From assembly GCF_002723915.1 (NCBI RefSeq), contig NZ_BEWL01000007.1, positions 1 through 64,000 of the forward strand: a stretch of DNA of 64,000 nucleotides, in the 5' to 3' direction. Below the pieces are notes generated by a model. It did not search any database and was not told the DNA's origin. It worked only from the letters and a program-made list of their open reading frames with translations. The stretch is from Gluconobacter albidus (GTDB lineage Bacteria; Pseudomonadota; Alphaproteobacteria; Acetobacterales; Acetobacteraceae). The translations under genes and the position numbers were made by a program. Shown here piece by piece: positions 1 to 64,000 of the stretch; the stretch's first letter is position 1, and every line of letters starts with the position of its first letter.

Positions 1-57
1 AAGAACTCATTCACATAACGTTGTGATATGATGCAGACTTCAAGAGCAGGAAATCTC

Positions 58-1515
58 ATGACTTCAGGGTGCAATGGCGCGACGAAACTGACGGCCCCGC
101 TCGGGCTCGGTCTACTGTCGCTTCTCCTGAGCGGAACTGCTCTTGCCCAGAAATATGATGGCAGTGGCTCACCAAATTTCATTCCACATACGCTGCAGGA
201 AGCTCTCTCAACAGCATATCTGACCAATCCGACACTTCGTGAAGAACGCGCGCATTTGCGGGCAACCGACGAGCAGGTGCCTACCGCACTTGCAGGCTGG
301 CGTCCGACTGTTCAGACGAGCATGAATCTTACTTACTACGACGGAAGCACGAACTATGCTTCAAGCGGCGGCTATCTCGGAAGTTCCCGGCGCTATCAGA
401 CGCCTGGTTACATGGGAAGCGTCACCATTACACAGCCGCTCTATCAGGGTGGGAAGACCGTCGCCAGCGTTCACGCCGCAACAAACCAGATCATGGCTGA
501 ACGTGCCCATCTGATCCAGACGGAGCAGGAGGTCTTCACCGATGTTGTCAACGCTTATGTCGGCCTTATTGAAGACGAACAGCTACTCCAGATCGCAATC
601 AACAACGAGCACGTCCTGCAACAGCAGGTCGAGGCAACCCAGGAACGTTTTCACGTTGGTGAAATCACCCGGACCGACGTAGCACAGGCGCAGGCCGCCC
701 TTGCAAGCGCCACGGCTGAACGGCAGCAGGCCGAAGGTACGCTCCAGAGTGCTCAGGCAACGTATCTTCAGGTCGTTGGGATCGCAGCTTCTCCCAATCT
801 GGAAGCGCCCCAGCCGCTTAATCTGCCGGTACACAGCGAACAGGAAGCCGTTGCCGTCGCAGTCCAGAACAATCCTCAGGTCGTGAATGCACTCTTCACC
901 GAAGCGCAGCGCAAAGACAACATTTCCGTCCAGATCTCCCAGATCATGCCCAAGGTTTCGGCAAGCCTGAACTATCAGCGCTCTGTCAATCAGGCTTACG
1001 GTGATTCCCTTCAGGATAACAAATTCGGCGAAATCGAATTTTCCGTTCCTCTTTATCAGGGCGGATCGGAATATGCTTCCATCCGGGGCGCCCGTCAGGA
1101 TGCTCAGGCTGCCCATCGGGAAGTCGATGTACAGCGTAGAACAGCTCTGCAGAAGGCAGCATCCAGCTGGCAGCAGATGGTGGCCTACAAACAGTCCATT
1201 TCCAGCGATCGTATGGCGATTTCCGCAAACGTGATTGCACTGGATGGCGTCGAACGGCAGGCCCTCCTCGGAACGAGTACTACGCTCGCGGTTCTTCAGC
1301 AGCAGCAGACCCTGCTACAGTCCCAGAGAACGCTCGTTCAGCACCTTTCGAACCTCGTGACATCTTCATACTCTGTTGCAGCCTCGATCGGACGACTGAC
1401 AGCAGTGGACCTCAAGCTGGGCGTCCCGCTTTATGATGAAAAAGCCTATTACAACGCCGTCAAGAACAAGCTCTGGGGCATGAGCGACTACGCGATCAAC
1501 CAGCCCGGTCGCTAA
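58..1515 (+). CDS. TolC family outer membrane efflux protein
   Basis: Outer membrane channel component of a type I secretion or RND efflux system, expected to form a trimeric periplasmic tunnel. The product is 485 aa from the ATG at 58, chosen because an AGCAGGAAA stretch lies just upstream; two in-frame ATGs at 28 and 31 have no ribosome binding site. A hydrophobic signal peptide ending near SGTALAQ is followed by two similar halves rich in Gln, Ala and Glu, as in the OEP coiled-coil repeats, and by a typical TolC motif (GSVTITQPLYQGG, then later EFSVPLYQGG). No periplasmic adaptor or pump gene is adjacent, so the partner is encoded elsewhere. It lies directly upstream of the PopZ-like gene and valS, an order common in alphaproteobacteria. 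The family call is firm; the substrate is unknown. Confidence 0.9.
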   Translation: MTSGCNGATKLTAPLGLGLLSLLLSGTALAQKYDGSGSPNFIPHTLQEALSTAYLTNPTLREERAHLRATDEQVPTALAGWRPTVQTSMNLTYYDGSTNYASSGGYLGSSRRYQTPGYMGSVTITQPLYQGGKTVASVHAATNQIMAERAHLIQTEQEVFTDVVNAYVGLIEDEQLLQIAINNEHVLQQQVEATQERFHVGEITRTDVAQAQAALASATAERQQAEGTLQSAQATYLQVVGIAASPNLEAPQPLNLPVHSEQEAVAVAVQNNPQVVNALFTEAQRKDNISVQISQIMPKVSASLNYQRSVNQAYGDSLQDNKFGEIEFSVPLYQGGSEYASIRGARQDAQAAHREVDVQRRTALQKAASSWQQMVAYKQSISSDRMAISANVIALDGVERQALLGTSTTLAVLQQQQTLLQSQRTLVQHLSNLVTSSYSVAASIGRLTAVDLKLGVPLYDEKAYYNAVKNKLWGMSDYAINQPGR

Positions 1516-1544
1516 TTTCAAGCAAAACGGAATATCCGACATCC

Positions 1545-2072
1545 ATGACCACTTCTGATTTGAACCAGCATGAACATCACGACGGCGAAGACATGACGGA
1601 CGTCCTGAGTTCCATCAGGCGTATTCTTCACGACGATCCCGCCCCGGCTGCGACAACCGAGGAGACACAGAGCATGCCACATCAGGCAGAAGAACTGACC
1701 CTTGACAGTTCCATGATGGTCGCCTCGCCTGCACCCTCCGCAGCAACCATATCCACTCCGGAAGCCGCTCCTTCAACAGGAGACGGGACGACTGCACCTT
1801 CCGCAGAAACCGAGCAGAGCCGGAATGATCTTATGAACGCCCAGACCGTCGCAGCGGCGGAGCGCTCTCTCGATGAGTTGCATGCGGCATTCAGCGGCAC
1901 GACGCCCCTGGCATCCGATACCGTCATCAGCCGTGGAAGCGGCCTGACGATCGAAGACATGGTTCGCAGCGAAGTCCGCAGCATGGTCCGGACATGGCTG
2001 GACGCCCATCTGCCGTCACTGGTTGAAATTCTTGTCCGTGCAGAAATTGCTCGTCTGCGTCCACGAGAGTAA
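1545..2072 (+). CDS. PopZ-like / DUF2497 family protein
   Basis: Likely polar organizing protein of the PopZ (DUF2497) family, which in alphaproteobacteria forms a cell-pole matrix and anchors chromosome partition complexes. The 175-aa product has the family's architecture: a short N-terminal helix (DVLSSIRRILHDD, about residues 19-31), a long acidic Pro/Ala/Thr-rich disordered middle (about 32-125), and a conserved C-terminal oligomerisation region (EDMVRSEVRSMVRTWLDAHL to the LVRAEIARL end, about 137-172). It starts 29 bp after the tolC-type gene and precedes valS by 55 bp, a conserved placement. The family assignment is good; the polar function is inferred from relatives, not from this sequence alone. 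Confidence 0.82.
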   Translation: MTTSDLNQHEHHDGEDMTDVLSSIRRILHDDPAPAATTEETQSMPHQAEELTLDSSMMVASPAPSAATISTPEAAPSTGDGTTAPSAETEQSRNDLMNAQTVAAAERSLDELHAAFSGTTPLASDTVISRGSGLTIEDMVRSEVRSMVRTWLDAHLPSLVEILVRAEIARLRPRE

Positions 2073-2127
2073 GAAGGGAGGTGGAAGAGAATTCTTCCAC
2101 CTGCTGTACTGACTGTCTTGGATAACC

Positions 2128-4794
2128 ATGCTCGAAAAAAGCTTCGTCCCCGCCGACCATGAAAACGCCCTCTACGATGCGTGGGAGAAAAGCGGCGCTT
2201 TCCGGGCTCACCCCGACAAACCCGGTGAGCCTTTTTCGATCATGTTTCCCCCACCGAATGTCACGGGAACGCTTCACCTCGGACATTCGCTGAACTTCGT
2301 CCTTCAGGACATGCTGATCCGCTGGAAACGGCAGGAAGGGTTCAACGTTCTCTGGCAACCCGGAACGGACCATGCCGGCATTGCGACGCAGATGGTTGTC
2401 GAACGTGCCCTGGACAAGGAAGGTACCAGCAGAACCGCTCTGGGACGCGAAGGCTTTCTCGAACGCGTCTGGGAGTGGAAGCATGAGTACGGTGGCACCA
2501 TCGTCCAGCAGCTTCGCAAACTCGGCGCGTCAGCGGACTGGGAACGTGAACGTTTCACGATGGACGATGGACTGTCCCGCGCGGTCCGCAAGGTTTTTGT
2601 CACCCTTTACAAGGAAGGGCTGATTTATCGGGACCGCCGTCTGGTCAACTGGGATCCGAAATTCCGCTCAGCCATATCGGATCTGGAAGTGGAAAACCAC
2701 GAGACCAAGGGGTCCATGTGGTACATCCGCTATCCGCTGGATGATGGCCGGACCATCACCGTTGCCACGACACGTCCGGAAACAATGCTCGGCGACGTCG
2801 CGGTCGCTGTCCATCCCGAGGACGAACGCTACGCCGACATGATCGGCAAGAGCGTAACCCTACCGCTGACAGGACGACGCATCCCTGTTGTCGCGGATCT
2901 CCATTCCGATCCGGAAAAAGGCACAGGCGCCGTCAAAATCACGCCTGCCCACGATTTCAACGATTTTGAAGTCGGCAAGCGTCACGATCTGCCGGCTCCC
3001 ACGGTTCTCGATGAAACCGCCTGTCTGTGGATCGAAGAAATACGTCCTGAGCTGCGGGATATTGAGGGGCTGGCTTCGGTCGCATTCGTCGAAACCCTGA
3101 ACGGCCTGAGCCGTGAAGAAGGCCGCAGGCAGGTCGTCGCAGAGCTTGAACGTCTGGAATGGCTGGAAAAGATCGAGCCGCACAAGCTTCAGGTGCCGCA
3201 TGCAGAACGCGGCGGGGCCATCGTTGAGCCACGACTGACGCTCCAGTGGTACTGCGATGCCAAAACGCTCTCCGGCCCTGCGGTTGAAGCGGTTGAGAGC
3301 GGGAAAATCACGTTTGAACCTCGCCAGTGGGAAAATACGTTCCATGCCTGGATGCGTGATATCCAGCCTTGGTGCATCAGCCGTCAGCTCTGGTGGGGAC
3401 ATCGCATTCCGGCCTGGTACGGGACGGACGGCAAGGTCTATGTTGCCGAAAACGAGCAGGAGGCTCAGGCTCAGGCCGGTGAAGGCATAACGCTCTCACA
3501 GGATGAAGACGTTCTGGACACCTGGTTCAGTTCCGCGCTCTGGCCATTCACCACGCTCGGCTGGCCGGACAAGACGGAAGAACTCGCCCGCTATTATCCG
3601 ACCAGTGTGCTCATCACGGGCTTTGACATCATTTTCTTCTGGGTCGCCCGGATGATGATGATGGGGCTGCACTTCATGGATGATGTTCCGTTCCGGACTG
3701 TCCTGATTCATGGGCTGGTCCGGGACGAAAAAGGGCAGAAAATGTCCAAGTCCAAGGGCAATGGCCTGGACCCGCTGGACCTTGTTGCCGAGTTCGGGGC
3801 AGATGCCACGCGTCTTGCGATCTGTGCAGGAACGGGGCCGGGGCGGGATATCAAGCTCGGGCGCAAGCGCGTCGAAGAACATCGCGCGTTCATTACAAAA
3901 CTCTGGAATGCGGCGCGTTTCCTTGAAATGAACGGGGCGAAGCCAACAGAAGGCTTTGATCCGGCAAGCGTCAAAACTGCGCTTGGGCGCTGGATCCTGA
4001 CGGAAGCAAATGACGCGGTGGCGGAAGCTGGACGCGCTCTTTCGGCGTATCGTTTCGATGAATATGCCAACTGCTGCTACCGTTTCGTCTGGAGCCGGTT
4101 CTGTGACTGGTTCGTGGAGTTCTCGAAGCCCGTCTTTGCGGCTGAGAACGAGGAAACCCTCGAATTGCGGGCTGTCAGCGCGCATGTCCTGGGGCTGATC
4201 CTGCGGCTTATGCAGCCGGTTATTCCGTTTGTGACGGCCACGCTGTGGAAAGAACTGGGCTATGCGGGGGCTTTTGAAAACAGCCGCTGGCCGGAACGGA
4301 TGAATGTTGATCAGGCAGACGCGGCCCGTTCAGAGCTGGACTGGGTCATTCGCCTGATCAGTGATGTCCGGACCGTGCGCTCGGAAATGAACATTCCGCC
4401 TTCGCAGAAAGCGCCGCTTCTGCTGCGCGATGCGACTGCGGAAAATCTGGCTCGCGCCCAGACCTGGGCTGAGGCCATTGGACGGATGGCACGTGTGTCC
4501 GAGGTTGGCGTGGTGGGTGACGATGCGCCCCGTAACGCCGCACAGATCGTGCTTGATGAGGCGACCGTTTTCATCCCGCTTGAAGGACTGATTGATCTTG
4601 ATGCGGAGCGGGCCCGTCTTGCCAAGGAAGCTGCGCGGATCGAAGGTGAGATCCTTAAAGTGACGCGCAAGCTGGATAACGCGGATTTCGTTGCCCGCGC
4701 CAAGCCGGAAGTGGTGGAAGAGAACCGGGGGCGTCTGGCATCCTTTCAGAGCGATCTGGCCCGTCTCAAGGCGGCTCTGGGGCGTCTTGCCTGA
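2128..4794 (+). CDS. valS: Valyl-tRNA synthetase
   Basis: Class I aminoacyl-tRNA synthetase that charges tRNA-Val. The 888-aa length suits bacterial ValRS. The HIGH-type motif is HLGH at residues 50-53, inside the PPPNVTGTLHLGH stretch, and KMSKS is at 538-542. The CP1 editing domain lies between them, with the TTRPETMLGD motif. The C-terminal end is the charged coiled coil typical of ValRS (ARLAKEAARIEGEILKVTRKLDN). The ATG at 2128 gives the usual N-terminus; no strong Shine-Dalgarno is visible immediately before it. The following hydrolase gene overlaps its stop codon. Confidence 0.98.
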   Translation: MLEKSFVPADHENALYDAWEKSGAFRAHPDKPGEPFSIMFPPPNVTGTLHLGHSLNFVLQDMLIRWKRQEGFNVLWQPGTDHAGIATQMVVERALDKEGTSRTALGREGFLERVWEWKHEYGGTIVQQLRKLGASADWERERFTMDDGLSRAVRKVFVTLYKEGLIYRDRRLVNWDPKFRSAISDLEVENHETKGSMWYIRYPLDDGRTITVATTRPETMLGDVAVAVHPEDERYADMIGKSVTLPLTGRRIPVVADLHSDPEKGTGAVKITPAHDFNDFEVGKRHDLPAPTVLDETACLWIEEIRPELRDIEGLASVAFVETLNGLSREEGRRQVVAELERLEWLEKIEPHKLQVPHAERGGAIVEPRLTLQWYCDAKTLSGPAVEAVESGKITFEPRQWENTFHAWMRDIQPWCISRQLWWGHRIPAWYGTDGKVYVAENEQEAQAQAGEGITLSQDEDVLDTWFSSALWPFTTLGWPDKTEELARYYPTSVLITGFDIIFFWVARMMMMGLHFMDDVPFRTVLIHGLVRDEKGQKMSKSKGNGLDPLDLVAEFGADATRLAICAGTGPGRDIKLGRKRVEEHRAFITKLWNAARFLEMNGAKPTEGFDPASVKTALGRWILTEANDAVAEAGRALSAYRFDEYANCCYRFVWSRFCDWFVEFSKPVFAAENEETLELRAVSAHVLGLILRLMQPVIPFVTATLWKELGYAGAFENSRWPERMNVDQADAARSELDWVIRLISDVRTVRSEMNIPPSQKAPLLLRDATAENLARAQTWAEAIGRMARVSEVGVVGDDAPRNAAQIVLDEATVFIPLEGLIDLDAERARLAKEAARIEGEILKVTRKLDNADFVARAKPEVVEENRGRLASFQSDLARLKAALGRLA

Positions 4795-5668
4795 CTTAAA
4801 AACCTCTGCCTGCCTTGGCGCGGTCATTCTTGCTGTCATGGCAGGAACGGCCGCAGCCCGGGCACTGCCGGAAGGCCGAAGCCTTGAGAATGCCGTCATA
4901 GCGGGCGAGCATCTCGATGTTTCGGTCTTTCGGCCTGCGTCCTGCCAGATCCGGGCCATCCTGATCGTTCTGGCAGGAAAAGAGCGGAACAGCGCGACAT
5001 ATCGTGACGACGCCATTCCGCTGGCCAGACATGAATGCAGTCTGGTGTTTGCGCCTTATTTTTCCATATCCCGTTTTCCCGTCCAGCAGTATCAGCGCGG
5101 GGGGTTTCCAGCCTCGGCACAGAGCATGGTTCCTGCCGCCCTGTATATGAGGCCGCTGGAACAGTGGGCCCGCAACGTTTCCGACGAGCCCCACGTGCCG
5201 ATCATTCTGGTAGGGCATTCTGCAGGAGCCCAGTATCTGGAACGGGTTGCAGCTTATGCTCCGGGAGAAGAGGTCATGACGATCATCATGAACCCCTCCA
5301 CCTATGTCGAACCCGAGACGAATACGGCCGTTCCTTACGGCTTCCGCAACTGGCCCGAAGCGGCCAGCCTGCCGGACCTCCGGCGCTATCTTTCAAGCAA
5401 TATTGCCGTCATTCTGGGCGCGGAAGATACGGAAACCTCTTCGGCGACGGAACATCTGGCCGCCGCGACGGAACAGGGGCGCAACCGTCTTGAGCGGGGA
5501 CAGTGGGCCTATGCGCAGGCCCGGGAGCAGGCCGACAAGCTCAATGTTCCGTTTGGCTGGACGATTACCCTTGTTCCGGCAACGGGACATGCTTCCGCCA
5601 AAATGCTGGCGTCCGCCGAATTGCAGGACGCCGTCGAGAGTGCAATCAGGTCCGCGTCTTCACGATGA
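4787..5668 (+). CDS. Secreted alpha/beta hydrolase, function unknown
   Basis: Predicted periplasmic alpha/beta-hydrolase of about 293 aa. The start chosen is the TTG at 4787, which overlaps the end of valS by 8 bp. It places a clean signal peptide at the N-terminus (hydrophobic [12 protein letters not shown], cleavage near AAARA), and a GGCGG/GGGG stretch lies just upstream. The longer reading frame from 4691 would bury the signal peptide behind a basic extension. The nucleophile elbow VGHSAGA puts the likely catalytic Ser at residue 145, and a late GHASAK gives a candidate catalytic His. Overlap with valS suggests co-transcription. The 3' end runs convergently into ilvD, with 23 bp of overlap. 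I cannot name a substrate. Confidence 0.78.
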
Positions 5669-7502
5669 TCTGTGACAGGTCGCGGACGGCGCCATGGGCG
5701 GCACTCGTGGTCATGGCGGCATAGGCCTGAAGGGCTTTCGAGACCACGCGCTCCCGGTTGGGCTTCCACGCATCTACGCCACGCGCATTCATCCGCTCCC
5801 GCCGATCGGCGATGTCGGCATCCGAAACGGCGAGATGCAGGCCGCGCCTGGGGATGTCGATCTCAATACGATCGCCGTCCTCGACCAGTCCGATCAGGCC
5901 GCCTTCGGCAGCTTCGGGAGACATGTGACCGATGGAAAGACCCGAGCTTCCGCCTGAGAAGCGGCCATCCGTGATGAGGGCGCAAACCTTGCCCAGACCC
6001 TTCGATTTCAGATAGCTCGTCGGATACAGCATTTCCTGCATGCCGGGGCCACCCTTGGGGCCTTCGTAGCGGATGACCACGACGTCTCCGGCCACAATAC
6101 GGTTGCCAAGGATCGCGGCTACGGCGTCATCCTGGCTTTCAAACACGCGTGCCGTTCCCGTAAAGGTCAGGATGCTGGCTTCGACACCGGCCGTTTTGAC
6201 GATGGCGCCATCTTCGGCGAGGTTGCCGTACAGCACGGCCAGTCCGCCATCCTGCGAGAAGGCATGGGCCTTGTCGCGCAGCACTCCGGCTTCACGGTCC
6301 TGATCCAGTTCATGATAGCGGCTGGACTGCGAGAAAGCGTGGACCGTGCGGACGTTGCCTGGCGCGGCCTTGAACATATGGGCGGCTTCCTCATCCCCGC
6401 TCAGGATGTCCCATTTCTTCAGTGCATCGCCGAGTGTGGGCGCGTGAACAGTGGGAACATCCGTGTGAATCAGGCCTGCGCGGTTCAGTTCACCCAGAAT
6501 GGCCGGGATGCCGCCTGCGCGATGGACGTCTTCCATGTGCACATCATTCTTGGCCGGGGCCACTTTGCACAGATTGGGGACGCCACGCGAGAGGCGGTCA
6601 ATGTCGTGCATGTGGAAATCGACGTCACCTTCGCGGGCGGCGGCCAGAAGATGCAGGACCGTGTTGGTCGAGCCACCCATGGCGATGTCGAGCGTCATGG
6701 CGTTCTCGAAGGCCGCGCGGGTTGCTATGCTGCGGGGCAGGGCGGAGGCGTCGTCCTGTTCGTACCAGCGGCGTGCGAGTTCCACGACCAGACGACCAGC
6801 GTTCAGGAACAGTTCGCGGCGGTCGCTGTGTGTGGCCAGCAGCGAACCGTTGCCGGGCAGGGACAGTCCCAGCGCTTCGGTCAGGCAGTTCATGGAATTG
6901 GCCGTGAACATACCCGAGCACGAACCGCAGGTCGGGCAGGCGGAGCGTTCGATCTGTTCGGACTCGCTGTCGGACACGTCAGGATTGGCGGCCGCGACCA
7001 TGGAGTCAATCAGGTCCAGCTTGCGCGTCACACCGGGGCCGTTGATTTTGCCGGCCTCCATCGGGCCGCCGGAGACGAACACGACGGGGATGTTCAGGCG
7101 CATGGACGCCATCAGCATGCCGGGCGTGATCTTGTCGCAGTTGCTGATGCAGACGATGGCGTCAGCGCAGTGCGCATTGACCATATATTCCACGGAATCC
7201 GCGATCAGCTCCCGCGATGGCAGGGAATACAGCATGCCGCCATGGCCCATCGCGATGCCGTCATCGACTGCAATCGTGTTGAATTCCTTGGCAATTCCGC
7301 CGACTTCCTCGATCGCGGACGCCACCAGACTACCCATGTCCTTCAGATGGACATGGCCCGGGACGAACTGCGTGAAGGAATTGGCAATGGCGATAATGGG
7401 TTTGCCGAAATCGCCATCCTTCATACCCGTCGCCCGCCAGAGCGCACGGGCGCCAGCCATGTTGCGGCCGTGAGTGGTGGTGCGGGAGCGATAGGCAGGC
7501 AT
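5646..7502 (-). CDS. ilvD: Dihydroxy-acid dehydratase
   Basis: Third step of branched-chain amino-acid synthesis: dehydrates 2,3-dihydroxyisovalerate and 2,3-dihydroxy-3-methylvalerate to the 2-oxo acids. It is an Fe-S enzyme. The start at 7502 gives [17 protein letters not shown], matching the E. coli N-terminus; an in-frame ATG five codons upstream is less likely. The product is 618 aa. Fe-S ligands are visible in SNCDK (C122) and CPTCGSCSG (C195), and the [14 protein letters not shown] region is intact. Its 3' end overlaps the end of the convergent hydrolase by 23 bp. It is divergent from the ester hydrolase gene at 7655. Confidence 0.98.
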
Positions 7503-7654
7503 GGAACAGACTTTCATGACGGAAGAAGGCCCTGATCCATAGCGAATCAGACGCGCAGAAGCCAGTGCAGGAAAGATATGAAAACCGGAGCCTGCTCCTC
7601 TTGCCCCGATGTCGCCCTCCGGTCCAAACTCTGGATAAAGATCAGGAGCCCTTC

Positions 7655-9598
7655 GTGAGACGTCATTTTCTGAGCCTCGGCACAGCTCTGGCCGTAACCT
7701 GCCTGTATGCAGCGCACGCCGCCGAACCCACTTCCAGCCTGCCGGTCACGCCCGACATGATCCAGACCGGCAGCGACATCCCTGCCCATGTCAGCATGCC
7801 ACCGGTCGAGCGCGACTACATCAAGCGCGACGTCATGATTCCGATGCGCGACGGTATCAAGCTCCATACCGTCATCGTCATTCCCAAAGATGCCAAAAAC
7901 GCGCCGATGCTGCTGACGCGCACGCCCTACAATGCCAGCAAGCGCGCCAGCCGCGATGCCGATGCGAAAACCATGCGTGCGCTCCTGCCGCAGGGAGACG
8001 ACGTGTTCGTGGACGGGGGCTATATCCGCGTTTTTCAGGACATCCGCGGCAAATACGGCTCACAGGGGGATTACGTGATGACGCGGCCCCCGATCGGTCC
8101 GCTGAACCCGACGAAGACGGATGATACAACCGACGCCTGGGATACGGTCGACTGGCTGGTCAAGAACGTACCGCAGGGAAATGGCCGCGTCGGCATGACT
8201 GGATCGTCCTATGAGGGCTGGACGGTCGTCATGGCGCTGCTGGATCCCCATCCGGCCCTGAAGGTCGCGTCTCCGGAAAGCCCGATGGTTGATGGCTGGA
8301 TGGGCGATGACTGGTTCCATTACGGCGCATTCCGCCAGCCCAGTCTGGACTATTTTGCCGGACAGATGGCTGCGGCGGGTTCCGGCGTCTCTCTCGACCG
8401 TCCTGATGAGGACGACTACACGACGTTCCTTGCGGATGTTTCCACCGGCAATTTCGCGACGAAAGCCGGGCTGGACCAGTTCCCCTGGTGGCGCCGTACG
8501 AAAGCGCATCCGGCCTACGACGCCTTCTGGCAGGATCAGGCGCTGGATCAGCTGATCGTAAAAAAGCCGCTCAAGGTTCCGACCATCTGGGAACAGGGGC
8601 TGTGGGACCAGGAAGACATGTGGGGGGCAATCCATTCCTGGATGAACCTCAAGGCGCACCATACGCAGGTTCCGAACATTCTCGTCATGGGGCCGTGGCG
8701 CCATAGCGGCGTGAACTATGATGGTTCCACGCTTGGTCCGCTGCATTTCAATGGCGACACGGCGCTGTGGTATCGCGCCAATGTCATGCGCCCGTTCTTT
8801 GACCACTATCTGAAGAACGCGCCGGATCCGCATCTGGACGAAGCCATCATTTACAATACCGGCGAGAACCACTGGGATCACTTCCGCAACTGGCTGAGCG
8901 ACTGCGGCACGTCGTGCATGCAGAAGGGCGAGCGCCTGTACCTCCAGCCTGATCACGGCCTCGCGTTCAAGCGGACCTTGCCCGGAACGGACAGCTATGT
9001 GGCTGATCCGGCGCATCCGGTGCCGTTTGTCGAGCGTCCTTACATGATGGACGGAGATCCGCGCTGGAAGCCCTGGCTGGTGTCGGATCAGCGTTTCGCC
9101 GAAAGCCGTCCAGATGTCCTGACCTACGAGACCCCCGTTCTCGATGCGCCGGTTCGGGTGTCTGGCGTACCGACTGCGGATCTGTTCGCCACGACCACCG
9201 GGACGGATGCGGACTGGGTTGTGAAGATCATCGACGTCCAGCCGGGACACACGCCGGACAATCCCAAAATGGGCGGCTATGAACTGCCGATGTCCATGGA
9301 TATTTTCCGGGGCCGCTACCGGCAGAATTTTGCCCATCCGTCCGCTATTCCGGCGGGGCAGGTGCAGGAATACCACTTCACGCTTCCGGCCATGAACCAT
9401 GTGTTCCTCAAGGGACACCGGATCATGATCCAGATCCAGTCGAGCTGGTTTCCGCTCTATGACCGCAATCCGCAGACCTTCGTGCCGAATATCTTCGACG
9501 CCAAGGCACCGGATTACCATTCGGCCACGCAGACCATCCACCGGGGTGGCGACCATGCCAGCGCCGTGTGGCTCCCGATCGTCACGGCAGCCCCATAA
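7655..9598 (+). CDS. Alpha-amino-acid ester hydrolase (CocE/NonD family)
   Basis: Periplasmic serine hydrolase of the X-Pro dipeptidyl-peptidase S15 fold, closest to alpha-amino-acid ester hydrolases that hydrolyse or synthesise beta-lactams with an alpha-amino acyl side chain. The GTG at 7655 is chosen because AGGAG lies 6 bp upstream and it begins directly with a signal peptide ([19 protein letters not shown]); the frame is open from 7565. The product is 647 aa. The motif GSSYEG places the nucleophile at S185, with D318 in the LWDQED motif and H350 in MGPWRHS. As I recall, the Acetobacter turbidans enzyme has its triad at S205, D338 and H370, exactly the same spacing. Its carboxylate cluster (D239, E340, D341) also maps onto D219, E320 and D321 here. 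A C-terminal jelly-roll domain follows. The family is firm; the true natural substrate is unknown. Confidence 0.88.
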
Positions 9599-9628
9599 AA
9601 TCCAGCCTGAAACTCGTCAGACAGGTTC

Positions 9629-9657
9629 AGCCTCCCCATATGGGGAGGCTGTCCTTT
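9629..9657 (+). terminator. Rho-independent terminator after the ester hydrolase
   Basis: A perfect 22-bp palindrome at 9629-9650 (AGCCTCCCCAT and its complement) is followed by GTCCTTTT. It lies 30 bp past the hydrolase stop and just before the msrA ribosome binding site, so it should separate the two transcripts. The T-run is short and interrupted. Confidence 0.75.
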
Positions 9658-9672
9658 TAATGGAGCATCATC

Positions 9673-10227
9673 ATGACGACCCCGTCTTCCAACCTGTCCT
9701 CCATTCTCCTTGGCGCAGGCTGCTTCTGGTGTGTCGAGGCTGTCTTTACAGGTCTGCGCGGCATTGTCTCGGCTGAGCCGGGTTACGCTGGCGGCAGCGT
9801 CGATCACCCCAGCTACGAAGCCGTCTGCACAGGTCGGACGGGCCATGCCGAAGTTGTGAAAGTCGTGTTCGATCCGGCCGAGATCGGGCTGGAGGACGTA
9901 CTGCGCGTATTTTTCACGACGCACGACCCCACACAGCTCAACCGCCAGGGCAACGATATCGGGACGCAGTACAGATCCGTCATTTTCGGAGATGACGATC
10001 AGCAGGAGACAGCCAGCAAGGTTCTGGAAGAAATTACGGCGGAAGGCCTCTGGCCGGAGCCGATCGTCACGTCCATTGAAGGCGTGGCCCATTTCTGGCC
10101 AGCCGAAGAAAAGCATCACGATTATTTCGCCCGCAACCCGCAAACGGCCTATTGTGCAGCCGTTGTGGCTCCCAAGGTTGCCAAGGCGCGCAAGCTCTAT
10201 CGGGATCGTCTCAAACAGCCTGACTGA
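9673..10227 (+). CDS. msrA: Peptide-methionine (S)-S-oxide reductase
   Basis: Repairs oxidised methionine by reducing the S epimer of methionine sulfoxide in proteins, using thioredoxin. The 184-aa product has the signature GAGCFWC (catalytic Cys at residue 17), the GGSVDHPSYEAVCTGRTGHAE region, and the THDPTQLNRQGNDIGTQYRS block that is diagnostic for MsrA. A GGAG ribosome binding site is at 9662. No signal peptide, so cytosolic. The partner msrB is not in the window. Confidence 0.97.
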   Translation: MTTPSSNLSSILLGAGCFWCVEAVFTGLRGIVSAEPGYAGGSVDHPSYEAVCTGRTGHAEVVKVVFDPAEIGLEDVLRVFFTTHDPTQLNRQGNDIGTQYRSVIFGDDDQQETASKVLEEITAEGLWPEPIVTSIEGVAHFWPAEEKHHDYFARNPQTAYCAAVVAPKVAKARKLYRDRLKQPD

Positions 10228-10278
10228 AGAGCGTAGGGTGCTTTGTCAGAGAGCGTTTTTCGGATAACGTGACAAACC

Positions 10279-11661
10279 ATGACAAAAGCACCCGTCTTTC
10301 CCACGCTCCGCACCCGTCAGGCCCGTTACGCAGCGGGCGTCGCACTGCGCCAAACCGTCAAGCGTAGCAGTCACGCTCTCTGGACGGCTCCAGCCAAACG
10401 GCCTGATCCGATTGGAATTCTGCTGGAGCAGGGGAAGAGCCGGATTGCGGACCTGCTTCCCATCCGCCATCAGCGCATGAAAGCCTCGCCCTTTGCATTC
10501 CTGCGCGGGGCGGCGGCGGTCATGGCCTCGGACCTGTCTTTTACGCCTGCGACCGGGATACGCGTCCAATCCTGTGGGGACTGCCATCTGGATAATTTCG
10601 GGTGCTATCCGTCTCCGGAAGGGCTGCCGGTTTTCGATATCAATGATTTCGACGAAACGGCACCCGCGACATTCGAATGGGATCTAAAACGTCTGGCAAC
10701 CAGCCTTGTGCTGGCCGGACGCGAAGCGTCTCTGCCTGAAAAGCACTGTCGTCGTCTGGCGGTTTCCGCGGTCCGACATTATGTCGAGGAAATTGCCCGT
10801 CTGTCGGAACTGCCGCCGCTTCAGGCCTGGAACGTGCGGATTGATCTGCGTGCGGTCATAGACGGCATCAAGGACGACACGACGCGCACGGGCATGATGG
10901 AGAAAATCCAGTCCGAACTGGGGGCAATTTCCGGTCATTTCGGAATGATCGACCCCAAATCTTCGGTGCGCCTGAAAGAACATCCGCCTTTCGTCACGCG
11001 CCTGCCGCAACATAACGATATCGTCCGTGGGGCCTTCGCCCGCTATGTCAGCGACATGCCGCCCGAGCGCAGGATCGTGCTGGAACGCTATGCGCTGCAG
11101 GATGTCCTGTTCAAGGTCGTAGGGATTGGCAGCGTCGGGACGTTCTGTGCGCTCGGGCTGTTCACGACAGCCGATCACGAGCCGCTGATCCTTCAGATCA
11201 AGGAAGCCCAGACATCTGTGCTCGAACCTTTTCAGGGTGCCGTGGACATGACCAATCATGGCGAACGCGTCGTGACGGGGCAACGCATCATGCAGGCCAG
11301 TTCGGACACGTTTCTGGGCTGGACCCATACCAGCGGCAAGCGCACGACGGCCCAGACCGGCCGCAAGGCGGGTGGCGGGCGGGATTTTTATGTCCGCCAG
11401 ACCAAAGACGTGCGGCTGGCCATGATCGGCGAGAAAATCGAAAACGGTCTTCTGCCTGAATACGCGGCGTTGTGTGGACGCACGCTTGGGCGGTCGCATG
11501 GTCGTTCCGCTGATCTTCCGCTGCTGGCCGGCTATCTGGGGAAGGGTCATTCCTTTGCCCGCGCCATTGCCGATTTCGCGGTTCACTACGCCGATCAGAG
11601 CGAAAAGGACTGGAAAGCCTTCACGCAGGCAATTGCGGACAAGCGCGTCTGCTGCGCCTGA
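10279..11661 (+). CDS. DUF2252 family protein
   Basis: 460-aa protein of the DUF2252 family, whose members resemble aminoglycoside-phosphotransferase-like kinases but have no settled function. The hallmark motifs are present: RHQRMKASPFAFLRGAA near residues 55-71, CGDCHLDNFG near 98-107, and FDINDFDETAPATFEWDLKR near 118-137, the last rich in acidic residues that could bind metal. It starts 51 bp after msrA and may be read through from it. It is convergent with the ABC ATPase gene, with only 9 bp between the stops. No signal peptide or membrane segment is evident. Confidence 0.85.
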   Translation: MTKAPVFPTLRTRQARYAAGVALRQTVKRSSHALWTAPAKRPDPIGILLEQGKSRIADLLPIRHQRMKASPFAFLRGAAAVMASDLSFTPATGIRVQSCGDCHLDNFGCYPSPEGLPVFDINDFDETAPATFEWDLKRLATSLVLAGREASLPEKHCRRLAVSAVRHYVEEIARLSELPPLQAWNVRIDLRAVIDGIKDDTTRTGMMEKIQSELGAISGHFGMIDPKSSVRLKEHPPFVTRLPQHNDIVRGAFARYVSDMPPERRIVLERYALQDVLFKVVGIGSVGTFCALGLFTTADHEPLILQIKEAQTSVLEPFQGAVDMTNHGERVVTGQRIMQASSDTFLGWTHTSGKRTTAQTGRKAGGGRDFYVRQTKDVRLAMIGEKIENGLLPEYAALCGRTLGRSHGRSADLPLLAGYLGKGHSFARAIADFAVHYADQSEKDWKAFTQAIADKRVCCA

Positions 11662-11670
11662 GGGTGGAGC

Positions 11671-12984
11671 TTACTCCTCGTTCTCCAGATGGAAGCGGTC
11701 GGACTCTTCGTCATAGTCGAAGAGTTCGGCGTAACGGGCCCAGCCGATCGCTGTGGTGAGGGTCTGGCGTGCGTAATCGGGCGACATACTCTCTTCCATC
11801 GCCTTACGGAAGCGTGCGGCATCAACGACATGGCTCGAACGCTCGTCCAGCGTGCCACGGATGGAGCGGAGCAGGGGCAGGTGATGCAGCAATGCCGTCC
11901 GCATCAGGTCCTTGCGGGTGTCGGAATCGCCTTCGACGAACGCCTGGCCATCGGGCGTGAGCAAGATATCGCCGTCTTCCAGTTCCGCCAGATCCAGAAG
12001 CTGGAGCGATTCTCCGAGCGGCAACAGGTCATCGAGCGTCATCTGAAGGCGCTGCGCCAGTTCGGGCAGATCCGCACGGCCTGACAGCGGTTCACTTTGC
12101 AGAACTTCCATCAACCCGACCAGAACCTCGACCGCAAGATCGGGGAGCACGATGGAAAATGGCGGGAGGGTCATGCCAGAGGCAGAGGCCTGCTGGACGG
12201 GGTCGGCTTCGGACACGATCGGGGCACGGCGTGTCATGAGCGTATAGATCTGGTCCACGAAACGGCGGAAATCCTCGTCCTCGCGATTGCGCGGATGGGG
12301 AAAGGGCACCGCGATTTCATGTGTCACGCGCCCGGGGCTGGACGAGAAAATGAGGATCCGGTCACACATCAGAACTGCCTCCTCAATCCCGTGCGTGGCC
12401 AGAAGCATGGCCTTGAGCGGCAGGCGCTTTTCGTCCCACAGTTCGATCAGGTCGGTCCGCAGGTTTTCCGCACTCAGCATGTCCAGCGCAGAAAACGGCT
12501 CGTCCAGCAGCAGCAGCGAGGGCTGAAGGGCCAGCGCACGGGCAAAGGAGACACGCTGACTGAGGGCGTCTGAGAGTTCCTTTGGATAGGCGTTTTCGTA
12601 GCCCTCAAGCCCCATGACCGCAATGGCGGCGTCCGTCATGGACTCGCGCTCGGCACGGGGCAGACGGCGCATTTCCAGACCCAGAGCCACGTTCTGTCTC
12701 AGTGTCAGCCAGGGGAACAGTGCGCCGGACTGAAAGACGGTCGCCACGCCATCCAGCGGGCCTGTCACTGGCGCGCCCTGCCAGAGCACCTCTCCCGACA
12801 CCGGCGGCGTCAGCCCGGCCATGATCCGCAGCAGGGAGGATTTTCCGGAACCCGAGCGCCCAAGAAGGCCAAGGATTTCTCCCGTTCTCACATCAAAGCT
12901 GATGTGATCAAGGACGATCAGATCCGTGCTGCTCTCCTTGAGATAGGTCTGGCGACATTCGCGAAGGGACAGGAGGGATTTCAT
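11671..12984 (-). CDS. ABC transporter ATP-binding protein, NitT/TauT-like, with C-terminal AAA-associated domain
   Basis: ATPase subunit of an anion-type (nitrate/sulfonate-like) importer. The N-terminal 240 residues form the ABC domain: Walker A GRSGSGKSS at 42-50, Q-loop Q85, Walker B LLLLDE at 157-162 and H-loop H198. The ABC signature reads LSDAL (137-141) where LSGG(Q/M) is expected, which is unusual. The C-terminal half (about 270-437) matches the AAA-associated C-terminal domain seen in a subgroup of these ATPases. The permease gene lies 25 bp upstream on the same strand, so the two form an operon. No periplasmic binding protein is encoded nearby. Confidence 0.88.
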   Translation of the reverse strand: MKSLLSLRECRQTYLKESSTDLIVLDHISFDVRTGEILGLLGRSGSGKSSLLRIMAGLTPPVSGEVLWQGAPVTGPLDGVATVFQSGALFPWLTLRQNVALGLEMRRLPRAERESMTDAAIAVMGLEGYENAYPKELSDALSQRVSFARALALQPSLLLLDEPFSALDMLSAENLRTDLIELWDEKRLPLKAMLLATHGIEEAVLMCDRILIFSSSPGRVTHEIAVPFPHPRNREDEDFRRFVDQIYTLMTRRAPIVSEADPVQQASASGMTLPPFSIVLPDLAVEVLVGLMEVLQSEPLSGRADLPELAQRLQMTLDDLLPLGESLQLLDLAELEDGDILLTPDGQAFVEGDSDTRKDLMRTALLHHLPLLRSIRGTLDERSSHVVDAARFRKAMEESMSPDYARQTLTTAIGWARYAELFDYDEESDRFHLENEE

Positions 12985-13009
12985 GGATCTGCGGATTTCA
13001 GCCTGAGGT

Positions 13010-14656
13010 TCAGATGGTATATTTCTGGGCCGCGTTCACGGCGAGGGGTTGCAGGACCAGACGATCCAGCAGCATGGACAAAAGCGTCAGCAGCATCAGC
13101 GCAAGGATCTGCGCGCCCACGGCACCGCCGAGCACTTCGGAAAGCAGCGTAGCACCGAGCCCGCTGTCGGATGGCACGAAAGCCTCCGCCACCATTACGG
13201 CATTCCAGACCGGAACGACCGCGGTCAGCAGACCGCCGCAAAGTTCTGGGGCGATGGCGGGCAGAAGCAGCCTGCGCCACAGCAGAAAGCCGCGCAGCCT
13301 CAGGCCGGTGGCGACTTGTCGCAGACCTGAGGGGATGGCCTTTGCCGCATCCAGCACGACGATCCCGACCAGCCAATGCGCGCCCAGAAAAAGGAGCACG
13401 ACTGCGGAGTTGAGCCCCAGTTCCCGGCACAGGGGATAGAGAAGCACGGCGGGGAAAAGAGCGCAGGCCGCCACGGCACTCCGGCACAGATTCCGTAAGG
13501 CGGGTTTGCGTTCGCTGATCAGCAGGCCCAGCGGCACCCAGACCAGAAGACACAGAACCAGCGTTTCACACACATGCGACAGGGTCAGGATGCTCTGGGC
13601 CAGATCCGACGGAACAAGCCGCAGAAGACCGGCATGGTAGACCGCATAAATGAGCAGAAGCAGCGAAATGCCGGGCAGGAGCGCTCTGGGGAGTTCCGGG
13701 GAAGCGCCGCTGTCCTGTTCGGGAAGAATGCTCCGAGGGCGGCCGATGCGCCAGTTTCCGATCCAGGTGAGAGCTTCCCCCACCATTCCGCTGAGCCAGA
13801 GCATCGGCTTTGTCCGTCGCCAGATCGTCAGAAGCCATGACTGGGGACGCGGGCGCTCCTCAATCGGGCCTTCCGGTCGATAGCGCTGCGCCCAGCCCAG
13901 AACCGGGCGCATGACGCCCTGATCGACGAGGAGGATTAGCAGAAGAATGACAAGCGATATTTCAACGATCCTGAGCGGATGGTGATCCAGCATGGCGTGC
14001 AGGACCGCTGCGCCACATCCTTCGTTCGTCTGATGGCTCATCAGCATCATCAGACCTTCCGCAGCCAGCAGGCGCACCCAGAACGCCGGCATGGCCTGCA
14101 TGGCCCTGAAGGTTGTCAGCGGCACTGCGACGGGAATCTGCAAGCGCCAGAAACGCTGCCATCCCGTCATCCGCAGGCCAGTCGCCACTTCGTCAAGCGC
14201 AGGCGAAAGGGTATCTTCCGCATCCAGAACTGCTGTTACGATCCGCCAGATCATGCTGGAGGCCGCAACCAGAACGATGGTCACAGAAGCAGGAAAAACA
14301 GCCGCACAGATCCCGATCAGGCCAAGGCCGGGGACAGCGCGAGCAACCGAGAGGGCCGGGATCAGGAAGGCCCTGAAACGCGGCCACTGGCATGCGCCTC
14401 CTGCCACGAGCAGGGACGCCGCCACGACGGTCATGAGCGACAGCGCAACATGCAGCAGGGTCAGGGCTGCGATGACCCAGAGTCCCACAGAGACACCCGG
14501 TAACGCTCCCGTCACGACAGGCACGGCCGGAGAATGCCGGACGACAAGAAGCGCGACTGCGGTTACACAGAACAGGATCGAGAGTTCAACGCCACTCATG
14601 CGCTGGCGCCAGCGATGCATGATCCGCAAGGGCATGGCCATCGGGCTGCCCGTCAT
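13010..14656 (-). CDS. ABC transporter permease, duplicated (two fused permease domains)
   Basis: Inner-membrane permease of 548 aa containing two BPD_transp_1-type halves, roughly residues 75-230 and 350-540, each with a cytoplasmic EAA-like loop (DEVATGLRMTGWQRFWRLQIP in the first; LRQVATGLRLRGFLLWRRLLLP in the second). This is the arrangement of the duplicated permease of anion ABC systems, so one polypeptide supplies the whole channel. About a dozen membrane segments are visible. The first gene of a two-gene operon with the ATPase. The start at 14656 is uncertain: no strong ribosome binding site is seen and ATGs a few codons downstream are possible. Confidence 0.87.
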   Translation of the reverse strand: MTGSPMAMPLRIMHRWRQRMSGVELSILFCVTAVALLVVRHSPAVPVVTGALPGVSVGLWVIAALTLLHVALSLMTVVAASLLVAGGACQWPRFRAFLIPALSVARAVPGLGLIGICAAVFPASVTIVLVAASSMIWRIVTAVLDAEDTLSPALDEVATGLRMTGWQRFWRLQIPVAVPLTTFRAMQAMPAFWVRLLAAEGLMMLMSHQTNEGCGAAVLHAMLDHHPLRIVEISLVILLLILLVDQGVMRPVLGWAQRYRPEGPIEERPRPQSWLLTIWRRTKPMLWLSGMVGEALTWIGNWRIGRPRSILPEQDSGASPELPRALLPGISLLLLIYAVYHAGLLRLVPSDLAQSILTLSHVCETLVLCLLVWVPLGLLISERKPALRNLCRSAVAACALFPAVLLYPLCRELGLNSAVVLLFLGAHWLVGIVVLDAAKAIPSGLRQVATGLRLRGFLLWRRLLLPAIAPELCGGLLTAVVPVWNAVMVAEAFVPSDSGLGATLLSEVLGGAVGAQILALMLLTLLSMLLDRLVLQPLAVNAAQKYTI

Positions 14657-14686
14657 GGTGAGTGCTGTCCCCGTTCCTGATGGAAA

Positions 14687-14711
14687 CCAGAGGTTAAAAA
14701 GAGACCTCTGG
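14687..14711 (-). terminator. Hairpin downstream of dut
   Basis: An 8-bp perfect stem (CCAGAGGT at 14687-14694 and ACCTCTGG at 14704-14711) with a T-rich loop on the minus strand, followed there by TTTCC. It sits between the dut stop and the ABC permease start, a sensible place to end the ubiE-coaBC-dut transcript. The T-tail is weak. Confidence 0.45.
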
Positions 14712-14763
14712 AAGTCTCAAGTGTTTTCTGCATGCCAGGAAAAATTCTGAGGTCGTTGAGGAA

Positions 14764-15219
14764 TCAGTGACCGGTGCTGCCAAAACCGCTGTGGCCACGA
14801 ACCGTCTCGTCCAGCGTCTCGACTTCCGACCAGCGCAGGCGCGAAACCGGGGCCAGAACGCCCTGCGCGATCCGGGTGCCACGCTCAATCGTAAAGGGTT
14901 CGGTCCCCGCGTTCATGACGATGATGCGAAGCTCGCCACGATAGTCTTCGTCGATAGTGCCGGGCGAATTGGGCAGGGTGATGCCGTGCTTGAGCGCCAG
15001 GCCTGAGCGCGGACGGACCTGAAGCTCATAAGCCGCGGGCAGAGCGATACACAGGCCCGTTGGAACGAGAACGCGCTCGCCCGGAGCGATCGTCATGGGC
15101 GCATCCACTGCGGCCAGGAAGTCGAAACCCGCGGCACCGGCTGTGGCGTAGGCAGGGAGGGGAAGCCCCTCGGAATGAGGCAGGCGCGTGATGCGCACAT
15201 CAATCAGGTCTGTCGTCAT
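14764..15219 (-). CDS. dut: Deoxyuridine 5'-triphosphate nucleotidohydrolase
   Basis: Hydrolyses dUTP to dUMP, keeping uracil out of DNA and feeding dTMP synthesis. The 151-aa product has the five trimeric dUTPase motifs: [19 protein letters not shown], the [13 protein letters not shown] catalytic-Asp motif, RGTRIAQ and the C-terminal [10 protein letters not shown] arm. It is the last gene of the minus-strand group with coaBC (29 bp apart) and ubiE. The coaBC-dut pairing is widely conserved in bacteria. Confidence 0.97.
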
Positions 15220-15248
15220 GGCCTCTGTCTTACCCCGGATTGCGCGCC

Positions 15249-16439
15249 CTATGAAGGCGGATTGACAAAGAACGCTGCAATACGCTGAACGAGCTGTTCC
15301 GCAACGTCCGTCTTATCCATTTCCGGCCAGTTCTGAAGGCCATGATCGTCAATCAGGCTGACGGTATTGCGCATGGCACCGAATACCCCATGGCGGACAT
15401 CATTGGCCACCAGCCAGTCACATCCCTTGCGCAGACGCTTGGCCTGCGCGTTGTGCAGCACATCATCCGTTTCGGCCGCAAACCCTACGACAAGGCGCGG
15501 GCGTTGAGATGCGTGGCAGAGCGTTGCCAGAATGTCCGGGTTTTCCACCAGTTCGAGCGTGGGCGGCCCATCGCCGGTTTTCTTGATCTTGCCAGGAGCG
15601 ACGTCTTTTGCACGCCAGTCGCTGACGGCCGCCGTGCAGATCGCGGCATCAGCCGGCAGAGCGGCTTCACAGGCGGCCAGCATGTCCCGCGCCGTCTGGA
15701 CCGGGATGCGGCGCACGCCCTCTGGGACAGGAATCGAGACCGGTCCGCTAACCAGCGTGACATCCGCGCCACGCTTCGCCAGAGCCGCCGCGATGGCATA
15801 ACCCTGACGGCCCGAAGAATGGTTCGACAGAAAACGCACGGGATCGAGCGGCTCCACCGTCGGGCCCGCCGTCACCAGAACGTGACGCCCCGCCAGAGAG
15901 CGGTCAGGCTTCAGGTGACGCAGAATGGCGTCGCGGATCACCGGAGGTTCGCTCAGACGTCCGGCGCCGACTTCACCACAGGCCATGCTGCCCACATCGG
16001 GACCAATGACGGAGACACCCCGCGCCTCAAGCAGTTTCAGATTGGCCTGTGTGGCGGGATGCTCCCACATCCGCACATTCATGGCCGGGGCCAGCAGAAT
16101 GGGGGAGGTAGTCGCGAGAAGCAATGTAGTCGGCAGATCATCCGCGAGCCCATGGGCCATGCGGGCCATGATGTTGGCTGTGGCGGGGCAGACCACCGCC
16201 AGATCAGCACTCCGGGCCAGGGCAATATGGCCGATTTCGCTTTCCTGCGTGGGTTCGAACAGCGCGTCATGCACACGCTCGCCTGCCAGTGTCTCGAGAC
16301 TGAGCGGCGTGACGAAGGCCTTGGCAGCTTCGGTCATCACGGGCGTGACGGCAATGCCATCCGCCCGCAGCAGGCGCACGAGTTCGAGCGCCCGGAACGC
16401 CGCGATCCCTCCCGAGACGATCAGCAAGACGCGGCGCAT
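15249..16439 (-). CDS. coaBC: Bifunctional phosphopantothenoylcysteine decarboxylase / phosphopantothenate-cysteine ligase
   Basis: Two consecutive steps of coenzyme A synthesis from 4'-phosphopantothenate. The start at 16439 ([19 protein letters not shown]) matches the flavoprotein N-terminus; the upstream open frame to 16520 is inside ubiE. The product is 396 aa. The N-terminal CoaC domain shows [27 protein letters not shown] and the [12 protein letters not shown] substrate clamp. The C-terminal CoaB ligase begins near [20 protein letters not shown]. It starts 4 bp after the ubiE stop, so translation is probably coupled. Many related genomes have ubiB between ubiE and coaBC; here it is absent. 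Confidence 0.96.
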
Positions 16440-16443
16440 GGTT

Positions 16444-17232
16444 TTACAGACGCCAGCCGGAATGGATAGCGGCAATACCACCGGACAGATTGCGGTACTG
16501 GACCTGCTCCAAACCGGCATCGCGCATCATCTGGGCCAGCGTTTCCTGATCGGGGAACATGCGGATGCTCTCGGCGAGATACTGGTAGCTCTCGGAATCC
16601 TTGGCGATGATCTGTCCCATCTTGGGCAGAACCTGGAAGGACCACAGGTCATAAATCGGTGCGAGAGCCGCGATCTCGACTTGCGAGAATTCGAGGCAGA
16701 AAAAGCGTCCGCCCGGCTTGAGAACGCGACGTGCCTCGCGCAGGACAGCCGACTTGTCCGTGCAGTTGCGCAGGCCAAAGGCAATCGTCACGCGATCAAC
16801 GGAGCAGTCGGGGAGGGGGATGGCTTCCGCGTCTACGACACAGACCTCGATCTTGCCGATCAACCCGGCCTTGATGGCGCGGTCACGGCCCACGGACAGC
16901 ATGGCAGCATTAATGTCGGACAGGATAGCCGGGCCACCCCCGGCACGCAGCCAGCCAAACGTGATGTCGCCCGTACCGCCTGCCAGATCCAGCAGCTTCA
17001 TGTTGGGGCGCGGATTGAGCATGCCCACAAAAATGCGCTTCCAGACGCGGTGGATTCCCAGCGACATCACGTCATTCATGATGTCGTATTTCCCGGCGAC
17101 GCTCTCGAACACCTCCCGGACCATCGTCTTTTTCTGGCCACGCGGGACATTGCGGTAGCCGAAATCAATGGTGTCCTCGGCCTGGGCGGAGGACTGGAAG
17201 GGCGAGGCGTTGTGTTCTGCGCTATCGGTCAT
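16444..17232 (-). CDS. ubiE: Demethylmenaquinone / demethylubiquinone C-methyltransferase
   Basis: SAM-dependent C-methyltransferase of ubiquinone synthesis. The start at 17232 (MTDSAEHNASP) gives 262 aa and family-like length; the frame is open upstream through antisense mutM but that part has no homology pattern. Motifs: VPRGQKKTMVREVFESVA, the SAM site LLDLAGGTGD, and RVTIAFGLRNCTDK. The enzyme would serve the ubiquinone pool that acetic acid bacteria use in their oxidative periplasmic dehydrogenase chains. Its start codon is only 30 bp from that of divergent mutM. Confidence 0.95.
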   Translation of the reverse strand: MTDSAEHNASPFQSSAQAEDTIDFGYRNVPRGQKKTMVREVFESVAGKYDIMNDVMSLGIHRVWKRIFVGMLNPRPNMKLLDLAGGTGDITFGWLRAGGGPAILSDINAAMLSVGRDRAIKAGLIGKIEVCVVDAEAIPLPDCSVDRVTIAFGLRNCTDKSAVLREARRVLKPGGRFFCLEFSQVEIAALAPIYDLWSFQVLPKMGQIIAKDSESYQYLAESIRMFPDQETLAQMMRDAGLEQVQYRNLSGGIAAIHSGWRL

Positions 17233-17262
17233 GAGGCAACCGATATATCGTTGAGGCCAGCC

Positions 17263-18096
17263 ATGCCAGAGCTTCCAGAAGTCGAAACCGTCATGCGCGG
17301 GTTTCGTGATGCCTTTGAAGGGCATCGAATTAGCCATATTTCTGTCAACCGCCCGGACCTTCGATGGCCGTTTCCCGCAGATCTGCGGGAGAAGCTGGAA
17401 GGCCGGCGCGTTCTCTCGTTCCGCAGGCGCGCGAAGTATATTCTCATGCGTCTTGAGAGCGGATGGAGCATGCTGCTGCACCTGGGCATGTCGGGCCGGC
17501 TCACGATCGGCAGGGCATGGACGAATGCGACTCCGCCAGCCCACGAACATCTGGTTCTGGAGACGGACAGCGGTGCGCGGGCAGGGCTTGTCGATCCCCG
17601 CCGCTTCGGAATGGTCGATCTTGTGCGGACATCCGGCGAGGACGATCACCGCCTTCTCGCGCATCTGGGCATGGAGCCTCTTTCTCCCACGATGACGGGA
17701 CAAGCACTGACGGCACTGTTCCGGAACAGGCGTACACCAGTGAAATCCGCCCTGCTGGACCAGAAACTGATTGCCGGGCTTGGCAACATCTATGTGTGTG
17801 AGGCGCTGTTCCGCTGCGGCATCCATCCTGAACGGCAGGCCTGTACCCTGACCGATCCGGAGACCGCAGCGCTTTCAGAGGCCATCCCGCAAATTCTGGA
17901 ACAGGCCATCGCCTCCGGAGGGTCGTCCCTGCGCGACTACGTGCAGGCTGACGGCACCAAAGGCGGGTTTCAGGACCTGCACCTCGTCTATGGGCGGGAA
18001 GGGGCTCCATGCCCCAATTGTGGAGAAGCCAGCCCGATCCGGCGCATCACACAGGCGGGTCGTTCGACGTTCTTCTGCCCGACCTGTCAGAAATAA
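17263..18096 (+). CDS. mutM: Formamidopyrimidine-DNA glycosylase
   Basis: Base-excision repair enzyme that removes 8-oxoguanine and ring-opened purines. The start at 17263 yields the required N-terminal PELPEVETV with catalytic Pro2 and Glu3 after Met removal. The product is 277 aa. The helix-two-turn-helix region lies around KSALLDQKLIAGLGNIY, and the C-terminal zinc finger has four cysteines (CPNC ... CPTC). The frame stays open for 1.3 kb upstream across ubiE and coaBC antisense, which is a compositional artefact. Divergent from ubiE. Confidence 0.97.
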   Translation: MPELPEVETVMRGFRDAFEGHRISHISVNRPDLRWPFPADLREKLEGRRVLSFRRRAKYILMRLESGWSMLLHLGMSGRLTIGRAWTNATPPAHEHLVLETDSGARAGLVDPRRFGMVDLVRTSGEDDHRLLAHLGMEPLSPTMTGQALTALFRNRRTPVKSALLDQKLIAGLGNIYVCEALFRCGIHPERQACTLTDPETAALSEAIPQILEQAIASGGSSLRDYVQADGTKGGFQDLHLVYGREGAPCPNCGEASPIRRITQAGRSTFFCPTCQK

Positions 18097-18143
18097 CCAG
18101 GCGCGGAAAGATGCCCCCATCCTGTGTAAAATGTGCAAAACGC

Positions 18144-18172
18144 TTGACGGGACCCGTCCGGGGGAGTAGAGG
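18144..18172 (+). promoter_or_regulatory. Candidate promoter for rpsT
   Basis: TTGACG at 18144-18149, a 17-bp spacer, and TAGAGG at 18167-18172, about 48 bp before the rpsT start. Spacing is ideal and the -35 box is near consensus; the -10 box is weak, as is common in alphaproteobacteria. Confidence 0.45.
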
Positions 18173-18219
18173 GCGCCAACCATTTACGCGACCAAAACGC
18201 AAAGTGAACCGAAAGATCC

Positions 18220-18489
18220 ATGGCAAACACAGCTTCTGCCCGCAAGCGCATCCGTCAGAATGAACGTCGCCGTGAGCGCAACGTTGCCCGCATGTCCCGA
18301 ATGCGTACGTTCATCAAGAAGGTCGAACTCGCCATCCAGTCCGGCGACAAATCCGCTGCTGCGGAAGCCTTCAAGGTTGCACAGCCGGAAATGCAGCGCG
18401 CAGCAGGCAAGGGCGTGATCGCAAAGAACACGATCAGCCGCAAGCTGTCCCGTCTGTCCGCCCGCGTGAAGGCTCTGGCAACCGCCTGA
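18220..18489 (+). CDS. rpsT: 30S ribosomal protein S20
   Basis: Primary 16S rRNA-binding protein of the small subunit. The 89-aa product is very basic and begins [21 protein letters not shown], the typical S20 start, with the conserved [10 protein letters not shown] and [16 protein letters not shown] segments. It precedes dnaA by 334 bp, as in many alphaproteobacteria, but a strong terminator lies between them. Confidence 0.98.
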
Positions 18490-18512
18490 GCTTCACCTTC
18501 GGGTTGGAACTG

Positions 18513-18548
18513 AAGAACGCGCTCCCATCCGGGAGCGCGTTCTTTTTT
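18513..18548 (+). terminator. Rho-independent terminator of rpsT
   Basis: A 14-bp perfect stem (18513-18526 and 18531-18544) around an ATCC loop, ending in a run of six T. It starts 23 bp past the rpsT stop. Strong, textbook shape. Confidence 0.93.
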
Positions 18549-18641
18549 GACCGCATCCCAGAACTTTCCCCAAGCGTCTGACTTTGGGTTGCTTATGGGG
18601 AACACCCTCATGACATCCCGCTGAACCCTTCGTGTTCCAGC

Positions 18642-18670
18642 TTGCTTCGGGCAGAGCGGGCGCCTATCCT
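18642..18670 (+). promoter_or_regulatory. Candidate dnaA promoter
   Basis: TTGCTT at 18642-18647, a 17-bp spacer and TATCCT at 18665-18670. Transcription would start near 18677, leaving a leader of roughly 145 nt before the dnaA ATG. No clear cluster of DnaA boxes (TTATCCACA) was seen in this intergenic region, so nothing here marks it as the origin. Confidence 0.45.
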
Positions 18671-18758
18671 GAGCGTTCGACAAAAAAGTATCGGATGCCC
18701 GGCTCTCCGGAAATTCTCCTGCGTTTCTGCTGCGGATTTTCTGTCGAGAGCACAACCG

Positions 18759-18801
18759 CCCTGCGCGCAGGGAACCACAACTGATGCCCGCCTGCTGCGG
18801 G
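18759..18801 (+). promoter_or_regulatory. Two tandem hairpins in the dnaA leader
   Basis: A perfect 14-bp palindrome CCCTGCGCGCAGGG at 18759-18772 is followed by a second hairpin, CCCGC (18787-18791) with GCGGG (18797-18801), ending 9 bp before the AAAGGGGG ribosome binding site. They could affect translation of dnaA; the function is inferred from position only. Confidence 0.35.
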
Positions 18802-18823
18802 ACTGGACATGAAAGGGGGTACA

Positions 18824-20248
18824 ATGGTGGAAAACGCTCAGTATCTGGACGCCAGCGCCTCCGCCCCCGGTTCGACGACACCGCTTGAGACCGCCTGGGT
18901 CCGCGTTCGTGAGAAACTGAAGAGTGAGGTTGGCGAGGTCGAATACCGGACATGGCTCCGGCAGATCGTTCTGGGGCCACTCGACGAAGATGAACTGACA
19001 CTCTATCTGCCCACGCGATTCCTGCGCGACTGGGTTCGCAGCCAGTATGAGGAGCGCCTTCAGACGCTCTGGCGTACTGAACGCGAAGACATCAAGGGCG
19101 TGGAGCTCCAGGTCAAGCGGGGGCTGCCCGAGGTCCCCGCGGACGATGCTGAAGATACAGAGGACGCAACCGGCCCCTCCAGCGACAGTACGCCGCAAAG
19201 CGTTGTGTCCGAGAGCCGCAGCGATCTGGCTGTACCGCTTGATCCGCGCTTCACGTTCGACACCTTCATCGTCGGCAAGCCGAACGAATTTGCCTATGCC
19301 TGCGCACGCCGCGTGGCCGAGAAGCCTTCAAGCCCCGGTTTCAACCCGCTTTTCCTGTATGGCGGTGTCGGACTGGGTAAAACGCATCTGATGCATGCCA
19401 TCGGAACGGAGCTGACCCGGACAGGCAAAGTCTCCGTGGCCTATATGTCTGCGGAAAAATTCATGTACCGCTTCATCGCGGCCATCCGCTCGCAGTCCAC
19501 AATGGAGTTCAAGGAACAGCTCCGTTCCGTTGACGTGCTGATGATTGACGATCTTCAGTTCCTGATCGGCAAGGACAACACGCAGGAAGAATTCTTCCAC
19601 ACGTTCAATGCTCTCGTGGATGCAGGCCGTCAGATCATCGTCAGTGCCGACAAGAGCCCGTCCGACCTTTCGGGTCTTGAAGACCGCCTGCGGACCCGCC
19701 TGGGCTGCGGAATGGTCGCGGATATCCATGCTACGACCTTCGAGCTGCGTATTTCCATTCTGGAAGCCAAGGCCAAGGCTTCGGGGACGCATGTTCCATC
19801 CAAGGTTCTGGAATATCTCGCGCACAAGATCACGACCAATGTTCGTGAACTTGAAGGGGCGCTCAATCGCCTGATCGCGCATGCCGATCTCGTGGGTCGC
19901 CCGGTTACGCTCGATACGACGCAGGATGTTCTCAAGGACATGCTGAAGGCCCACGATCGCCGCGTCACGATTGAGGAAATCCAGCGCAAGGTTTCCGAGC
20001 ACTGGAATATCCGCCTGACGGACATGTCCTCTGCCCGACGCGCGCGCGCCGTCGCTCGCCCGCGTCAGGTCGCCATGTATCTGGCCAAACAGTTGACGAG
20101 CCGCTCGCTTCCAGAAATCGGACGTAAATTCGGCAACCGCGACCACACGACGGTCATGCATGCCGTCAACCGCGTGACCGAGTTGATGGATCAGGACGCG
20201 TCCTTTGCCGAGGACGTGGAACTGCTGCGCCGGATGCTCGAAGGCTGA
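18824..20248 (+). CDS. dnaA: Chromosomal replication initiator protein
   Basis: AAA+ ATPase that binds DnaA boxes and opens oriC. The start at 18824 ([11 protein letters not shown]) is chosen over the ATG at 18809 because the strong GAAAGGGGG ribosome binding site lies between them, 6 bp before the second. The product is 474 aa. Domain I is around residues 25-95, followed by an acidic linker. The AAA+ domain has Walker A GGVGLGKT at 180-187 and Walker [11 protein letters not shown]. Domain IV carries the DNA-binding signature [16 protein letters not shown] near the end. It is followed by dnaN, recF and gyrB. Confidence 0.98.
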
Positions 20249-20258
20249 CCTCTGCCAG

Positions 20259-20291
20259 CCCCCGATCCCTCTCTTTCCCGAGGGGCGGGGG
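20259..20291 (+). other. Intergenic hairpin between dnaA and dnaN
   Basis: CCCCCG (20259-20264) pairs with CGGGGG (20286-20291), and an inner CCCTC (20267-20271) pairs with GAGGG (20280-20284), separated by a small internal loop. There is no T-run after it, so it may be an attenuator, a processing site or a weak terminator between dnaA and dnaN. Confidence 0.4.
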
Positions 20292-20337
20292 TCTGCTAGG
20301 TTCTCTCAATTAATTCAAGATCTTCCTGAGGCCCGGA

Positions 20338-21462
20338 ATGAAATTCAAGGTTGACCGTACCCTGCTGCAACGGGCTCTGGCGCATATTCATGGCGTTGCG
20401 GAAAAGCGGAATACCATTCCCATTCTGGCCAACGTTCTGATGAGCTTTGAGAACGATGTTCTGCGCCTCACGGCCACGGATATGGAAATTGCCGTCGTGG
20501 AAGACGTTCCCGCCACGGGCGAGCGCTCTGGCTCCACCACCGTGCCTGCCGCGGTACTTTTCGAAATTGTCCGCAAACTGCCGGATGGTGTCGCACTTGA
20601 GTTCGATCATCAGGACAGCGAAGCACCGCTGGCCCTGCGTGCGGGCCGTTATGCCACCAGCCTAAACGTTCTGCCGGTCGATGATTTCCCGGCCATGGTC
20701 GCCGGAGATCTGCCGCACCGTTTCTCGCTGCCTGCAGCAACGCTTCGCGGTCTGATCGACCGCACCAAATTCGCCATTTCAAACGAAGAAACGCGCTACT
20801 ACCTGAACGGCATCTATCTGCATGTTGCAGAAAACGGGGCCACTCCGATGCTGCGAGCCGTCGCCACGGACGGTCACCGTCTGGCACGCGTTGAAACGGA
20901 CCTGCCCGAAGGTGCACGCGGCATGCCCGGCGTCATCATTCCCCGCAAGACCGTCAACGAACTGCGCAAGCTTCTGGACGAAGGGGCGGCTGATCTGGAA
21001 GTCTCCCTGTCTGACACACGGATCCAGTTCCAGGCTGGCCCCGTCCTTCTGACCTCCAAGCTGATTGACGGAACCTTCCCGGAATATGAGCGCGTCATCC
21101 CCAAGGGCAATGATCGCATCCTACGTGTCGGCAAGCGTGATTTCGCAGCGGCTGTCGGCCGCGTTGCGGCCATCAGCCAGGAACGCTCGCGCCCGGTCAA
21201 GCTGTCTGTCACGCAGAATATGCTGAACCTCTCCGCCACCAGCCCCGATCAGGGCGTGGCTCATGAGGAGCTGGACGAAAACGCCGTCTCCTACGATGCC
21301 GCTCCGATCGAGATCGGCTTTCAGGCGCGTTACCTCACTGACATTACCGACCAGATCGACGTGGAAGTGGAATTCGCATTTTCCGACAGCTCTGCGCCCA
21401 CCATCGTTCGTGACACGGCATCGCCTTCGGCGCTGTATGTCCTGATGCCCATGCGGGTCTGA
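20338..21462 (+). CDS. dnaN: DNA polymerase III beta subunit (sliding clamp)
   Basis: Ring-shaped processivity clamp for the replicative polymerase. The 374-aa product starts MKFKVDRTLLQRALAHIHGV and has three repeated clamp domains of about 120 residues; it ends with the conserved YVLMPMRV that forms part of the partner-binding pocket. A GAGG ribosome binding site is 6 bp before the ATG. It lies 89 bp after dnaA and 13 bp before recF. Confidence 0.98.
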   Translation: MKFKVDRTLLQRALAHIHGVAEKRNTIPILANVLMSFENDVLRLTATDMEIAVVEDVPATGERSGSTTVPAAVLFEIVRKLPDGVALEFDHQDSEAPLALRAGRYATSLNVLPVDDFPAMVAGDLPHRFSLPAATLRGLIDRTKFAISNEETRYYLNGIYLHVAENGATPMLRAVATDGHRLARVETDLPEGARGMPGVIIPRKTVNELRKLLDEGAADLEVSLSDTRIQFQAGPVLLTSKLIDGTFPEYERVIPKGNDRILRVGKRDFAAAVGRVAAISQERSRPVKLSVTQNMLNLSATSPDQGVAHEELDENAVSYDAAPIEIGFQARYLTDITDQIDVEVEFAFSDSSAPTIVRDTASPSALYVLMPMRV

Positions 21463-21475
21463 ACACGAGCCGCGA

Positions 21476-22579
21476 TTGAAACTGACCCGGCTCGCGCTGA
21501 CGGATTTCCGGAATTACACCCATGCCGTCTGGACCCCGGATGCTTCCATTCTGGTCCTGACGGGAGAAAACGGGTCCGGAAAGACCAATCTGCTGGAAGC
21601 CGTTTCGCTGCTGGCTCCAGGGCGTGGATTAAGAGGCGCGCCACTTCCCGCACTGTGTCGCACTGGCGCCGAGCGGTGGGGCGTTGCGGCGACGCTCCAG
21701 TCCGGTCTGGATGAATTCCGGATCGGAACAGGAAGTGAGTTAAACGAAAAACAGCGTCGTACATTCCGCCTCGATGGGGAGAACATCCGCTCTCAGGCCG
21801 CGATCGGCCAGAGGTTTTCCTGCGTCTGGCTGACCCCGCAGATGGATCGGCTTTTTCAGGAAGGGTCCAGCGGTCGGCGGCGCTTTCTGGATCGGCTGGT
21901 CATGGCCCTTTCTCCCGATCATGGTCGCCAGATTGCCGCCCATGATCGCTCGGTTGTCAGCCGCAACAGGGTTCTGGCCGACCGCCCGACCGAGACGGCG
22001 TGGCTTACATCCATTGAAGATTCCATCGCCCGTCATGCAGTTGCGGCGTCTGCTGCGCGCCTCGCACTCGTTGAGAGCATGAACGTTCATCCGTTTGAAA
22101 ATGCTGGATTTTCTTCCAGCACCCTCCATCTGGACTGCGCCATTTCCACCCGTCTGGCCTGTCAGCCCGCACTGGACGTCGAGGACTGGATCAGAGGCAG
22201 TCTTCAGCAGTCCCGCACCGAAGACCGGCAACGCGCCACCACGTCCATCGGGGCGCACAGGGCCGATTTCACCCTTTCGGACACCGTTACGGGACGTCCT
22301 GCAGAACTCTCCAGCAGCGGTCAGCAGAAAGTCATGCTGACCGGCACAGTTCTGTCCCATGCGCGGCTGATGACGCAGGAACGGGGCCATGCTCCGGCCA
22401 TCCTTCTGGATGAACCTCTGGTCCATCTGGACGAAACCCGCCGCCATGCCCTTCTCGACAGTCTTGAGAAACTGCGCGCGCCCGTTCTGATCACCGGCAC
22501 GGACCACGCGCCTTTTGCAGCACTAGAAGGCCGGGCCCAGTTTTTTTCGGTCAGAAACGGAAGCATATCTCCGGCCTGA
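21476..22579 (+). CDS. recF: DNA replication and repair protein RecF
   Basis: SMC-like ATPase that helps load RecA at gaps. The 367-aa product begins MKLTRLALTDFRNY, the normal RecF start, read from a TTG at 21476, 13 bp after dnaN. Walker A is GENGSGKTNLLEA near residues 31-43; the ABC-like signature is LSSSGQQKVML and Walker B is AILLDEPLVHLD. The TTG and weak ribosome binding site suggest low expression coupled to dnaN. Confidence 0.95.
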   Translation: MKLTRLALTDFRNYTHAVWTPDASILVLTGENGSGKTNLLEAVSLLAPGRGLRGAPLPALCRTGAERWGVAATLQSGLDEFRIGTGSELNEKQRRTFRLDGENIRSQAAIGQRFSCVWLTPQMDRLFQEGSSGRRRFLDRLVMALSPDHGRQIAAHDRSVVSRNRVLADRPTETAWLTSIEDSIARHAVAASAARLALVESMNVHPFENAGFSSSTLHLDCAISTRLACQPALDVEDWIRGSLQQSRTEDRQRATTSIGAHRADFTLSDTVTGRPAELSSSGQQKVMLTGTVLSHARLMTQERGHAPAILLDEPLVHLDETRRHALLDSLEKLRAPVLITGTDHAPFAALEGRAQFFSVRNGSISPA

Positions 22580-22593
22580 CGCATGCCCACCGC

Positions 22594-25890
<3,297 letters not shown>

Positions 25891-25993
25891 GCGAGTACTC
25901 GAACGAATTGCAATAATCGGCAATTCGAAGTGATGACACAGTCTGCGGGCTTCATTTGACGCGAACCCGTGGTTTGGATACCCCGGGCAGGAC

Positions 25994-27328
25994 ATGACCG
26001 ACACAACCCATTGCACCACCGCCATCATTCTTGCTGCGGGCCTCGGCACACGCATGAAATCCAGCCTGCCAAAGGCACTTCATCGTCTGGGCAACCAGCC
26101 CATGATCAACCATCTCATCACAACCGCCCGGCAGGTCTTCGACGATGTGGTCGTCGTCACGGGACCGGACATGCCGGAACTCGAACAGGCTGTTCGTCCG
26201 TTCAGGACTGCCACGCAGACTCAACGGCTCGGCACGGCCCATGCGGCCAATGCAGCGCGGGACCTGTTTGGGGATGGGGATATCGCTGTTCTTTATGCCG
26301 ATAATCCGCTGATTACCGCAGAGACCATGGAACGCCTGCTCGCGGCCCGCAGACAGGGGGCCAGTCTGGCGTTGCTGGGAATGCGTCCGGCTGTACCGGG
26401 ACGTTATGGCAGGATTATCGAAGATCACGGCAAGGTTGTGAAAATCGTCGAGTTCAAGGACGCAAGCGAAGACGAACGCGGCATCACGCTGTGCAATGCC
26501 GGCGTCATGTGCGCCGGAGCAGAGGACTTCCGCAACTGGCTGGAAGAAGTTCGCAACGAAAACGCCCAGGGCGAATATTACTTGACGGACGTCGTTGAAA
26601 TGGCAGCTAAAGCCGGTTCGGTTGTTTGCGTGGAAGCACCTGAAGACGAACTGGCTGGCGTCAATTCCCGCTCTGAACTCGCGCGTGCTGAAGCGACCCT
26701 CCAGACGCGCCTGCGAAACGCGGCGATGGATGCCGGAGTGACGCTCGTTGCACCGGACACCGTCTTTTTCAGCACAGACACTGTCCTTGAAGCGGATGTA
26801 ACAGTCGAACCGAACGTCTTTTTCGGGCCGGGTGTGACAGTCCATTCAGGCGCACTGATCCGCGCTTTTTCGCATCTTGAAGGTTGCACGGTGGGTGAAG
26901 GCGCGATGATCGGCCCCTATGCCAGGCTCCGTCCCGGAACGGTCTGTGCTGCACACACGCATGTTGGCAATTTCGTCGAGCTCAAGAACGTGGAGTTGGG
27001 CGAGGGCGCAAAGGCCAACCATCTGACCTATCTGGGCGACGCTTCGGTCGGACGCGGCACCAATGTCGGGGCAGGGACAATCACCTGCAATTATGATGGC
27101 GTTTTCAAACACCGGACTGTCATCGGGGAGCGGGTTTTCGTCGGGTCAGACGCCATTCTCGTGGCACCTGTGACCATCGGAGACGATGCGCTCGTGGCCG
27201 CGGGCAGTGTGATTACGGATGATGTGCCTGCCGGTGACCTGGCTCTGGGCCGGACGCGCCAAACACTGAAATCCGGACGCGGCCTTCAGATCAAACAGTC
27301 TCTCAAAGCTCGGAAGGAACAGGGCTGA
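25994..27328 (+). CDS. glmU: Bifunctional GlmU: N-acetylglucosamine-1-phosphate uridyltransferase / glucosamine-1-phosphate acetyltransferase
   Basis: Makes UDP-GlcNAc, the precursor of peptidoglycan and LPS. The 444-aa product has an N-terminal pyrophosphorylase domain (ILAAGLGTRMKSSLPKALH at about 12-30) and a C-terminal left-handed beta-helix acetyltransferase domain of hexapeptide repeats from about residue 255, with the ANHLTYLGDASVG and GTITCNYDG motifs. An AGGAC ribosome binding site precedes the ATG. The stop codon overlaps the glmS start by one base, so the two are coupled. Confidence 0.97.
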   Translation: MTDTTHCTTAIILAAGLGTRMKSSLPKALHRLGNQPMINHLITTARQVFDDVVVVTGPDMPELEQAVRPFRTATQTQRLGTAHAANAARDLFGDGDIAVLYADNPLITAETMERLLAARRQGASLALLGMRPAVPGRYGRIIEDHGKVVKIVEFKDASEDERGITLCNAGVMCAGAEDFRNWLEEVRNENAQGEYYLTDVVEMAAKAGSVVCVEAPEDELAGVNSRSELARAEATLQTRLRNAAMDAGVTLVAPDTVFFSTDTVLEADVTVEPNVFFGPGVTVHSGALIRAFSHLEGCTVGEGAMIGPYARLRPGTVCAAHTHVGNFVELKNVELGEGAKANHLTYLGDASVGRGTNVGAGTITCNYDGVFKHRTVIGERVFVGSDAILVAPVTIGDDALVAAGSVITDDVPAGDLALGRTRQTLKSGRGLQIKQSLKARKEQG

Positions 27329-29154
27329 TGTGCGGTATCTGCGGTATTGTCGGACACAAGCCTGCCAGCCCGATCGCATTCGAGGCGCTGCGACGCCTGG
27401 AGTATCGGGGATATGATTCTGCCGGGATCGCAACCCTGACGGCGTCCGGCGATATCGAACGCCGCCGAGCTGCCGGAAAGCTCGACAATCTGGAGCGCGT
27501 TCTCAAAGAGCATCCGCTACACGGCACCACGGCCATCGGGCACACCCGTTGGGCGACGCATGGTGCTCCCACTGAAAACAATGCTCACCCCCACGAAGCC
27601 GGGCGTGTCGCAATCGTCCATAATGGGATTATCGAAAACTTCTCGGCCCTCAAGGAAGAGCTGGAAGCGAAAGGCCGCGTGTTTCGGACCGAAACGGATT
27701 CAGAAACCGTCGCCCATCTGGTCGATGACTATCTGGGACAGGGGCTGGACCCGCGGGAGGCGGCGTTTGCGGCCATCAAGCGGCTGGAAGGGGCCTATGC
27801 AATCGCCATGATCTTCAAGGATCATGAAGGTCTGCTGATTGGCGCCCGTCATGGCGCGCCGCTTGCTGTCGGTTACGGCAATGGCGAGATGTTCCTGGGC
27901 TCAGACAGCATTGCACTGGCGCCCATGGCCCGGAAAATGACCTATCTCGAAGACGGGGACTGGTGCGAACTCACGACCGATAATGTCAGAATTTTCGACA
28001 TGACCGGTGCTGAAGTCAGCCGTCCAGTTCAGGATCTTACCTTCATGGCAGGGCAGGTCGGCAAGGATGGCTACCGGCACTACATGGAGAAGGAACTCCA
28101 TGAACATCCGGTCGCTATCGGCCAGACGCTGAAGCGGATCACCGATCCCGCATCAAAGCGCATCACGCTGCCACCCATGCCTTTCGATCTGGCACAGGTT
28201 CCGCGTGTCACGATCACGGCCTGCGGGTCCGCCTATTATGCCGGGATGGTTGGGCGGTACTGGCTGGAATCCCTGGCGCGCATTCCGGTTGAAATCGACG
28301 TCGCATCCGAAATGCGCTACCGCGAGCCGCCCCAGCCGGACAAAGGTATGGCGCTGCTGATTTCACAGTCCGGCGAGACTGCGGATACGCTGGGTGTTCT
28401 GCGCAGCCTCAAAAAGGCCGGTCAGAGCATCGTCTCGGTCCTGAATGTCGAACACTCCACAATCGGGCGGGAGAGCGATCTCGTACTGGGCATGGATGCA
28501 GGACCGGAAATTTCCGTTGCCTCCACCAAGGCCTTCACTGCGCAACTCTCTGTTCTGGCGGCGCTGGCGATCGAATTCGCCCGTGCCCGCGGGACCATGG
28601 ATCAGGCCCACGAAGAACGTCTGACAGCCAGCCTACTGGATCTGCCGTCCCGTGCAGCGGAAGTCTTCACCCGGACCAAGGATATTCAAGCCATGGCTGG
28701 CGTCGTGGCGCAGGCGCGCGACGTCCTGTATCTGGGGCGCGGAATCTGCACGCCGATTGCCTTTGAAGGTGCATTAAAATTAAAGGAAATCAGCTACATC
28801 CATGCGGAAGCTTATGCTGCGGGTGAGCTGAAGCATGGACCGATCAGCCTGATTGACCAGACCGTTCCGGTCGTCGCCATTGCACCCTCCACGATCCTGT
28901 TCGACAAGACCCTGTCCAATCTTCAGGAAGCAAAAGCGCGTGGCGGGCGCATCCTTGTTTTCACGGATACCGCAGGGGCCAAACGTCTGGAAGGCGTGGC
29001 GGAACAGATCGTCATCATGCCTGATGTGGACGCTTTCGTCGTGCCGATCCTTTACGCCATTCCCGTTCAGATGCTGGCCTATGAAGTTGCCCTTCTGAAA
29101 GGCACGGATGTGGATCAGCCGCGCAATCTTGCGAAATCCGTGACGGTCGAGTGA
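27328..29154 (+). CDS. glmS: Glutamine-fructose-6-phosphate aminotransferase (isomerizing)
   Basis: Commits fructose-6-phosphate and glutamine to glucosamine-6-phosphate, supplying GlmM and then GlmU. The 608-aa product starts MCGICGIVG with the catalytic N-terminal Cys of the glutaminase domain. Two SIS sugar-isomerase domains follow (ITACGSAYYAGMVGRYW and LGRGICTPIAFEGALKLKE), with the C-terminal DQPRNLAKSVTVE. It begins on the last base of the glmU stop. No glmS ribozyme is seen, as expected with a 1-base overlap. Confidence 0.98.
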   Translation: MCGICGIVGHKPASPIAFEALRRLEYRGYDSAGIATLTASGDIERRRAAGKLDNLERVLKEHPLHGTTAIGHTRWATHGAPTENNAHPHEAGRVAIVHNGIIENFSALKEELEAKGRVFRTETDSETVAHLVDDYLGQGLDPREAAFAAIKRLEGAYAIAMIFKDHEGLLIGARHGAPLAVGYGNGEMFLGSDSIALAPMARKMTYLEDGDWCELTTDNVRIFDMTGAEVSRPVQDLTFMAGQVGKDGYRHYMEKELHEHPVAIGQTLKRITDPASKRITLPPMPFDLAQVPRVTITACGSAYYAGMVGRYWLESLARIPVEIDVASEMRYREPPQPDKGMALLISQSGETADTLGVLRSLKKAGQSIVSVLNVEHSTIGRESDLVLGMDAGPEISVASTKAFTAQLSVLAALAIEFARARGTMDQAHEERLTASLLDLPSRAAEVFTRTKDIQAMAGVVAQARDVLYLGRGICTPIAFEGALKLKEISYIHAEAYAAGELKHGPISLIDQTVPVVAIAPSTILFDKTLSNLQEAKARGGRILVFTDTAGAKRLEGVAEQIVIMPDVDAFVVPILYAIPVQMLAYEVALLKGTDVDQPRNLAKSVTVE

Positions 29155-29232
29155 AGAATTTTCCTGTCCGGAAAGCTTATTTTTCATTCATTATCACGGT
29201 ATGGACCATGAAACACTAAAAGGGACGTAGAG

Positions 29233-32199
29233 ATGGGTGGAGACGCAATATCCGGAACACCAGCCGGAAATTCAGGCCTTTCCCCCAGCGCCCCCGAAAT
29301 CGTCCTGCGCGAAGCTTTCGTCAGAAGGCTGAACGAGCAGGGCTTTGAAGGTGATATCGACCTGCGGGTCTCCTCGCGGCTGGTTTCTTCTACCGATAAC
29401 AGCATTTACCAGCGCCTCCCGGCTGCCGTCATTCATCCCCGCACTGGCGAAGACCTCAACCGGGCCGTGCAAGCGGCTTCTGAAGGTGATCTGACGCTCG
29501 CAATCCGGGGCGGTGGAACAGGCACCAACGGCCAGTCCCTGACCGATGGCGTCGTGGTTGACGTCTCACGCCATCTGGACCGGATCCTCGATTTCGATGC
29601 CGAAACAGGCACAGTCACCGTTGAGCCGGGCGTTATTCTGGCCCGACTCAACGCCTTTCTGAAGCCACATGGTTTTTTCTTCCCGCCAACCGTCTCAACC
29701 GCCACCCGAGCGACGATCGGAGGCATGATTGCGACGGATGCCTCAGGCAAAGGGTCCCGGATCTATGGAAGGACATCCGATTATATCGAGACGCTGGATG
29801 TCGTTCTTGCGGATGGAAGCGATCTTTCAGTCGGCCAACTGACTGCTGAAAAACTGAAAGAAGCGATGAACGGGGCGGGGCTTGCAGCACAGGCCTACCG
29901 CGAGGTCCACCGGGTTGTTACGGAACGTGCGGACGAAATCCGGCGCGTTTTCCCGGACATGAACCGTGGTCTGACCGGATACAATCTGCAGAATGTCCTG
30001 CTCGAAGACGGAAGCTTTCATCTCGCACGACTGCTGGCGGGATCGGAAGGCACGCTTGCCCTGACCAAAAAAGTCGTTCTGCGCGTCAGACGATTACCGA
30101 AATACCGTCAGCTTATCGTCGTCCGCTATGCCAGCTTCAATGATACTCTTCAGGACGTCCAGACACTTCTGCCTGCCAACCCTTCAGCCGTTGAAGTGCT
30201 GGATGACCGAGTACTCGCCAAGGCCCAGCAGGACGTGACATGGCATGCTCTTGAACGCGTCCTGGGCAACACGTCAGCCCTTCCGGTCAAGGGAATGAGC
30301 TTCGTCGAGTTCGTGGGAGACAATCTGGAAATCCTGAAGGTGCAGATGGCTCATGCTATCATGCTCCTTGAGAGCTCCTCTCACAAACCCATTGATCATA
30401 AAGCAGTTTCTGATCCGGAAATCATTGCGAATCTCTGGACGCTCCGGGAAAAATCCGTAGGGCTGCTCGGGCGTCCGGACGGTCACAGGCAGGGTGTTCC
30501 CTTCGTAGAAGATACGGCTGTCCCTCCTGAAGTCCTGCCAGAATATGTCAGCGAGTTCCGTAACATTCTGGACGGTTACGGGCTGTCCTACGGCATGTTC
30601 GGTCATGCGGATGTCGGGTGCCTGCATGTGCGCCCATTTCTGGACATGCTGAAGGCCGAAGACCGGTCGCTGATCCGTCCAATCTCAGACGCGGTGGCTG
30701 AGTTGACGAAGCGTCATGGCGGTCTGCTCTGGGGGGAACACGGTCGGGGATTCCGCGGGGAGTTTTCGCCACTGTTTTTTGGAGAAACGCTTTTTGCAGA
30801 GCTTTGCCGGATCAAGGATGTCTTTGATCCCAAAGATATTTTCAATCGTGGCAAACTGGCTCCAGGTGGTGCGGGTTATTCGGTTGACCGGATTGATGGC
30901 ATCCCTTTTAAGGGCGAGTTCGACGAAGAGATCACACCGGCACTGCGTGAACCTTACGGCCGGTCCGTAAGTTGCAACGGCAACGGTGCCTGTTTCAATC
31001 GTGAGCCGGACATGGCCATGTGCCCGTCTTACAAGGTCACAAAAGACCGCTCGCAGTCTCCGAAAGGCCGCGCCCTGCTGCTTCGAAGCTGGACCAGACT
31101 GCGCTCCCTGCCGGAAGATGCTCCAGACCGGGCTATGCTTCCCGTTCTGACAGAAGAACTCAAGGCCTCGCTGGATACGTGTCTGTCGTGCAAAGCCTGC
31201 GCCACGCAATGTCCGATCCGCGTGGATATTCCGTCCATGCGTTCCAAATTTCTTTCAACATACTTTCGTGAGAACCGCAGGCCTGTCAGGGATTACCTTG
31301 TCTACTGGCTGGAACCGCTTCTGGCGGCAGGGCGATTGGCCCCCAAGCTCGCCAATCTCCTGATGCACAGTCCTGCATCGCAAGCCATTCTCTCCCGTCT
31401 GGGGCTGGTGGATCTGCCGCATCTGAGACCGGCGCGACTGAAAACGGGCAGTCAGGTCAGCCGTTCATGGCTGCGCCGCAACCGCGGCAATTCCCGCGCT
31501 GTTATTGTGGTTCAGGACTCCTTCACCGGCAGTTTTGATGGTGTTCTTGTCGAGAAGATTCATGCGCTTCTGACGCAGCTTGGGTTCGATGCAAAACTCA
31601 CCCCAGTCTGGGACAACGGCAAGGCGCGCCATGTTCTTGGATTTCGCAAAGGCTTTGGGGTGACGGCACGCTTAACCCTGAAGAAACTCAGGGCACTGGC
31701 CGCGTTCGATATTCCTGTTGTTTCTCTGGATGCCGCCACCGGCCTCATGTTCACGCAGGAATACCGGGACATAGCAGGCGCTCAGCCCATACCGGCAGTT
31801 CTTCCACTGGAGACTTTTCTCCGGCAGCAGATTGTCAAGGGAACGCTCCAACCTGTTTCGGCCAGCAGCGAAAATTCTGGCATGACTGTGATTTCGCATT
31901 GTACGGAACAGGCTGCCCGACCGGAGAGTGCAGGGGACTGGGCCTTTATTCTCCGACACTTTGGCGTTCCGGCAGATGCCGGGAAAGCAGGCTGCTGCGG
32001 AATGGCCGGGCTGTTCGGTCATCAGACGGAACATGCCAAGATGTCGCGAGATATGTTTGAGCAGAACTGGGCCAGAAAAGTTGAGATGCCGGTTCTTGCG
32101 ACCGGTTTTTCCTGCCGCTGCCAGACCGAGCGCATGGCCGGAATCCGTCCGTCCCATCCCGCAGAAACACTGATTTCCGTTTTGCAGGAACGCTTGTGA
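29233..32199 (+). CDS. FAD-binding and Fe-S-binding oxidoreductase, YdiJ / D-2-hydroxyglutarate dehydrogenase type
   Basis: 988-aa fused flavo-iron-sulfur dehydrogenase resembling E. coli YdiJ (about 1,018 aa). It is likely to oxidise a D-2-hydroxy acid such as D-2-hydroxyglutarate or D-lactate, passing electrons to the quinone pool. The FAD-binding PCMH domain lies near residues 60-240 (LAIRGGGTGTNGQSL), then the FAD-oxidase C-terminal domain to about 540. Fe-S ligands are C581, C587 and C597 and the cluster CxxCxxCxxxCP at C650, C653, C656 and C660. A CCG-type heterodisulfide-reductase-like segment is at 920-923. A clear AAAGGGAC ribosome binding site precedes the ATG. No signal peptide. 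The exact substrate is not decided by sequence. Confidence 0.87.
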   Translation: MGGDAISGTPAGNSGLSPSAPEIVLREAFVRRLNEQGFEGDIDLRVSSRLVSSTDNSIYQRLPAAVIHPRTGEDLNRAVQAASEGDLTLAIRGGGTGTNGQSLTDGVVVDVSRHLDRILDFDAETGTVTVEPGVILARLNAFLKPHGFFFPPTVSTATRATIGGMIATDASGKGSRIYGRTSDYIETLDVVLADGSDLSVGQLTAEKLKEAMNGAGLAAQAYREVHRVVTERADEIRRVFPDMNRGLTGYNLQNVLLEDGSFHLARLLAGSEGTLALTKKVVLRVRRLPKYRQLIVVRYASFNDTLQDVQTLLPANPSAVEVLDDRVLAKAQQDVTWHALERVLGNTSALPVKGMSFVEFVGDNLEILKVQMAHAIMLLESSSHKPIDHKAVSDPEIIANLWTLREKSVGLLGRPDGHRQGVPFVEDTAVPPEVLPEYVSEFRNILDGYGLSYGMFGHADVGCLHVRPFLDMLKAEDRSLIRPISDAVAELTKRHGGLLWGEHGRGFRGEFSPLFFGETLFAELCRIKDVFDPKDIFNRGKLAPGGAGYSVDRIDGIPFKGEFDEEITPALREPYGRSVSCNGNGACFNREPDMAMCPSYKVTKDRSQSPKGRALLLRSWTRLRSLPEDAPDRAMLPVLTEELKASLDTCLSCKACATQCPIRVDIPSMRSKFLSTYFRENRRPVRDYLVYWLEPLLAAGRLAPKLANLLMHSPASQAILSRLGLVDLPHLRPARLKTGSQVSRSWLRRNRGNSRAVIVVQDSFTGSFDGVLVEKIHALLTQLGFDAKLTPVWDNGKARHVLGFRKGFGVTARLTLKKLRALAAFDIPVVSLDAATGLMFTQEYRDIAGAQPIPAVLPLETFLRQQIVKGTLQPVSASSENSGMTVISHCTEQAARPESAGDWAFILRHFGVPADAGKAGCCGMAGLFGHQTEHAKMSRDMFEQNWARKVEMPVLATGFSCRCQTERMAGIRPSHPAETLISVLQERL

Positions 32200-32307
32200 A
32201 AACAGGGCGTTGATAACGATGTCACGCCTCTGGACGCGTAGGGTCCAAACTGTAACAGTGTTGCCCGATCTCAAGAGGTACGGCCTTGCCTGCGGGCCCT
32301 GTGGAGT

Positions 32308-32937
32308 ATGAACGTCATGTCGTCCCTTCCATCCCGGATCTACGCCGTTGTTGACCAGCCCCGATGGGTGGAGCGGCTTGGTGGAGCCGGACTGCGCTTC
32401 ATCGAATTGTATCTCCGGGATCTGTCTGAAGAGGACGTCCGTGCGCAGGCTCTCCTGGCTCAGGAACTTGCGGTCCGTTTCAATGTGTCACTCGCCCTGA
32501 ACCGCTACTGGCAAACTGCCATCGAACTGGGCTATGAGTGGTTGCACCTTGGTCCGGAAGATCTGGAAACCGCTGATCTGGAGGCCATCCGGACCGCAGG
32601 TATCAGATTTGGTATCTCGACCCATACCCGGCAGGAGCTGGAAACGGCTTTGGCCTGCAAGCCGGATTATATTTCCTTTGGTCCTGTCTGGTCCACGGAG
32701 CTTCGGGGCGTAAAGCTGACGGGCAGGGGCCTGAAGCAGCTGGCGGAGTGGCGGGAGCTGTGCGGCGATGTTCCGCTCGTAGCGATCGGTGGCATTACGG
32801 TGCCGCGGCTGTCGGAGTGCCTTGAAGCCGGAGCGGATACGGTGGCTGTGATGAGCGATTTCATCGCCCATTCCGATCCGGAAGGACAGGTCCAGCGCTG
32901 GATGAACGCCACTTCCGAAGAAGCCACACCAACTTGA
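32308..32937 (+). CDS. ThiE-like thiamine phosphate synthase family protein, altered active site
   Basis: 209-aa (beta/alpha)8 protein of the ThiE/TenI family, close to the alphaproteobacterial ThiE subgroup (ETADLEAIRTAGIRFGISTHTRQEL ... PDYISFGPVW ... VPLVAIGGITVPR). ThiE couples HMP-PP with thiazole phosphate. Several usually conserved residues differ: the Asn-Asp pair that binds magnesium reads Asn-Arg (ALNRYWQTA), HLGQ reads HLGP, and the Lys-containing diphosphate loop reads STELRGVKL. It may therefore be a divergent ThiE or a TenI-like protein. No other thi genes and no convincing TPP riboswitch are nearby. The second ATG (32317) is also possible as start. Confidence 0.75.
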   Translation: MNVMSSLPSRIYAVVDQPRWVERLGGAGLRFIELYLRDLSEEDVRAQALLAQELAVRFNVSLALNRYWQTAIELGYEWLHLGPEDLETADLEAIRTAGIRFGISTHTRQELETALACKPDYISFGPVWSTELRGVKLTGRGLKQLAEWRELCGDVPLVAIGGITVPRLSECLEAGADTVAVMSDFIAHSDPEGQVQRWMNATSEEATPT

Positions 32938-32986
32938 AACATGCCACCTCGTCTGCGGACGATCTGATGAAAGAGCCGAGACAACG

Positions 32987-35560
32987 ATGATGGTGACAGG
33001 ACTTGCAGCCGTACTCCTAGCGCTCGCGTTCCTGCTCACGCTTGTCAGCATCATTCAGCCTCTCGCGAAACGTCTTGAAATTTCAGAGGCTGTCCTGCTG
33101 GCCCTGACCGGGATCGGGCTGGGGCTGGTTGCGTCTCTGATCGTCCGGTCGTCTGCGACCGATCTTCTGGACGGCGCGGCGGAAGCGCTGATCTATTTTC
33201 CAGTTAACAGCGAAGCCTTTCTGCTGATTTTTCTGCCCGTGCTGGTTTTCCAGGGCGCAATGGCCATTGATGTGCGCCGTCTGGCCCATGAGACGGCGAC
33301 GGTCCTTCTTCTGGCGGTCGTGGCGGTCATTGTGTCCACGGCAACAATCGGCTTTGCGCTTTATCCTTTTGCCAAACAGAGCCTTGTCGTCTGCCTTCTT
33401 CTGGGCTCCATCGTCGCCACGACCGATCCATCCGCCGTGGCCGGAATTTTCCGCGAGATCGGCGCGGCGTCACGCCTGACACGCCTCGTCGAGGGAGAGG
33501 CACTCCTGAACGATGCCGCGGCCATTTCGATCTTCTCAATCCTGCTCGCCGCCGTCACATCCCATCATCAGATCCACCCCACCGAAGCCCTGATGGACTT
33601 TCTGACGGCCTTCATCGGGGCCATTGTGGTTGGCGTCTGTCTGGCGCGACTGACATTGCTGCTGATTGCGGGCTTGGGCGGGTCTGCTGCTTCGGAAGTC
33701 ACACTGACGCTGGCGCTCCCCTATGCCGTTTATATCCTGTGTGATGAGATGCTCGGCTTTTCGGGAGTAGTTGCGACGGCTGCTGCGGGTCTGACCGTTT
33801 CCGCTTACGGGCCCTCAACCTTCCGCCCACAGGTCTGGCGTTTTCTGAACGAGATGTGGGAGCAGCTCGTTTTCTGGGCCGGTTCGCTCGTGTTTCTTCT
33901 GGCGGCCATGCTGGTTCCGCGCCTGCTGATCGGCATGACGAAATGGGATTTCGTGCTGATCCTGATCGCAAGTGTGGCTGGTCTGATCGCGCGCTCGGCC
34001 GTGATTTTCGGCATGCTGCCTCTTCTGGCCATCACGAAACTGTCGCCGCCTGTTCCCAACCCCTTTAAGGCCACGATGGCCTGGGGTGGCATCCGCGGCG
34101 CCATCACGCTTGCTCTTGCCCTTGCGGTAACAGAGAACCAGAGCGTTTCAAGCCCTGTAGCCCATTTCGTCGGTATCATCGCCACCGGCTTCGTGCTCAT
34201 CACGCTTCTGATCAACGGCACGACGCTGCGGGCTCTGGTCCTGTTTTTCAAGCTGGATCAGCTTTCGCCCATTGATCAGGCCATCCGCCAGCAGATCGTG
34301 GGAATTGGATTGGGTGAGGTTGCCGAACGAACGCGGGAACTGTCCGAAGAGCTTGGCTTCAGCGAGCAGACCCGTGCGGGTGTCATCAGCCGTCTCGAGC
34401 GTCGCGCCGAGAAGGAGAGGGCGGCCAATAATTTCGAATCTGCCCTGAGCGACCGTAACCGCGTCAACATCGCCCTGATTACCATCGCCAATCAGGAACG
34501 CTCCCTCCTGCTGGACCTGTTCCGAATTCAGGGACTGTCACGGCGTGTGATGGAAACACTGCTGAGAACAGCGGAATCCATGGCGGATGGTGCCAGACTG
34601 GAAGGGCGCTACGGCTATGTGCGCGCGCTCAAGCGGCGCCTTCAACCCTCCCTGCGATTTCGCATCGCGCAGGAACTTCACAGCCGCCTGCATATTGATG
34701 AGCCCCTGACGAACTGCATGATGGAGCGCTTTGAGATGCTCATCATCGCGCATCTCGTCTCGCTTTCGCTTCAGCGCTTTGTTCGCCAGCGTATGGAACC
34801 TACGCTTGGCCCGCGCATCACGGAAATCGTGTCGGAAGTGCTCGGCCGCCAGCGCAAGCTGCTGGACGATGCGCTGGAGACTCTTCGCCTGCATTATTCA
34901 GGTTATTCCGAAGCTCTGGAAAGTCGCATCCTGCGGCAGATCGCCCTGCGTCTTGAGGACGAGGAATACGATGCCCTTGAAGCCGACAGCCTGATTTCCG
35001 AAGAGCTTCATCGCGAACTGCACCGTGAGATCGAACGCCAGCGTGCCCGGCTGGACGCTCCGCTACGCTTCAATCTCAAGAGTGGCATCGAACAGCGTCT
35101 CCGAGCGTTCCCTGCATTCAACGGCGTTCCCGACACTGTATTGCAAAAACTGTCAGCCAAGGTTTCGATGCATTTCGTTTCTCCGGGAGAGGTGCTGTTC
35201 AAACGCGGACAGCGCGTCCGTGTCGTGTATGCCCAGGTCGCGGGACTGGCTGAGGTCAATCTGGCCGAGCAGGAAATCCTGTTCGGGAGCGGGGATCTGA
35301 TCGGTGCGGCGTCCGTCATCCGCAACGACACGATGCCCGGCACCGTCCGCTCCCTTCAGTTCAGCCATTTACTGGCCATTCCGCGACCGGTTTTCGAGAA
35401 GCTGATCCGGGATTACCCGATCGTTCAGCGTCTGATTATTCAGCGTAGCCAGAAAAGAGCGGATGGGCTGCTGATGCCTGTCACGGTTCGCACGTTGGAC
35501 GGGGACGCCGTCTCCACGGCTTCCGCCTCAGAGATGCGCCATCTGGTTTCGCCTCCTTAA
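32987..35560 (+). CDS. Cation/proton antiporter (CPA1/NhaP-SOS1-like) with C-terminal cyclic-nucleotide-binding-like domain
   Basis: 857-aa inner-membrane antiporter, likely exchanging sodium or potassium for protons. Residues 1-420 contain about 12 membrane helices with the CPA1 motifs IVATTDPSAVAGIFREIGAASRLTRLVEGEALLNDA. A long cytoplasmic helical region follows (about 430-690), then a domain resembling a cyclic-nucleotide-binding fold (about 700-820: FVSPGEVLFKRGQRVRVVYAQVAG). That domain lacks the Glu and Arg usual in the phosphate-binding cassette (GDLIGAASVIRNDTMPGTV). The overall layout is like plant SOS1. The stop codon overlaps that of the convergent POT transporter gene. Confidence 0.88.
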   Translation: MMVTGLAAVLLALAFLLTLVSIIQPLAKRLEISEAVLLALTGIGLGLVASLIVRSSATDLLDGAAEALIYFPVNSEAFLLIFLPVLVFQGAMAIDVRRLAHETATVLLLAVVAVIVSTATIGFALYPFAKQSLVVCLLLGSIVATTDPSAVAGIFREIGAASRLTRLVEGEALLNDAAAISIFSILLAAVTSHHQIHPTEALMDFLTAFIGAIVVGVCLARLTLLLIAGLGGSAASEVTLTLALPYAVYILCDEMLGFSGVVATAAAGLTVSAYGPSTFRPQVWRFLNEMWEQLVFWAGSLVFLLAAMLVPRLLIGMTKWDFVLILIASVAGLIARSAVIFGMLPLLAITKLSPPVPNPFKATMAWGGIRGAITLALALAVTENQSVSSPVAHFVGIIATGFVLITLLINGTTLRALVLFFKLDQLSPIDQAIRQQIVGIGLGEVAERTRELSEELGFSEQTRAGVISRLERRAEKERAANNFESALSDRNRVNIALITIANQERSLLLDLFRIQGLSRRVMETLLRTAESMADGARLEGRYGYVRALKRRLQPSLRFRIAQELHSRLHIDEPLTNCMMERFEMLIIAHLVSLSLQRFVRQRMEPTLGPRITEIVSEVLGRQRKLLDDALETLRLHYSGYSEALESRILRQIALRLEDEEYDALEADSLISEELHRELHREIERQRARLDAPLRFNLKSGIEQRLRAFPAFNGVPDTVLQKLSAKVSMHFVSPGEVLFKRGQRVRVVYAQVAGLAEVNLAEQEILFGSGDLIGAASVIRNDTMPGTVRSLQFSHLLAIPRPVFEKLIRDYPIVQRLIIQRSQKRADGLLMPVTVRTLDGDAVSTASASEMRHLVSPP

Positions 35561-36984
35561 AGATCTGGAGACGATGTCTCTTTTTCGGGAGCAAGCAGGC
35601 CGCGGAATCGGAGCGCACAAAAACAAAGAATGGCCGCCGCCAGCAGCGCCGCTTCCGAGTGCAGCAGCCAGAACGAAACATCGGAAATACGCCCCAGAAG
35701 CGTCGCAAGCTTTCCAATCAGCAGATTGGAGAGGAACAGATGCAGTGAAAAGCAGGCCACGAGAATGGTATTGACGCTCACAGGAGCGGCCCGTGAGAAA
35801 AGCGCCATTCCGATCGCGTAATTCATCGCAAACCCGATGTCATTGATGATGTGAAACGCCAGCCCCCAGAGCAGGCTGACCTCATGCGGCCCCGGGCTGA
35901 TCCATGACCCCAAAGCCAGCATCAGGGGGCCAAACGCCGCGATAAACGTTCCCAGTGCGACCTTGGCAATTTCGGAAAGATCCTGCCGCCGTCGGGAATA
36001 GGCCTTCCAAAACCAGAGGACTGCCACGGCACACAGGGTGCTGATGAAACCGTCCAGGGAGATCAGGTCGCTCACTGGCATCTCGTGTCCCAGAAGACGA
36101 AGCTGGAAATGCTCGCGCCCCCAGAGCAGATACCCGTCAAAAATTTCCGAATTCGGGATAGCGCCAACAGCCATGACCGGAACAAGCGCCAGAAGGAGCA
36201 GGATCGTCTTTTTTTCCTGAGATGTCAGGGCAGGGCGCGTGGGCTTTAAAACGTCCAGGGCATCCGGCGTCTCACGCACTGCCATTTCTGATGCAGGAAG
36301 CCAGCGGCGCCCGAAAAGATAGACGACAAGCCCGATCAGCATGCCGACGCCAGCAGCCAGAAATCCCCAGTGCCAGTCGATCTGCGCAAGACTTCCACAC
36401 AGCACCGGAGATACGATGACAGCAACCTGAAGCCCCATCATGTAAATCTGGTAGGCATCCGAACGTCTTCGGTCGCCCAGGGCATAGAGTGCACCAACCT
36501 GCGCCCGCAATCCTCCTGCCATGCCCAGACCTGCCAGCAGGAACCCCAGCGCCAGCACGAAACTCCAGTCAAATGACAGCAGGAAGTGGCCTGCCGTCAT
36601 CAGAACAGCCCCGAGCAGAATGGTTCTTGTCTGGCCGAGCACGCGGTCTGCCAAGAAACCGCCGAGGAGAGGGGTGGCATAGATCAAGGCCAGAAACAGC
36701 CCCGTAATGGCGCCGGCCATGGCCCTCGGCCCAACCGGCGCATACAAAGCCGAAACAAACGTCTCTAGCGGTGCCAGCCCAAATACATGCCCGGAATGGT
36801 CCGGCTGGAGCAGATGGTCGGTCAGATAAAGCGCGAGGATGGCCTGCATGCCATAAAGAGAAAACCCGACCCAGCCTTCCGTCAGCGTTAGAACCCACAA
36901 CCCGATGGGATGCCCCCAGAGTTCACGCTGCTTTGTGGAGACAAACGGTTCGATGAGGGGGGAAGTAGGAAGGATCTCGGTCAT
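35557..36984 (-). CDS. POT (PTR2) family peptide MFS transporter, non-canonical
   Basis: 475-aa major-facilitator protein of the proton-dependent oligopeptide transporter family, with about 12-14 membrane helices. The N-terminal FSLYGMQAILALYLTDHLL and the GGFLADRVLGQTRTILLG signature support the family. The conserved ExxER motif of helix 1 is changed: Glu36 is kept, but the second Glu and the Arg are Val39 and Gly40 (EGWVG). Canonical members use this motif for proton coupling, so substrate or coupling may differ. A TGAGG ribosome binding site precedes the ATG. It is divergent from the porin and sits 77 bp from the nearest of three operator-like palindromes. Confidence 0.85.
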   Translation of the reverse strand: MTEILPTSPLIEPFVSTKQRELWGHPIGLWVLTLTEGWVGFSLYGMQAILALYLTDHLLQPDHSGHVFGLAPLETFVSALYAPVGPRAMAGAITGLFLALIYATPLLGGFLADRVLGQTRTILLGAVLMTAGHFLLSFDWSFVLALGFLLAGLGMAGGLRAQVGALYALGDRRRSDAYQIYMMGLQVAVIVSPVLCGSLAQIDWHWGFLAAGVGMLIGLVVYLFGRRWLPASEMAVRETPDALDVLKPTRPALTSQEKKTILLLLALVPVMAVGAIPNSEIFDGYLLWGREHFQLRLLGHEMPVSDLISLDGFISTLCAVAVLWFWKAYSRRRQDLSEIAKVALGTFIAAFGPLMLALGSWISPGPHEVSLLWGLAFHIINDIGFAMNYAIGMALFSRAAPVSVNTILVACFSLHLFLSNLLIGKLATLLGRISDVSFWLLHSEAALLAAAILCFCALRFRGLLAPEKETSSPDL

Positions 36985-37060
36985 GCAGCCTCAGTGACGC
37001 AGGGGAGGAAGATCCTGCGTAACGGCAGAAACCCACAGGGGTAAAGGGGAGAGATGAGTA

Positions 37061-37073
37061 TGGCAAAATGCCA
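37061..37073. promoter_or_regulatory. Operator-like palindrome, copy 1
   Basis: TGGCAAAATGCCA, a 5-3-5 inverted repeat, 77 bp upstream of the POT transporter start. Identical to copy 3, and to copy 2 in the other orientation. Confidence 0.6.
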
Positions 37074-37086
37074 ATCACCGTAGTCA

Positions 37087-37099
37087 TGGCATTTTGCCA
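37087..37099. promoter_or_regulatory. Operator-like palindrome, copy 2
   Basis: TGGCATTTTGCCA, the reverse complement of copies 1 and 3. Its centre is 26 bp from that of copy 1, about two and a half helical turns. Confidence 0.6.
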
Positions 37100-37144
37100 C
37101 AGGTCTGAATTTATCATCTGACGTGTGATCTACGACTCAAAATC

Positions 37145-37160
37145 CGGCTCAAAAGAGCCG
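37145..37160. other. Small perfect hairpin
   Basis: CGGCTC (37145-37150), loop AAAA, GAGCCG (37155-37160), between operator copies 2 and 3. No T-run follows on either strand in a terminator-like way, so its role is unclear. Confidence 0.35.
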
Positions 37161-37184
37161 AAAACCGGGATAAATCCTTAAACA

Positions 37185-37197
37185 TGGCAAAATGCCA
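37185..37197. promoter_or_regulatory. Operator-like palindrome, copy 3
   Basis: TGGCAAAATGCCA again, 98 bp (centre to centre) from copy 2 and about 236 bp before the porin start. With copies 1 and 2 this could allow DNA looping by a dimeric regulator. Confidence 0.6.
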
Positions 37198-37379
37198 CAT
37201 TTTGAGGATCCGGACATGGATAAGAAGCGGGATCTCGAGCACACGTATGTCGTATAAGATATATTATGCCAACTTATGGGCTCGAAAACTCTAAATTTCT
37301 GACTTTTTTGTGAGAACACATCCTATTGTTGCGAAGAATGTCTCCATTCGCGCTAGGAAAAGCGGTGTAGTCCATTCTG

Positions 37380-37407
37380 CCGGTGAGAGCACATACTCGA
37401 TCACCGG
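37380..37407 (+). promoter_or_regulatory. Stem-loop in the porin leader
   Basis: CCGGTGA (37380-37386) pairs with TCACCGG (37401-37407), ending about 10 bp before the GGGAG ribosome binding site of the porin. It could influence porin translation or mRNA stability; position is the only evidence. Confidence 0.35.
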
Positions 37408-37432
37408 TATATCCGCGGGAGCGGCTGTTTAT

Positions 37433-39067
37433 ATGTCATCTATGTCCCTGTGCCGCCTGAGTCTTCTGGGAAGCACATTCTGCGTTGCTGTTCTCTCCGC
37501 CCTCCCGACCATCGCACGGGCTGATGATTATACGGAACTGCTCGACATCCTTCGCGCCAAAGGCAGCCTGAGCCGTTCGGAATACAACGTACTGCTGTCA
37601 CATCACCAGCATCACGCGCACCCCTCGCTGCAACGTGACGACGACGGGACATCCCCGGCACCCGCACGCCATCGCAACCGTTACATGCGCTATGGGCCCC
37701 AGAACGAAGGCAGCAGCCTCGATGCTCCTCCGGACGTAACGACGATTGCCGCTGTTTCCGCAGCGCGCCGCGCTGCAATGGAAGCCTCGGCGAGCGCACA
37801 GGATGCTCGCAATTCCCTGATGGAAGCACGCAGGACGTATAATCCGGACAGTATCGTGCGCGTGAAGCCCTATGTTGCGGGCAAAGGCGTTACGATCCAG
37901 GCAGGCCAGATCGACATCAACATCTCGGGCTTCGTGAACGCCTATTACACCTATAACAGCCCCAGCGGCGGTCGCCCTGTCGCAGGCGGCGTTTCGACCG
38001 GCAGCAGCGGATTCGATTCCTCGTCCGTCCGTAACGGCCTTCTGCCGGGTGGTCTGATCCTCAAACTGAATACGGTGCAGGAAGGAATCAAACTGGGTGC
38101 CGTCTTTGGGATGTATCCTGGCATCAACAACAACGATCCCAGCACTTTCAATGCCAATTCCGGCGGCAGCCCGGTGGGTCTCGGAACCGCTGGCCTCGAT
38201 TTCCGTCAGGTCTTCATGACTGCGGGAACCGACGAACTCGGTACGGTCAAGCTCGGTCGCGATATCGCGCTGTTTGCTTCGGATGCCATCCTCAACGACG
38301 CCACGCTTCTCAGCGTTGGCAGCACCGGAAGCAACGCCAATCCCGCCAATACGTCTCTGGGCCGTATCGGCGTCGGTTACGTCTATACTGACTGGCTTCC
38401 GCAGATCACCTATATCTCGCCGAAGTGGAAAGGCTTTCAGGCCTCGGTCGGTGTCATGACACCGCTTGACGAATTTAACTTCGCAGGCGGCGGACTTTCT
38501 GCGACCACCACCCAGCACAGTTCTCCCATGCTTCAGGGCAAGGTCACGTATGATGGCAATATCGCGGGCTTCACGACACGCTTCTGGAGCAGCTTCCTCG
38601 TTCAGCACCAGCAGAACCTGACCAGTGCAACCCTGGGTAGTAGCAGCCGTAAAGGTACGACCGTTGAAGCCGGAGATGTAGGCGTAAAGCTTTCGCGCGG
38701 ACCGTTTGAAGGCGTGGCCTATTACTATTACGGCAGTGGCCTCGGCACGACGGGTCTGTTTTTTGATGGCGTTTCCGCCGAAGGGCGCAAGCGCAATTCG
38801 GAAGGCTACTATGTTCAGGCGGCCTACAAGATCCTGCCAAGGCTCAAGATTGTCGGAAGCTATGGTGTCAGCAATCTCTATCAGGCACCGGGTGAAGACA
38901 ATCCATCCATGGTTCGCCGCAACCAGTCAGAAGTCGGAGCAATCTATTACAACCTGACGGACTGGTTCACGCTCGTGGGCGAATACGCTCATACGGAATC
39001 CGATGCCCACGGGATTGCTCATGAGAGCGACCACACGATGTCGGCCGGTGCGATGATGACGTTCTGA
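37433..39067 (+). CDS. Outer membrane porin
   Basis: Predicted 544-aa outer membrane beta-barrel. The ATG at 37433 (MSSMSLCRL) is chosen because it starts at a signal peptide (LLGSTFCVAVLSALPTIARA) with GGGAG upstream; the reading frame is open from 37310. The mature N-terminus (ELLDILRAKGSLSRSEYNVLL) is a motif common to phosphate-selective-type porins. A His-rich, basic segment and an Ala/Glu coiled-coil-like stretch (RRAAMEASASAQDARNSLMEARRTY) follow. The remainder alternates aromatic and polar residues and ends in MMTF, with the terminal Phe recognised by the BAM machinery. The substrate is unknown; divergence from the POT transporter suggests shared control. Confidence 0.82.
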   Translation: MSSMSLCRLSLLGSTFCVAVLSALPTIARADDYTELLDILRAKGSLSRSEYNVLLSHHQHHAHPSLQRDDDGTSPAPARHRNRYMRYGPQNEGSSLDAPPDVTTIAAVSAARRAAMEASASAQDARNSLMEARRTYNPDSIVRVKPYVAGKGVTIQAGQIDINISGFVNAYYTYNSPSGGRPVAGGVSTGSSGFDSSSVRNGLLPGGLILKLNTVQEGIKLGAVFGMYPGINNNDPSTFNANSGGSPVGLGTAGLDFRQVFMTAGTDELGTVKLGRDIALFASDAILNDATLLSVGSTGSNANPANTSLGRIGVGYVYTDWLPQITYISPKWKGFQASVGVMTPLDEFNFAGGGLSATTTQHSSPMLQGKVTYDGNIAGFTTRFWSSFLVQHQQNLTSATLGSSSRKGTTVEAGDVGVKLSRGPFEGVAYYYYGSGLGTTGLFFDGVSAEGRKRNSEGYYVQAAYKILPRLKIVGSYGVSNLYQAPGEDNPSMVRRNQSEVGAIYYNLTDWFTLVGEYAHTESDAHGIAHESDHTMSAGAMMTF

Positions 39068-39080
39068 TATCGATTCCCAT

Positions 39081-39113
39081 CCCAGACAGGTCTTTAACCC
39101 TGTCTGGGCTTTC
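39081..39113 (+). terminator. Terminator after the porin
   Basis: A perfect 10-bp stem, CCCAGACAGG (39081-39090) and CCTGTCTGGG (39099-39108), followed by CTTTC. It lies 13 bp past the porin stop. The T-run is short, but position and stem are good. Confidence 0.7.
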
Positions 39114-39128
39114 AGATTAGGGCGTGCG

Positions 39129-39738
39129 CTAACGCCGGACCTCAACCATGACCCACGGTCCCTGCCCGTTTTCAAAGCCGCCGCCGGTATAGCATTCGAC
39201 CGAGATGGCTCTCCAACATGCGGCCAACTCGTAGAAGTTCCGGATTTCTTCGGCAGACGGGTAATTGTAATATCGTCCGACGCTATCGCGGCCTTCCTGG
39301 CCACCCGATTTGTAAGTTGCGAGGTGCCACCCCCCCCGGTTTGAGCGCCGCATGGACCTTTGCAAGAATGCCTGACAGGGCAGCCCTTGGAACATGGATC
39401 AGGCTCGCGCTTGCCCAGACAGCATCGTAAGCATCAGCAGCCTGCAATTCGTCAAACCGGATGACCTGAACCGGTTTCCCGAGCATCTGTGCGGCATTCG
39501 CAGCCAGAGACGGTGAGGCTTCAACGGCCTCCACTGAAAATCCCTGCTCCAGCATGGCACGCGCATCAATCGCGCCGCCACATCCCAGATCGAGAATATG
39601 CGCGCCGGATTCAAGCTTTTGCAGAAAACGGTCTAGATAGCGGTTCTGACCACCCTTCCCGCTTGCGACATAGGACGGGGACGATTCTGCATAATACCGG
39701 AGGGTTTCAGGATCAAAAGGAAGACTTCCAGAGCTCAT
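39129..39738 (-). pseudogene. Class I SAM-dependent methyltransferase, frameshifted at a poly-G tract
   Basis: The N-terminal part has a SAM site (ILDLGCGGAIDARAML) and runs to LKPGG. The C-terminal part (WHLATYKSGGQEGRD, YYNYPSAEEI, FYELAACW) continues in another frame. The break is at a run of eight C on the plus strand (39330-39337), eight G in the coding strand. With seven G the two parts join as KPGGWHLATYK, a normal family sequence, giving about 203 aa. The start at 39738 (MSSGSLPFD) has an AAAGGA ribosome binding site; 39759 is an alternative. It could be a true pseudogene, a slippage-controlled gene or a sequencing error. It is the last gene of the tatD/MBL group. Confidence 0.72.
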
Positions 39739-39759
39739 TTCAATCCTTTTTCCCATCAT

Positions 39760-40551
39760 TTAAATCTTGAGAACCATCCCGTCATAGGCAGGCTCAACAC
39801 CCTCGGGCAGCGTCTTGCACAAGGTCTGGTAATCCATGTCCGGGCCCATATGGGTCAGAATCACATGCTTCACGCCAAGACGCTTGCGCCATTCCAGCAC
39901 GCGTTCGAGCCAGGCATGGGCGGGGTGAGGATCATACTGGAAGCAGTCCACAATCCAGGTCTGAACCCCTTCGAGCAGCAACAGCGCCTCATCTGAAAGC
40001 GTTTCGACATCTGTGCTGTAGGCAAAGTTTCCGCACCGTACGCCCAGAGATGTGATCCGCCCGTGGCGCTGTTCGAAAATCTGAGCATTCAATCCGGGGA
40101 ACAAAACTGTCTCCCCAGTCTGCACGATCCGTTCATCAAAAACCGGCCGATAGAAGTCCGGGCCTTTCCAGGGCGCGAACGCATAGGCATAGCGCAAGCG
40201 TAGTTCCTCAAGCACGTCCTGCGTGCCGAGAAGTGGCAGTGGCGTTCCGATCACGCGGTTGATGGCCCGCAATTCATCCAGACCACCAATATGATCGCTA
40301 TGCGGATGCGTGTAGAGGACCGCATGAACGTGACTCAGGCCACAGTTCAGCATCTGATCGCGGAAATCCGGCCCTGAATCTACCAGAAGCCGAAAGCCGC
40401 CCTCGCCTTCGATCACAACTGAGGAGCGCGTCCGACGGTTACGCGGCTCCGTAGGATCACACGCACCCCAGATCCCCGTCTGTGGTCCCTCTTCGCCCCC
40501 GATCATGGGAACCCCAGCGGAACCTCCACATCCAAGGATCGTCACCTTCAT
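39760..40551 (-). CDS. MBL-fold metallohydrolase (PhnP-like)
   Basis: 263-aa metallo-beta-lactamase-fold hydrolase, similar to PhnP-type phosphodiesterases often encoded next to tatD and metG in alphaproteobacteria. It starts MKVTILGCGGSAGVP. The metal-binding motif is THPHSDHIGG (HxHxDH), with later His in ILTHMGPDMDY. No phn genes are present, so a role in phosphonate use is not implied. It overlaps tatD by 4 bp (ATGA), indicating translational coupling. Confidence 0.9.
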   Translation of the reverse strand: MKVTILGCGGSAGVPMIGGEEGPQTGIWGACDPTEPRNRRTRSSVVIEGEGGFRLLVDSGPDFRDQMLNCGLSHVHAVLYTHPHSDHIGGLDELRAINRVIGTPLPLLGTQDVLEELRLRYAYAFAPWKGPDFYRPVFDERIVQTGETVLFPGLNAQIFEQRHGRITSLGVRCGNFAYSTDVETLSDEALLLLEGVQTWIVDCFQYDPHPAHAWLERVLEWRKRLGVKHVILTHMGPDMDYQTLCKTLPEGVEPAYDGMVLKI

Positions 40552-41333
40552 GCAGCGATCCTCGTGAAGAGACGTCGGGCATTTTCGGTCGTGATCCGTG
40601 TGATCTCGTCGAGAGAAACGCCGCGCTCCTCTGCCAGACGTGCCGCCGTATGGGCGACGTAACCCGGCGTGTTGGGCTTTCCGCGTTTCGGGACAGGCGC
40701 AAGATACGGGCTGTCCGTCTCAACCAGAAGACGATCTTCCGGCACCATCCTTGCGACTTCGCGGATTTCCTCGCATTTCGGAAAGGTCAGCAGGCCAGAG
40801 AAGCTGATATAACCCCCCAGTTCCAGAGCGGCTTCTGCCAGTTTCGGACCAGATGCGAAGCAGTGGATCAGGAACGGAAACGCGCCCTTCGCATGCTCTT
40901 CGCGCAGGATGGCTATCATGTCGTCATCGGCATTGCGTGTGTGGATGACGATTGGCAGGTCCGTCTGGCGCGCAGCCGCGATATGGGTGCGAAACGCAGC
41001 ATGCTGGGCCGGTTTAGCCTTATCGCCGCTATGGAAATAATCCAGCCCCGTTTCCCCAATCGCCACGACGGAAGGCGCTGCGGTCTTGGCAACAAGCTCT
41101 TCAACCGATGGTAGGCGCTCCTCACTCGCATAATCCGGGTGAATGCCGATTGCACACCAGATCCGAAGATCCGGCGTGTCATGCTGCGTCAGGGCAATCT
41201 GCGTATCTGCTTTTGAAAACCGTGTCCCGATCGTGATCATTCCGGACAGACCCGCTTCCCGCGCCTGCGCGAAAGCGGGCGCAAGGTCGTCGAACTTGTC
41301 CAGATGACAGTGCGTGTCAATCAATCCTGTCAT
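40548..41333 (-). CDS. TatD family hydrolase (metal-dependent nuclease)
   Basis: 261-aa TIM-barrel hydrolase of the TatD family. Members act as metal-dependent deoxyribonucleases, implicated in DNA repair and degradation. Motifs: DTHCHLDKF at the N-terminus, GETGLDY, the HTRNADDD region, HCFASG and ETDSPYLAP. It overlaps metG upstream and the MBL gene downstream by 4 bp each, forming the metG-tatD-MBL order typical of the class. Confidence 0.94.
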   Translation of the reverse strand: MTGLIDTHCHLDKFDDLAPAFAQAREAGLSGMITIGTRFSKADTQIALTQHDTPDLRIWCAIGIHPDYASEERLPSVEELVAKTAAPSVVAIGETGLDYFHSGDKAKPAQHAAFRTHIAAARQTDLPIVIHTRNADDDMIAILREEHAKGAFPFLIHCFASGPKLAEAALELGGYISFSGLLTFPKCEEIREVARMVPEDRLLVETDSPYLAPVPKRGKPNTPGYVAHTAARLAEERGVSLDEITRITTENARRLFTRIAA

Positions 41334-42865
41334 GCCTCTTCCTCGACAAAGCGGGGAAACAGGCCTTCGGGTTTGGGGAGCGTCCGGCCAGCCGGAAGCA
41401 GGGTTTCAAGAGCGGCGAATGTCCGTTCGTCGTCCTGCACACCGAGCTGGACCAGCATCTTGTCCATTGTGTCCGGCATGAAAGGCTGAAGCATGGTTGC
41501 GATCCCGCGGATCATATCCACGAGAACCCGCAGCACATCCGCCATCCGCTCCGGATCGGTCTTTTTCAGCGCCCAAGGGGCCTGACGGTCGATATAGGAA
41601 TTGGCGGCGCGAATGACCTTCCAGACTTCTTCCAGCGCATCGGTAATCGCCTTGCGCTCGATCTGTTCGGACATGATCGTCGGCAGCAGCGTCACCATCG
41701 CCAGCATGGCTTGATCGTCTTCGGTCAGCGTGCCACGCTCGGGCAGAACGCCGCCCAGATTACGGGCCACCTGGCTCAGCGTACGCTGGCACAGATTGCC
41801 GAGATCATTCGCCAGCTCGACATTCGTGCGCGTGATCATGGAGCGGCGGCTGAAATTGGAATCGCCGCCGAACGGCACTTCGCGCATCAGGAAGAAGCGC
41901 AGCGCATCCAGCCCGAATTCGTCGGCCAACGCCTTCGGATCAAGGACATTGCCGAGAGACTTGCTCATCTTCTCGCCCTCGACCGTCCACCAACCATGGG
42001 CAAACACGCTCTTCGGCAGATCAATGCCCGCCGCCATCAGGAACGCTGGCCAGTACACGCAGTGGAAGCGTGCGATTTCCTTGCCCACGACATGCACATC
42101 CGCCGGCCAGAACTTCGCCCGCGGATCGTTGAGATCGGGGTAGCCCACGGCCGTTAGATAGTTCGCCAGTGCATCGAACCAAACATACATGACATGGTCC
42201 GGATCGTTTGGAACCGGTACGCCCCATTTGAAGCTCGTGCGACTGACGGACAGGTCGCGCAGACCCTGACGCACGAAGCTTTCGATCTCACGACGCGGGC
42301 CGACGGGGCCGATGAAGTCGGAATTGTCTTCGTACAGCTTCAGGAGCCGGTCCTGAAAATCGGACAGACGGAAGAAGTAGGACGGCTCCTTGACGCGTTC
42401 GACCGGCGCACCGGACGGGGCCACGAACGTTCCGTCGGGCTTCTTGACCAGTTCGTCCTCGCCGATGAACGCTTCATCGCGCGTGGAATACCAGCCCTCA
42501 TAGGCGCCCAGATAGATATGCCCGTTTGCCGCAACCTTCTCCCACAGTGCTTTGGCCGCGCCCTTGTGGCGCTCCTCGGTGGTGCGGATGAACTCGTCGG
42601 TCGAAATCGCCATATCCTTCTGCATCTGGCGGAAGGAGGCCGAAACCTCATCGGCGTAGGCCTGCGGGTCCATGCCCTTGGCGACGGCGGTCTGCTCGAC
42701 CTTCTGGCCATGCTCATCCGTCCCGCTGACGAACAGGACCTCTTCGCCGTTCAGGCGATGGAAGCGGGCCAGAACGTCGGCCGCGATGGAGGTATAGGCA
42801 TGCCCGATATGCGGAGCGCCGTTCACATAGAAGATCGGGGTCGTGATGGTGAAGCGCCGCGTCAT
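41330..42865 (-). CDS. metG: Methionyl-tRNA synthetase
   Basis: Class I synthetase charging initiator and elongator tRNA-Met. The start at 42865 (MTRRFTITTPIFYVN) fits the family; an ATG five codons earlier at 42880 is possible. The product is about 511 aa. HIGH motif in APHIGHAY, KMSKS in GEKMSKSLGN. It is the short form, without the C-terminal tRNA-binding (EMAP-like) domain. It follows holB by about 30 bp and overlaps tatD by 4 bp. Confidence 0.97.
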   Translation of the reverse strand: MTRRFTITTPIFYVNGAPHIGHAYTSIAADVLARFHRLNGEEVLFVSGTDEHGQKVEQTAVAKGMDPQAYADEVSASFRQMQKDMAISTDEFIRTTEERHKGAAKALWEKVAANGHIYLGAYEGWYSTRDEAFIGEDELVKKPDGTFVAPSGAPVERVKEPSYFFRLSDFQDRLLKLYEDNSDFIGPVGPRREIESFVRQGLRDLSVSRTSFKWGVPVPNDPDHVMYVWFDALANYLTAVGYPDLNDPRAKFWPADVHVVGKEIARFHCVYWPAFLMAAGIDLPKSVFAHGWWTVEGEKMSKSLGNVLDPKALADEFGLDALRFFLMREVPFGGDSNFSRRSMITRTNVELANDLGNLCQRTLSQVARNLGGVLPERGTLTEDDQAMLAMVTLLPTIMSEQIERKAITDALEEVWKVIRAANSYIDRQAPWALKKTDPERMADVLRVLVDMIRGIATMLQPFMPDTMDKMLVQLGVQDDERTFAALETLLPAGRTLPKPEGLFPRFVEEEA

Positions 42866-42895
42866 GTCCACTCGTTTCATAACGCCCGGACCATC

Positions 42896-43819
42896 TCAGC
42901 TGCCGACAGCGAGTTCCGCTGCCTGACGGATGGCCTGGGCCTTATCCAGGTTTAAGCCTTCGGTCTGACGCCTCAGCGTGTCCAGTTCGGAACACTGCCG
43001 CGCCGCCAGATCGGCCTTTGCAAGATCCCCGCGCCGCGCTGCCGAGCGCGCACGGTCTGCCAGTCCCTCGCCTAGCAAATCGCAGAGCAATGCGAAACCT
43101 TCAGCCTCTCTCGCAATACGTTCGCTCAGGGCCATGGTTTCCGAAGCACGCACCTGTCCGCCAAGGATTTCCGCCACAAATGACGCAATCGCACCATCCC
43201 TGTCATGCGAGAGAAAGAGTGCCCGGCCCGGCGATCCGTGGGCCCGTGCCAGCACATCCGCAGAGATGCCGGGCAGTGCAGCCCGCATATCCGCATCCGA
43301 AAGCGCGGACAGCGTGAGCATCCGGCACCGGCTGCGGATCGTGGGCAGGAGCGCGCCCGGAGAAGACGTCGTCAGCAGCAGGACGCAGCGTGGGGGGGGC
43401 TCTTCAAGGATCTTGAGCAGGGCGTTAGCTGCGAACCGGTTCAGATATTCCGCCCCGTCCACGATCACCACGCGCCAACCGCCTTCGGTCGCCGTGTGAT
43501 GCAGGAAGGTTTGCACCGGGCGGACATCCGCCGCCGTGATCTCCCCACGCAGACGGCCTTTTTTCTCGTCAACGGCCCGCGAAATTTCCAGCAGGTCCCC
43601 GTGCGTGCCCGCCGCAATGCGCCGTGCCTGCGCCAAGTCCGGATTTTCCGCATTCAGCAGCAGTCGGGCCAGACGGAAGGCCAGCGTCGCTTTGCCAATT
43701 CCCGCCGGACCGCAGATCAGCCAGGCATGATGGAGCTTGCCGCCGGCCAGAGCCTGCCGGAACGTCGCTTCTGCTTCGCCGTGACCGTACAGACCCAGAG
43801 TATGACGCGGATCGCTCAC
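42896..43819 (-). CDS. holB: DNA polymerase III delta' subunit
   Basis: Clamp-loader subunit of the replicative polymerase. The 307-aa product has an AAA+ fold with a P-loop-like GPAGIGKATLAF (Ala where Thr/Ser is usual after the Lys, fitting a non-catalytic subunit), the HLLxxxEGG-like replacement HHTATEGGWRVVIVDGAEYLN, NALLKILEEPPP and the SRC motif in TIRSRCRML. It sits between tmk (4-bp overlap) and metG, the usual tmk-holB neighbourhood. Confidence 0.92.
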   Translation of the reverse strand: MSDPRHTLGLYGHGEAEATFRQALAGGKLHHAWLICGPAGIGKATLAFRLARLLLNAENPDLAQARRIAAGTHGDLLEISRAVDEKKGRLRGEITAADVRPVQTFLHHTATEGGWRVVIVDGAEYLNRFAANALLKILEEPPPRCVLLLTTSSPGALLPTIRSRCRMLTLSALSDADMRAALPGISADVLARAHGSPGRALFLSHDRDGAIASFVAEILGGQVRASETMALSERIAREAEGFALLCDLLGEGLADRARSAARRGDLAKADLAARQCSELDTLRRQTEGLNLDKAQAIRQAAELAVGS

Positions 43820-44460
43820 ACGCCCTGAACCGTCAGGTGGTTCTGCACCGCCCGCAGAAGAGCTGCACTGACGGCTTCCGGCGTCTGTCCCGCATCCACG
43901 CGTTTCACACGCGCCGGGTCAGAAGATGCAATGGCCTCGAACCCGGCCAGAACGCGCTCGTGAAACGCTTCCGCCTGACCTTCGTAACGGTCCGTCTGAC
44001 CGCCGCGGGCGTTAAGACGCGCAAGCGCCTGCGTCCGGGGGAGTTCCAGCATGAGTGTCAGATCGGGCTCGAAATTCACGAGTTTGCGCGCACCATTCAG
44101 GAACGCCAGAACCTCAGGTGCACCCTGACCGACACCATGGCCCTGATAGGCCAGCGTCGAATCATGGAAGCGATCGCACACTACGATCTCACCACGCCTC
44201 AGTGCCGGAAGAATGGCATTGTCCAGATTGTCCGACCGGGCAGCCATATGCATCAGGATTTCCGCCCGCCAAGAGAGATCGACCTTCCCGAACAGCAGCA
44301 GGTTGCGGATTTCTTCCGCGCCCTGCGTGCCACCGGGTTCCCGCGTCAGAAGGACATCGTGTCCCTCCGCACGCAGGGCTTCGGCCAGAAGGCGGGCCTG
44401 GGTTGATTTCCCGGCGCCCTCGCCGCCTTCAAGCGTAATGAACAGTCCTGTTCCAGCCAT
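43816..44460 (-). CDS. tmk: Thymidylate kinase
   Basis: Phosphorylates dTMP to dTDP. The start at 44460 (MAGTGLFITLEGGEG) is chosen because an AAGGG ribosome binding site lies just upstream; the frame is open to 44481 inside the preceding gene. The product is 214 aa. P-loop EGGEGAGKST, the LTREPGGT motif, DRFHDSTLAYQG, and the LID region ARGGQTDRYEG. It begins 4 bp after the carboxypeptidase stop and overlaps holB by 4 bp. Confidence 0.96.
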   Translation of the reverse strand: MAGTGLFITLEGGEGAGKSTQARLLAEALRAEGHDVLLTREPGGTQGAEEIRNLLLFGKVDLSWRAEILMHMAARSDNLDNAILPALRRGEIVVCDRFHDSTLAYQGHGVGQGAPEVLAFLNGARKLVNFEPDLTLMLELPRTQALARLNARGGQTDRYEGQAEAFHERVLAGFEAIASSDPARVKRVDAGQTPEAVSAALLRAVQNHLTVQGV

Positions 44461-44464
44461 GCCC

Positions 44465-45697
44465 TTACTGCGCGGGGCCATGGCCCAGACGGGTCATGGC
44501 ACGGGCGACCAGTCCAAGTTTCGCAACCGATTCGCCGGCTTCAAGCGGCACACGGATATCGGCCATGTTCGGCGCGGAAATCACGAGAGCTCCACAAACC
44601 TGCCCCTTCGTCACCGGTGCGATAACCGGCGACGCGTAATCCACGGCGATATGAGAGCGCTGCTGCCAGCCGACGGGCAGAGTCATGACGATATCGGCCC
44701 CGGCAACCAGCGGAACCTGACGGTGTTCGCCCATCCACACAGGTACGGAGTCCACGACCTGCCCGCGACGGAACACCGTGGCGTTCTCGAAATTCGCAAA
44801 CGCCCAGGACATCAGACGCTCGCCTTCATGGGCGCGCTCGTTGCTCGACGCCGTGCCGTTGATGACGACGATCACGCGGTTGCCGTTGCGCTTGGAACTG
44901 GCACAGAGACCAAAACCGCCCGCATCGGTGTGACCGGTCTTCAGGCCGTCAGCAAGGCCCTTGTCCACCAGGACGTTCCGGTTGCCCTGACGGATGTGAT
45001 TGTAGGTGAACTCAAGTTCGCCGAAGTAATGGTAGTACTGCGGGAAATCGCGGATCAGATGCGAGGCCACGGTCGCGACATCGCGGGCCGTCATGTAGTG
45101 CCCGTCCGCCGGAAGGCCCGTCACGTTGAGGAAGTGCGAGTTCATCATGCCGAGCTTCGGCGCTTCCTCGTTCATCATCGCGACGAAGCGCTCTTCGGAC
45201 CCGGCGATGCCTTCGGCGAGCACAATGCAGGCATCATTGCCGGACTGGATCAGCATACCCTGGATCAGGTCGGACACCAGAACGCTCTGGCCCAGCGGCA
45301 CGAACATCTTGGAGCCCTGCGTACGCCAGGCCTTCTCGCTGACCGGCAGGCTCTGTTCCAGACGGATACGGCCCGTCGCCAGCATGCCGAACACGATATA
45401 GGCCGTCATCATCTTCGTAAGCGAAGACGGAGCCATACGCTCGTCAGACGCCTTGTCGAGCAGGACGGCGCCCGTGTCATAATCCACGACATAGGCCCAA
45501 CGCGCCACGGTATCGAACGGGCCGATCGGCGTGTTCGCGGGCGTTCCAGCCGGCGCGTCTGCCGCAGGAGCCGCAGCAGCTTTCGCGGCGTGGGCCGCAT
45601 GGTGGTGCGGGCGGGCAAACGCCTTCAGGGGTCCCGCAAAAGAAGCACAGGCCGCAATGCCTGCCACCCCACCGAAAAGAGAGCGTCTAGTCCGCAC
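44465..45697 (-). CDS. D-alanyl-D-alanine carboxypeptidase (PBP5/6-like, peptidase S11)
   Basis: Removes the terminal D-Ala from peptidoglycan pentapeptides, limiting cross-linking. The catalytic motifs are SLTK (in MAPSSLTKMM), SGN (IQSGNDACI) and KTG (DGLKTGHTDAGG). The GTG at 45697 (protein begins MRTRRSLFGGVAG) has a good GGGGA ribosome binding site and starts at a signal sequence with two adjacent Arg (RTRRSLFGG), suggestive of Tat export. An ATG at 45739 overlapping the RlpA-like stop (ATGA) is an alternative that would add 14 residues. A His/Ala/Pro-rich segment follows the signal. It lies downstream of two other cell-wall genes. Confidence 0.9.
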   Translation of the reverse strand: MRTRRSLFGGVAGIAACASFAGPLKAFARPHHHAAHAAKAAAAPAADAPAGTPANTPIGPFDTVARWAYVVDYDTGAVLLDKASDERMAPSSLTKMMTAYIVFGMLATGRIRLEQSLPVSEKAWRTQGSKMFVPLGQSVLVSDLIQGMLIQSGNDACIVLAEGIAGSEERFVAMMNEEAPKLGMMNSHFLNVTGLPADGHYMTARDVATVASHLIRDFPQYYHYFGELEFTYNHIRQGNRNVLVDKGLADGLKTGHTDAGGFGLCASSKRNGNRVIVVINGTASSNERAHEGERLMSWAFANFENATVFRRGQVVDSVPVWMGEHRQVPLVAGADIVMTLPVGWQQRSHIAVDYASPVIAPVTKGQVCGALVISAPNMADIRVPLEAGESVAKLGLVARAMTRLGHGPAQ

Positions 45698-45735
45698 GTT
45701 CGTCCCCAGTTCCACGGCCTTCAGACAACGGGCCG

Positions 45736-46587
45736 TCATTCCACAATGATCCGCGCGCCCTCTACCCCGCACAGGCGGGTGTGGTCCAGTGCCGCATCCG
45801 CCTGTGCGATGTCAGCAAAGGGTCCACCAAGAACACGCCACTCAAGTCCAGCACCTTCGGAGGCATGCAGAACCGTACCGCTACAGCGCAGGGCGACACC
45901 TGCCGCCGCCGCATGACCGGAAAATATTCCCATCAGCACATACAGCCCCGCTGGCCCCGGACTGCCCTGCATCCATGTTACGGGCAATGGCCCTACGGCC
46001 ACGGACGTCGCCGCAGCGGACGAGTCGTTGCCATAGACGTGCGAGGACCCGTCACTCAGCGATGTTTCGCGCACTTCGCCCACCGGAGCGGCAGAAATGC
46101 TCTGTGCGGCGGGTCTGCCACCCAGTCCTTCCGCCAGTGTACGACTGGCAACCTCGTCTTCCATGACTTCGACAGGCGTGTCTGCCGTCATACCCAGCAG
46201 GTCAGCCGCTTTTGGGGAAAGTGCGATGATGCGCCCCTGCCCCTGTGGTCCACGATCCGTCAGGCGGATGCGCACGATCCGCCCGTTCAGCAGATTGCGG
46301 ACGCTAACGATCGCCGGAAGCTGGAGCGTCTGGTGTGCGCCAGTCATTCCCTCTGCGGACCAGATCTCCCCATCGGCGGTCAGGCCCGAGGCAGGCGCGT
46401 TTTGACGCGTTGCCAGGCCTGTCATGCGGTAGTCAAACTGCTCGCCGGGGTAGAACCATCCCTGTGCGCCATGCCAAGCAGCGCCCAGTTCGTAATGCGG
46501 ATGTGCAACAGGCGCGGGTTCATCGCGATGACACGCGCCCAGAACCGGCAGAAGGGCCAGAACGGCCCCGCAGTTACGCAGAAACAA
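45736..46587 (-). CDS. RlpA-like lipoprotein with SPOR domain
   Basis: Predicted septal-ring lipoprotein of the RlpA family (double-psi beta-barrel, lytic transglycosylase in some members). A lipobox VLGAC follows a hydrophobic stretch. The barrel region spans roughly residues 50-155 (ASGLTADGEIWS, RLTDRGPQGQGRIIALSPKAADLLGM). The C-terminal 75 residues resemble a SPOR peptidoglycan-binding domain (GLYVLMGIFSGHAAAAGVALR). The TTG at 46587 is favoured as start because GGGGAC precedes it; the ATG at 46620 lies inside the upstream gene and lengthens the N-terminus by 11. It overlaps both neighbours, consistent with an operon for cell-wall trimming. Confidence 0.82.
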   Translation of the reverse strand: MFLRNCGAVLALLPVLGACHRDEPAPVAHPHYELGAAWHGAQGWFYPGEQFDYRMTGLATRQNAPASGLTADGEIWSAEGMTGAHQTLQLPAIVSVRNLLNGRIVRIRLTDRGPQGQGRIIALSPKAADLLGMTADTPVEVMEDEVASRTLAEGLGGRPAAQSISAAPVGEVRETSLSDGSSHVYGNDSSAAATSVAVGPLPVTWMQGSPGPAGLYVLMGIFSGHAAAAGVALRCSGTVLHASEGAGLEWRVLGGPFADIAQADAALDHTRLCGVEGARIIVE

Positions 46588-47581
46588 TGCCCGTCCCCAG
46601 AAGTCCGACGCCCAGAGCATAGTAGTCCGACGGGTTGTACCGGCGGATCACGTTGAAGTTGTGATAAACCATGAACGCCTGCGTTCCCGGACCATCGGGC
46701 TGCACGACAGCGCCCTTCACGTCCCGGCGCGAGAACGCCGTCCCGTCCGCACGGCGCACGCCCAGCGCCATCCATTCAGCCAGCGTCCGCTGACGGGTCC
46801 GGCCGATCTCGGTCTTGTCGAGTGTTTTGGCGAGAGTGATTTCCTGCCCCCAGGGTTCGTTGACCTGCCAGCCGCACTTGCCGAGATAATTGGCGATGGA
46901 TGCGAACACATCTGCTTCCGACGTCCAGATATTGCGCTTGCCGTCTCCGTCTCCGTCCGCCGCATAGCGCAGATAGGCGCTGGGCATGAACTGCGCCTGC
47001 CCCATGGCCCCGGCATAGCTGCCGATCATGGCCGCAGGCGCGATATCGCCGTCATTGAGGATCTGGAGCGCTTTCATGAGCTCGTTGCGGAAAAATGCCG
47101 AGCGTCGTCCGTCATAAGCCAGCGTCGCAAGCGCATCGATGACGGAATATGTCCCGTCATGGGCGCCAAAACCCGACTCGAGCCCCCAGATCCCCATGAC
47201 GGCACGGTCGTCGCATCCAAAGCGCGCACTTACGGGAGACATCACGGACTGCTGGGCGCCATAGACACTCCGCCCCTTCGCAAAACGCGACTCCGGCAGG
47301 ACGCGGTCCCGGTACTGCGCCCAGGTCAGGGTGAACTCCGGCTGGTGGCGGTCCAGCTTGAGGACGGAGGCATTGGGGGTGCGGGTCAGAGCGAGCGCCT
47401 GTGAGACAATCGACGGCACAATCCCCTGTGTCAGAGCCTGCGTCCGGACGCTGTCGAGAAAAGCTGCGTAACTCTGCGCCGAAGTCTGGGCCGCAGCCTG
47501 CGCTCTGGCAGAGGAAAGCCCCATTGCGGCCGAACCGGCAACGGAGGTCAGGGTGGCAAGCAGATGACGTCTTTGAAGCAC
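46574..47581 (-). CDS. Lytic murein transglycosylase, MltB-like
   Basis: Cleaves the glycan strands of peptidoglycan, forming 1,6-anhydroMurNAc ends. The product is about 335 aa from the GTG at 47581, which starts at a signal peptide (LQRRHLLATLTSVAGSAAMGLSSARA). The catalytic Glu is in GIWGLESGFG, and the family motifs SYAGAMGQAQFMPSAYLRYAADGDGDGKR and YNPSDYYALGVG are present. A second GTG at 47623 has no ribosome binding site. No lipobox, so it appears soluble and periplasmic rather than lipidated like E. coli MltB. First gene of the minus-strand run that continues to tmk. Confidence 0.9.
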   Translation of the reverse strand: MLQRRHLLATLTSVAGSAAMGLSSARAQAAAQTSAQSYAAFLDSVRTQALTQGIVPSIVSQALALTRTPNASVLKLDRHQPEFTLTWAQYRDRVLPESRFAKGRSVYGAQQSVMSPVSARFGCDDRAVMGIWGLESGFGAHDGTYSVIDALATLAYDGRRSAFFRNELMKALQILNDGDIAPAAMIGSYAGAMGQAQFMPSAYLRYAADGDGDGKRNIWTSEADVFASIANYLGKCGWQVNEPWGQEITLAKTLDKTEIGRTRQRTLAEWMALGVRRADGTAFSRRDVKGAVVQPDGPGTQAFMVYHNFNVIRRYNPSDYYALGVGLLGTGIVSA

Positions 47582-47774
47582 GGTCAGGACCAGTCCCTTG
47601 CAGGGAGAAATGATAGGGCACACGCTAGCAATCCGCAGCCCGGACCGCCAGCCTCGCCAGAACTCTCTCAGGACCTTGGCAGAGCATTCGCGCCGAAATA
47701 TGGCACGGCAAGATTGTCGCGGGCGCGCTGGCGTGCGAAACCGGCGACTGAATGTTCATGGACCCTCCCCACTC

Positions 47775-48341
47775 GTGATCGCCATCGGCCCCGCCATGGC
47801 CTCGCAGCCAGCATGGCTGAAGGCAGCCACCATCATTGTGGGCACCTTCATCCTTGAAGACGTGGCCACAGTGCTTTCCGCTGTCGCGGCCCGTGCCGGC
47901 GAGGTCAGTATTCCGCTGGCTCTGATGGCGCTCTATTTCGGCGTGGCGGTCGGAGACCTTGGCCTGTACGGCCTTGGGGCCGCCGGTGCACGCTGGCCTT
48001 ACCTCAGGCGCTTCCTGACGCTCCCCAAGCGCGAACGCACACAGGACTGGTTCAGCGCCAATGTCATCCGCATCGTCGCCATCTCCCGCTTCGTGCCCGG
48101 TGCCCGGCTTCCGCTCTATACGGCCTGCGGTTTTTTCCGCGCGCCCTTCCTGCGCTTTGCCCTGACGGCAGTTCTGGCTACGCTGGTGTGGACGACATGT
48201 CTTTTTCTGCTCGCCATGCGGGTCGGCGGCTGGCTTCTTGCCCATCAGGGCGGCTGGCGCTGGGCCGGACTGGCGGGTTTTGTCCTGTGTATCGTCGTCG
48301 TCGGGCGTCTGATCGCCCGTCTCCAGACCGTGAGCCAATAA
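47775..48341 (+). CDS. DedA/SNARE-associated family membrane protein
   Basis: Inner-membrane protein of the DedA family; some members recycle undecaprenyl phosphate by flipping it across the membrane. The product is about 188 aa with four to five hydrophobic segments. The family pattern is visible in IVGTFILEDVATVLSAVAARAG (re-entrant region, acidic pair) and ISRFVPGARLPLYTACGFF (conserved Arg and Pro). The start is uncertain: GTG at 47775 or ATG at 47796; longer frames from 47598 add an unlikely polar extension. The ATP-grasp gene starts 5 bp after it, so they form a pair. Confidence 0.8.
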   Translation: MIAIGPAMASQPAWLKAATIIVGTFILEDVATVLSAVAARAGEVSIPLALMALYFGVAVGDLGLYGLGAAGARWPYLRRFLTLPKRERTQDWFSANVIRIVAISRFVPGARLPLYTACGFFRAPFLRFALTAVLATLVWTTCLFLLAMRVGGWLLAHQGGWRWAGLAGFVLCIVVVGRLIARLQTVSQ

Positions 48342-48346
48342 CAGCA

Positions 48347-49411
48347 ATGTCCAAGCCAGAAGCCGATCAGAACCCGCTTTCCCTCTTCGAGTTCTGGCCC
48401 GGTTCCATCTTCTACACGCCCATCGTCCTGTACTGGATCGTCATGGGGATCAAATACCGTGATCTCAGCATCTCGACCGCCGCCAATCCGCGCATCGAAA
48501 CGGGTGGCCTGTGTGGTGAGAGCAAATCGTCCATTCTCGACATGGGAGGCGCCACGGCACAGTCCTTTATCGCGCCCTATGCCGTCTTCCGCAGCGGCAA
48601 AGGGGCGGACCACCGTGCGCTGGATGCCATGACGCGCAAGGGCCTGTCCTTTCCCGTCGTCATCAAGCCCGATATCGGCTGTAATGGGACTGGCGTGAAA
48701 CTCGTCCACTCCCGTGAGCAACTTGAAACGGTTCTGCCCCAGTTTCCTGATGACGTGGACATGCTGGTGCAGGAACTCATCACCTATCCCGTCGAGGCCG
48801 GACTGTTCTACATCCGCCACCCCGATGAACCGCATGGCCGCATCACCTCCATTACCTACAAGGAAGCACCGGTCCTGACAGGTGATGGCGTTTCCACAAT
48901 CGAGGAACTGGTCCTGAGGGACGCGCGCATGAGTCTCGTCCCGCAGATCTATCTGCCCCGCCTTGCCGGGCGGGAAAAGAACATACTTGCCAAGGGAGAA
49001 GAGATGTCGCTGGTCTTCGCGGGCAATCACTGCAAGGGGTCCGTCTTCCGGGATGGCCACGCCGATACGACCGACGCGCTGACGGCTCGTCTGGACGCCA
49101 TCATGCAGGATATTCCGGATTTCCATTTCGGGCGCGTGGACGTGAAAGCCGCCTCCATCGAGGATCTGCGGCGTGGCGAGAATTTACGGATTATTGAAAT
49201 CAACGGCGTCGGGTCTGAAGCCACCCATATCTGGGACCGGCGGACGACGCTCTGGGAAGCCTATCGCGCCCAGTTCTCCCATTACCGGCAGACGTTCCTG
49301 ATCGGTGCCGCCAACCGGGCGCGGGGCTGGAAAACGTCAGGCGCGTTCTCGATGCTGCATTCCTGGCGCAAACAGCGTCGCCTGCTGGCGTCCTATCCGC
49401 TCAACGACTGA
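48347..49411 (+). CDS. ATP-grasp domain protein, carboxylate-amine/thiol ligase-like
   Basis: 354-aa protein with an ATP-grasp core. The N-terminus carries a hydrophobic, aromatic segment (IFYTPIVLYWIVMGI, about residues 20-34), so it is probably membrane-associated. ATP-grasp features include FPVVIKPDIGCNGTGVKLV (glycine-rich loop), VQELITYPVEAGLFY and the metal-binding IIEINGVGSE near the end. The family joins a carboxylate to an amine or thiol using ATP (as in D-Ala-D-Ala ligase), but the substrate here cannot be told. It is coupled to DedA (5 bp), pointing to an envelope role. Confidence 0.8.
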   Translation: MSKPEADQNPLSLFEFWPGSIFYTPIVLYWIVMGIKYRDLSISTAANPRIETGGLCGESKSSILDMGGATAQSFIAPYAVFRSGKGADHRALDAMTRKGLSFPVVIKPDIGCNGTGVKLVHSREQLETVLPQFPDDVDMLVQELITYPVEAGLFYIRHPDEPHGRITSITYKEAPVLTGDGVSTIEELVLRDARMSLVPQIYLPRLAGREKNILAKGEEMSLVFAGNHCKGSVFRDGHADTTDALTARLDAIMQDIPDFHFGRVDVKAASIEDLRRGENLRIIEINGVGSEATHIWDRRTTLWEAYRAQFSHYRQTFLIGAANRARGWKTSGAFSMLHSWRKQRRLLASYPLND

Positions 49412-49424
49412 AGGGCCGCGGGCC

Positions 49425-49889
49425 TTACTGGCCCAGCTTGCCACCACCGAAAATATAATTGCTGACCTGCTGCTCTAGCGAGAGCTGATCCTGCGTATCG
49501 GTGATCTTGCCCTCGCTGGAGAGCGTCGTGCGGGAATGACCCGGCTGGATCTGCAGGGCGTTGTCGGCCGTCATGGTCGGGGCACCGATTCCCACAGCCG
49601 TATCCACCGGAAGATGCAGGCGCTGGTCCACCGTAAAGGCGACATCCGCCATCTGCGTTCTGGGGTCGAGCGTGATGGACACGACGCGCCCGACTGGAAC
49701 ACCCGCGAGATCGACATTCGCCCCCGCATGAAGCCCGTTCGCGGAATTAAAGGCAGCATGCAGGACGGAGCCCTGAAAATCCGGCCCCTTGCGCAGGGCA
49801 TTGCCGTAGGCGAGGAACGTTCCGGCAATCGCCAGCACCAGACCACTGGCTAGGATGGCGCCCCCGCGGCCGCTCAATGTTGACTGCAT
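49425..49889 (-). CDS. MlaD family protein (outer membrane lipid asymmetry)
   Basis: 154-aa MCE-domain protein of the MlaD type, the periplasm-facing, membrane-anchored ring of the Mla phospholipid transporter. An N-terminal membrane anchor (ILASGLVLAIAGTFLAYG) precedes the MCE domain (VLHAAFNSANGLHAGANVDLAGVPVGRVVSITLD). Its usual partners mlaE, mlaF and mlaC are not in the window. It is convergent with the ATP-grasp gene (13 bp apart) and divergent from uppP. Confidence 0.9.
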   Translation of the reverse strand: MQSTLSGRGGAILASGLVLAIAGTFLAYGNALRKGPDFQGSVLHAAFNSANGLHAGANVDLAGVPVGRVVSITLDPRTQMADVAFTVDQRLHLPVDTAVGIGAPTMTADNALQIQPGHSRTTLSSEGKITDTQDQLSLEQQVSNYIFGGGKLGQ

Positions 49890-49941
49890 GCCAGCCTCGC
49901 CTTCCGGAAAATCTTGAACAGACCGGGAGTTAGTCCTCCCA

Positions 49942-49955
49942 TGACCGACCGGTCA
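49942..49955. promoter_or_regulatory. Operator-like palindrome between mlaD and uppP
   Basis: TGACCGACCGGTCA: TGACCG and CGGTCA separated by AC, in the 158-bp divergent gap, with a GGGAG/CTCCC hairpin (49925-49940) next to it. The shape resembles TetR-family operators. No regulator gene is adjacent. Confidence 0.45.
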
Positions 49956-50047
49956 AGGCTACATCCGTGGTTGCGTCGATTGTAACCATCGGGCAAGTGA
50001 TTTCTTTTCCGCCTTTGCAAACGAAGGCCTTCACCGAGACAGGCTCC

Positions 50048-50890
50048 ATGACGCTTCTTCAAGCCCTCATTCTCGCCGTCGTCCAAGGAATTACCGAACC
50101 CTTTCCGGTAAGCAGCCTTGGTCATGCCGTTCTCCTTCCCGCGCTTCTGCACTGGGATCTGGATGAGCACGCACCGATGTTCCTGCCGTTCCTGACCATG
50201 CTTCACGTCGGAACGCTGGTCGCACTGGCGGGTGTGTTCTGGAAAGACTGGGTAGCTATTCTGACCGGAATGATGGGCCGTCATGGCCGCCACGCCCAGA
50301 TGGATGCGATTCGGGTCTTTGTGCTCCTCGTCATCGCCACCATTCCCGCCGTGCTGGTCGGCTGGCTTCTGGAGCATCGTCTGCGGAATGTTTTCGGCTC
50401 TCCCATCGCGGTGGCGGGTTTCCTGATTCTCAACGGATTCCTGTTGATGGCTACCGAGTGGCTCCGCCGCCAGAAAGGCCAGCGCGACCATCGACCCATT
50501 TCGACACTCGCTCCGAAAGATGCTGCCATCATCGGTGTCTGGCAGTGCCTTGCCCTTCTGCCCGGCCTGTCGCGCTCCGGCGCCACCATGAATGGCGGTC
50601 TCCTGCGGGGGCTGGACCATGAAACGGCCGCGCGCTTCTCCCTACTGATGGCCCAGCCGATTGTGCTGGCCGCAACGGTCCGGGAAGCCTGGCAGATGCG
50701 TCACATGACGATCTCACATGATGTCATGGTGCAGTGCGTTGCAGGCGCCATCGTCGCGGGGATAACCGCGCTGATCTGCTCGCTCCTCATGCTGCGTTTC
50801 TTCCGCAACCATGACGGCTGGGCGCTCACACCGTTCGGCGTCTACTGCATCGTGGCCGGGGCGTTTTCCGCAGCCGTCATCCTTCTCTGA
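50048..50890 (+). CDS. uppP: Undecaprenyl-diphosphatase
   Basis: Integral membrane phosphatase that converts undecaprenyl diphosphate to the monophosphate, recycling the lipid carrier for peptidoglycan and polysaccharides; also called BacA. The ATG at 50048 gives 280 aa and the family N-terminus (LLQALILAVVQGITE), with an AGGCT ribosome binding site. The first motif is ITEPFPVSSLGH (Leu where Thr is usual in the E. coli type) and the second is PGLSRSGATM. About eight membrane helices. Divergent from mlaD. Confidence 0.95.
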   Translation: MTLLQALILAVVQGITEPFPVSSLGHAVLLPALLHWDLDEHAPMFLPFLTMLHVGTLVALAGVFWKDWVAILTGMMGRHGRHAQMDAIRVFVLLVIATIPAVLVGWLLEHRLRNVFGSPIAVAGFLILNGFLLMATEWLRRQKGQRDHRPISTLAPKDAAIIGVWQCLALLPGLSRSGATMNGGLLRGLDHETAARFSLLMAQPIVLAATVREAWQMRHMTISHDVMVQCVAGAIVAGITALICSLLMLRFFRNHDGWALTPFGVYCIVAGAFSAAVILL

Positions 50891-50928
50891 ACTTTCCAGC
50901 CGCCGTTTTTCGCGGCACATTGCGGATC

Positions 50929-52470
50929 ATGCCAGCTTCGATACAATCTCCTCCTGACGTTTCCGGATCAGGTCGCCGGAAGACCCTTGAACAGGTCCTG
51001 TTCGAAAACGATACGAACGGCCTCAAGCGCAGCCTGACGGCGACCCAACTGGTCATTCTTGGCGTCGGATCCACGATCGGCGCTGGCATCTATGTCATGA
51101 CCGGCACGGCCGCTGCCGAATATGCCGGTCCGTCCGTCCTGATCTCTTTCATCATCGCCGCCCTCGCCTGCCTGTTCACGGCGTTTTCCTACGGCGAGCT
51201 GTCTTCGACCCTGCCTGTCTCGGGATCGGCCTACTCCTACGCCTATATCTCGATGGGCGAGAAAGTGGCATGGATGGTGGGCTGGCTGCTGCTTCTGGAG
51301 TACGGCATCTCATGTTCCGCCGTTGCCGCCGGTCTTTCGGGCTATGCCAGTTCCCTTCTGGGCATCACCGGACTGCACATCCCTGCGGCCCTGACCCACG
51401 CCACACTCCAGCCTGTCGCGGGCACGGCCGGTGCACAGATCAGTGCCGGGTGGCGGTTTGACCTGATCGGTTTTGTAGCAACACTGCTTGTAACCGCACT
51501 GCTGGTCCGTGGCGTTGAGGAATCCGCGCGCATCAACACCATGATCGTGGCACTCAAGGTCGGCGTTCTGTTCGTCTTCGTGGCGTTCGGTATCGGTGCC
51601 ATCAATCCGGCAAACTGGCATCCGTTCATTCCTCCCAGCGAAGGCGGATTTCATTATGGCGTGCGCGGCATCTTCCGTGCGGCATCGGTTATCTTCTTTG
51701 CCTATGTCGGGTTCGAAGCCGTCTCCACGGCCTCTGCGGAAGCCCGCAACCCAACGCGCGACGTCCCGATCGGCATCATCGGCAGTCTGGTGATCTGCAC
51801 GGTCGTTTACATGATCGTCGCGACTGTCCTGCTCGGCATCGTGCCCTATCGCGAACTGGATGTTCCCGACCCGCTCGCCATTGCCGTGAAAATCATGCAT
51901 ACGCCTTGGCTGGCTCTGCTGGTTAATGTCGGTGCGACAATTGGCCTCTGCTCTGTTCTCATGGGCCTGATGTACGCCCAGTCGCGCGTTCTGTTGACCA
52001 TCAGTCGTGACGGCCTGATCCCGCAGATGTTCTGCGTCATTCATCCGCAATTCCGCACACCGTGGATCGGCACGATCGTGCTCGGCCTTGTGGTGGCGCT
52101 CATCACTGCGACACTGCCGATCGACATCATCAGCGACCTCGTTTCTATCGGTACGGCCGCTGCTTTCGGAATTGTCTGTTTCACGGTCATCTGGCAGCGC
52201 AACACACGCCCCGATATCGTCCGTCCTTTCAGCGTTCCACTGGGCGGCATCCGTATCCGGGGAATCTGGATCGGCACCACGCCTGCGCTTGGGATCCTGT
52301 TCTGTCTGGTCATGACCATTCCACTGGTTTCGGACATGATCCATGCCGTCAGCAGCGGAAACCCTGTTCCGCTCATCCTTCTGGTGACCTATCTGACGCT
52401 CGGGATCGCCACTTACGTTTTTTATGGACGCAGGCACTCGAAAATGCGCCCGGAGCTGCCCTCAGTCTGA
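50929..52470 (+). CDS. APC-superfamily amino acid permease
   Basis: 513-aa inner-membrane amino acid transporter, likely proton-coupled, with 12-14 membrane segments. The consensus GVGSTIGAGIYVMTG in helix 1 and FFAYVGFEAVSTASAEARNPTRDVPIGI in helix 6-7 mark the cationic-amino-acid-type (CAT/YhdG-like) branch. The ATG at 50929 is chosen; a TTG at 50920 is also open. Specificity cannot be read from sequence. It follows uppP by 38 bp and its 3' end overlaps the MscS gene by 9 bp. Confidence 0.93.
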   Translation: MPASIQSPPDVSGSGRRKTLEQVLFENDTNGLKRSLTATQLVILGVGSTIGAGIYVMTGTAAAEYAGPSVLISFIIAALACLFTAFSYGELSSTLPVSGSAYSYAYISMGEKVAWMVGWLLLLEYGISCSAVAAGLSGYASSLLGITGLHIPAALTHATLQPVAGTAGAQISAGWRFDLIGFVATLLVTALLVRGVEESARINTMIVALKVGVLFVFVAFGIGAINPANWHPFIPPSEGGFHYGVRGIFRAASVIFFAYVGFEAVSTASAEARNPTRDVPIGIIGSLVICTVVYMIVATVLLGIVPYRELDVPDPLAIAVKIMHTPWLALLVNVGATIGLCSVLMGLMYAQSRVLLTISRDGLIPQMFCVIHPQFRTPWIGTIVLGLVVALITATLPIDIISDLVSIGTAAAFGIVCFTVIWQRNTRPDIVRPFSVPLGGIRIRGIWIGTTPALGILFCLVMTIPLVSDMIHAVSSGNPVPLILLVTYLTLGIATYVFYGRRHSKMRPELPSV

Positions 52471-53700
52471 GGACATTGACGCACTACCGGGTCCCATTCC
52501 TGGCCCCACACTCGGGCCCATATAGCTTCCCGGTGGCGGGCGCCCGATCGGAGGCGCCATCCGCTCCCACGGTTCCTGACCACCTGCGCCTGGAGGCATC
52601 ATGGAAAAACGCGAACGCGGCAATGCTTCGGGGCACTCATCACGGATCCGTGCAATAATTTTCTCCCGGATATCGCACCGCAAATCCCAGCTCTGAAGCG
52701 CCGTCCGCGCACTCGCGATGATACGGATGGACATGACATGCGCGTCGCAGTCTGCCACCTGCACATCAAACACGCGTCCGTCCCATAACGGACAGCCCCT
52801 TACGATCTCATTCAGCATCTCGCGGATCTTGTCCATCGACGCCTGATAATCGACCCATAGAAACACAACGCCGATGATGGCTGCGGAATTATGCGTCCAG
52901 TTCTCGAACTGGTTCTCCAGAAAATACGAGATCGGTACGATATGCCGCCGCCAGTCCCAGACGCGCAGCACCACATAGGTCGCGTTGATTTCCTCCACCC
53001 AGCACCAGTCACCATTGATGATGATCAGGTCCTCCATGCGGATCGGCTGTGTCAGTGCGATCTGTACGCCTGCGATCAGGTTCGTCAGAAGTCCACGTGC
53101 CGACAGGCCGACGATCAGGGACGCCGCTCCCGCCGAAGCGAACAGTGACAGTCCGTATTGCTTGACGGACGGGAACAGCATCAGGGCCGATGCCACCGTC
53201 ACGATCCCCACCAGGATCTCCGTCAGACGCCGCAGAACACGGATCTGCGTCTGGTGCGAACGGATCATGATGTCGTCGGTCTCTTCCCTCGCAGCCAGAC
53301 GGTTGAGATAAACCTCCGTCATGATCCGAAAGACCATGATCGCTGAAAATCCGAATGTCAGGATCAGCAGGAACAGGAAGAAAAGCTGAAGATCCTCTTC
53401 CTGCGTCGCCGTAAAACCCGTCGCCGCCGGGATTGCGGACAGCATGGCCAGCAAAGCGACCATCAGCCGCGTTGGCCTGCGCAGGGACGAGACGATGCGC
53501 CGGATCAGCGCGGCCTTGCGCGATCCCGGAATTTTCAGAAGCTGTGTCGTGACAAGATTGCCGCAATAGAACGCCAGCACCCCCACCATCACAAGCATCA
53601 GCACCGAGACGACAGAAGCCGGAAGCCAGGTGAAATAGGATCTTATGGCAAACAGGGTGCTGACGAAGTGTTGCGTCACCAGATGAAAGACTCCTTGCAT
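52462..53700 (-). CDS. MscS-family mechanosensitive ion channel
   Basis: 412-aa inner-membrane protein. Four or five hydrophobic helices occupy roughly residues 25-215; the pore-lining helix and beta domain are around ASAGAASLIVGLSARGLLTNLIAG and MEDLIIINGDWCWVEEINATYVVLRVWD. The C-terminal cytoplasmic domain follows. The last 50 residues are a low-complexity Gly/Pro/Met/Ser tail (PPIGRPPPG, GPGMGPGS). Probably releases solutes on osmotic downshift. It is convergent with the amino acid permease. Confidence 0.92.
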   Translation of the reverse strand: MQGVFHLVTQHFVSTLFAIRSYFTWLPASVVSVLMLVMVGVLAFYCGNLVTTQLLKIPGSRKAALIRRIVSSLRRPTRLMVALLAMLSAIPAATGFTATQEEDLQLFFLFLLILTFGFSAIMVFRIMTEVYLNRLAAREETDDIMIRSHQTQIRVLRRLTEILVGIVTVASALMLFPSVKQYGLSLFASAGAASLIVGLSARGLLTNLIAGVQIALTQPIRMEDLIIINGDWCWVEEINATYVVLRVWDWRRHIVPISYFLENQFENWTHNSAAIIGVVFLWVDYQASMDKIREMLNEIVRGCPLWDGRVFDVQVADCDAHVMSIRIIASARTALQSWDLRCDIREKIIARIRDECPEALPRSRFSMMPPGAGGQEPWERMAPPIGRPPPGSYMGPSVGPGMGPGSASMSSD

Positions 53701-53834
53701 TGAGAGAAATTGAGAACGCCCCGAAGGCCGGATTGATTGGAAAACCGTGATACCTCAAATGCCACGGGCAGCCGCAGGAATGCGACCCGTAAAAAACATC
53801 TTATTTTACGTCCTATTTTCCTGAACCTAACGTG

Positions 53835-53863
53835 TTGACACCCGGAAAGATCCCCCTTAAAAC
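53835..53863 (+). promoter_or_regulatory. Promoter of the tRNA gene
   Basis: TTGACA at 53835-53840 (perfect -35), a 17-bp spacer and TAAAAC at 53858-53863, 31 bp before the tRNA 5' end. Well placed for a stable RNA gene. Confidence 0.55.
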
Positions 53864-53894
53864 CCCGCCACAACGCCGGTTCGACCGGCAGGAT

Positions 53895-53969
53895 GGCGGT
53901 GTAGCTCAGTGGTAGAGCAGGGGAATCATAATCCCTTGGTCGGCGGTTCAAATCCGTCCACCGCTACCA
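53895..53969 (+). tRNA. tRNA with CAU anticodon (tRNA-Met or tRNA-Ile2)
   Basis: A 75-nt cloverleaf with encoded CCA. The acceptor stem GGCGGTG pairs with CACCGCT (one G-U at the end), and the D arm is GCTC/GAGC. The anticodon stem GGGGA/TCCCT encloses ATCATAA with CAT at positions 34-36, and the T arm is GGCGG with the TTCAAAT loop. The first pair and anticodon stem exclude an initiator tRNA. CTTGGTCG and the GGTTCAA context resemble the E. coli tRNA-Ile2 whose C34 becomes lysidine, so it may read AUA rather than AUG; identity between the two is unresolved. Confidence 0.95.
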
Positions 53970-54044
53970 TTCTTTCTTCCAAAAATAAAAAATCGTCGTG
54001 ACCGGTCTCTATTGTGCAGGTCTGTTTCCTGTATTCTGCGGGGT

Positions 54045-54906
54045 ATGATCAAAAAGCCCCTCGCCGTCGTGACCATGGTTTACAACGAGCCCGAGCATCT
54101 TCAGGTCTGGCGGCGTCATTATGGCGCACAGGTTGGGGAAAGCGCCTGTTACGTCATTGATCACGGCTCAGATGACGGGTGTACGGCCCATCTGGGACAG
54201 GTGAGTGTCGTCCGGATTCCCCGCTCCCCCCAGGACGATGAGCGCCGCACCCGGGCCATCGGGAAATTCTGCGACAGTCTGCTCGAATGGTATGACAGCG
54301 TCATCTATACGGATGTGGACGAAATTCTCCTCGCGGACCCGGCATTCGTCCCGTCCCTGACGGAATTCGCGCTGCTGAACCGTAGTCACGGCGACCGGCT
54401 TTGACGTCATCCACCTTCCAGATGAGGAAGGCCCGTTCGACTACAGCCGCCCCTTCTCCCTGCAGCGCCGCCATCTCCGCTTTTCGAGCGCGATGTGCAA
54501 ACCGGTCCTGACCCGAATTCCCATCACCTGGGCTCCCGGTTTCCACTGCTGCGAAGAAGCCGTTCCCAGTCTTGCCGCTCCCCTTTTTCTCTTCCATCTG
54601 CGTTATGCCGATCTGGGCTCTGGCCTAGCACGGCTGGAGCGGACCCGCAGGCAGCCCTGGGTCTCGGAAGATGTCGGACGCCATCAGCGTCTCGAAAATA
54701 TGGACTGGAAAAACATGCTGCTCGCAATGGCGGGGCTGCCCAGAACGGAAAGCACGCTCGACAACCGGGACGAGCGCCTCACGCACTGGCGCCAGCAGGT
54801 TGAGGACAGCGCCCAGACACGCCTGCACGACCTCTACCGCCTTGACCTGCATCTGAGCGGGACAGAGCTCTGGCGCCTGCCCGACCGCTTTGTGGCGCGT
54901 GTCTGA
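54045..54906 (+). pseudogene. Family 2-type glycosyltransferase, frameshifted
   Basis: The N-terminal part (MIKKPLAVVTMVYNEPEHLQVW; DHGSDDGC; IYTDVDEILL with a DxD-type motif) ends at a TGA at 54402. The C-terminal part (TATGFDVIHLPDEEGPFDY ... DLYRLDLHLSGTELWRLPDRF) continues in the +1 frame to 54906. The shift falls near 54380-54400, where LLNR in one frame meets VVTATGFDV in the other. One base deleted or two inserted would explain it. Intact it would encode about 287 aa. No other sugar-transferase gene is nearby. Could be a real decay event or a sequencing error. Confidence 0.7.
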
Positions 54907-54907
54907 G

Positions 54908-54950
54908 GCATAAAAAAAACCGGCTCCTTGTAGGGCCGGTTTTTTTATGC
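54908..54950. terminator. Bidirectional terminator
   Basis: GCATAAAAAAAACCGGC pairs with the GCCGG-TTTTTTT-ATGC side (54936-54950), with a short loop around 54925-54933. A run of T ends the stem in both directions. It lies between the glycosyltransferase (plus) and the DUF4167 gene (minus). Confidence 0.9.
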
Positions 54951-54967
54951 GCTGAAAACTGAAAGCC

Positions 54968-55426
54968 TTACTCTGCTTCCACTTCCGCTGCACGGCGATC
55001 GTGGCTTTCCTCGGAGGGGCGCTCCGAAGCATAGTCCGCCTCCTGCTCGGATGACGGAGCCTCATCCTCGCCCCGTTCACCGCGCGGTTCACGACGGTCC
55101 TCATAGGCCCGCTGCCGCTGCTGCTGACGCTCGGTGCGTTCCTGCTGGCTTTTCTCGGCCGCCTGATTCATGGCGTTGAGAATACGGAAATAATGCTCCG
55201 CGTGCTGGAAATAGGCTTCTGCAAGAATGCGGTCGCCAGTTCCGGTTGCGTCGCGGCCGAGCTGGAGATACTTCTCGAACAGCTGCTGCGCCGTACCACG
55301 GACCCTCAGATCAGGCCCGTTACTGTCAAACACATGGTTGCGGTTCAGAGGTGTCTGGGCACTGCTGCTGCGTGACGGCCCACTGCCCGCACGATGATGC
55401 CGGCCTCTTATGCGCTTCATATTCAT
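54968..55426 (-). CDS. DUF4167 domain-containing protein
   Basis: About 152-aa basic protein with the alphaproteobacterial DUF4167 domain. The N-terminus MNMKRIRGRHHR is Arg/His-rich. The conserved core (FDSNGPDLRVRGTAQQLFEKYLQLGRDA, AEAYFQHAEHYFRILNAMN) spans about residues 33-88, and the rest is a charged, Gln/Glu/Arg-rich disordered tail. Start at 55426 chosen to match the family; 55447 is possible. It sits downstream of prmC as in many relatives. The function is unknown; its basic start hints at nucleic-acid or ribosome association. Confidence 0.85.
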   Translation of the reverse strand: MNMKRIRGRHHRAGSGPSRSSSAQTPLNRNHVFDSNGPDLRVRGTAQQLFEKYLQLGRDATGTGDRILAEAYFQHAEHYFRILNAMNQAAEKSQQERTERQQQRQRAYEDRREPRGERGEDEAPSSEQEADYASERPSEESHDRRAAEVEAE

Positions 55427-55594
55427 CGACCCGTGATGCACTTTCATGATGACGTGGACCGTTCTGCAACCGCAGAAAGTTCCGACCGCCGCTATCGAAA
55501 AAGACGTCTGTCTGTTCCGCTATGGCTGAACCCGGCTCAGCCAGTCTTCCATCGTCAGTGCAGGATGACATGAACGATGGGCAAAGATACGCCT

Positions 55595-55617
55595 GAGAGT
55601 GCCTGTAAAGCACTTTC
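55595..55617. other. Hairpin in the prmC-DUF4167 gap
   Basis: GAGAGTGC (55595-55602) and GCACTTTC (55610-55617), eight pairs with one G-U, in the roughly 275-bp gap upstream of the DUF4167 gene. Nothing else in that gap looked like a gene; a short minus-strand frame there has no recognisable features. Confidence 0.3.
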
Positions 55618-55702
55618 AAATCGCATGCATTGGCTTTAGCCATACCAAGTTCCGTCAGTCAAGCCAACGGTTTTTCGTCATCTGACGCTCCTGACTGCGT
55701 CC

Positions 55703-56548
55703 TTATCTAGGTAATTGCAGGACGAGCGCTCTTTCCACGCCGCCAAGATCCTTCCGGCGCGCCACTTCCCGCAGACCGTTCTGCACTCCCAGTGCGGAGA
55801 CGTCGTCGATCTGTCCGATCCCCATCTCAAGGATCGCATAACCTCCCGGCACCAGAAGATCCGGCAGGGCGGCGCACAGGACACGATACGCTTCAAGCCC
55901 GTCCACCCCACCATCCAGGGCCCGCGCCGGTTCATAGCGCACGACTTCAGGCATCAGTCCCGACAGATCTCCGCTCTCAATATAAGGCGGGTTGGACAAC
56001 ACGATATCGAACCGGGCGTTCAGCGCGTCTGCCCAGCTTCCGGCCAGAAAGACACTCCGGCCCCCAAGCCCCGTACGCCCGGAGTTCCGCCGCGCCAGAG
56101 CCGCGGCCTGAGGAGAAAGATCGACACCTACGCCTGTCGCCTGCGGATATTCAGACAGGGCTGCTAGCAGCAGACAGCCCGTTCCGGTCCCCAGATCCAG
56201 AACGGACAGCGGCGCCTTGCGATCTAGCCTGATATCCAGCAGCGCTTCGATCAGCGCCTCGCTGTCGGCGCGGGGGATCAGAGTGTCACGCCCCGTCTCC
56301 AGATCCAGCGTCCAGAACCCTGTCTCGCCCGTGATGAACGCCAGCGGTTCCCGCCCCAGTCTGCGCCTCAGAGCGTCTGCGAATCGCGCTTTCTGTGACG
56401 CATCCACAGCATCCAGAGACAGTAGTCCGCCCAGATCCCGGCCTGTCGCCCAGCCCAGCAGAAGCCGCGCCTCGCGGCGCGCATCTTCGATCCCGGCCTT
56501 CTCCAGTGCCTGTGAGGCCTCGCGCAAAAGATCATCTTTGGGCATCAT
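55703..56548 (-). CDS. prmC: Peptide chain release factor N5-glutamine methyltransferase
   Basis: Methylates the Gln of the GGQ motif in release factors RF1 and RF2, raising termination efficiency. The 281-aa product has an N-terminal helical domain (ARREARLLLGWATG), the SAM site VLDLGTGTGCLLLAAL and the catalytic NPPY in LSNPPYIES. Its substrate gene prfA lies close by on the same strand, but with a small plus-strand gene between them. It is divergent from that gene with 29 bp between starts. Confidence 0.95.
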   Translation of the reverse strand: MMPKDDLLREASQALEKAGIEDARREARLLLGWATGRDLGGLLSLDAVDASQKARFADALRRRLGREPLAFITGETGFWTLDLETGRDTLIPRADSEALIEALLDIRLDRKAPLSVLDLGTGTGCLLLAALSEYPQATGVGVDLSPQAAALARRNSGRTGLGGRSVFLAGSWADALNARFDIVLSNPPYIESGDLSGLMPEVVRYEPARALDGGVDGLEAYRVLCAALPDLLVPGGYAILEMGIGQIDDVSALGVQNGLREVARRKDLGGVERALVLQLPR

Positions 56549-56577
56549 CTTAAAGCGAACCTGCTATAGTTGGTGTC

Positions 56578-57048
56578 ATGAAGTCCAAACGTGCGCTCCT
56601 CTTTTCCGCTCTGCTGCTTGGCTGCACCCTCACACCCGTTCAGGCACAGTCAGACCTGTCGCAGGAACTACCCCCGTCTTTTACGGTAACGGACGAGCGT
56701 GCGCCTGAAGAAATTTCAGAAGTCTCGCGCCTCTATCTGGATGGCAATCTGGTTGCAACGTTCAGACTCGGGTTAGCCAAGGCACATGAGACGCAGACGA
56801 TTGCGCTTCCGGTCGGCCGCTCAGATGTGGATTACGCCCTGTGCGGGGAAATCACCATTGTGCGAAACGGCCATCAGGAAACCCATCAGGTGAGCAGCGA
56901 AGGCCAGCTTCACCACCCGGAAGGCCATTCGCTTGATGCCGTGGGGACTAACAATTTCACCGATTTCTTTCTGGTCGATTATGACGATGCCGCCGTTGCA
57001 ACGCACCGGCATGGGCGCGCTGCCGTCTGCGCCACACCGAACACCTGA
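56578..57048 (+). CDS. Small secreted protein of unknown function
   Basis: 156-aa protein I do not recognise. The N-terminus is a signal peptide (MKSKRALLFSALLLGCTLTPVQAQ); it could be cleaved after AQA-type residues or, less likely, at LLGC as a lipoprotein. The mature part has a regular beta-rich pattern (SRLYLDGNLVATFRLG, QTIALPVGRSDVDYALCG, ITIVRNGHQETHQV) and two mature Cys. It lies between divergent prmC (29 bp) and convergent prfA (3 bp between stops), interrupting the usual prfA-prmC order. Codon use is not obviously foreign. Export is likely; the role is open. Confidence 0.75.
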   Translation: MKSKRALLFSALLLGCTLTPVQAQSDLSQELPPSFTVTDERAPEEISEVSRLYLDGNLVATFRLGLAKAHETQTIALPVGRSDVDYALCGEITIVRNGHQETHQVSSEGQLHHPEGHSLDAVGTNNFTDFFLVDYDDAAVATHRHGRAAVCATPNT

Positions 57049-57051
57049 GTT

Positions 57052-58113
57052 TCAGAACCCTGCAGCGGCGAGCAGTTCGGTCTGCTCTTCCCGCGTCAGG
57101 GCGTCGATGATCTCGTCGAATTCGCCGCCCATGATCCGGTCGATCTTATAGAGCGTCAGGTTGATCCGGTGGTCCGTCACGCGGCCCTGTGGGAAGTTAT
57201 ACGTCCGGATGCGCTCCGAACGGTCGCCGGTCCCGACCTGTGATTTCCGGTCCGCCGCCCGCGTGGCATGGAGCTGCGCGCGTTCGCGCTCATAGAGCCG
57301 GGCGCGCAGGATCTTCATGGCCTTGGCCTTGTTTTTGTGCTGGCTCTTCTCTTCCTGCATCGCCACCACAATGCCGCTGGGCATGTGGGTCACGCGCACC
57401 GCGCTCTCGGTCTTGTTAACGTGCTGACCACCGGCACCAGAGGCGCGATAAACGTCAATCCGCAGATCGTCGTCATTGATCGTGACATCGACATCTTCGG
57501 CTTCCGGCAGCACGGCGACAGTCACGGTCGAGGTATGGATGCGGCCCTGACTTTCCGTTGCCGGAACACGCTGAACGCGATGCACACCGGATTCGTACTT
57601 CAGACGGGCAAAAACCGAGCGGCCTGAAATGGTCGCCATACCTTCCTTGAGGCCTGCGACTTCATTTTCGGAATATTCCATGACCTCGAAACGCCAGCCA
57701 TTCTGCTCGGAAAAGCGGCGATAGGCATCGAACAGTTCGGCCGCGAACAGTCCGGCTTCGTCTCCGCCAGCGGCCGGCCGGATTTCGAGAATGGCGCTGC
57801 GCTCATCTGCCGCATCTTTCGGCAGAAGCGCCAGACGCAGAGAGTGCTGGAGGTCGGGCAAAGTCGCCTCGATCTCTGCCAGCTCCATCTGCGCCAGCTC
57901 GCGCATTTCCGGATCGTCAAGCAGGGCCTGCGCCCCCGCTTTCTGTTCCTCGGCGCTTTTCCAGGCCCGAATGGACGCGACCACCGGCTCCAGTTCGGCA
58001 TATTCCTGCGACAGACGAGTGAAATCCTCACCCGTCAGATCGCCGGAAGACATCAGGGCCTGAACTTCCTCCGAACGCGCGACAATCCGCTCAAGCCTGT
58101 CATCAAACGCCAT
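57052..58113 (-). CDS. prfA: Peptide chain release factor 1
   Basis: Recognises UAA and UAG and triggers peptide release. The 353-aa product has the RF1 codon-reading tripeptide in [10 protein letters not shown] and the GGQ motif in [17 protein letters not shown], whose Gln is the PrmC target. It follows hisS by 4 bp on the minus strand. Confidence 0.98.
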
Positions 58114-58117
58114 GTGC

Positions 58118-59365
58118 TCAGGCGCGTCCTGCGCTTAGAACACGCACCAGATCCGCAAACGGAACTTCCTGCTGCTCGCGGCTGGACAGATCCCGAAGCT
58201 GCACGACGTCTTTGGCAATTTCTTCATCGCCCAGAACGACGGCATGCGATGCACCGGATTTCACCACCCGCTCCATCCGCTTCTTCATGTTGCCACGAGT
58301 CTCGATTTCGGCCCGTAGCCCGGCCGAACGCAGCGCGCGCGCGAGCGACGCGGCTTTGAGAACAGCCTCGTCTCCCATCGGGACCAGTGCAATTCCGGCA
58401 GGGAGTTCAGGCACAGAGTCCAGCAGCATCGCCAGACGTTCGATCCCGCCAGCCCAGCCGATCGCGGGTATAGCCGGACCGCCCATCTGCTCCACAAGAC
58501 CTTCATACCGCCCACCGGCCAGCACGGTGCCCTGAGCACCAAGCTTCGAGGTCACGAACTCAAAGGCCGTATGGCTGTAGTAATCAAGCCCACGGACGAT
58601 GCGCGGGTTCTCAACGAAATCCACGCCGAAGGCCTGAAGGCTGGAGCGCAGCGTGTCCCAGAACTGGCGGGATTCATCGTTCAGATAGTCCGCGAATGCC
58701 GGGGCGTCGTCGAGCAGTTTGCGGTCCTGCTCGGACTTGCTGTCCAGAATCCGCAGCGGATTGGCTTCGAGCCGGACGCGGCTTTCTTCCGACAGCGCAT
58801 CGGCATGATCGCGGAAATACGCCACCAGAGCTTCCCGCCAAGCCTGACGGCTGGCCAGATCACCAAGGGTGTTGAGTTCCAGCGTGACGTGATCGCCCAG
58901 GCCCAGTTCGCGCAGGATGTCCTGGGCCATGGCGATCGTCTCGGCATCGCGCAGCGGACTTTCCGCACCGATCAGTTCGGCACCGATCTGGTGGAACTGG
59001 CGGTAACGCCCCTTCTGCGGGCGTTCGTAACGGAACATCGGCCCATGATAGAACACTTTCTGCGGCAGGGACTGCGTCAGGCCGTTCGTAACCAGCGCGC
59101 GGCAGATCGCCGCCGTGCCTTCGGGCCGCAGGGTGATACTCTCACCGCCGCGATCCTCGAACGTATACATCTCCTTGGACACGACATCGGATGTCTCGCC
59201 GAGCGTACGCGAAAAGACGCGCGTGTCCTCGAAGATGGGCGTGCTCCATTCCTCGAAACCATAGGTCCGCAGAACCCGGCGCGCCGTCTCCACGACATGG
59301 TGGTGGCGGCGCATGGTGTCGCCAATGAGATCGTGGGTTCCGCGGGGGGGCTGAAGTCCGGACAT
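58118..59365 (-). CDS. hisS: Histidyl-tRNA synthetase
   Basis: Class II synthetase for tRNA-His. The 415-aa product has motif 2 ([20 protein letters not shown]), the HisA motif ([15 protein letters not shown]) and motif 3 ([10 protein letters not shown]), then the anticodon-binding domain ([23 protein letters not shown]). Its first base shares position 59365 with the last base of ispG, so the two are translationally coupled. Confidence 0.98.
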
Positions 59366-60510
59366 CAGTGCGCTGCCGGGTCCATCTGCTTGGCCGTTGA
59401 GGCCTCGACCTTGCCCGCCTCGATGTCTGCGACCTTCTTTTCCACGAGGTCCACGATATGCTCGATCATGTCGCCACCCGGCATCGTGTGATCCTGACGA
59501 CCGGCCGCATAGACCATGTGACGGCCATTGCCGCCGCCGGTCACGCCGAGATCGGTCATCAGTGCCTCACCGGGTCCATTCACCACGCAGCCGATGATGG
59601 ACAGCGTCAGCGGCGTTTTGATGTGCTGGAGGCGATCTTCCAGCGTCTGAACTGTCTCGACGACATTGAAGCCCTGACGGGCACAGGACGGGCAGGAAAT
59701 GATCTTCACACCGCGATGACGCAGGCCGAGGGATTTCAGGATATCCCAGCCGACCAGCACTTCCTCTTCCGGCGCGGCGGAAAGCGAGACGCGCATCGTG
59801 TCGCCCACGCCGGCCCAGAGCAGATTGCCCAGACCGATGGACGACTTCACGGTGCCCGCACGCTTGGAGCCTGCCTCGGTGATGCCGATATGCAGCGGGT
59901 GGTCACAGCAATCCGCAAGCTGCTGATAGGCTGCAACCGCCATGAACACGTCGGAAGCCTTCACGCTGATCTTGAACTCGTGGAAATCGTGATCCTGCAG
60001 GATCTTCGCGTGTTCCAGAGCGCTCTCGACCAGAGCCTCGGGGTTGGGCTCACCGTATTTTTCAAGCAGGTGCTTTTCCAGCGAACCGGCGTTCACGCCG
60101 ATCCGGATGGAACAGCCATAATCCTTGGCGGCGTTGACGACTTCACGCACGCGCTCGGCGCTGCCGATATTGCCCGGATTGATTCGCAGGCACGCAGCAC
60201 CGGCCTTGGCTGCCTCGATGGCGCGCTTGTAGTGGAAGTGGATGTCCGCAACGATGGGGACGTTCACTTCGCGCACGATCTCCGCCAGAGCCTCGGTGCT
60301 GGCCTCGTCCGGACAGGACACGCGGACGATGTCCACGCCGGCCAGTTCGGACAGACGGATCTGGTCGATTGTGGCCTGTGCGTCCGACGTCAGGGTGTTG
60401 GTCATGGTCTGCACGGAAATCGGGGCATCACCACCGACCGCGACCTTGCCGACATGGATCTGGCGCGACTTGCGACGTTCGATGTGCTGATACGGACGGT
60501 AGCTGCTCAT
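59365..60510 (-). CDS. ispG: 4-hydroxy-3-methylbut-2-enyl diphosphate synthase
   Basis: Fe-S enzyme of the MEP isoprenoid pathway, converting MEcPP to HMBPP and so feeding undecaprenyl and ubiquinone synthesis. The 381-aa product starts [21 protein letters not shown], with VSVQTMTNT-type motif [10 protein letters not shown], and the cluster ligands in [10 protein letters not shown] and [11 protein letters not shown]. It follows the RodZ-like gene and precedes hisS, an order common in bacteria. Confidence 0.97.
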
Positions 60511-60548
60511 GATTTACCTCTTCGTGCCCGGTGGAAACCGGAAGCTCT

Positions 60549-60590
60549 AACGCAGGGGGCTGTATTCAGGGGCACTGAGCCCCCCTGACG
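60549..60590 (-). other. GC-rich stem-loop between the RodZ-like gene and ispG
   Basis: GGGGGCT near 60555-60561 can pair with AGCCCCC near 60578-60584, with an alternative inner GGGGC/GCCCC pairing. No T-run follows, so it may be a weak terminator, an attenuator or a processing site between the two genes. Confidence 0.3.
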
Positions 60591-60601
60591 GATATAAAGG
60601 T

Positions 60602-61867
60602 TTAATGCGGTGGCGACGATTGTTCCAGCGGCTGATGTTCAAGCTGCCGGGCATTCAGGTCATCGGCCGAAACGTCGTGCTCCGGCGGCGGGGCTTTGTG
60701 CGGAACAGGTGCAGACGCCGGTTTGGCAGCCACAGGGGGCGCCAGCGCCGGTGCGGCCGTGGTGCCCCCTGTGGCCGGAGAACTGGGCTGAACCGGTAGG
60801 GCTACACCCGATCCGAAAGAGCCGGAGCGGATGGCGTCTGCTGTCACTTCCACATTGCGGCGGACCTGCCCTTCCCGGCCCAGAGGCGCACTGGTCGCCC
60901 CCGCCGTGGTCAGGACCACACCGCCCGCATTGCCGAACGACATGTGGAAAGGCGCGCCTGCCGGATCGCCCTGCCAGCTTTCGCCCGGCTGCATCACGCG
61001 CGAGATCAGGACATGTCCGTCCTTGTCCCGGACCTGCGTCCAGACCTGGGACAGCGCCCGCACGACAACGGCCCCTTCGGGAACAGCGGGAGGCAGGTCC
61101 GTGGCGGGCTGTCCGGCTGTTGGGATCTTTTCAGGCGCCACGGTCTCAGGCGCAACTGTACCAGCCGGCGGCGGCGGCACAGTCGTATCATCTTCGTCAG
61201 AAGAGGGAACGAGTGGTGCAGCCTGTTCAGGAACAGGCGCAGGCTGACTTTGCGGAGCCGGAGCCGTCTGCGCCAGACCGGAAACTGCGGATGCCCCCAC
61301 AGGGGCTGACGACGCGACAGCCGGAGCGTGAGGCTCCGGCGTTGGTGCACGTCCCGGCATGACGGAGGCGACCTGCGGAGAGGTCGTGGCAGGGGTTGCC
61401 GCGCCCGGCATCAGTTCTGCAACGGCCGGAACCTGTCGCTGGGCCGGGGTATCATGTGCCGTAAAGCGATACCAGCCGACATATGCCGCGACCACAACCA
61501 CAAGTCCGGCGCCAACCAGAACACCAACTGGCAGGCCCCGGTCCCCTTCGGGTTGCGGGAAAACCAGTTCCGTTTTGCGCGTCACGGCCCCACGCGTATC
61601 GCGCCGGAAACGCTCGACCAGCGCATTCGCATCAAGCTGCATGGCATGCGCATAGGTCCGAAGAAAGCCTACCGCATACGCCACACCTGGCAGGCCCGAC
61701 AGATCGTCCGCCTCAAGAGCCGCCAGAAGTTTCGGGCGGATTCGCAGCCATTCCGCCACGTCCTCAAGCTGCCAGCCCAGTTCCTCACGACGCTCGCGCA
61801 GCACCTTTCCGACACTGGGCTGGTCGGAAGGCGGCGACAACGGGCGGCTGGAGGACGGAGAGGACAT
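60602..61867 (-). CDS. RodZ-like helix-turn-helix membrane protein
   Basis: 421-aa bitopic protein resembling RodZ, which links MreB filaments to the envelope and sets cell shape. Residues 17-90 form an HTH_25 domain (VGKVLRERREELGWQLEDVAEWL). A membrane helix is at about 112-133 (LPVGVLVGAGLVVVVAAYVGW). A long Pro/Ala-rich periplasmic linker follows, then a DUF4115-type beta domain (about 265-355, WTQVRDKDGHVLISRVMQPGESW). The position directly before ispG is typical for rodZ. The C-terminal tail is again Pro/Ala/His-rich. The call is good by architecture; no symbol is given because the sequence diverges from E. coli RodZ. Confidence 0.82.
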   Translation of the reverse strand: MSSPSSSRPLSPPSDQPSVGKVLRERREELGWQLEDVAEWLRIRPKLLAALEADDLSGLPGVAYAVGFLRTYAHAMQLDANALVERFRRDTRGAVTRKTELVFPQPEGDRGLPVGVLVGAGLVVVVAAYVGWYRFTAHDTPAQRQVPAVAELMPGAATPATTSPQVASVMPGRAPTPEPHAPAVASSAPVGASAVSGLAQTAPAPQSQPAPVPEQAAPLVPSSDEDDTTVPPPPAGTVAPETVAPEKIPTAGQPATDLPPAVPEGAVVVRALSQVWTQVRDKDGHVLISRVMQPGESWQGDPAGAPFHMSFGNAGGVVLTTAGATSAPLGREGQVRRNVEVTADAIRSGSFGSGVALPVQPSSPATGGTTAAPALAPPVAAKPASAPVPHKAPPPEHDVSADDLNARQLEHQPLEQSSPPH

Positions 61868-61881
61868 GACCGGACAATCCG

Positions 61882-62949
61882 TTAGCTGGAAGCGTGAATA
61901 CGGGTTTCACGCTGCTTTATGGCATCAACGGCCTGCTGCACCAGCGTCGCGAGGATATCGGCGACCGGACGGATTTCCTTGACCATGCCAACCGACTGGC
62001 CGGCCATGACGGAACCCGTTTCCACGTCACCCTCGATAACGGCACGACGCAGCGCACCGGCCCAGTAATGCTCGATCGAGAGCTGGGCTTCTTCCTTGGT
62101 CAGTTCGCCGCTCTGGAACTTCTGGAGCGCCTCACCCTGAAGGCGGGCGTAACGGCGGCCACCTTCATTCGACAGGCCACGCACCGGAATAACCGGGAAC
62201 AGCTCGTCAAGCTGCACGGTCGTCACGGCATCGCGGGCATTGGCGCGGAGGAAAGCCTTTTTGAAGTTTTCATGCGCGATGCTCTCTTCGGATGCCGCAA
62301 ACAGCGTTCCGAGCTGCGCACCAGCAGCTCCCTGCTCCAGATAGGACAGGACTGCATCGCCTCGCCCCAGGCCACCGGCAACGAACACAGGCACATCGCG
62401 GATATGGGGCAGGATTTCCTGAGCCAGAACCGTCAGCGACACCGGCCCGACATGGCCACCCGCTTCCGAACCTTCGATCACGAGAGCCTCGATCCCCATC
62501 CGCACCAGCCGCTTGCCCAGTGCCAGAGCCGGAGCAAAACCGATCGCCCGCGCTCCGCCATCACGGACCTTGCGGATCGTGACGCTGTTCGGCACCCCGC
62601 CTGCCAGCACGATGTGGGAGACGTTGTGCGCCAGACAGACATCTACGAGACGGTCCAGCTCGGGGTGCATGGTGATAAGGTTCACGCCGAACGGGCGCTG
62701 CGTCATTGCCTGCGTGGCAACGATTTCCTCTTCCAGACGCTCGGGCGACATCGCGCCACAGGCAATGACACCAAACCCGCCAGCATTGGAAATGGCGGAC
62801 ACGAGATGCCGCTCGCTGACCCAGGACATGGCGCCGCCGAGGATCGCGACCTCACTGCCCAGGAAGTCACAGCCTGGCTTCCACAGCCGGTCCAGCGTCG
62901 CGCGGGCGTCCAGGGTCTCGCTCCGGGTTTGGCTCAGGGTTTCGCTCAC
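61882..62949 (-). CDS. Nitronate monooxygenase / 2-nitropropane dioxygenase family protein (FabK-like fold)
   Basis: 355-aa FMN-binding TIM-barrel enzyme. Family motifs: GGAMSWVSERHLVSAISNAGGFGVIACG, FGVNLIT, VSHIVLAGG, IEGSEAGGHVGP with the catalytic-type His, and FVAGGLGRGDAV for phosphate binding. It may detoxify nitronates such as propionate-3-nitronate; relatives include enoyl-ACP reductase FabK, and annotation in this family is often imprecise. It overlaps lysC by 4 bp, so it is probably co-transcribed with it. Confidence 0.85.
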   Translation of the reverse strand: MSETLSQTRSETLDARATLDRLWKPGCDFLGSEVAILGGAMSWVSERHLVSAISNAGGFGVIACGAMSPERLEEEIVATQAMTQRPFGVNLITMHPELDRLVDVCLAHNVSHIVLAGGVPNSVTIRKVRDGGARAIGFAPALALGKRLVRMGIEALVIEGSEAGGHVGPVSLTVLAQEILPHIRDVPVFVAGGLGRGDAVLSYLEQGAAGAQLGTLFAASEESIAHENFKKAFLRANARDAVTTVQLDELFPVIPVRGLSNEGGRRYARLQGEALQKFQSGELTKEEAQLSIEHYWAGALRRAVIEGDVETGSVMAGQSVGMVKEIRPVADILATLVQQAVDAIKQRETRIHASS

Positions 62950-64000
62950 GCGTCAGCTCCCTCTTTGGCATCAAGGCCGTAAGCCGTGTGCAATGCGCGC
63001 ATGGCCAGTTCCGTATATTCGGAATCGATCAGAACCGAGATCTTGATTTCGCTCGTGGAGATGACCTGCACGTTGATGCCCCGATCGGCCAGCGTGCGGA
63101 ACATCCGCGCGGCCAGACCGGCATTGGAGCGCATGCCGATACCCACGACACTGATCTTTACGACGTTGTGGGACGTAATCAGCTCGCCATACTGGACGTA
63201 TTCGCGGGCCTTCTCCAGCACAGAGCGGGCCGCAGCCTCGTCGGCCTTGCTGACCGTGAAGGTCATGTTCGTCATGTTGTCCACGCCAACACTCTGGACG
63301 ATCATGTCGACATTGATGTTCGCGGCCGCAAGCGGATCAAAAATCGCAGCAGCAATGCCCGGACGGTCCGGAATGTTCCGCACGGAGATTTTCGCTTCGT
63401 CATGCGAGTTGGCAATCCCCGCAACCAGTTCCTTCTCCATGATCTCGTCCTCATCAACAACAATCGAACCACTGTCGTCATCCGTCTCGGCGAATGATGA
63501 CAGCACCCGCACCCGGACATTCTCGCGCATGGCGAGGCCGACACTGCGGGTCTGAAGTACCTTGGCGCCTACGGAAGCCAGTTCAAGCATCTCTTCATAG
63601 GTGATGCGATCCAGCTTCTTGGCGCGTTTCACGATGCGCGGATCGGTCGTGTAGATCCCGTCAACATCGGTATAGATATCACACTGATCGGCATGGATGG
63701 CAGCTGCGACGGCCACGGCGGATGTATCCGACCCACCGCGCCCCAGCGTTGCGATCCGTCCATCCGGCCCTACGCCCTGAAAGCCTGCGACAACCGGCAC
63801 GACGCCGTCATCCAGACAGGCCAGCAGCGCCGCCCCGTCCACGCTCTCAATGGCAGCCTTGCCGTGGGCGTCATCCGTCACAAGCGGGATCTGCCAGCCC
63901 TGAAAGGACCGCGCCTTCACACCGAGCGCCTGAAGCGCGATGGAGACAAGTCCGCTTGTCACCTGCTCGCCTGCCGCAACCACGGCATCATATTCCTTCG
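62946..64000 (-). CDS. lysC: Aspartate kinase, C-terminal part (cut by window end)
   Basis: First enzyme of the aspartate pathway to Lys, Thr, Met and diaminopimelate. At least 351 residues are present; the N-terminus lies beyond 64000. The kinase part shows GRGGSDTSAVAVAAAI, CDIYTDVDGIYTTDPRIV and YEEMLELASVGAKVL. Two ACT regulatory domains follow (ISVRNIPDRPGIAAAIF and ISVVGIGMRSNAGLAARMF), expected to bind Lys and/or Thr. It shares a 4-bp overlap with the nitronate monooxygenase-like gene downstream. Confidence 0.96.
   Translation of the reverse strand, partial: KEYDAVVAAGEQVTSGLVSIALQALGVKARSFQGWQIPLVTDDAHGKAAIESVDGAALLACLDDGVVPVVAGFQGVGPDGRIATLGRGGSDTSAVAVAAAIHADQCDIYTDVDGIYTTDPRIVKRAKKLDRITYEEMLELASVGAKVLQTRSVGLAMRENVRVRVLSSFAETDDDSGSIVVDEDEIMEKELVAGIANSHDEAKISVRNIPDRPGIAAAIFDPLAAANINVDMIVQSVGVDNMTNMTFTVSKADEAAARSVLEKAREYVQYGELITSHNVVKISVVGIGMRSNAGLAARMFRTLADRGINVQVISTSEIKISVLIDSEYTELAMRALHTAYGLDAKEGADA

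Follow-up and report, generated by a model that had tools for sequence, protein, structure and literature searches.

Which reaction could require both a DedA-family membrane protein and an ATP-grasp ligase, and on which molecule would the two act? The question is raised by two closely spaced genes of Gluconobacter albidus (NZ_BEWL01000007.1, positions 1 to 64,000; this whole stretch of 64,000 nucleotides is referred to as the window). A first-pass annotation had grouped them with the genes of an MlaD-like protein and the undecaprenyl-diphosphate phosphatase UppP as an envelope cluster, and had suggested an uncharacterised lipid or carrier modification. All four genes were found where it had placed them:

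46574–47623, minus strand: MltB-type lytic transglycosylase, divergent neighbour upstream of DedA (TIGR02283, 337.7 bits; cut-off 248.45)
47796–48341, plus strand: DedA/VTT-family membrane protein (match to PF09335; alternative start codon GTG at 47775)
48342–48346, plus strand: intergenic gap of 5 bases from the DedA stop to the ATP-grasp start (from the sequence)
48347–49411, plus strand: ATP-grasp ligase of 354 amino acids, partner of DedA (AlphaFold2 model, PDB fold matches)
48404–48454, plus strand: hydrophobic helix of the ATP-grasp protein, residues 20–36, a possible membrane anchor (hydrophobicity, model)
48665–48667, plus strand: Lys107 of the ATP-grasp protein (identical in 41 of 41 aligned rows)
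49139–49204, plus strand: Asp265, Glu284, and Asn286 of the ATP-grasp protein, presumed Mg2+/ATP ligands (identical in 41 of 41 aligned rows)
49425–49889, minus strand: single-domain MCE (MlaD-like) protein, neighbour outside the unit (PF02470, 60.6 bits; cut-off 25.1)
50048–50890, plus strand: UppP/BacA undecaprenyl-diphosphate phosphatase, neighbour outside the unit (NF001397, 435.2 bits; cut-off 363)

Scans for Rfam families and tRNAs returned a tRNA-Met at 53895 as their sole match and nothing at the DedA/ATP-grasp locus itself.

Conservation and extent of the pair

The gap of five bases between the DedA stop codon (TAA, 48339–48341) and the ATP-grasp start codon (ATG, 48347) was confirmed in the sequence. 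In 79 of 80 acetic-acid-bacterial loci, the gene immediately upstream of the ATP-grasp gene encodes DedA; a contig end interrupts the remaining locus. All 79 loci with a visible DedA have a start codon at −4 to +8 nt from the DedA stop, which argues against a spacing by chance. Among 31 loci of other genera (23 alphaproteobacterial and 8 non-alphaproteobacterial, from two wider draws of 3.5 to 13 kb each), DedA is adjacent to the ATP-grasp gene in 24, fused to it in four, and was not seen in three; the same is true of two plasmid copies of the ligase (copies without a nearby DedA include L150, L151, L155, and L168). A fifth fused protein is encoded on an Azospirillum plasmid, and the five fusions sit at three places in the tree, two of them within one larger clade. 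The search for the ligase covered the window's own phylum and whatever phyla the plasmid collection contains; matches in the latter were obtained solely in proteobacterial genera, and none was obtained in the 148 genomes of one family, that of G575, which has no positive control.

By its domain (PF09335, 41.5 bits versus a cut-off of 33.9), the window protein is a member of the VTT/DedA family. A profile built on 15 non-Acetobacteraceae partner DedAs gives it 164.3 bits, and the next best of the four DedAs of the genome reaches 28.7 bits. Judged by these scores, the partner DedA is a distinct, ATP-grasp-linked subfamily and not UptA, an identity that was rejected (NF052604, 30.8 bits versus 250; NF052605, 22.6 bits versus 300). 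The postulated tie between DedA and ATP-grasp is thus real, being kept across alpha- and gammaproteobacteria, present in gene fusions, and matched by a DedA subfamily of its own. In the loci opened, the adjacency is not confined to one lineage, and ATP-grasp orthologs in peptide natural-product contexts were looked for but not encountered.

The envelope cluster as such is a looser association. The MlaD-like protein does not reach the model for MlaD of the Mla pathway (TIGR04430, 90.7 bits versus 135), and its gene is located on the strand opposite to the pair. The positions of UppP and MlaD relative to the pair vary; of the 79 loci with UppP, 60 have it on the strand of the pair. Neither was found near the pair in 30 of the 31 distant loci (3.5 to 13 kb); the exception (L135) belongs to Acetobacteraceae. 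Although the four genes are present as annotated, UppP and MlaD are weak members of the cluster and were rejected as functional partners, since MlaD lies on the opposite strand and the loci opened show the two next to the pair solely within Acetobacteraceae. The true unit is DedA plus ATP-grasp, not the wider group of four genes.

Association with aminolipid synthases

A gene encoding an OlsF-like protein is present in the cluster in all eight non-alphaproteobacterial loci (L157–L164, five of them from one family); two of these proteins (L157 and L164) were scored with Pfam and NCBIfam models and the other six were assigned by blastp likeness. Both scanned proteins contain the acyltransferase domains PF19576 and PF13444 and score below the OlsF equivalog NF052615 (432.3 and 404.9 bits versus 620). 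Among the Vibrionaceae genomes sampled, about half (49 of 101) encode the ligase, and 42 of these 49 have PF13444 within 8 kb of it on the same strand, whereas seven are unlinked. On a Variovorax plasmid, in a cluster without DedA, the ATP-grasp gene is followed by a gene for an OlsB-like protein (PF13444, 110.6 bits) and then by lplT (439.7 bits versus a cut-off of 297). The Variovorax OlsB-like protein is below the OlsB cut-off (174.9 versus 320); since both this protein and the two scored OlsF-like proteins of the clusters fall under their equivalog cut-offs, their amino acid could differ. Two OlsF homologs are reported to make ornithine lipid in E. coli, one of them being encoded at the end of a putative operon of four genes (PMC12186959). 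An attempt to identify the OlsF-like proteins of the clusters with VCA0646 of Vibrio cholerae via the N-terminus deduced from a published primer gave no match among those read, and the identity is not claimed.

Ligase and PF13444 are associated also at the genome level (Fisher tests, with shared ancestry uncorrected). Within the class, PF13444 occurs in 24 of 25 genomes with the ligase versus 163 of 264 without it; the corresponding figures are 8 of 8 versus 152 of 290 in the draw from the phylum and 48 of 49 versus 25 of 52 among Vibrionaceae. Ornithine lipid does not require the ligase, as indicated by the 163 ligase-negative genomes with PF13444 and by the family of 148 genomes without ligase. 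No OlsB or OlsF gene was found near the pair in the 23 alphaproteobacterial loci (stretches of 3.5 to 13 kb), in the window, or within 8 kb of a Salinivibrio plasmid copy (L167). The genome of the window encodes an OlsB-like protein (PF13444, 119.2 bits versus 22.4) and an OlsA-like protein, both unlinked to the pair. They score below the cut-offs of the respective equivalogs (NF052554 and NF052555, 277.9 versus 350 and 273.4 versus 320; NF052553 and NF052552, 206.1 and 147.3 versus 300) but these models are still their best matches in the model library. Neighbours of the pair elsewhere include YHS, DoxX-like, DinB-like, and NRDE/TANGO2-like proteins, which have no evident lipid role.

The recurrence and fusion of the pair across proteobacteria, beside or together with enzymes of ornithine lipid synthesis, suggest that it probably modifies and moves an ornithine-type lipid. 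The lipid modification proposed in the first-pass annotation agrees with these aminolipid synthase neighbours; its link to undecaprenyl phosphate is not supported.

Proposed reaction and alternative explanations

The ATP-grasp protein matches no Pfam or NCBIfam model above cut-off (best Pfam ATP-grasp model, 18.5 bits versus 24), and a sequence search of solved structures yielded weak ATP-grasp matches only (best E-value, 0.033). It is assigned to the ATP-grasp superfamily by its predicted fold (AlphaFold2; pLDDT 83.0, pTM 0.82) and its conserved ligand residues. In a comparison of the model with the PDB (VIA-align; Z up to 15.6 over 263 residues), the closest folds were cyanophycin synthetase (15.6), LysX/ArgX (15.2), and bifunctional glutathione synthetase (14.6), which are effectively tied and share 14–18% identity with the window protein across the aligned part, followed by RimK and D-Ala-D-Ala ligases (11.8–13.3); Foldseek TM-scores are low (0.34–0.48 by query length). 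Eight residues are invariant in the 41 aligned rows (K107, Q142, E150, R263, D265, E284, N286, and E291). As in other ATP-grasp enzymes, Lys107 presumably binds ATP, and we take Asp265, Glu284, and Asn286 to be the ligands of Mg2+/ATP. From the fold and the kept catalytic residues, the ligase is expected to couple a carboxylate with an amine. Some public records name relatives of the protein D-alanine–D-alanine ligase, an identity that was rejected for the window protein (TIGR01205, 15.7 bits versus 245.65). Residues 19–35, overlapped by the helix of residues 20–36 (24–36 in the model), form its most hydrophobic 17-residue stretch; the N-terminal stretch is hydrophobic to a varying degree in 42 aligned rows and is a possible membrane anchor.

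DedA and ATP-grasp would thus form one two-part machine acting on an aminolipid of the ornithine-lipid type. The N-terminal helix, or DedA in the fusions, would keep the ligase at the inner face of the inner membrane, where the enzyme would phosphorylate the free carboxylate of the head-group amino acid with ATP and then form an amide with an amine; moving the modified lipid, or else its precursor, to the other side of the membrane would be the task of DedA. For Gluconobacter, this precursor would be an ornithine lipid synthesised by OlsB and OlsA, with taurine as the most plausible amine and cerilipin as the product. A lipid is rather likely to be the substrate of the ligase; that DedA translocates this lipid could as easily be false as true, and the explanation as a whole, amidation of the carboxylate of an ornithine-type lipid and its movement by DedA, has about an even chance of being correct.

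Cerilipin carries its taurine in amide linkage to the alpha-carboxylate of ornithine. This taurine-carrying lipid of Gluconobacter was reported as early as 1976, and the ornithine-taurine lipid is reported from Gluconobacter cerinus (PMC4484230, PMC12493201, PMC10191378). The pair is present in G. cerinus NBRC 3267 (L032) and is a candidate for the missing cerilipin step in Gluconobacter. Taurine as the amine is tentative and less likely than not; a search for a taurine-binding protein in the genome of the window gave none above the cut-off (best, 69.9 bits versus 304.25).

The chemistry might also run in the opposite direction, with the ligase activating the carboxylate of an amino acid and coupling this acid to ornithine lipid at its delta-amine, and with DedA moving the product. 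Such an aminoacylation fits the genomic evidence for an aminolipid substrate equally well, and some of the closest folds (cyanophycin synthetase, LysX/ArgX) belong to enzymes that extend peptide-like chains by amino acids, but the modified ornithine lipid reported for the genus of the window carries taurine, whose acid group is a sulfonate. No ATP-grasp enzyme is known to activate a sulfonate, and we regard the reverse reaction as unlikely.

It is rather improbable that the ligase makes a soluble amide, such as an osmolyte or peptide, with DedA serving membrane homeostasis by exporting or tolerating the product and with the aminolipid synthases as bystanders in stress clusters. This explanation would account for the ligase copies without a nearby DedA and for the neighbours without evident lipid role (YHS, DoxX-like, DinB-like, NRDE/TANGO2-like), but is at odds with the repeated fusions to DedA, the hydrophobic N-terminal helix, the linkage to OlsF and OlsB, seen both among gammaproteobacteria and on one betaproteobacterial plasmid, and the lplT gene of the Variovorax cluster, a cluster without DedA. 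Other DedA-family proteins transport undecaprenyl phosphate, and UppP, well above its model cut-off, is encoded within 700 bases of the pair, but a role in which DedA returns this or another envelope carrier, the ligase modifies it, and UppP is a third component is very improbable, because the link to undecaprenyl phosphate fails on the distance of DedA from the UptA models and on a UppP/MlaD neighbourhood confined, among the loci opened, to Acetobacteraceae, and because an ATP-grasp enzyme would find no carboxylate to activate in undecaprenyl phosphate.

Significance and relation to known systems

Ornithine lipids are predicted for about half of the sequenced bacterial species (PMC11001654). 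If amidation and transport of an ornithine-type lipid by the pair are correct, they would assign a gene to a reaction of the head group, such as the missing cerilipin enzyme of Gluconobacter, add a further substrate class to the DedA proteins together with the first aminolipid transporter in the literature searched, and imply that OlsF-type products carry a hidden modification in the ligase-encoding half of the sampled Vibrionaceae. That all of this amounts to one dedicated ligase-translocase module for aminolipids is somewhat doubtful. In acetic acid bacteria, the role of the pair could be examined directly by mass spectrometry of the lipids. The literature searched contained nothing that joins DedA with ornithine lipid or aminolipid, or the VTT domain with ATP-grasp; papers naming both DedA and ATP-grasp were, by their titles, not about such a pair, one naming ATP-grasp and ornithine lipid did not join them as head-group ligation in the parts covered, and in the main text of a 2024 review on aminolipids, a word search found flippase, translocation, and transport absent.

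Head-group modifications of ornithine lipid named in the literature covered are hydroxylation, methylation, taurine transfer, and transamination; the passages that describe them assign the taurine step to no gene and mention neither ATP-grasp nor DedA for it. A parallel case is flavolipin, a glycine-serine lipid found in Bacteroidota and other phyla, which likewise has no ligation enzyme assigned to it (PMC10191378). The connection to the pathway itself (OlsBA, OlsF) consists in the OlsF- or OlsB-like genes that share a cluster with the ligase gene, both among gammaproteobacteria and on the Variovorax plasmid, and in the OlsB- and OlsA-like genes of the window's genome. The lysophospholipid flippase LplT, encoded in the Variovorax cluster, has a major facilitator fold without relation to DedA, and its gene is located two genes downstream of the ligase, whereas that of DedA is directly upstream. 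With the UptA-type transporters of undecaprenyl phosphate, the window DedA has the VTT/DedA domain in common, but it falls in a separate, ATP-grasp-linked subfamily. The ligase resembles cyanophycin synthetase, LysX/ArgX, and bifunctional glutathione synthetase in its ATP-grasp fold and conserved catalytic residues, so that the same chemistry is expected, but differs from all of them in its hydrophobic N-terminal helix and its tie or fusion to DedA.

The DedA–ligase pair and its neighbours

The first-pass annotation described DedA, ATP-grasp ligase, MlaD and UppP as one envelope cluster within 3 kb. All four genes are present as placed, but this description lumps a two-gene unit with two neighbours:

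47796–48341, plus strand: DedA
48347–49411, plus strand: ATP-grasp ligase (354 residues), five bases after DedA
49425–49889, minus strand: MlaD-like MCE gene
50048–50890, plus strand: UppP, beyond the MlaD-like MCE gene

The window comes from a Gluconobacter-like genome: among the matches listed, the nearest named relatives of the ligase are from Gluconobacter species (92–97% identity). Just upstream of the pair, a peptidoglycan-processing group on the minus strand (44465–47623) encodes an MltB-type transglycosylase, a lytic-transglycolase-domain (DPBB_1) protein and a D-alanyl-D-alanine carboxypeptidase.

In acetic acid bacteria (best 80 of 109 loci from a scan of named genomes), DedA lies directly upstream of the ligase in 79 of 80 loci; the exception (L080) starts 36 bases before the ligase match, so that its upstream gene cannot be judged. 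Relative to the DedA stop, a start codon is located between −4 and +8 nt in all 79 loci, with a stop/start overlap in many of them. UppP and MlaD are each present in 79 of the 80 loci, and UppP shares the strand of the pair in only 60; in the other 19, which belong to Acetobacter, it is on the opposite strand and starts ca. 1.6–2.6 kb past the ligase.

The partner DedA is also set apart within its own genome, which carries four VTT-domain genes. A profile of 15 partner DedAs from outside Acetobacteraceae scores the DedA of the window at 164.3 bits vs 28.7 for the next gene, and does not match the remaining two at E ≤ 0.01. The window DedA scores well under the equivalog cut-offs of UptA.

A search profile was built from 15 members of the ligase family, which stem without exception from acetic acid bacteria or their close relatives. 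At E ≤ 1e-20 it detected the ligase in at least 25 of the 289 genomes sampled from the class and at least 8 further genomes of 299 in a draw from the phylum, both lower bounds because at most seven candidates were scored per genome. The family to which G368 belongs has the ligase in 49 of 101 genomes; this family is read as Vibrionaceae, since the ligase match in one member (G732) falls at the same place as that in a Salinivibrio plasmid record (H18). Among the 31 loci opened from class and phylum, DedA is adjacent in 24, which include close kin (L157–L159), fused to the ligase in a single open frame in four (L118, L149, L153, L164), and not seen in three (L150, L151, L155); L135 belongs to the family of the window. 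Six of 28 plasmid matches were opened (L165–L170): an Azospirillum plasmid (L165) encodes a fusion annotated as "VTT domain-containing protein", two (L167, L169) carry adjacent pairs, a Paracoccus plasmid (L166) has DedA one gene away on the other strand, and the ligases of L168 and L170 are without DedA in the opened loci. In a 42-row tree of the ligase, the five fusions fall into three places, two of them inside one larger clade, so that fusion probably occurred two or three times. This is strong evidence for joint action of DedA and ligase.

Other neighbours vary. Two plasmids with a DedA-less ligase carry other genes upstream of it (L170:6104–6994, Variovorax; L168:6079–7888, Komagataeibacter): a Haem_oxygenas_2 "iron-containing redox enzyme" in L170, with a similar protein, judged by eye, in L168, and a methyltransferase-type gene in both (by eye in L170); these are possibly further lipid-tailoring enzymes. 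In alphaproteobacterial L150, a DUF1989 protein (5298–5894) precedes the ligase and a short-chain dehydrogenase (7072–7848) follows, a differing context and possibly a sign of another amine. In alpha- and gammaproteobacteria alike, the pair repeatedly has small YHS-domain proteins (L118, L142, L143, L157–L163) and DoxX-like membrane proteins with weak Pfam scores (L142, L143, L153, L158, L159, L163) in its vicinity; alphaproteobacterial examples are:

L118:263–781, YHS-domain neighbour
L142:2351–3356, YHS/DoxX-like neighbours
L143:9699–10650, YHS/DoxX-like neighbours

An alpha/beta hydrolase gene lies upstream of DedA in seven alphaproteobacterial loci (L137–L141, L143, L156; domain confirmed for L137, L138 and L141) and near the pair in Paracoccus (L166:9147–10109); its product may act in the same pathway as a lipase or esterase.

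Predicted fold of the ligase

The AlphaFold2 model (15 rows; pLDDT 83.0, pTM 0.82) best matches, in VIA-align, cyanophycin synthetase (7wae; Z 15.6, 4.3 Å over 263 residues), LysX/ArgX (5k2m; Z 15.2, 3.9 Å over 220) and bifunctional glutathione synthetase (3ln6; Z 14.6, 4.8 Å over 275); these matches and those of Foldseek place the ligase, by predicted fold, among the ATP-grasp carboxylate-amine ligases. Because the three top matches are practically level, with RimK and D-Ala-D-Ala ligases next (Z 11.8–13.3), and Foldseek TM-scores are low (0.34–0.48 by query length), the fold gives the superfamily, not the substrate. K107, Q142, E150, R263, D265, E284, N286 and E291 are identical throughout the tree alignment (41 rows, without one that is truncated), which, given the presumed roles of such residues, fits an active ligase. 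Residues 20–36, which overlap the protein's hydrophobicity maximum (19–35), are hydrophobic to varying degree (Kyte-Doolittle means 0.27 to 1.65; 42 rows).

Association with aminolipid synthases

An OlsF-like gene is present in the ligase cluster of all eight non-alphaproteobacterial loci (L157–L164; blastp, 39–100% identity to the L157 protein), five of which represent one family (G368, G396, G474, G519, G542) and three others. PF19576 and PF13444, both domains of OlsF-kind ornithine lipid synthases, were confirmed for L157 and L164; in L164, the gene lies ca. 40 bases upstream of the DedA–ATP-grasp fusion. Among Vibrionaceae, 42 of 49 ligase-positive genomes have PF13444 on the ligase strand no more than 8 kb away; three of the 42 carry shortened or interrupted genes and 23 at least one further PF13444 match. 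The seven unlinked positives comprise six genomes of one genus (g380) and one of 370 contigs. The three remnants (L191–L193, from G792, G735 and G802), one of which keeps DedA and the beginning of the ligase but, of the OlsF-like gene, just its end, have relatives with intact clusters; it seems that the module was lost in places or that the draft genomes are faulty.

Downstream of its ligase, the Variovorax plasmid carries an OlsB-like gene (NF052555, 174.9 bits, cut-off 320; PF13444, 110.6 bits, above the cut-off of 22.4) and the gene for the lysophospholipid transporter LplT (439.7 bits vs cut-off 297); this cluster differs from the pair in having another lipid translocator and no DedA. Of the 31 opened loci, 23 are alphaproteobacterial; in none of these was an OlsB/OlsF-type gene found near the pair, and in alphaproteobacteria the link is co-occurrence only.

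PF13444 was found in 24 of 25 ligase-positive vs 163 of 264 negative genomes of the class (Fisher p 0.00017), in 8 of 8 vs 152 of 290 of the phylum draw, the window genome set aside (p 0.0064), and in 48 of 49 vs 25 of 52 Vibrionaceae (p 3e-9; five of the 25 are weak matches, E ~1e-7), in draws that partly overlap and tests that ignore relatedness. The two ligase-positives without PF13444 are 57%-complete (G247) or fragmented (G759). Away from the pair, the window genome encodes OlsB-like (277.9 bits, cut-off 350) and OlsA-like (206.1 bits, cut-off 300) proteins; these models are the best matches, though below equivalog cut-offs, and the genome can plausibly make ornithine lipid. Elsewhere in the window genome (L198, contig C15), an acyltransferase gene sits between genes that, by eye, look like a phytoene-desaturase-like gene and a glycosyltransferase, an arrangement that may resemble carotenoid-ester synthesis.

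A proposed route to cerilipin

ATP-grasp enzymes activate carboxylates. In ornithine lipid, the acyl group is described as attached to the alpha-amine, which leaves the carboxylate free. An ornithine-taurine lipid, cerilipin, has been reported in Gluconobacter cerinus since 1976 (PMC4484230, PMC12493201), and strain NBRC 3267 of this species has the pair. Taken together, the simplest proposal to account for cerilipin in Gluconobacter is that the ligase would catalyze ornithine lipid + taurine + ATP -> cerilipin + ADP + phosphate, and that DedA would move the lipid to the outer leaflet. The taurine step is the weakest link; the best match to a taurine-binding protein in the window genome (69.9 bits) is below the cut-off (304.25). 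Given how widely the ligase family is spread, different lineages may use different amines.

A 2024 aminolipid review, in the section consulted, treats ATP-grasp enzymes for acyl-histidine formation only, and the words flippase, translocation and transport do not occur in its main text. The fold of the ligase, that of DedA and the aminolipid pathway are already known separately; their combination was not found within the limited set of papers searched. There is a fair chance that the pair represents a new type of lipid-modifying module.
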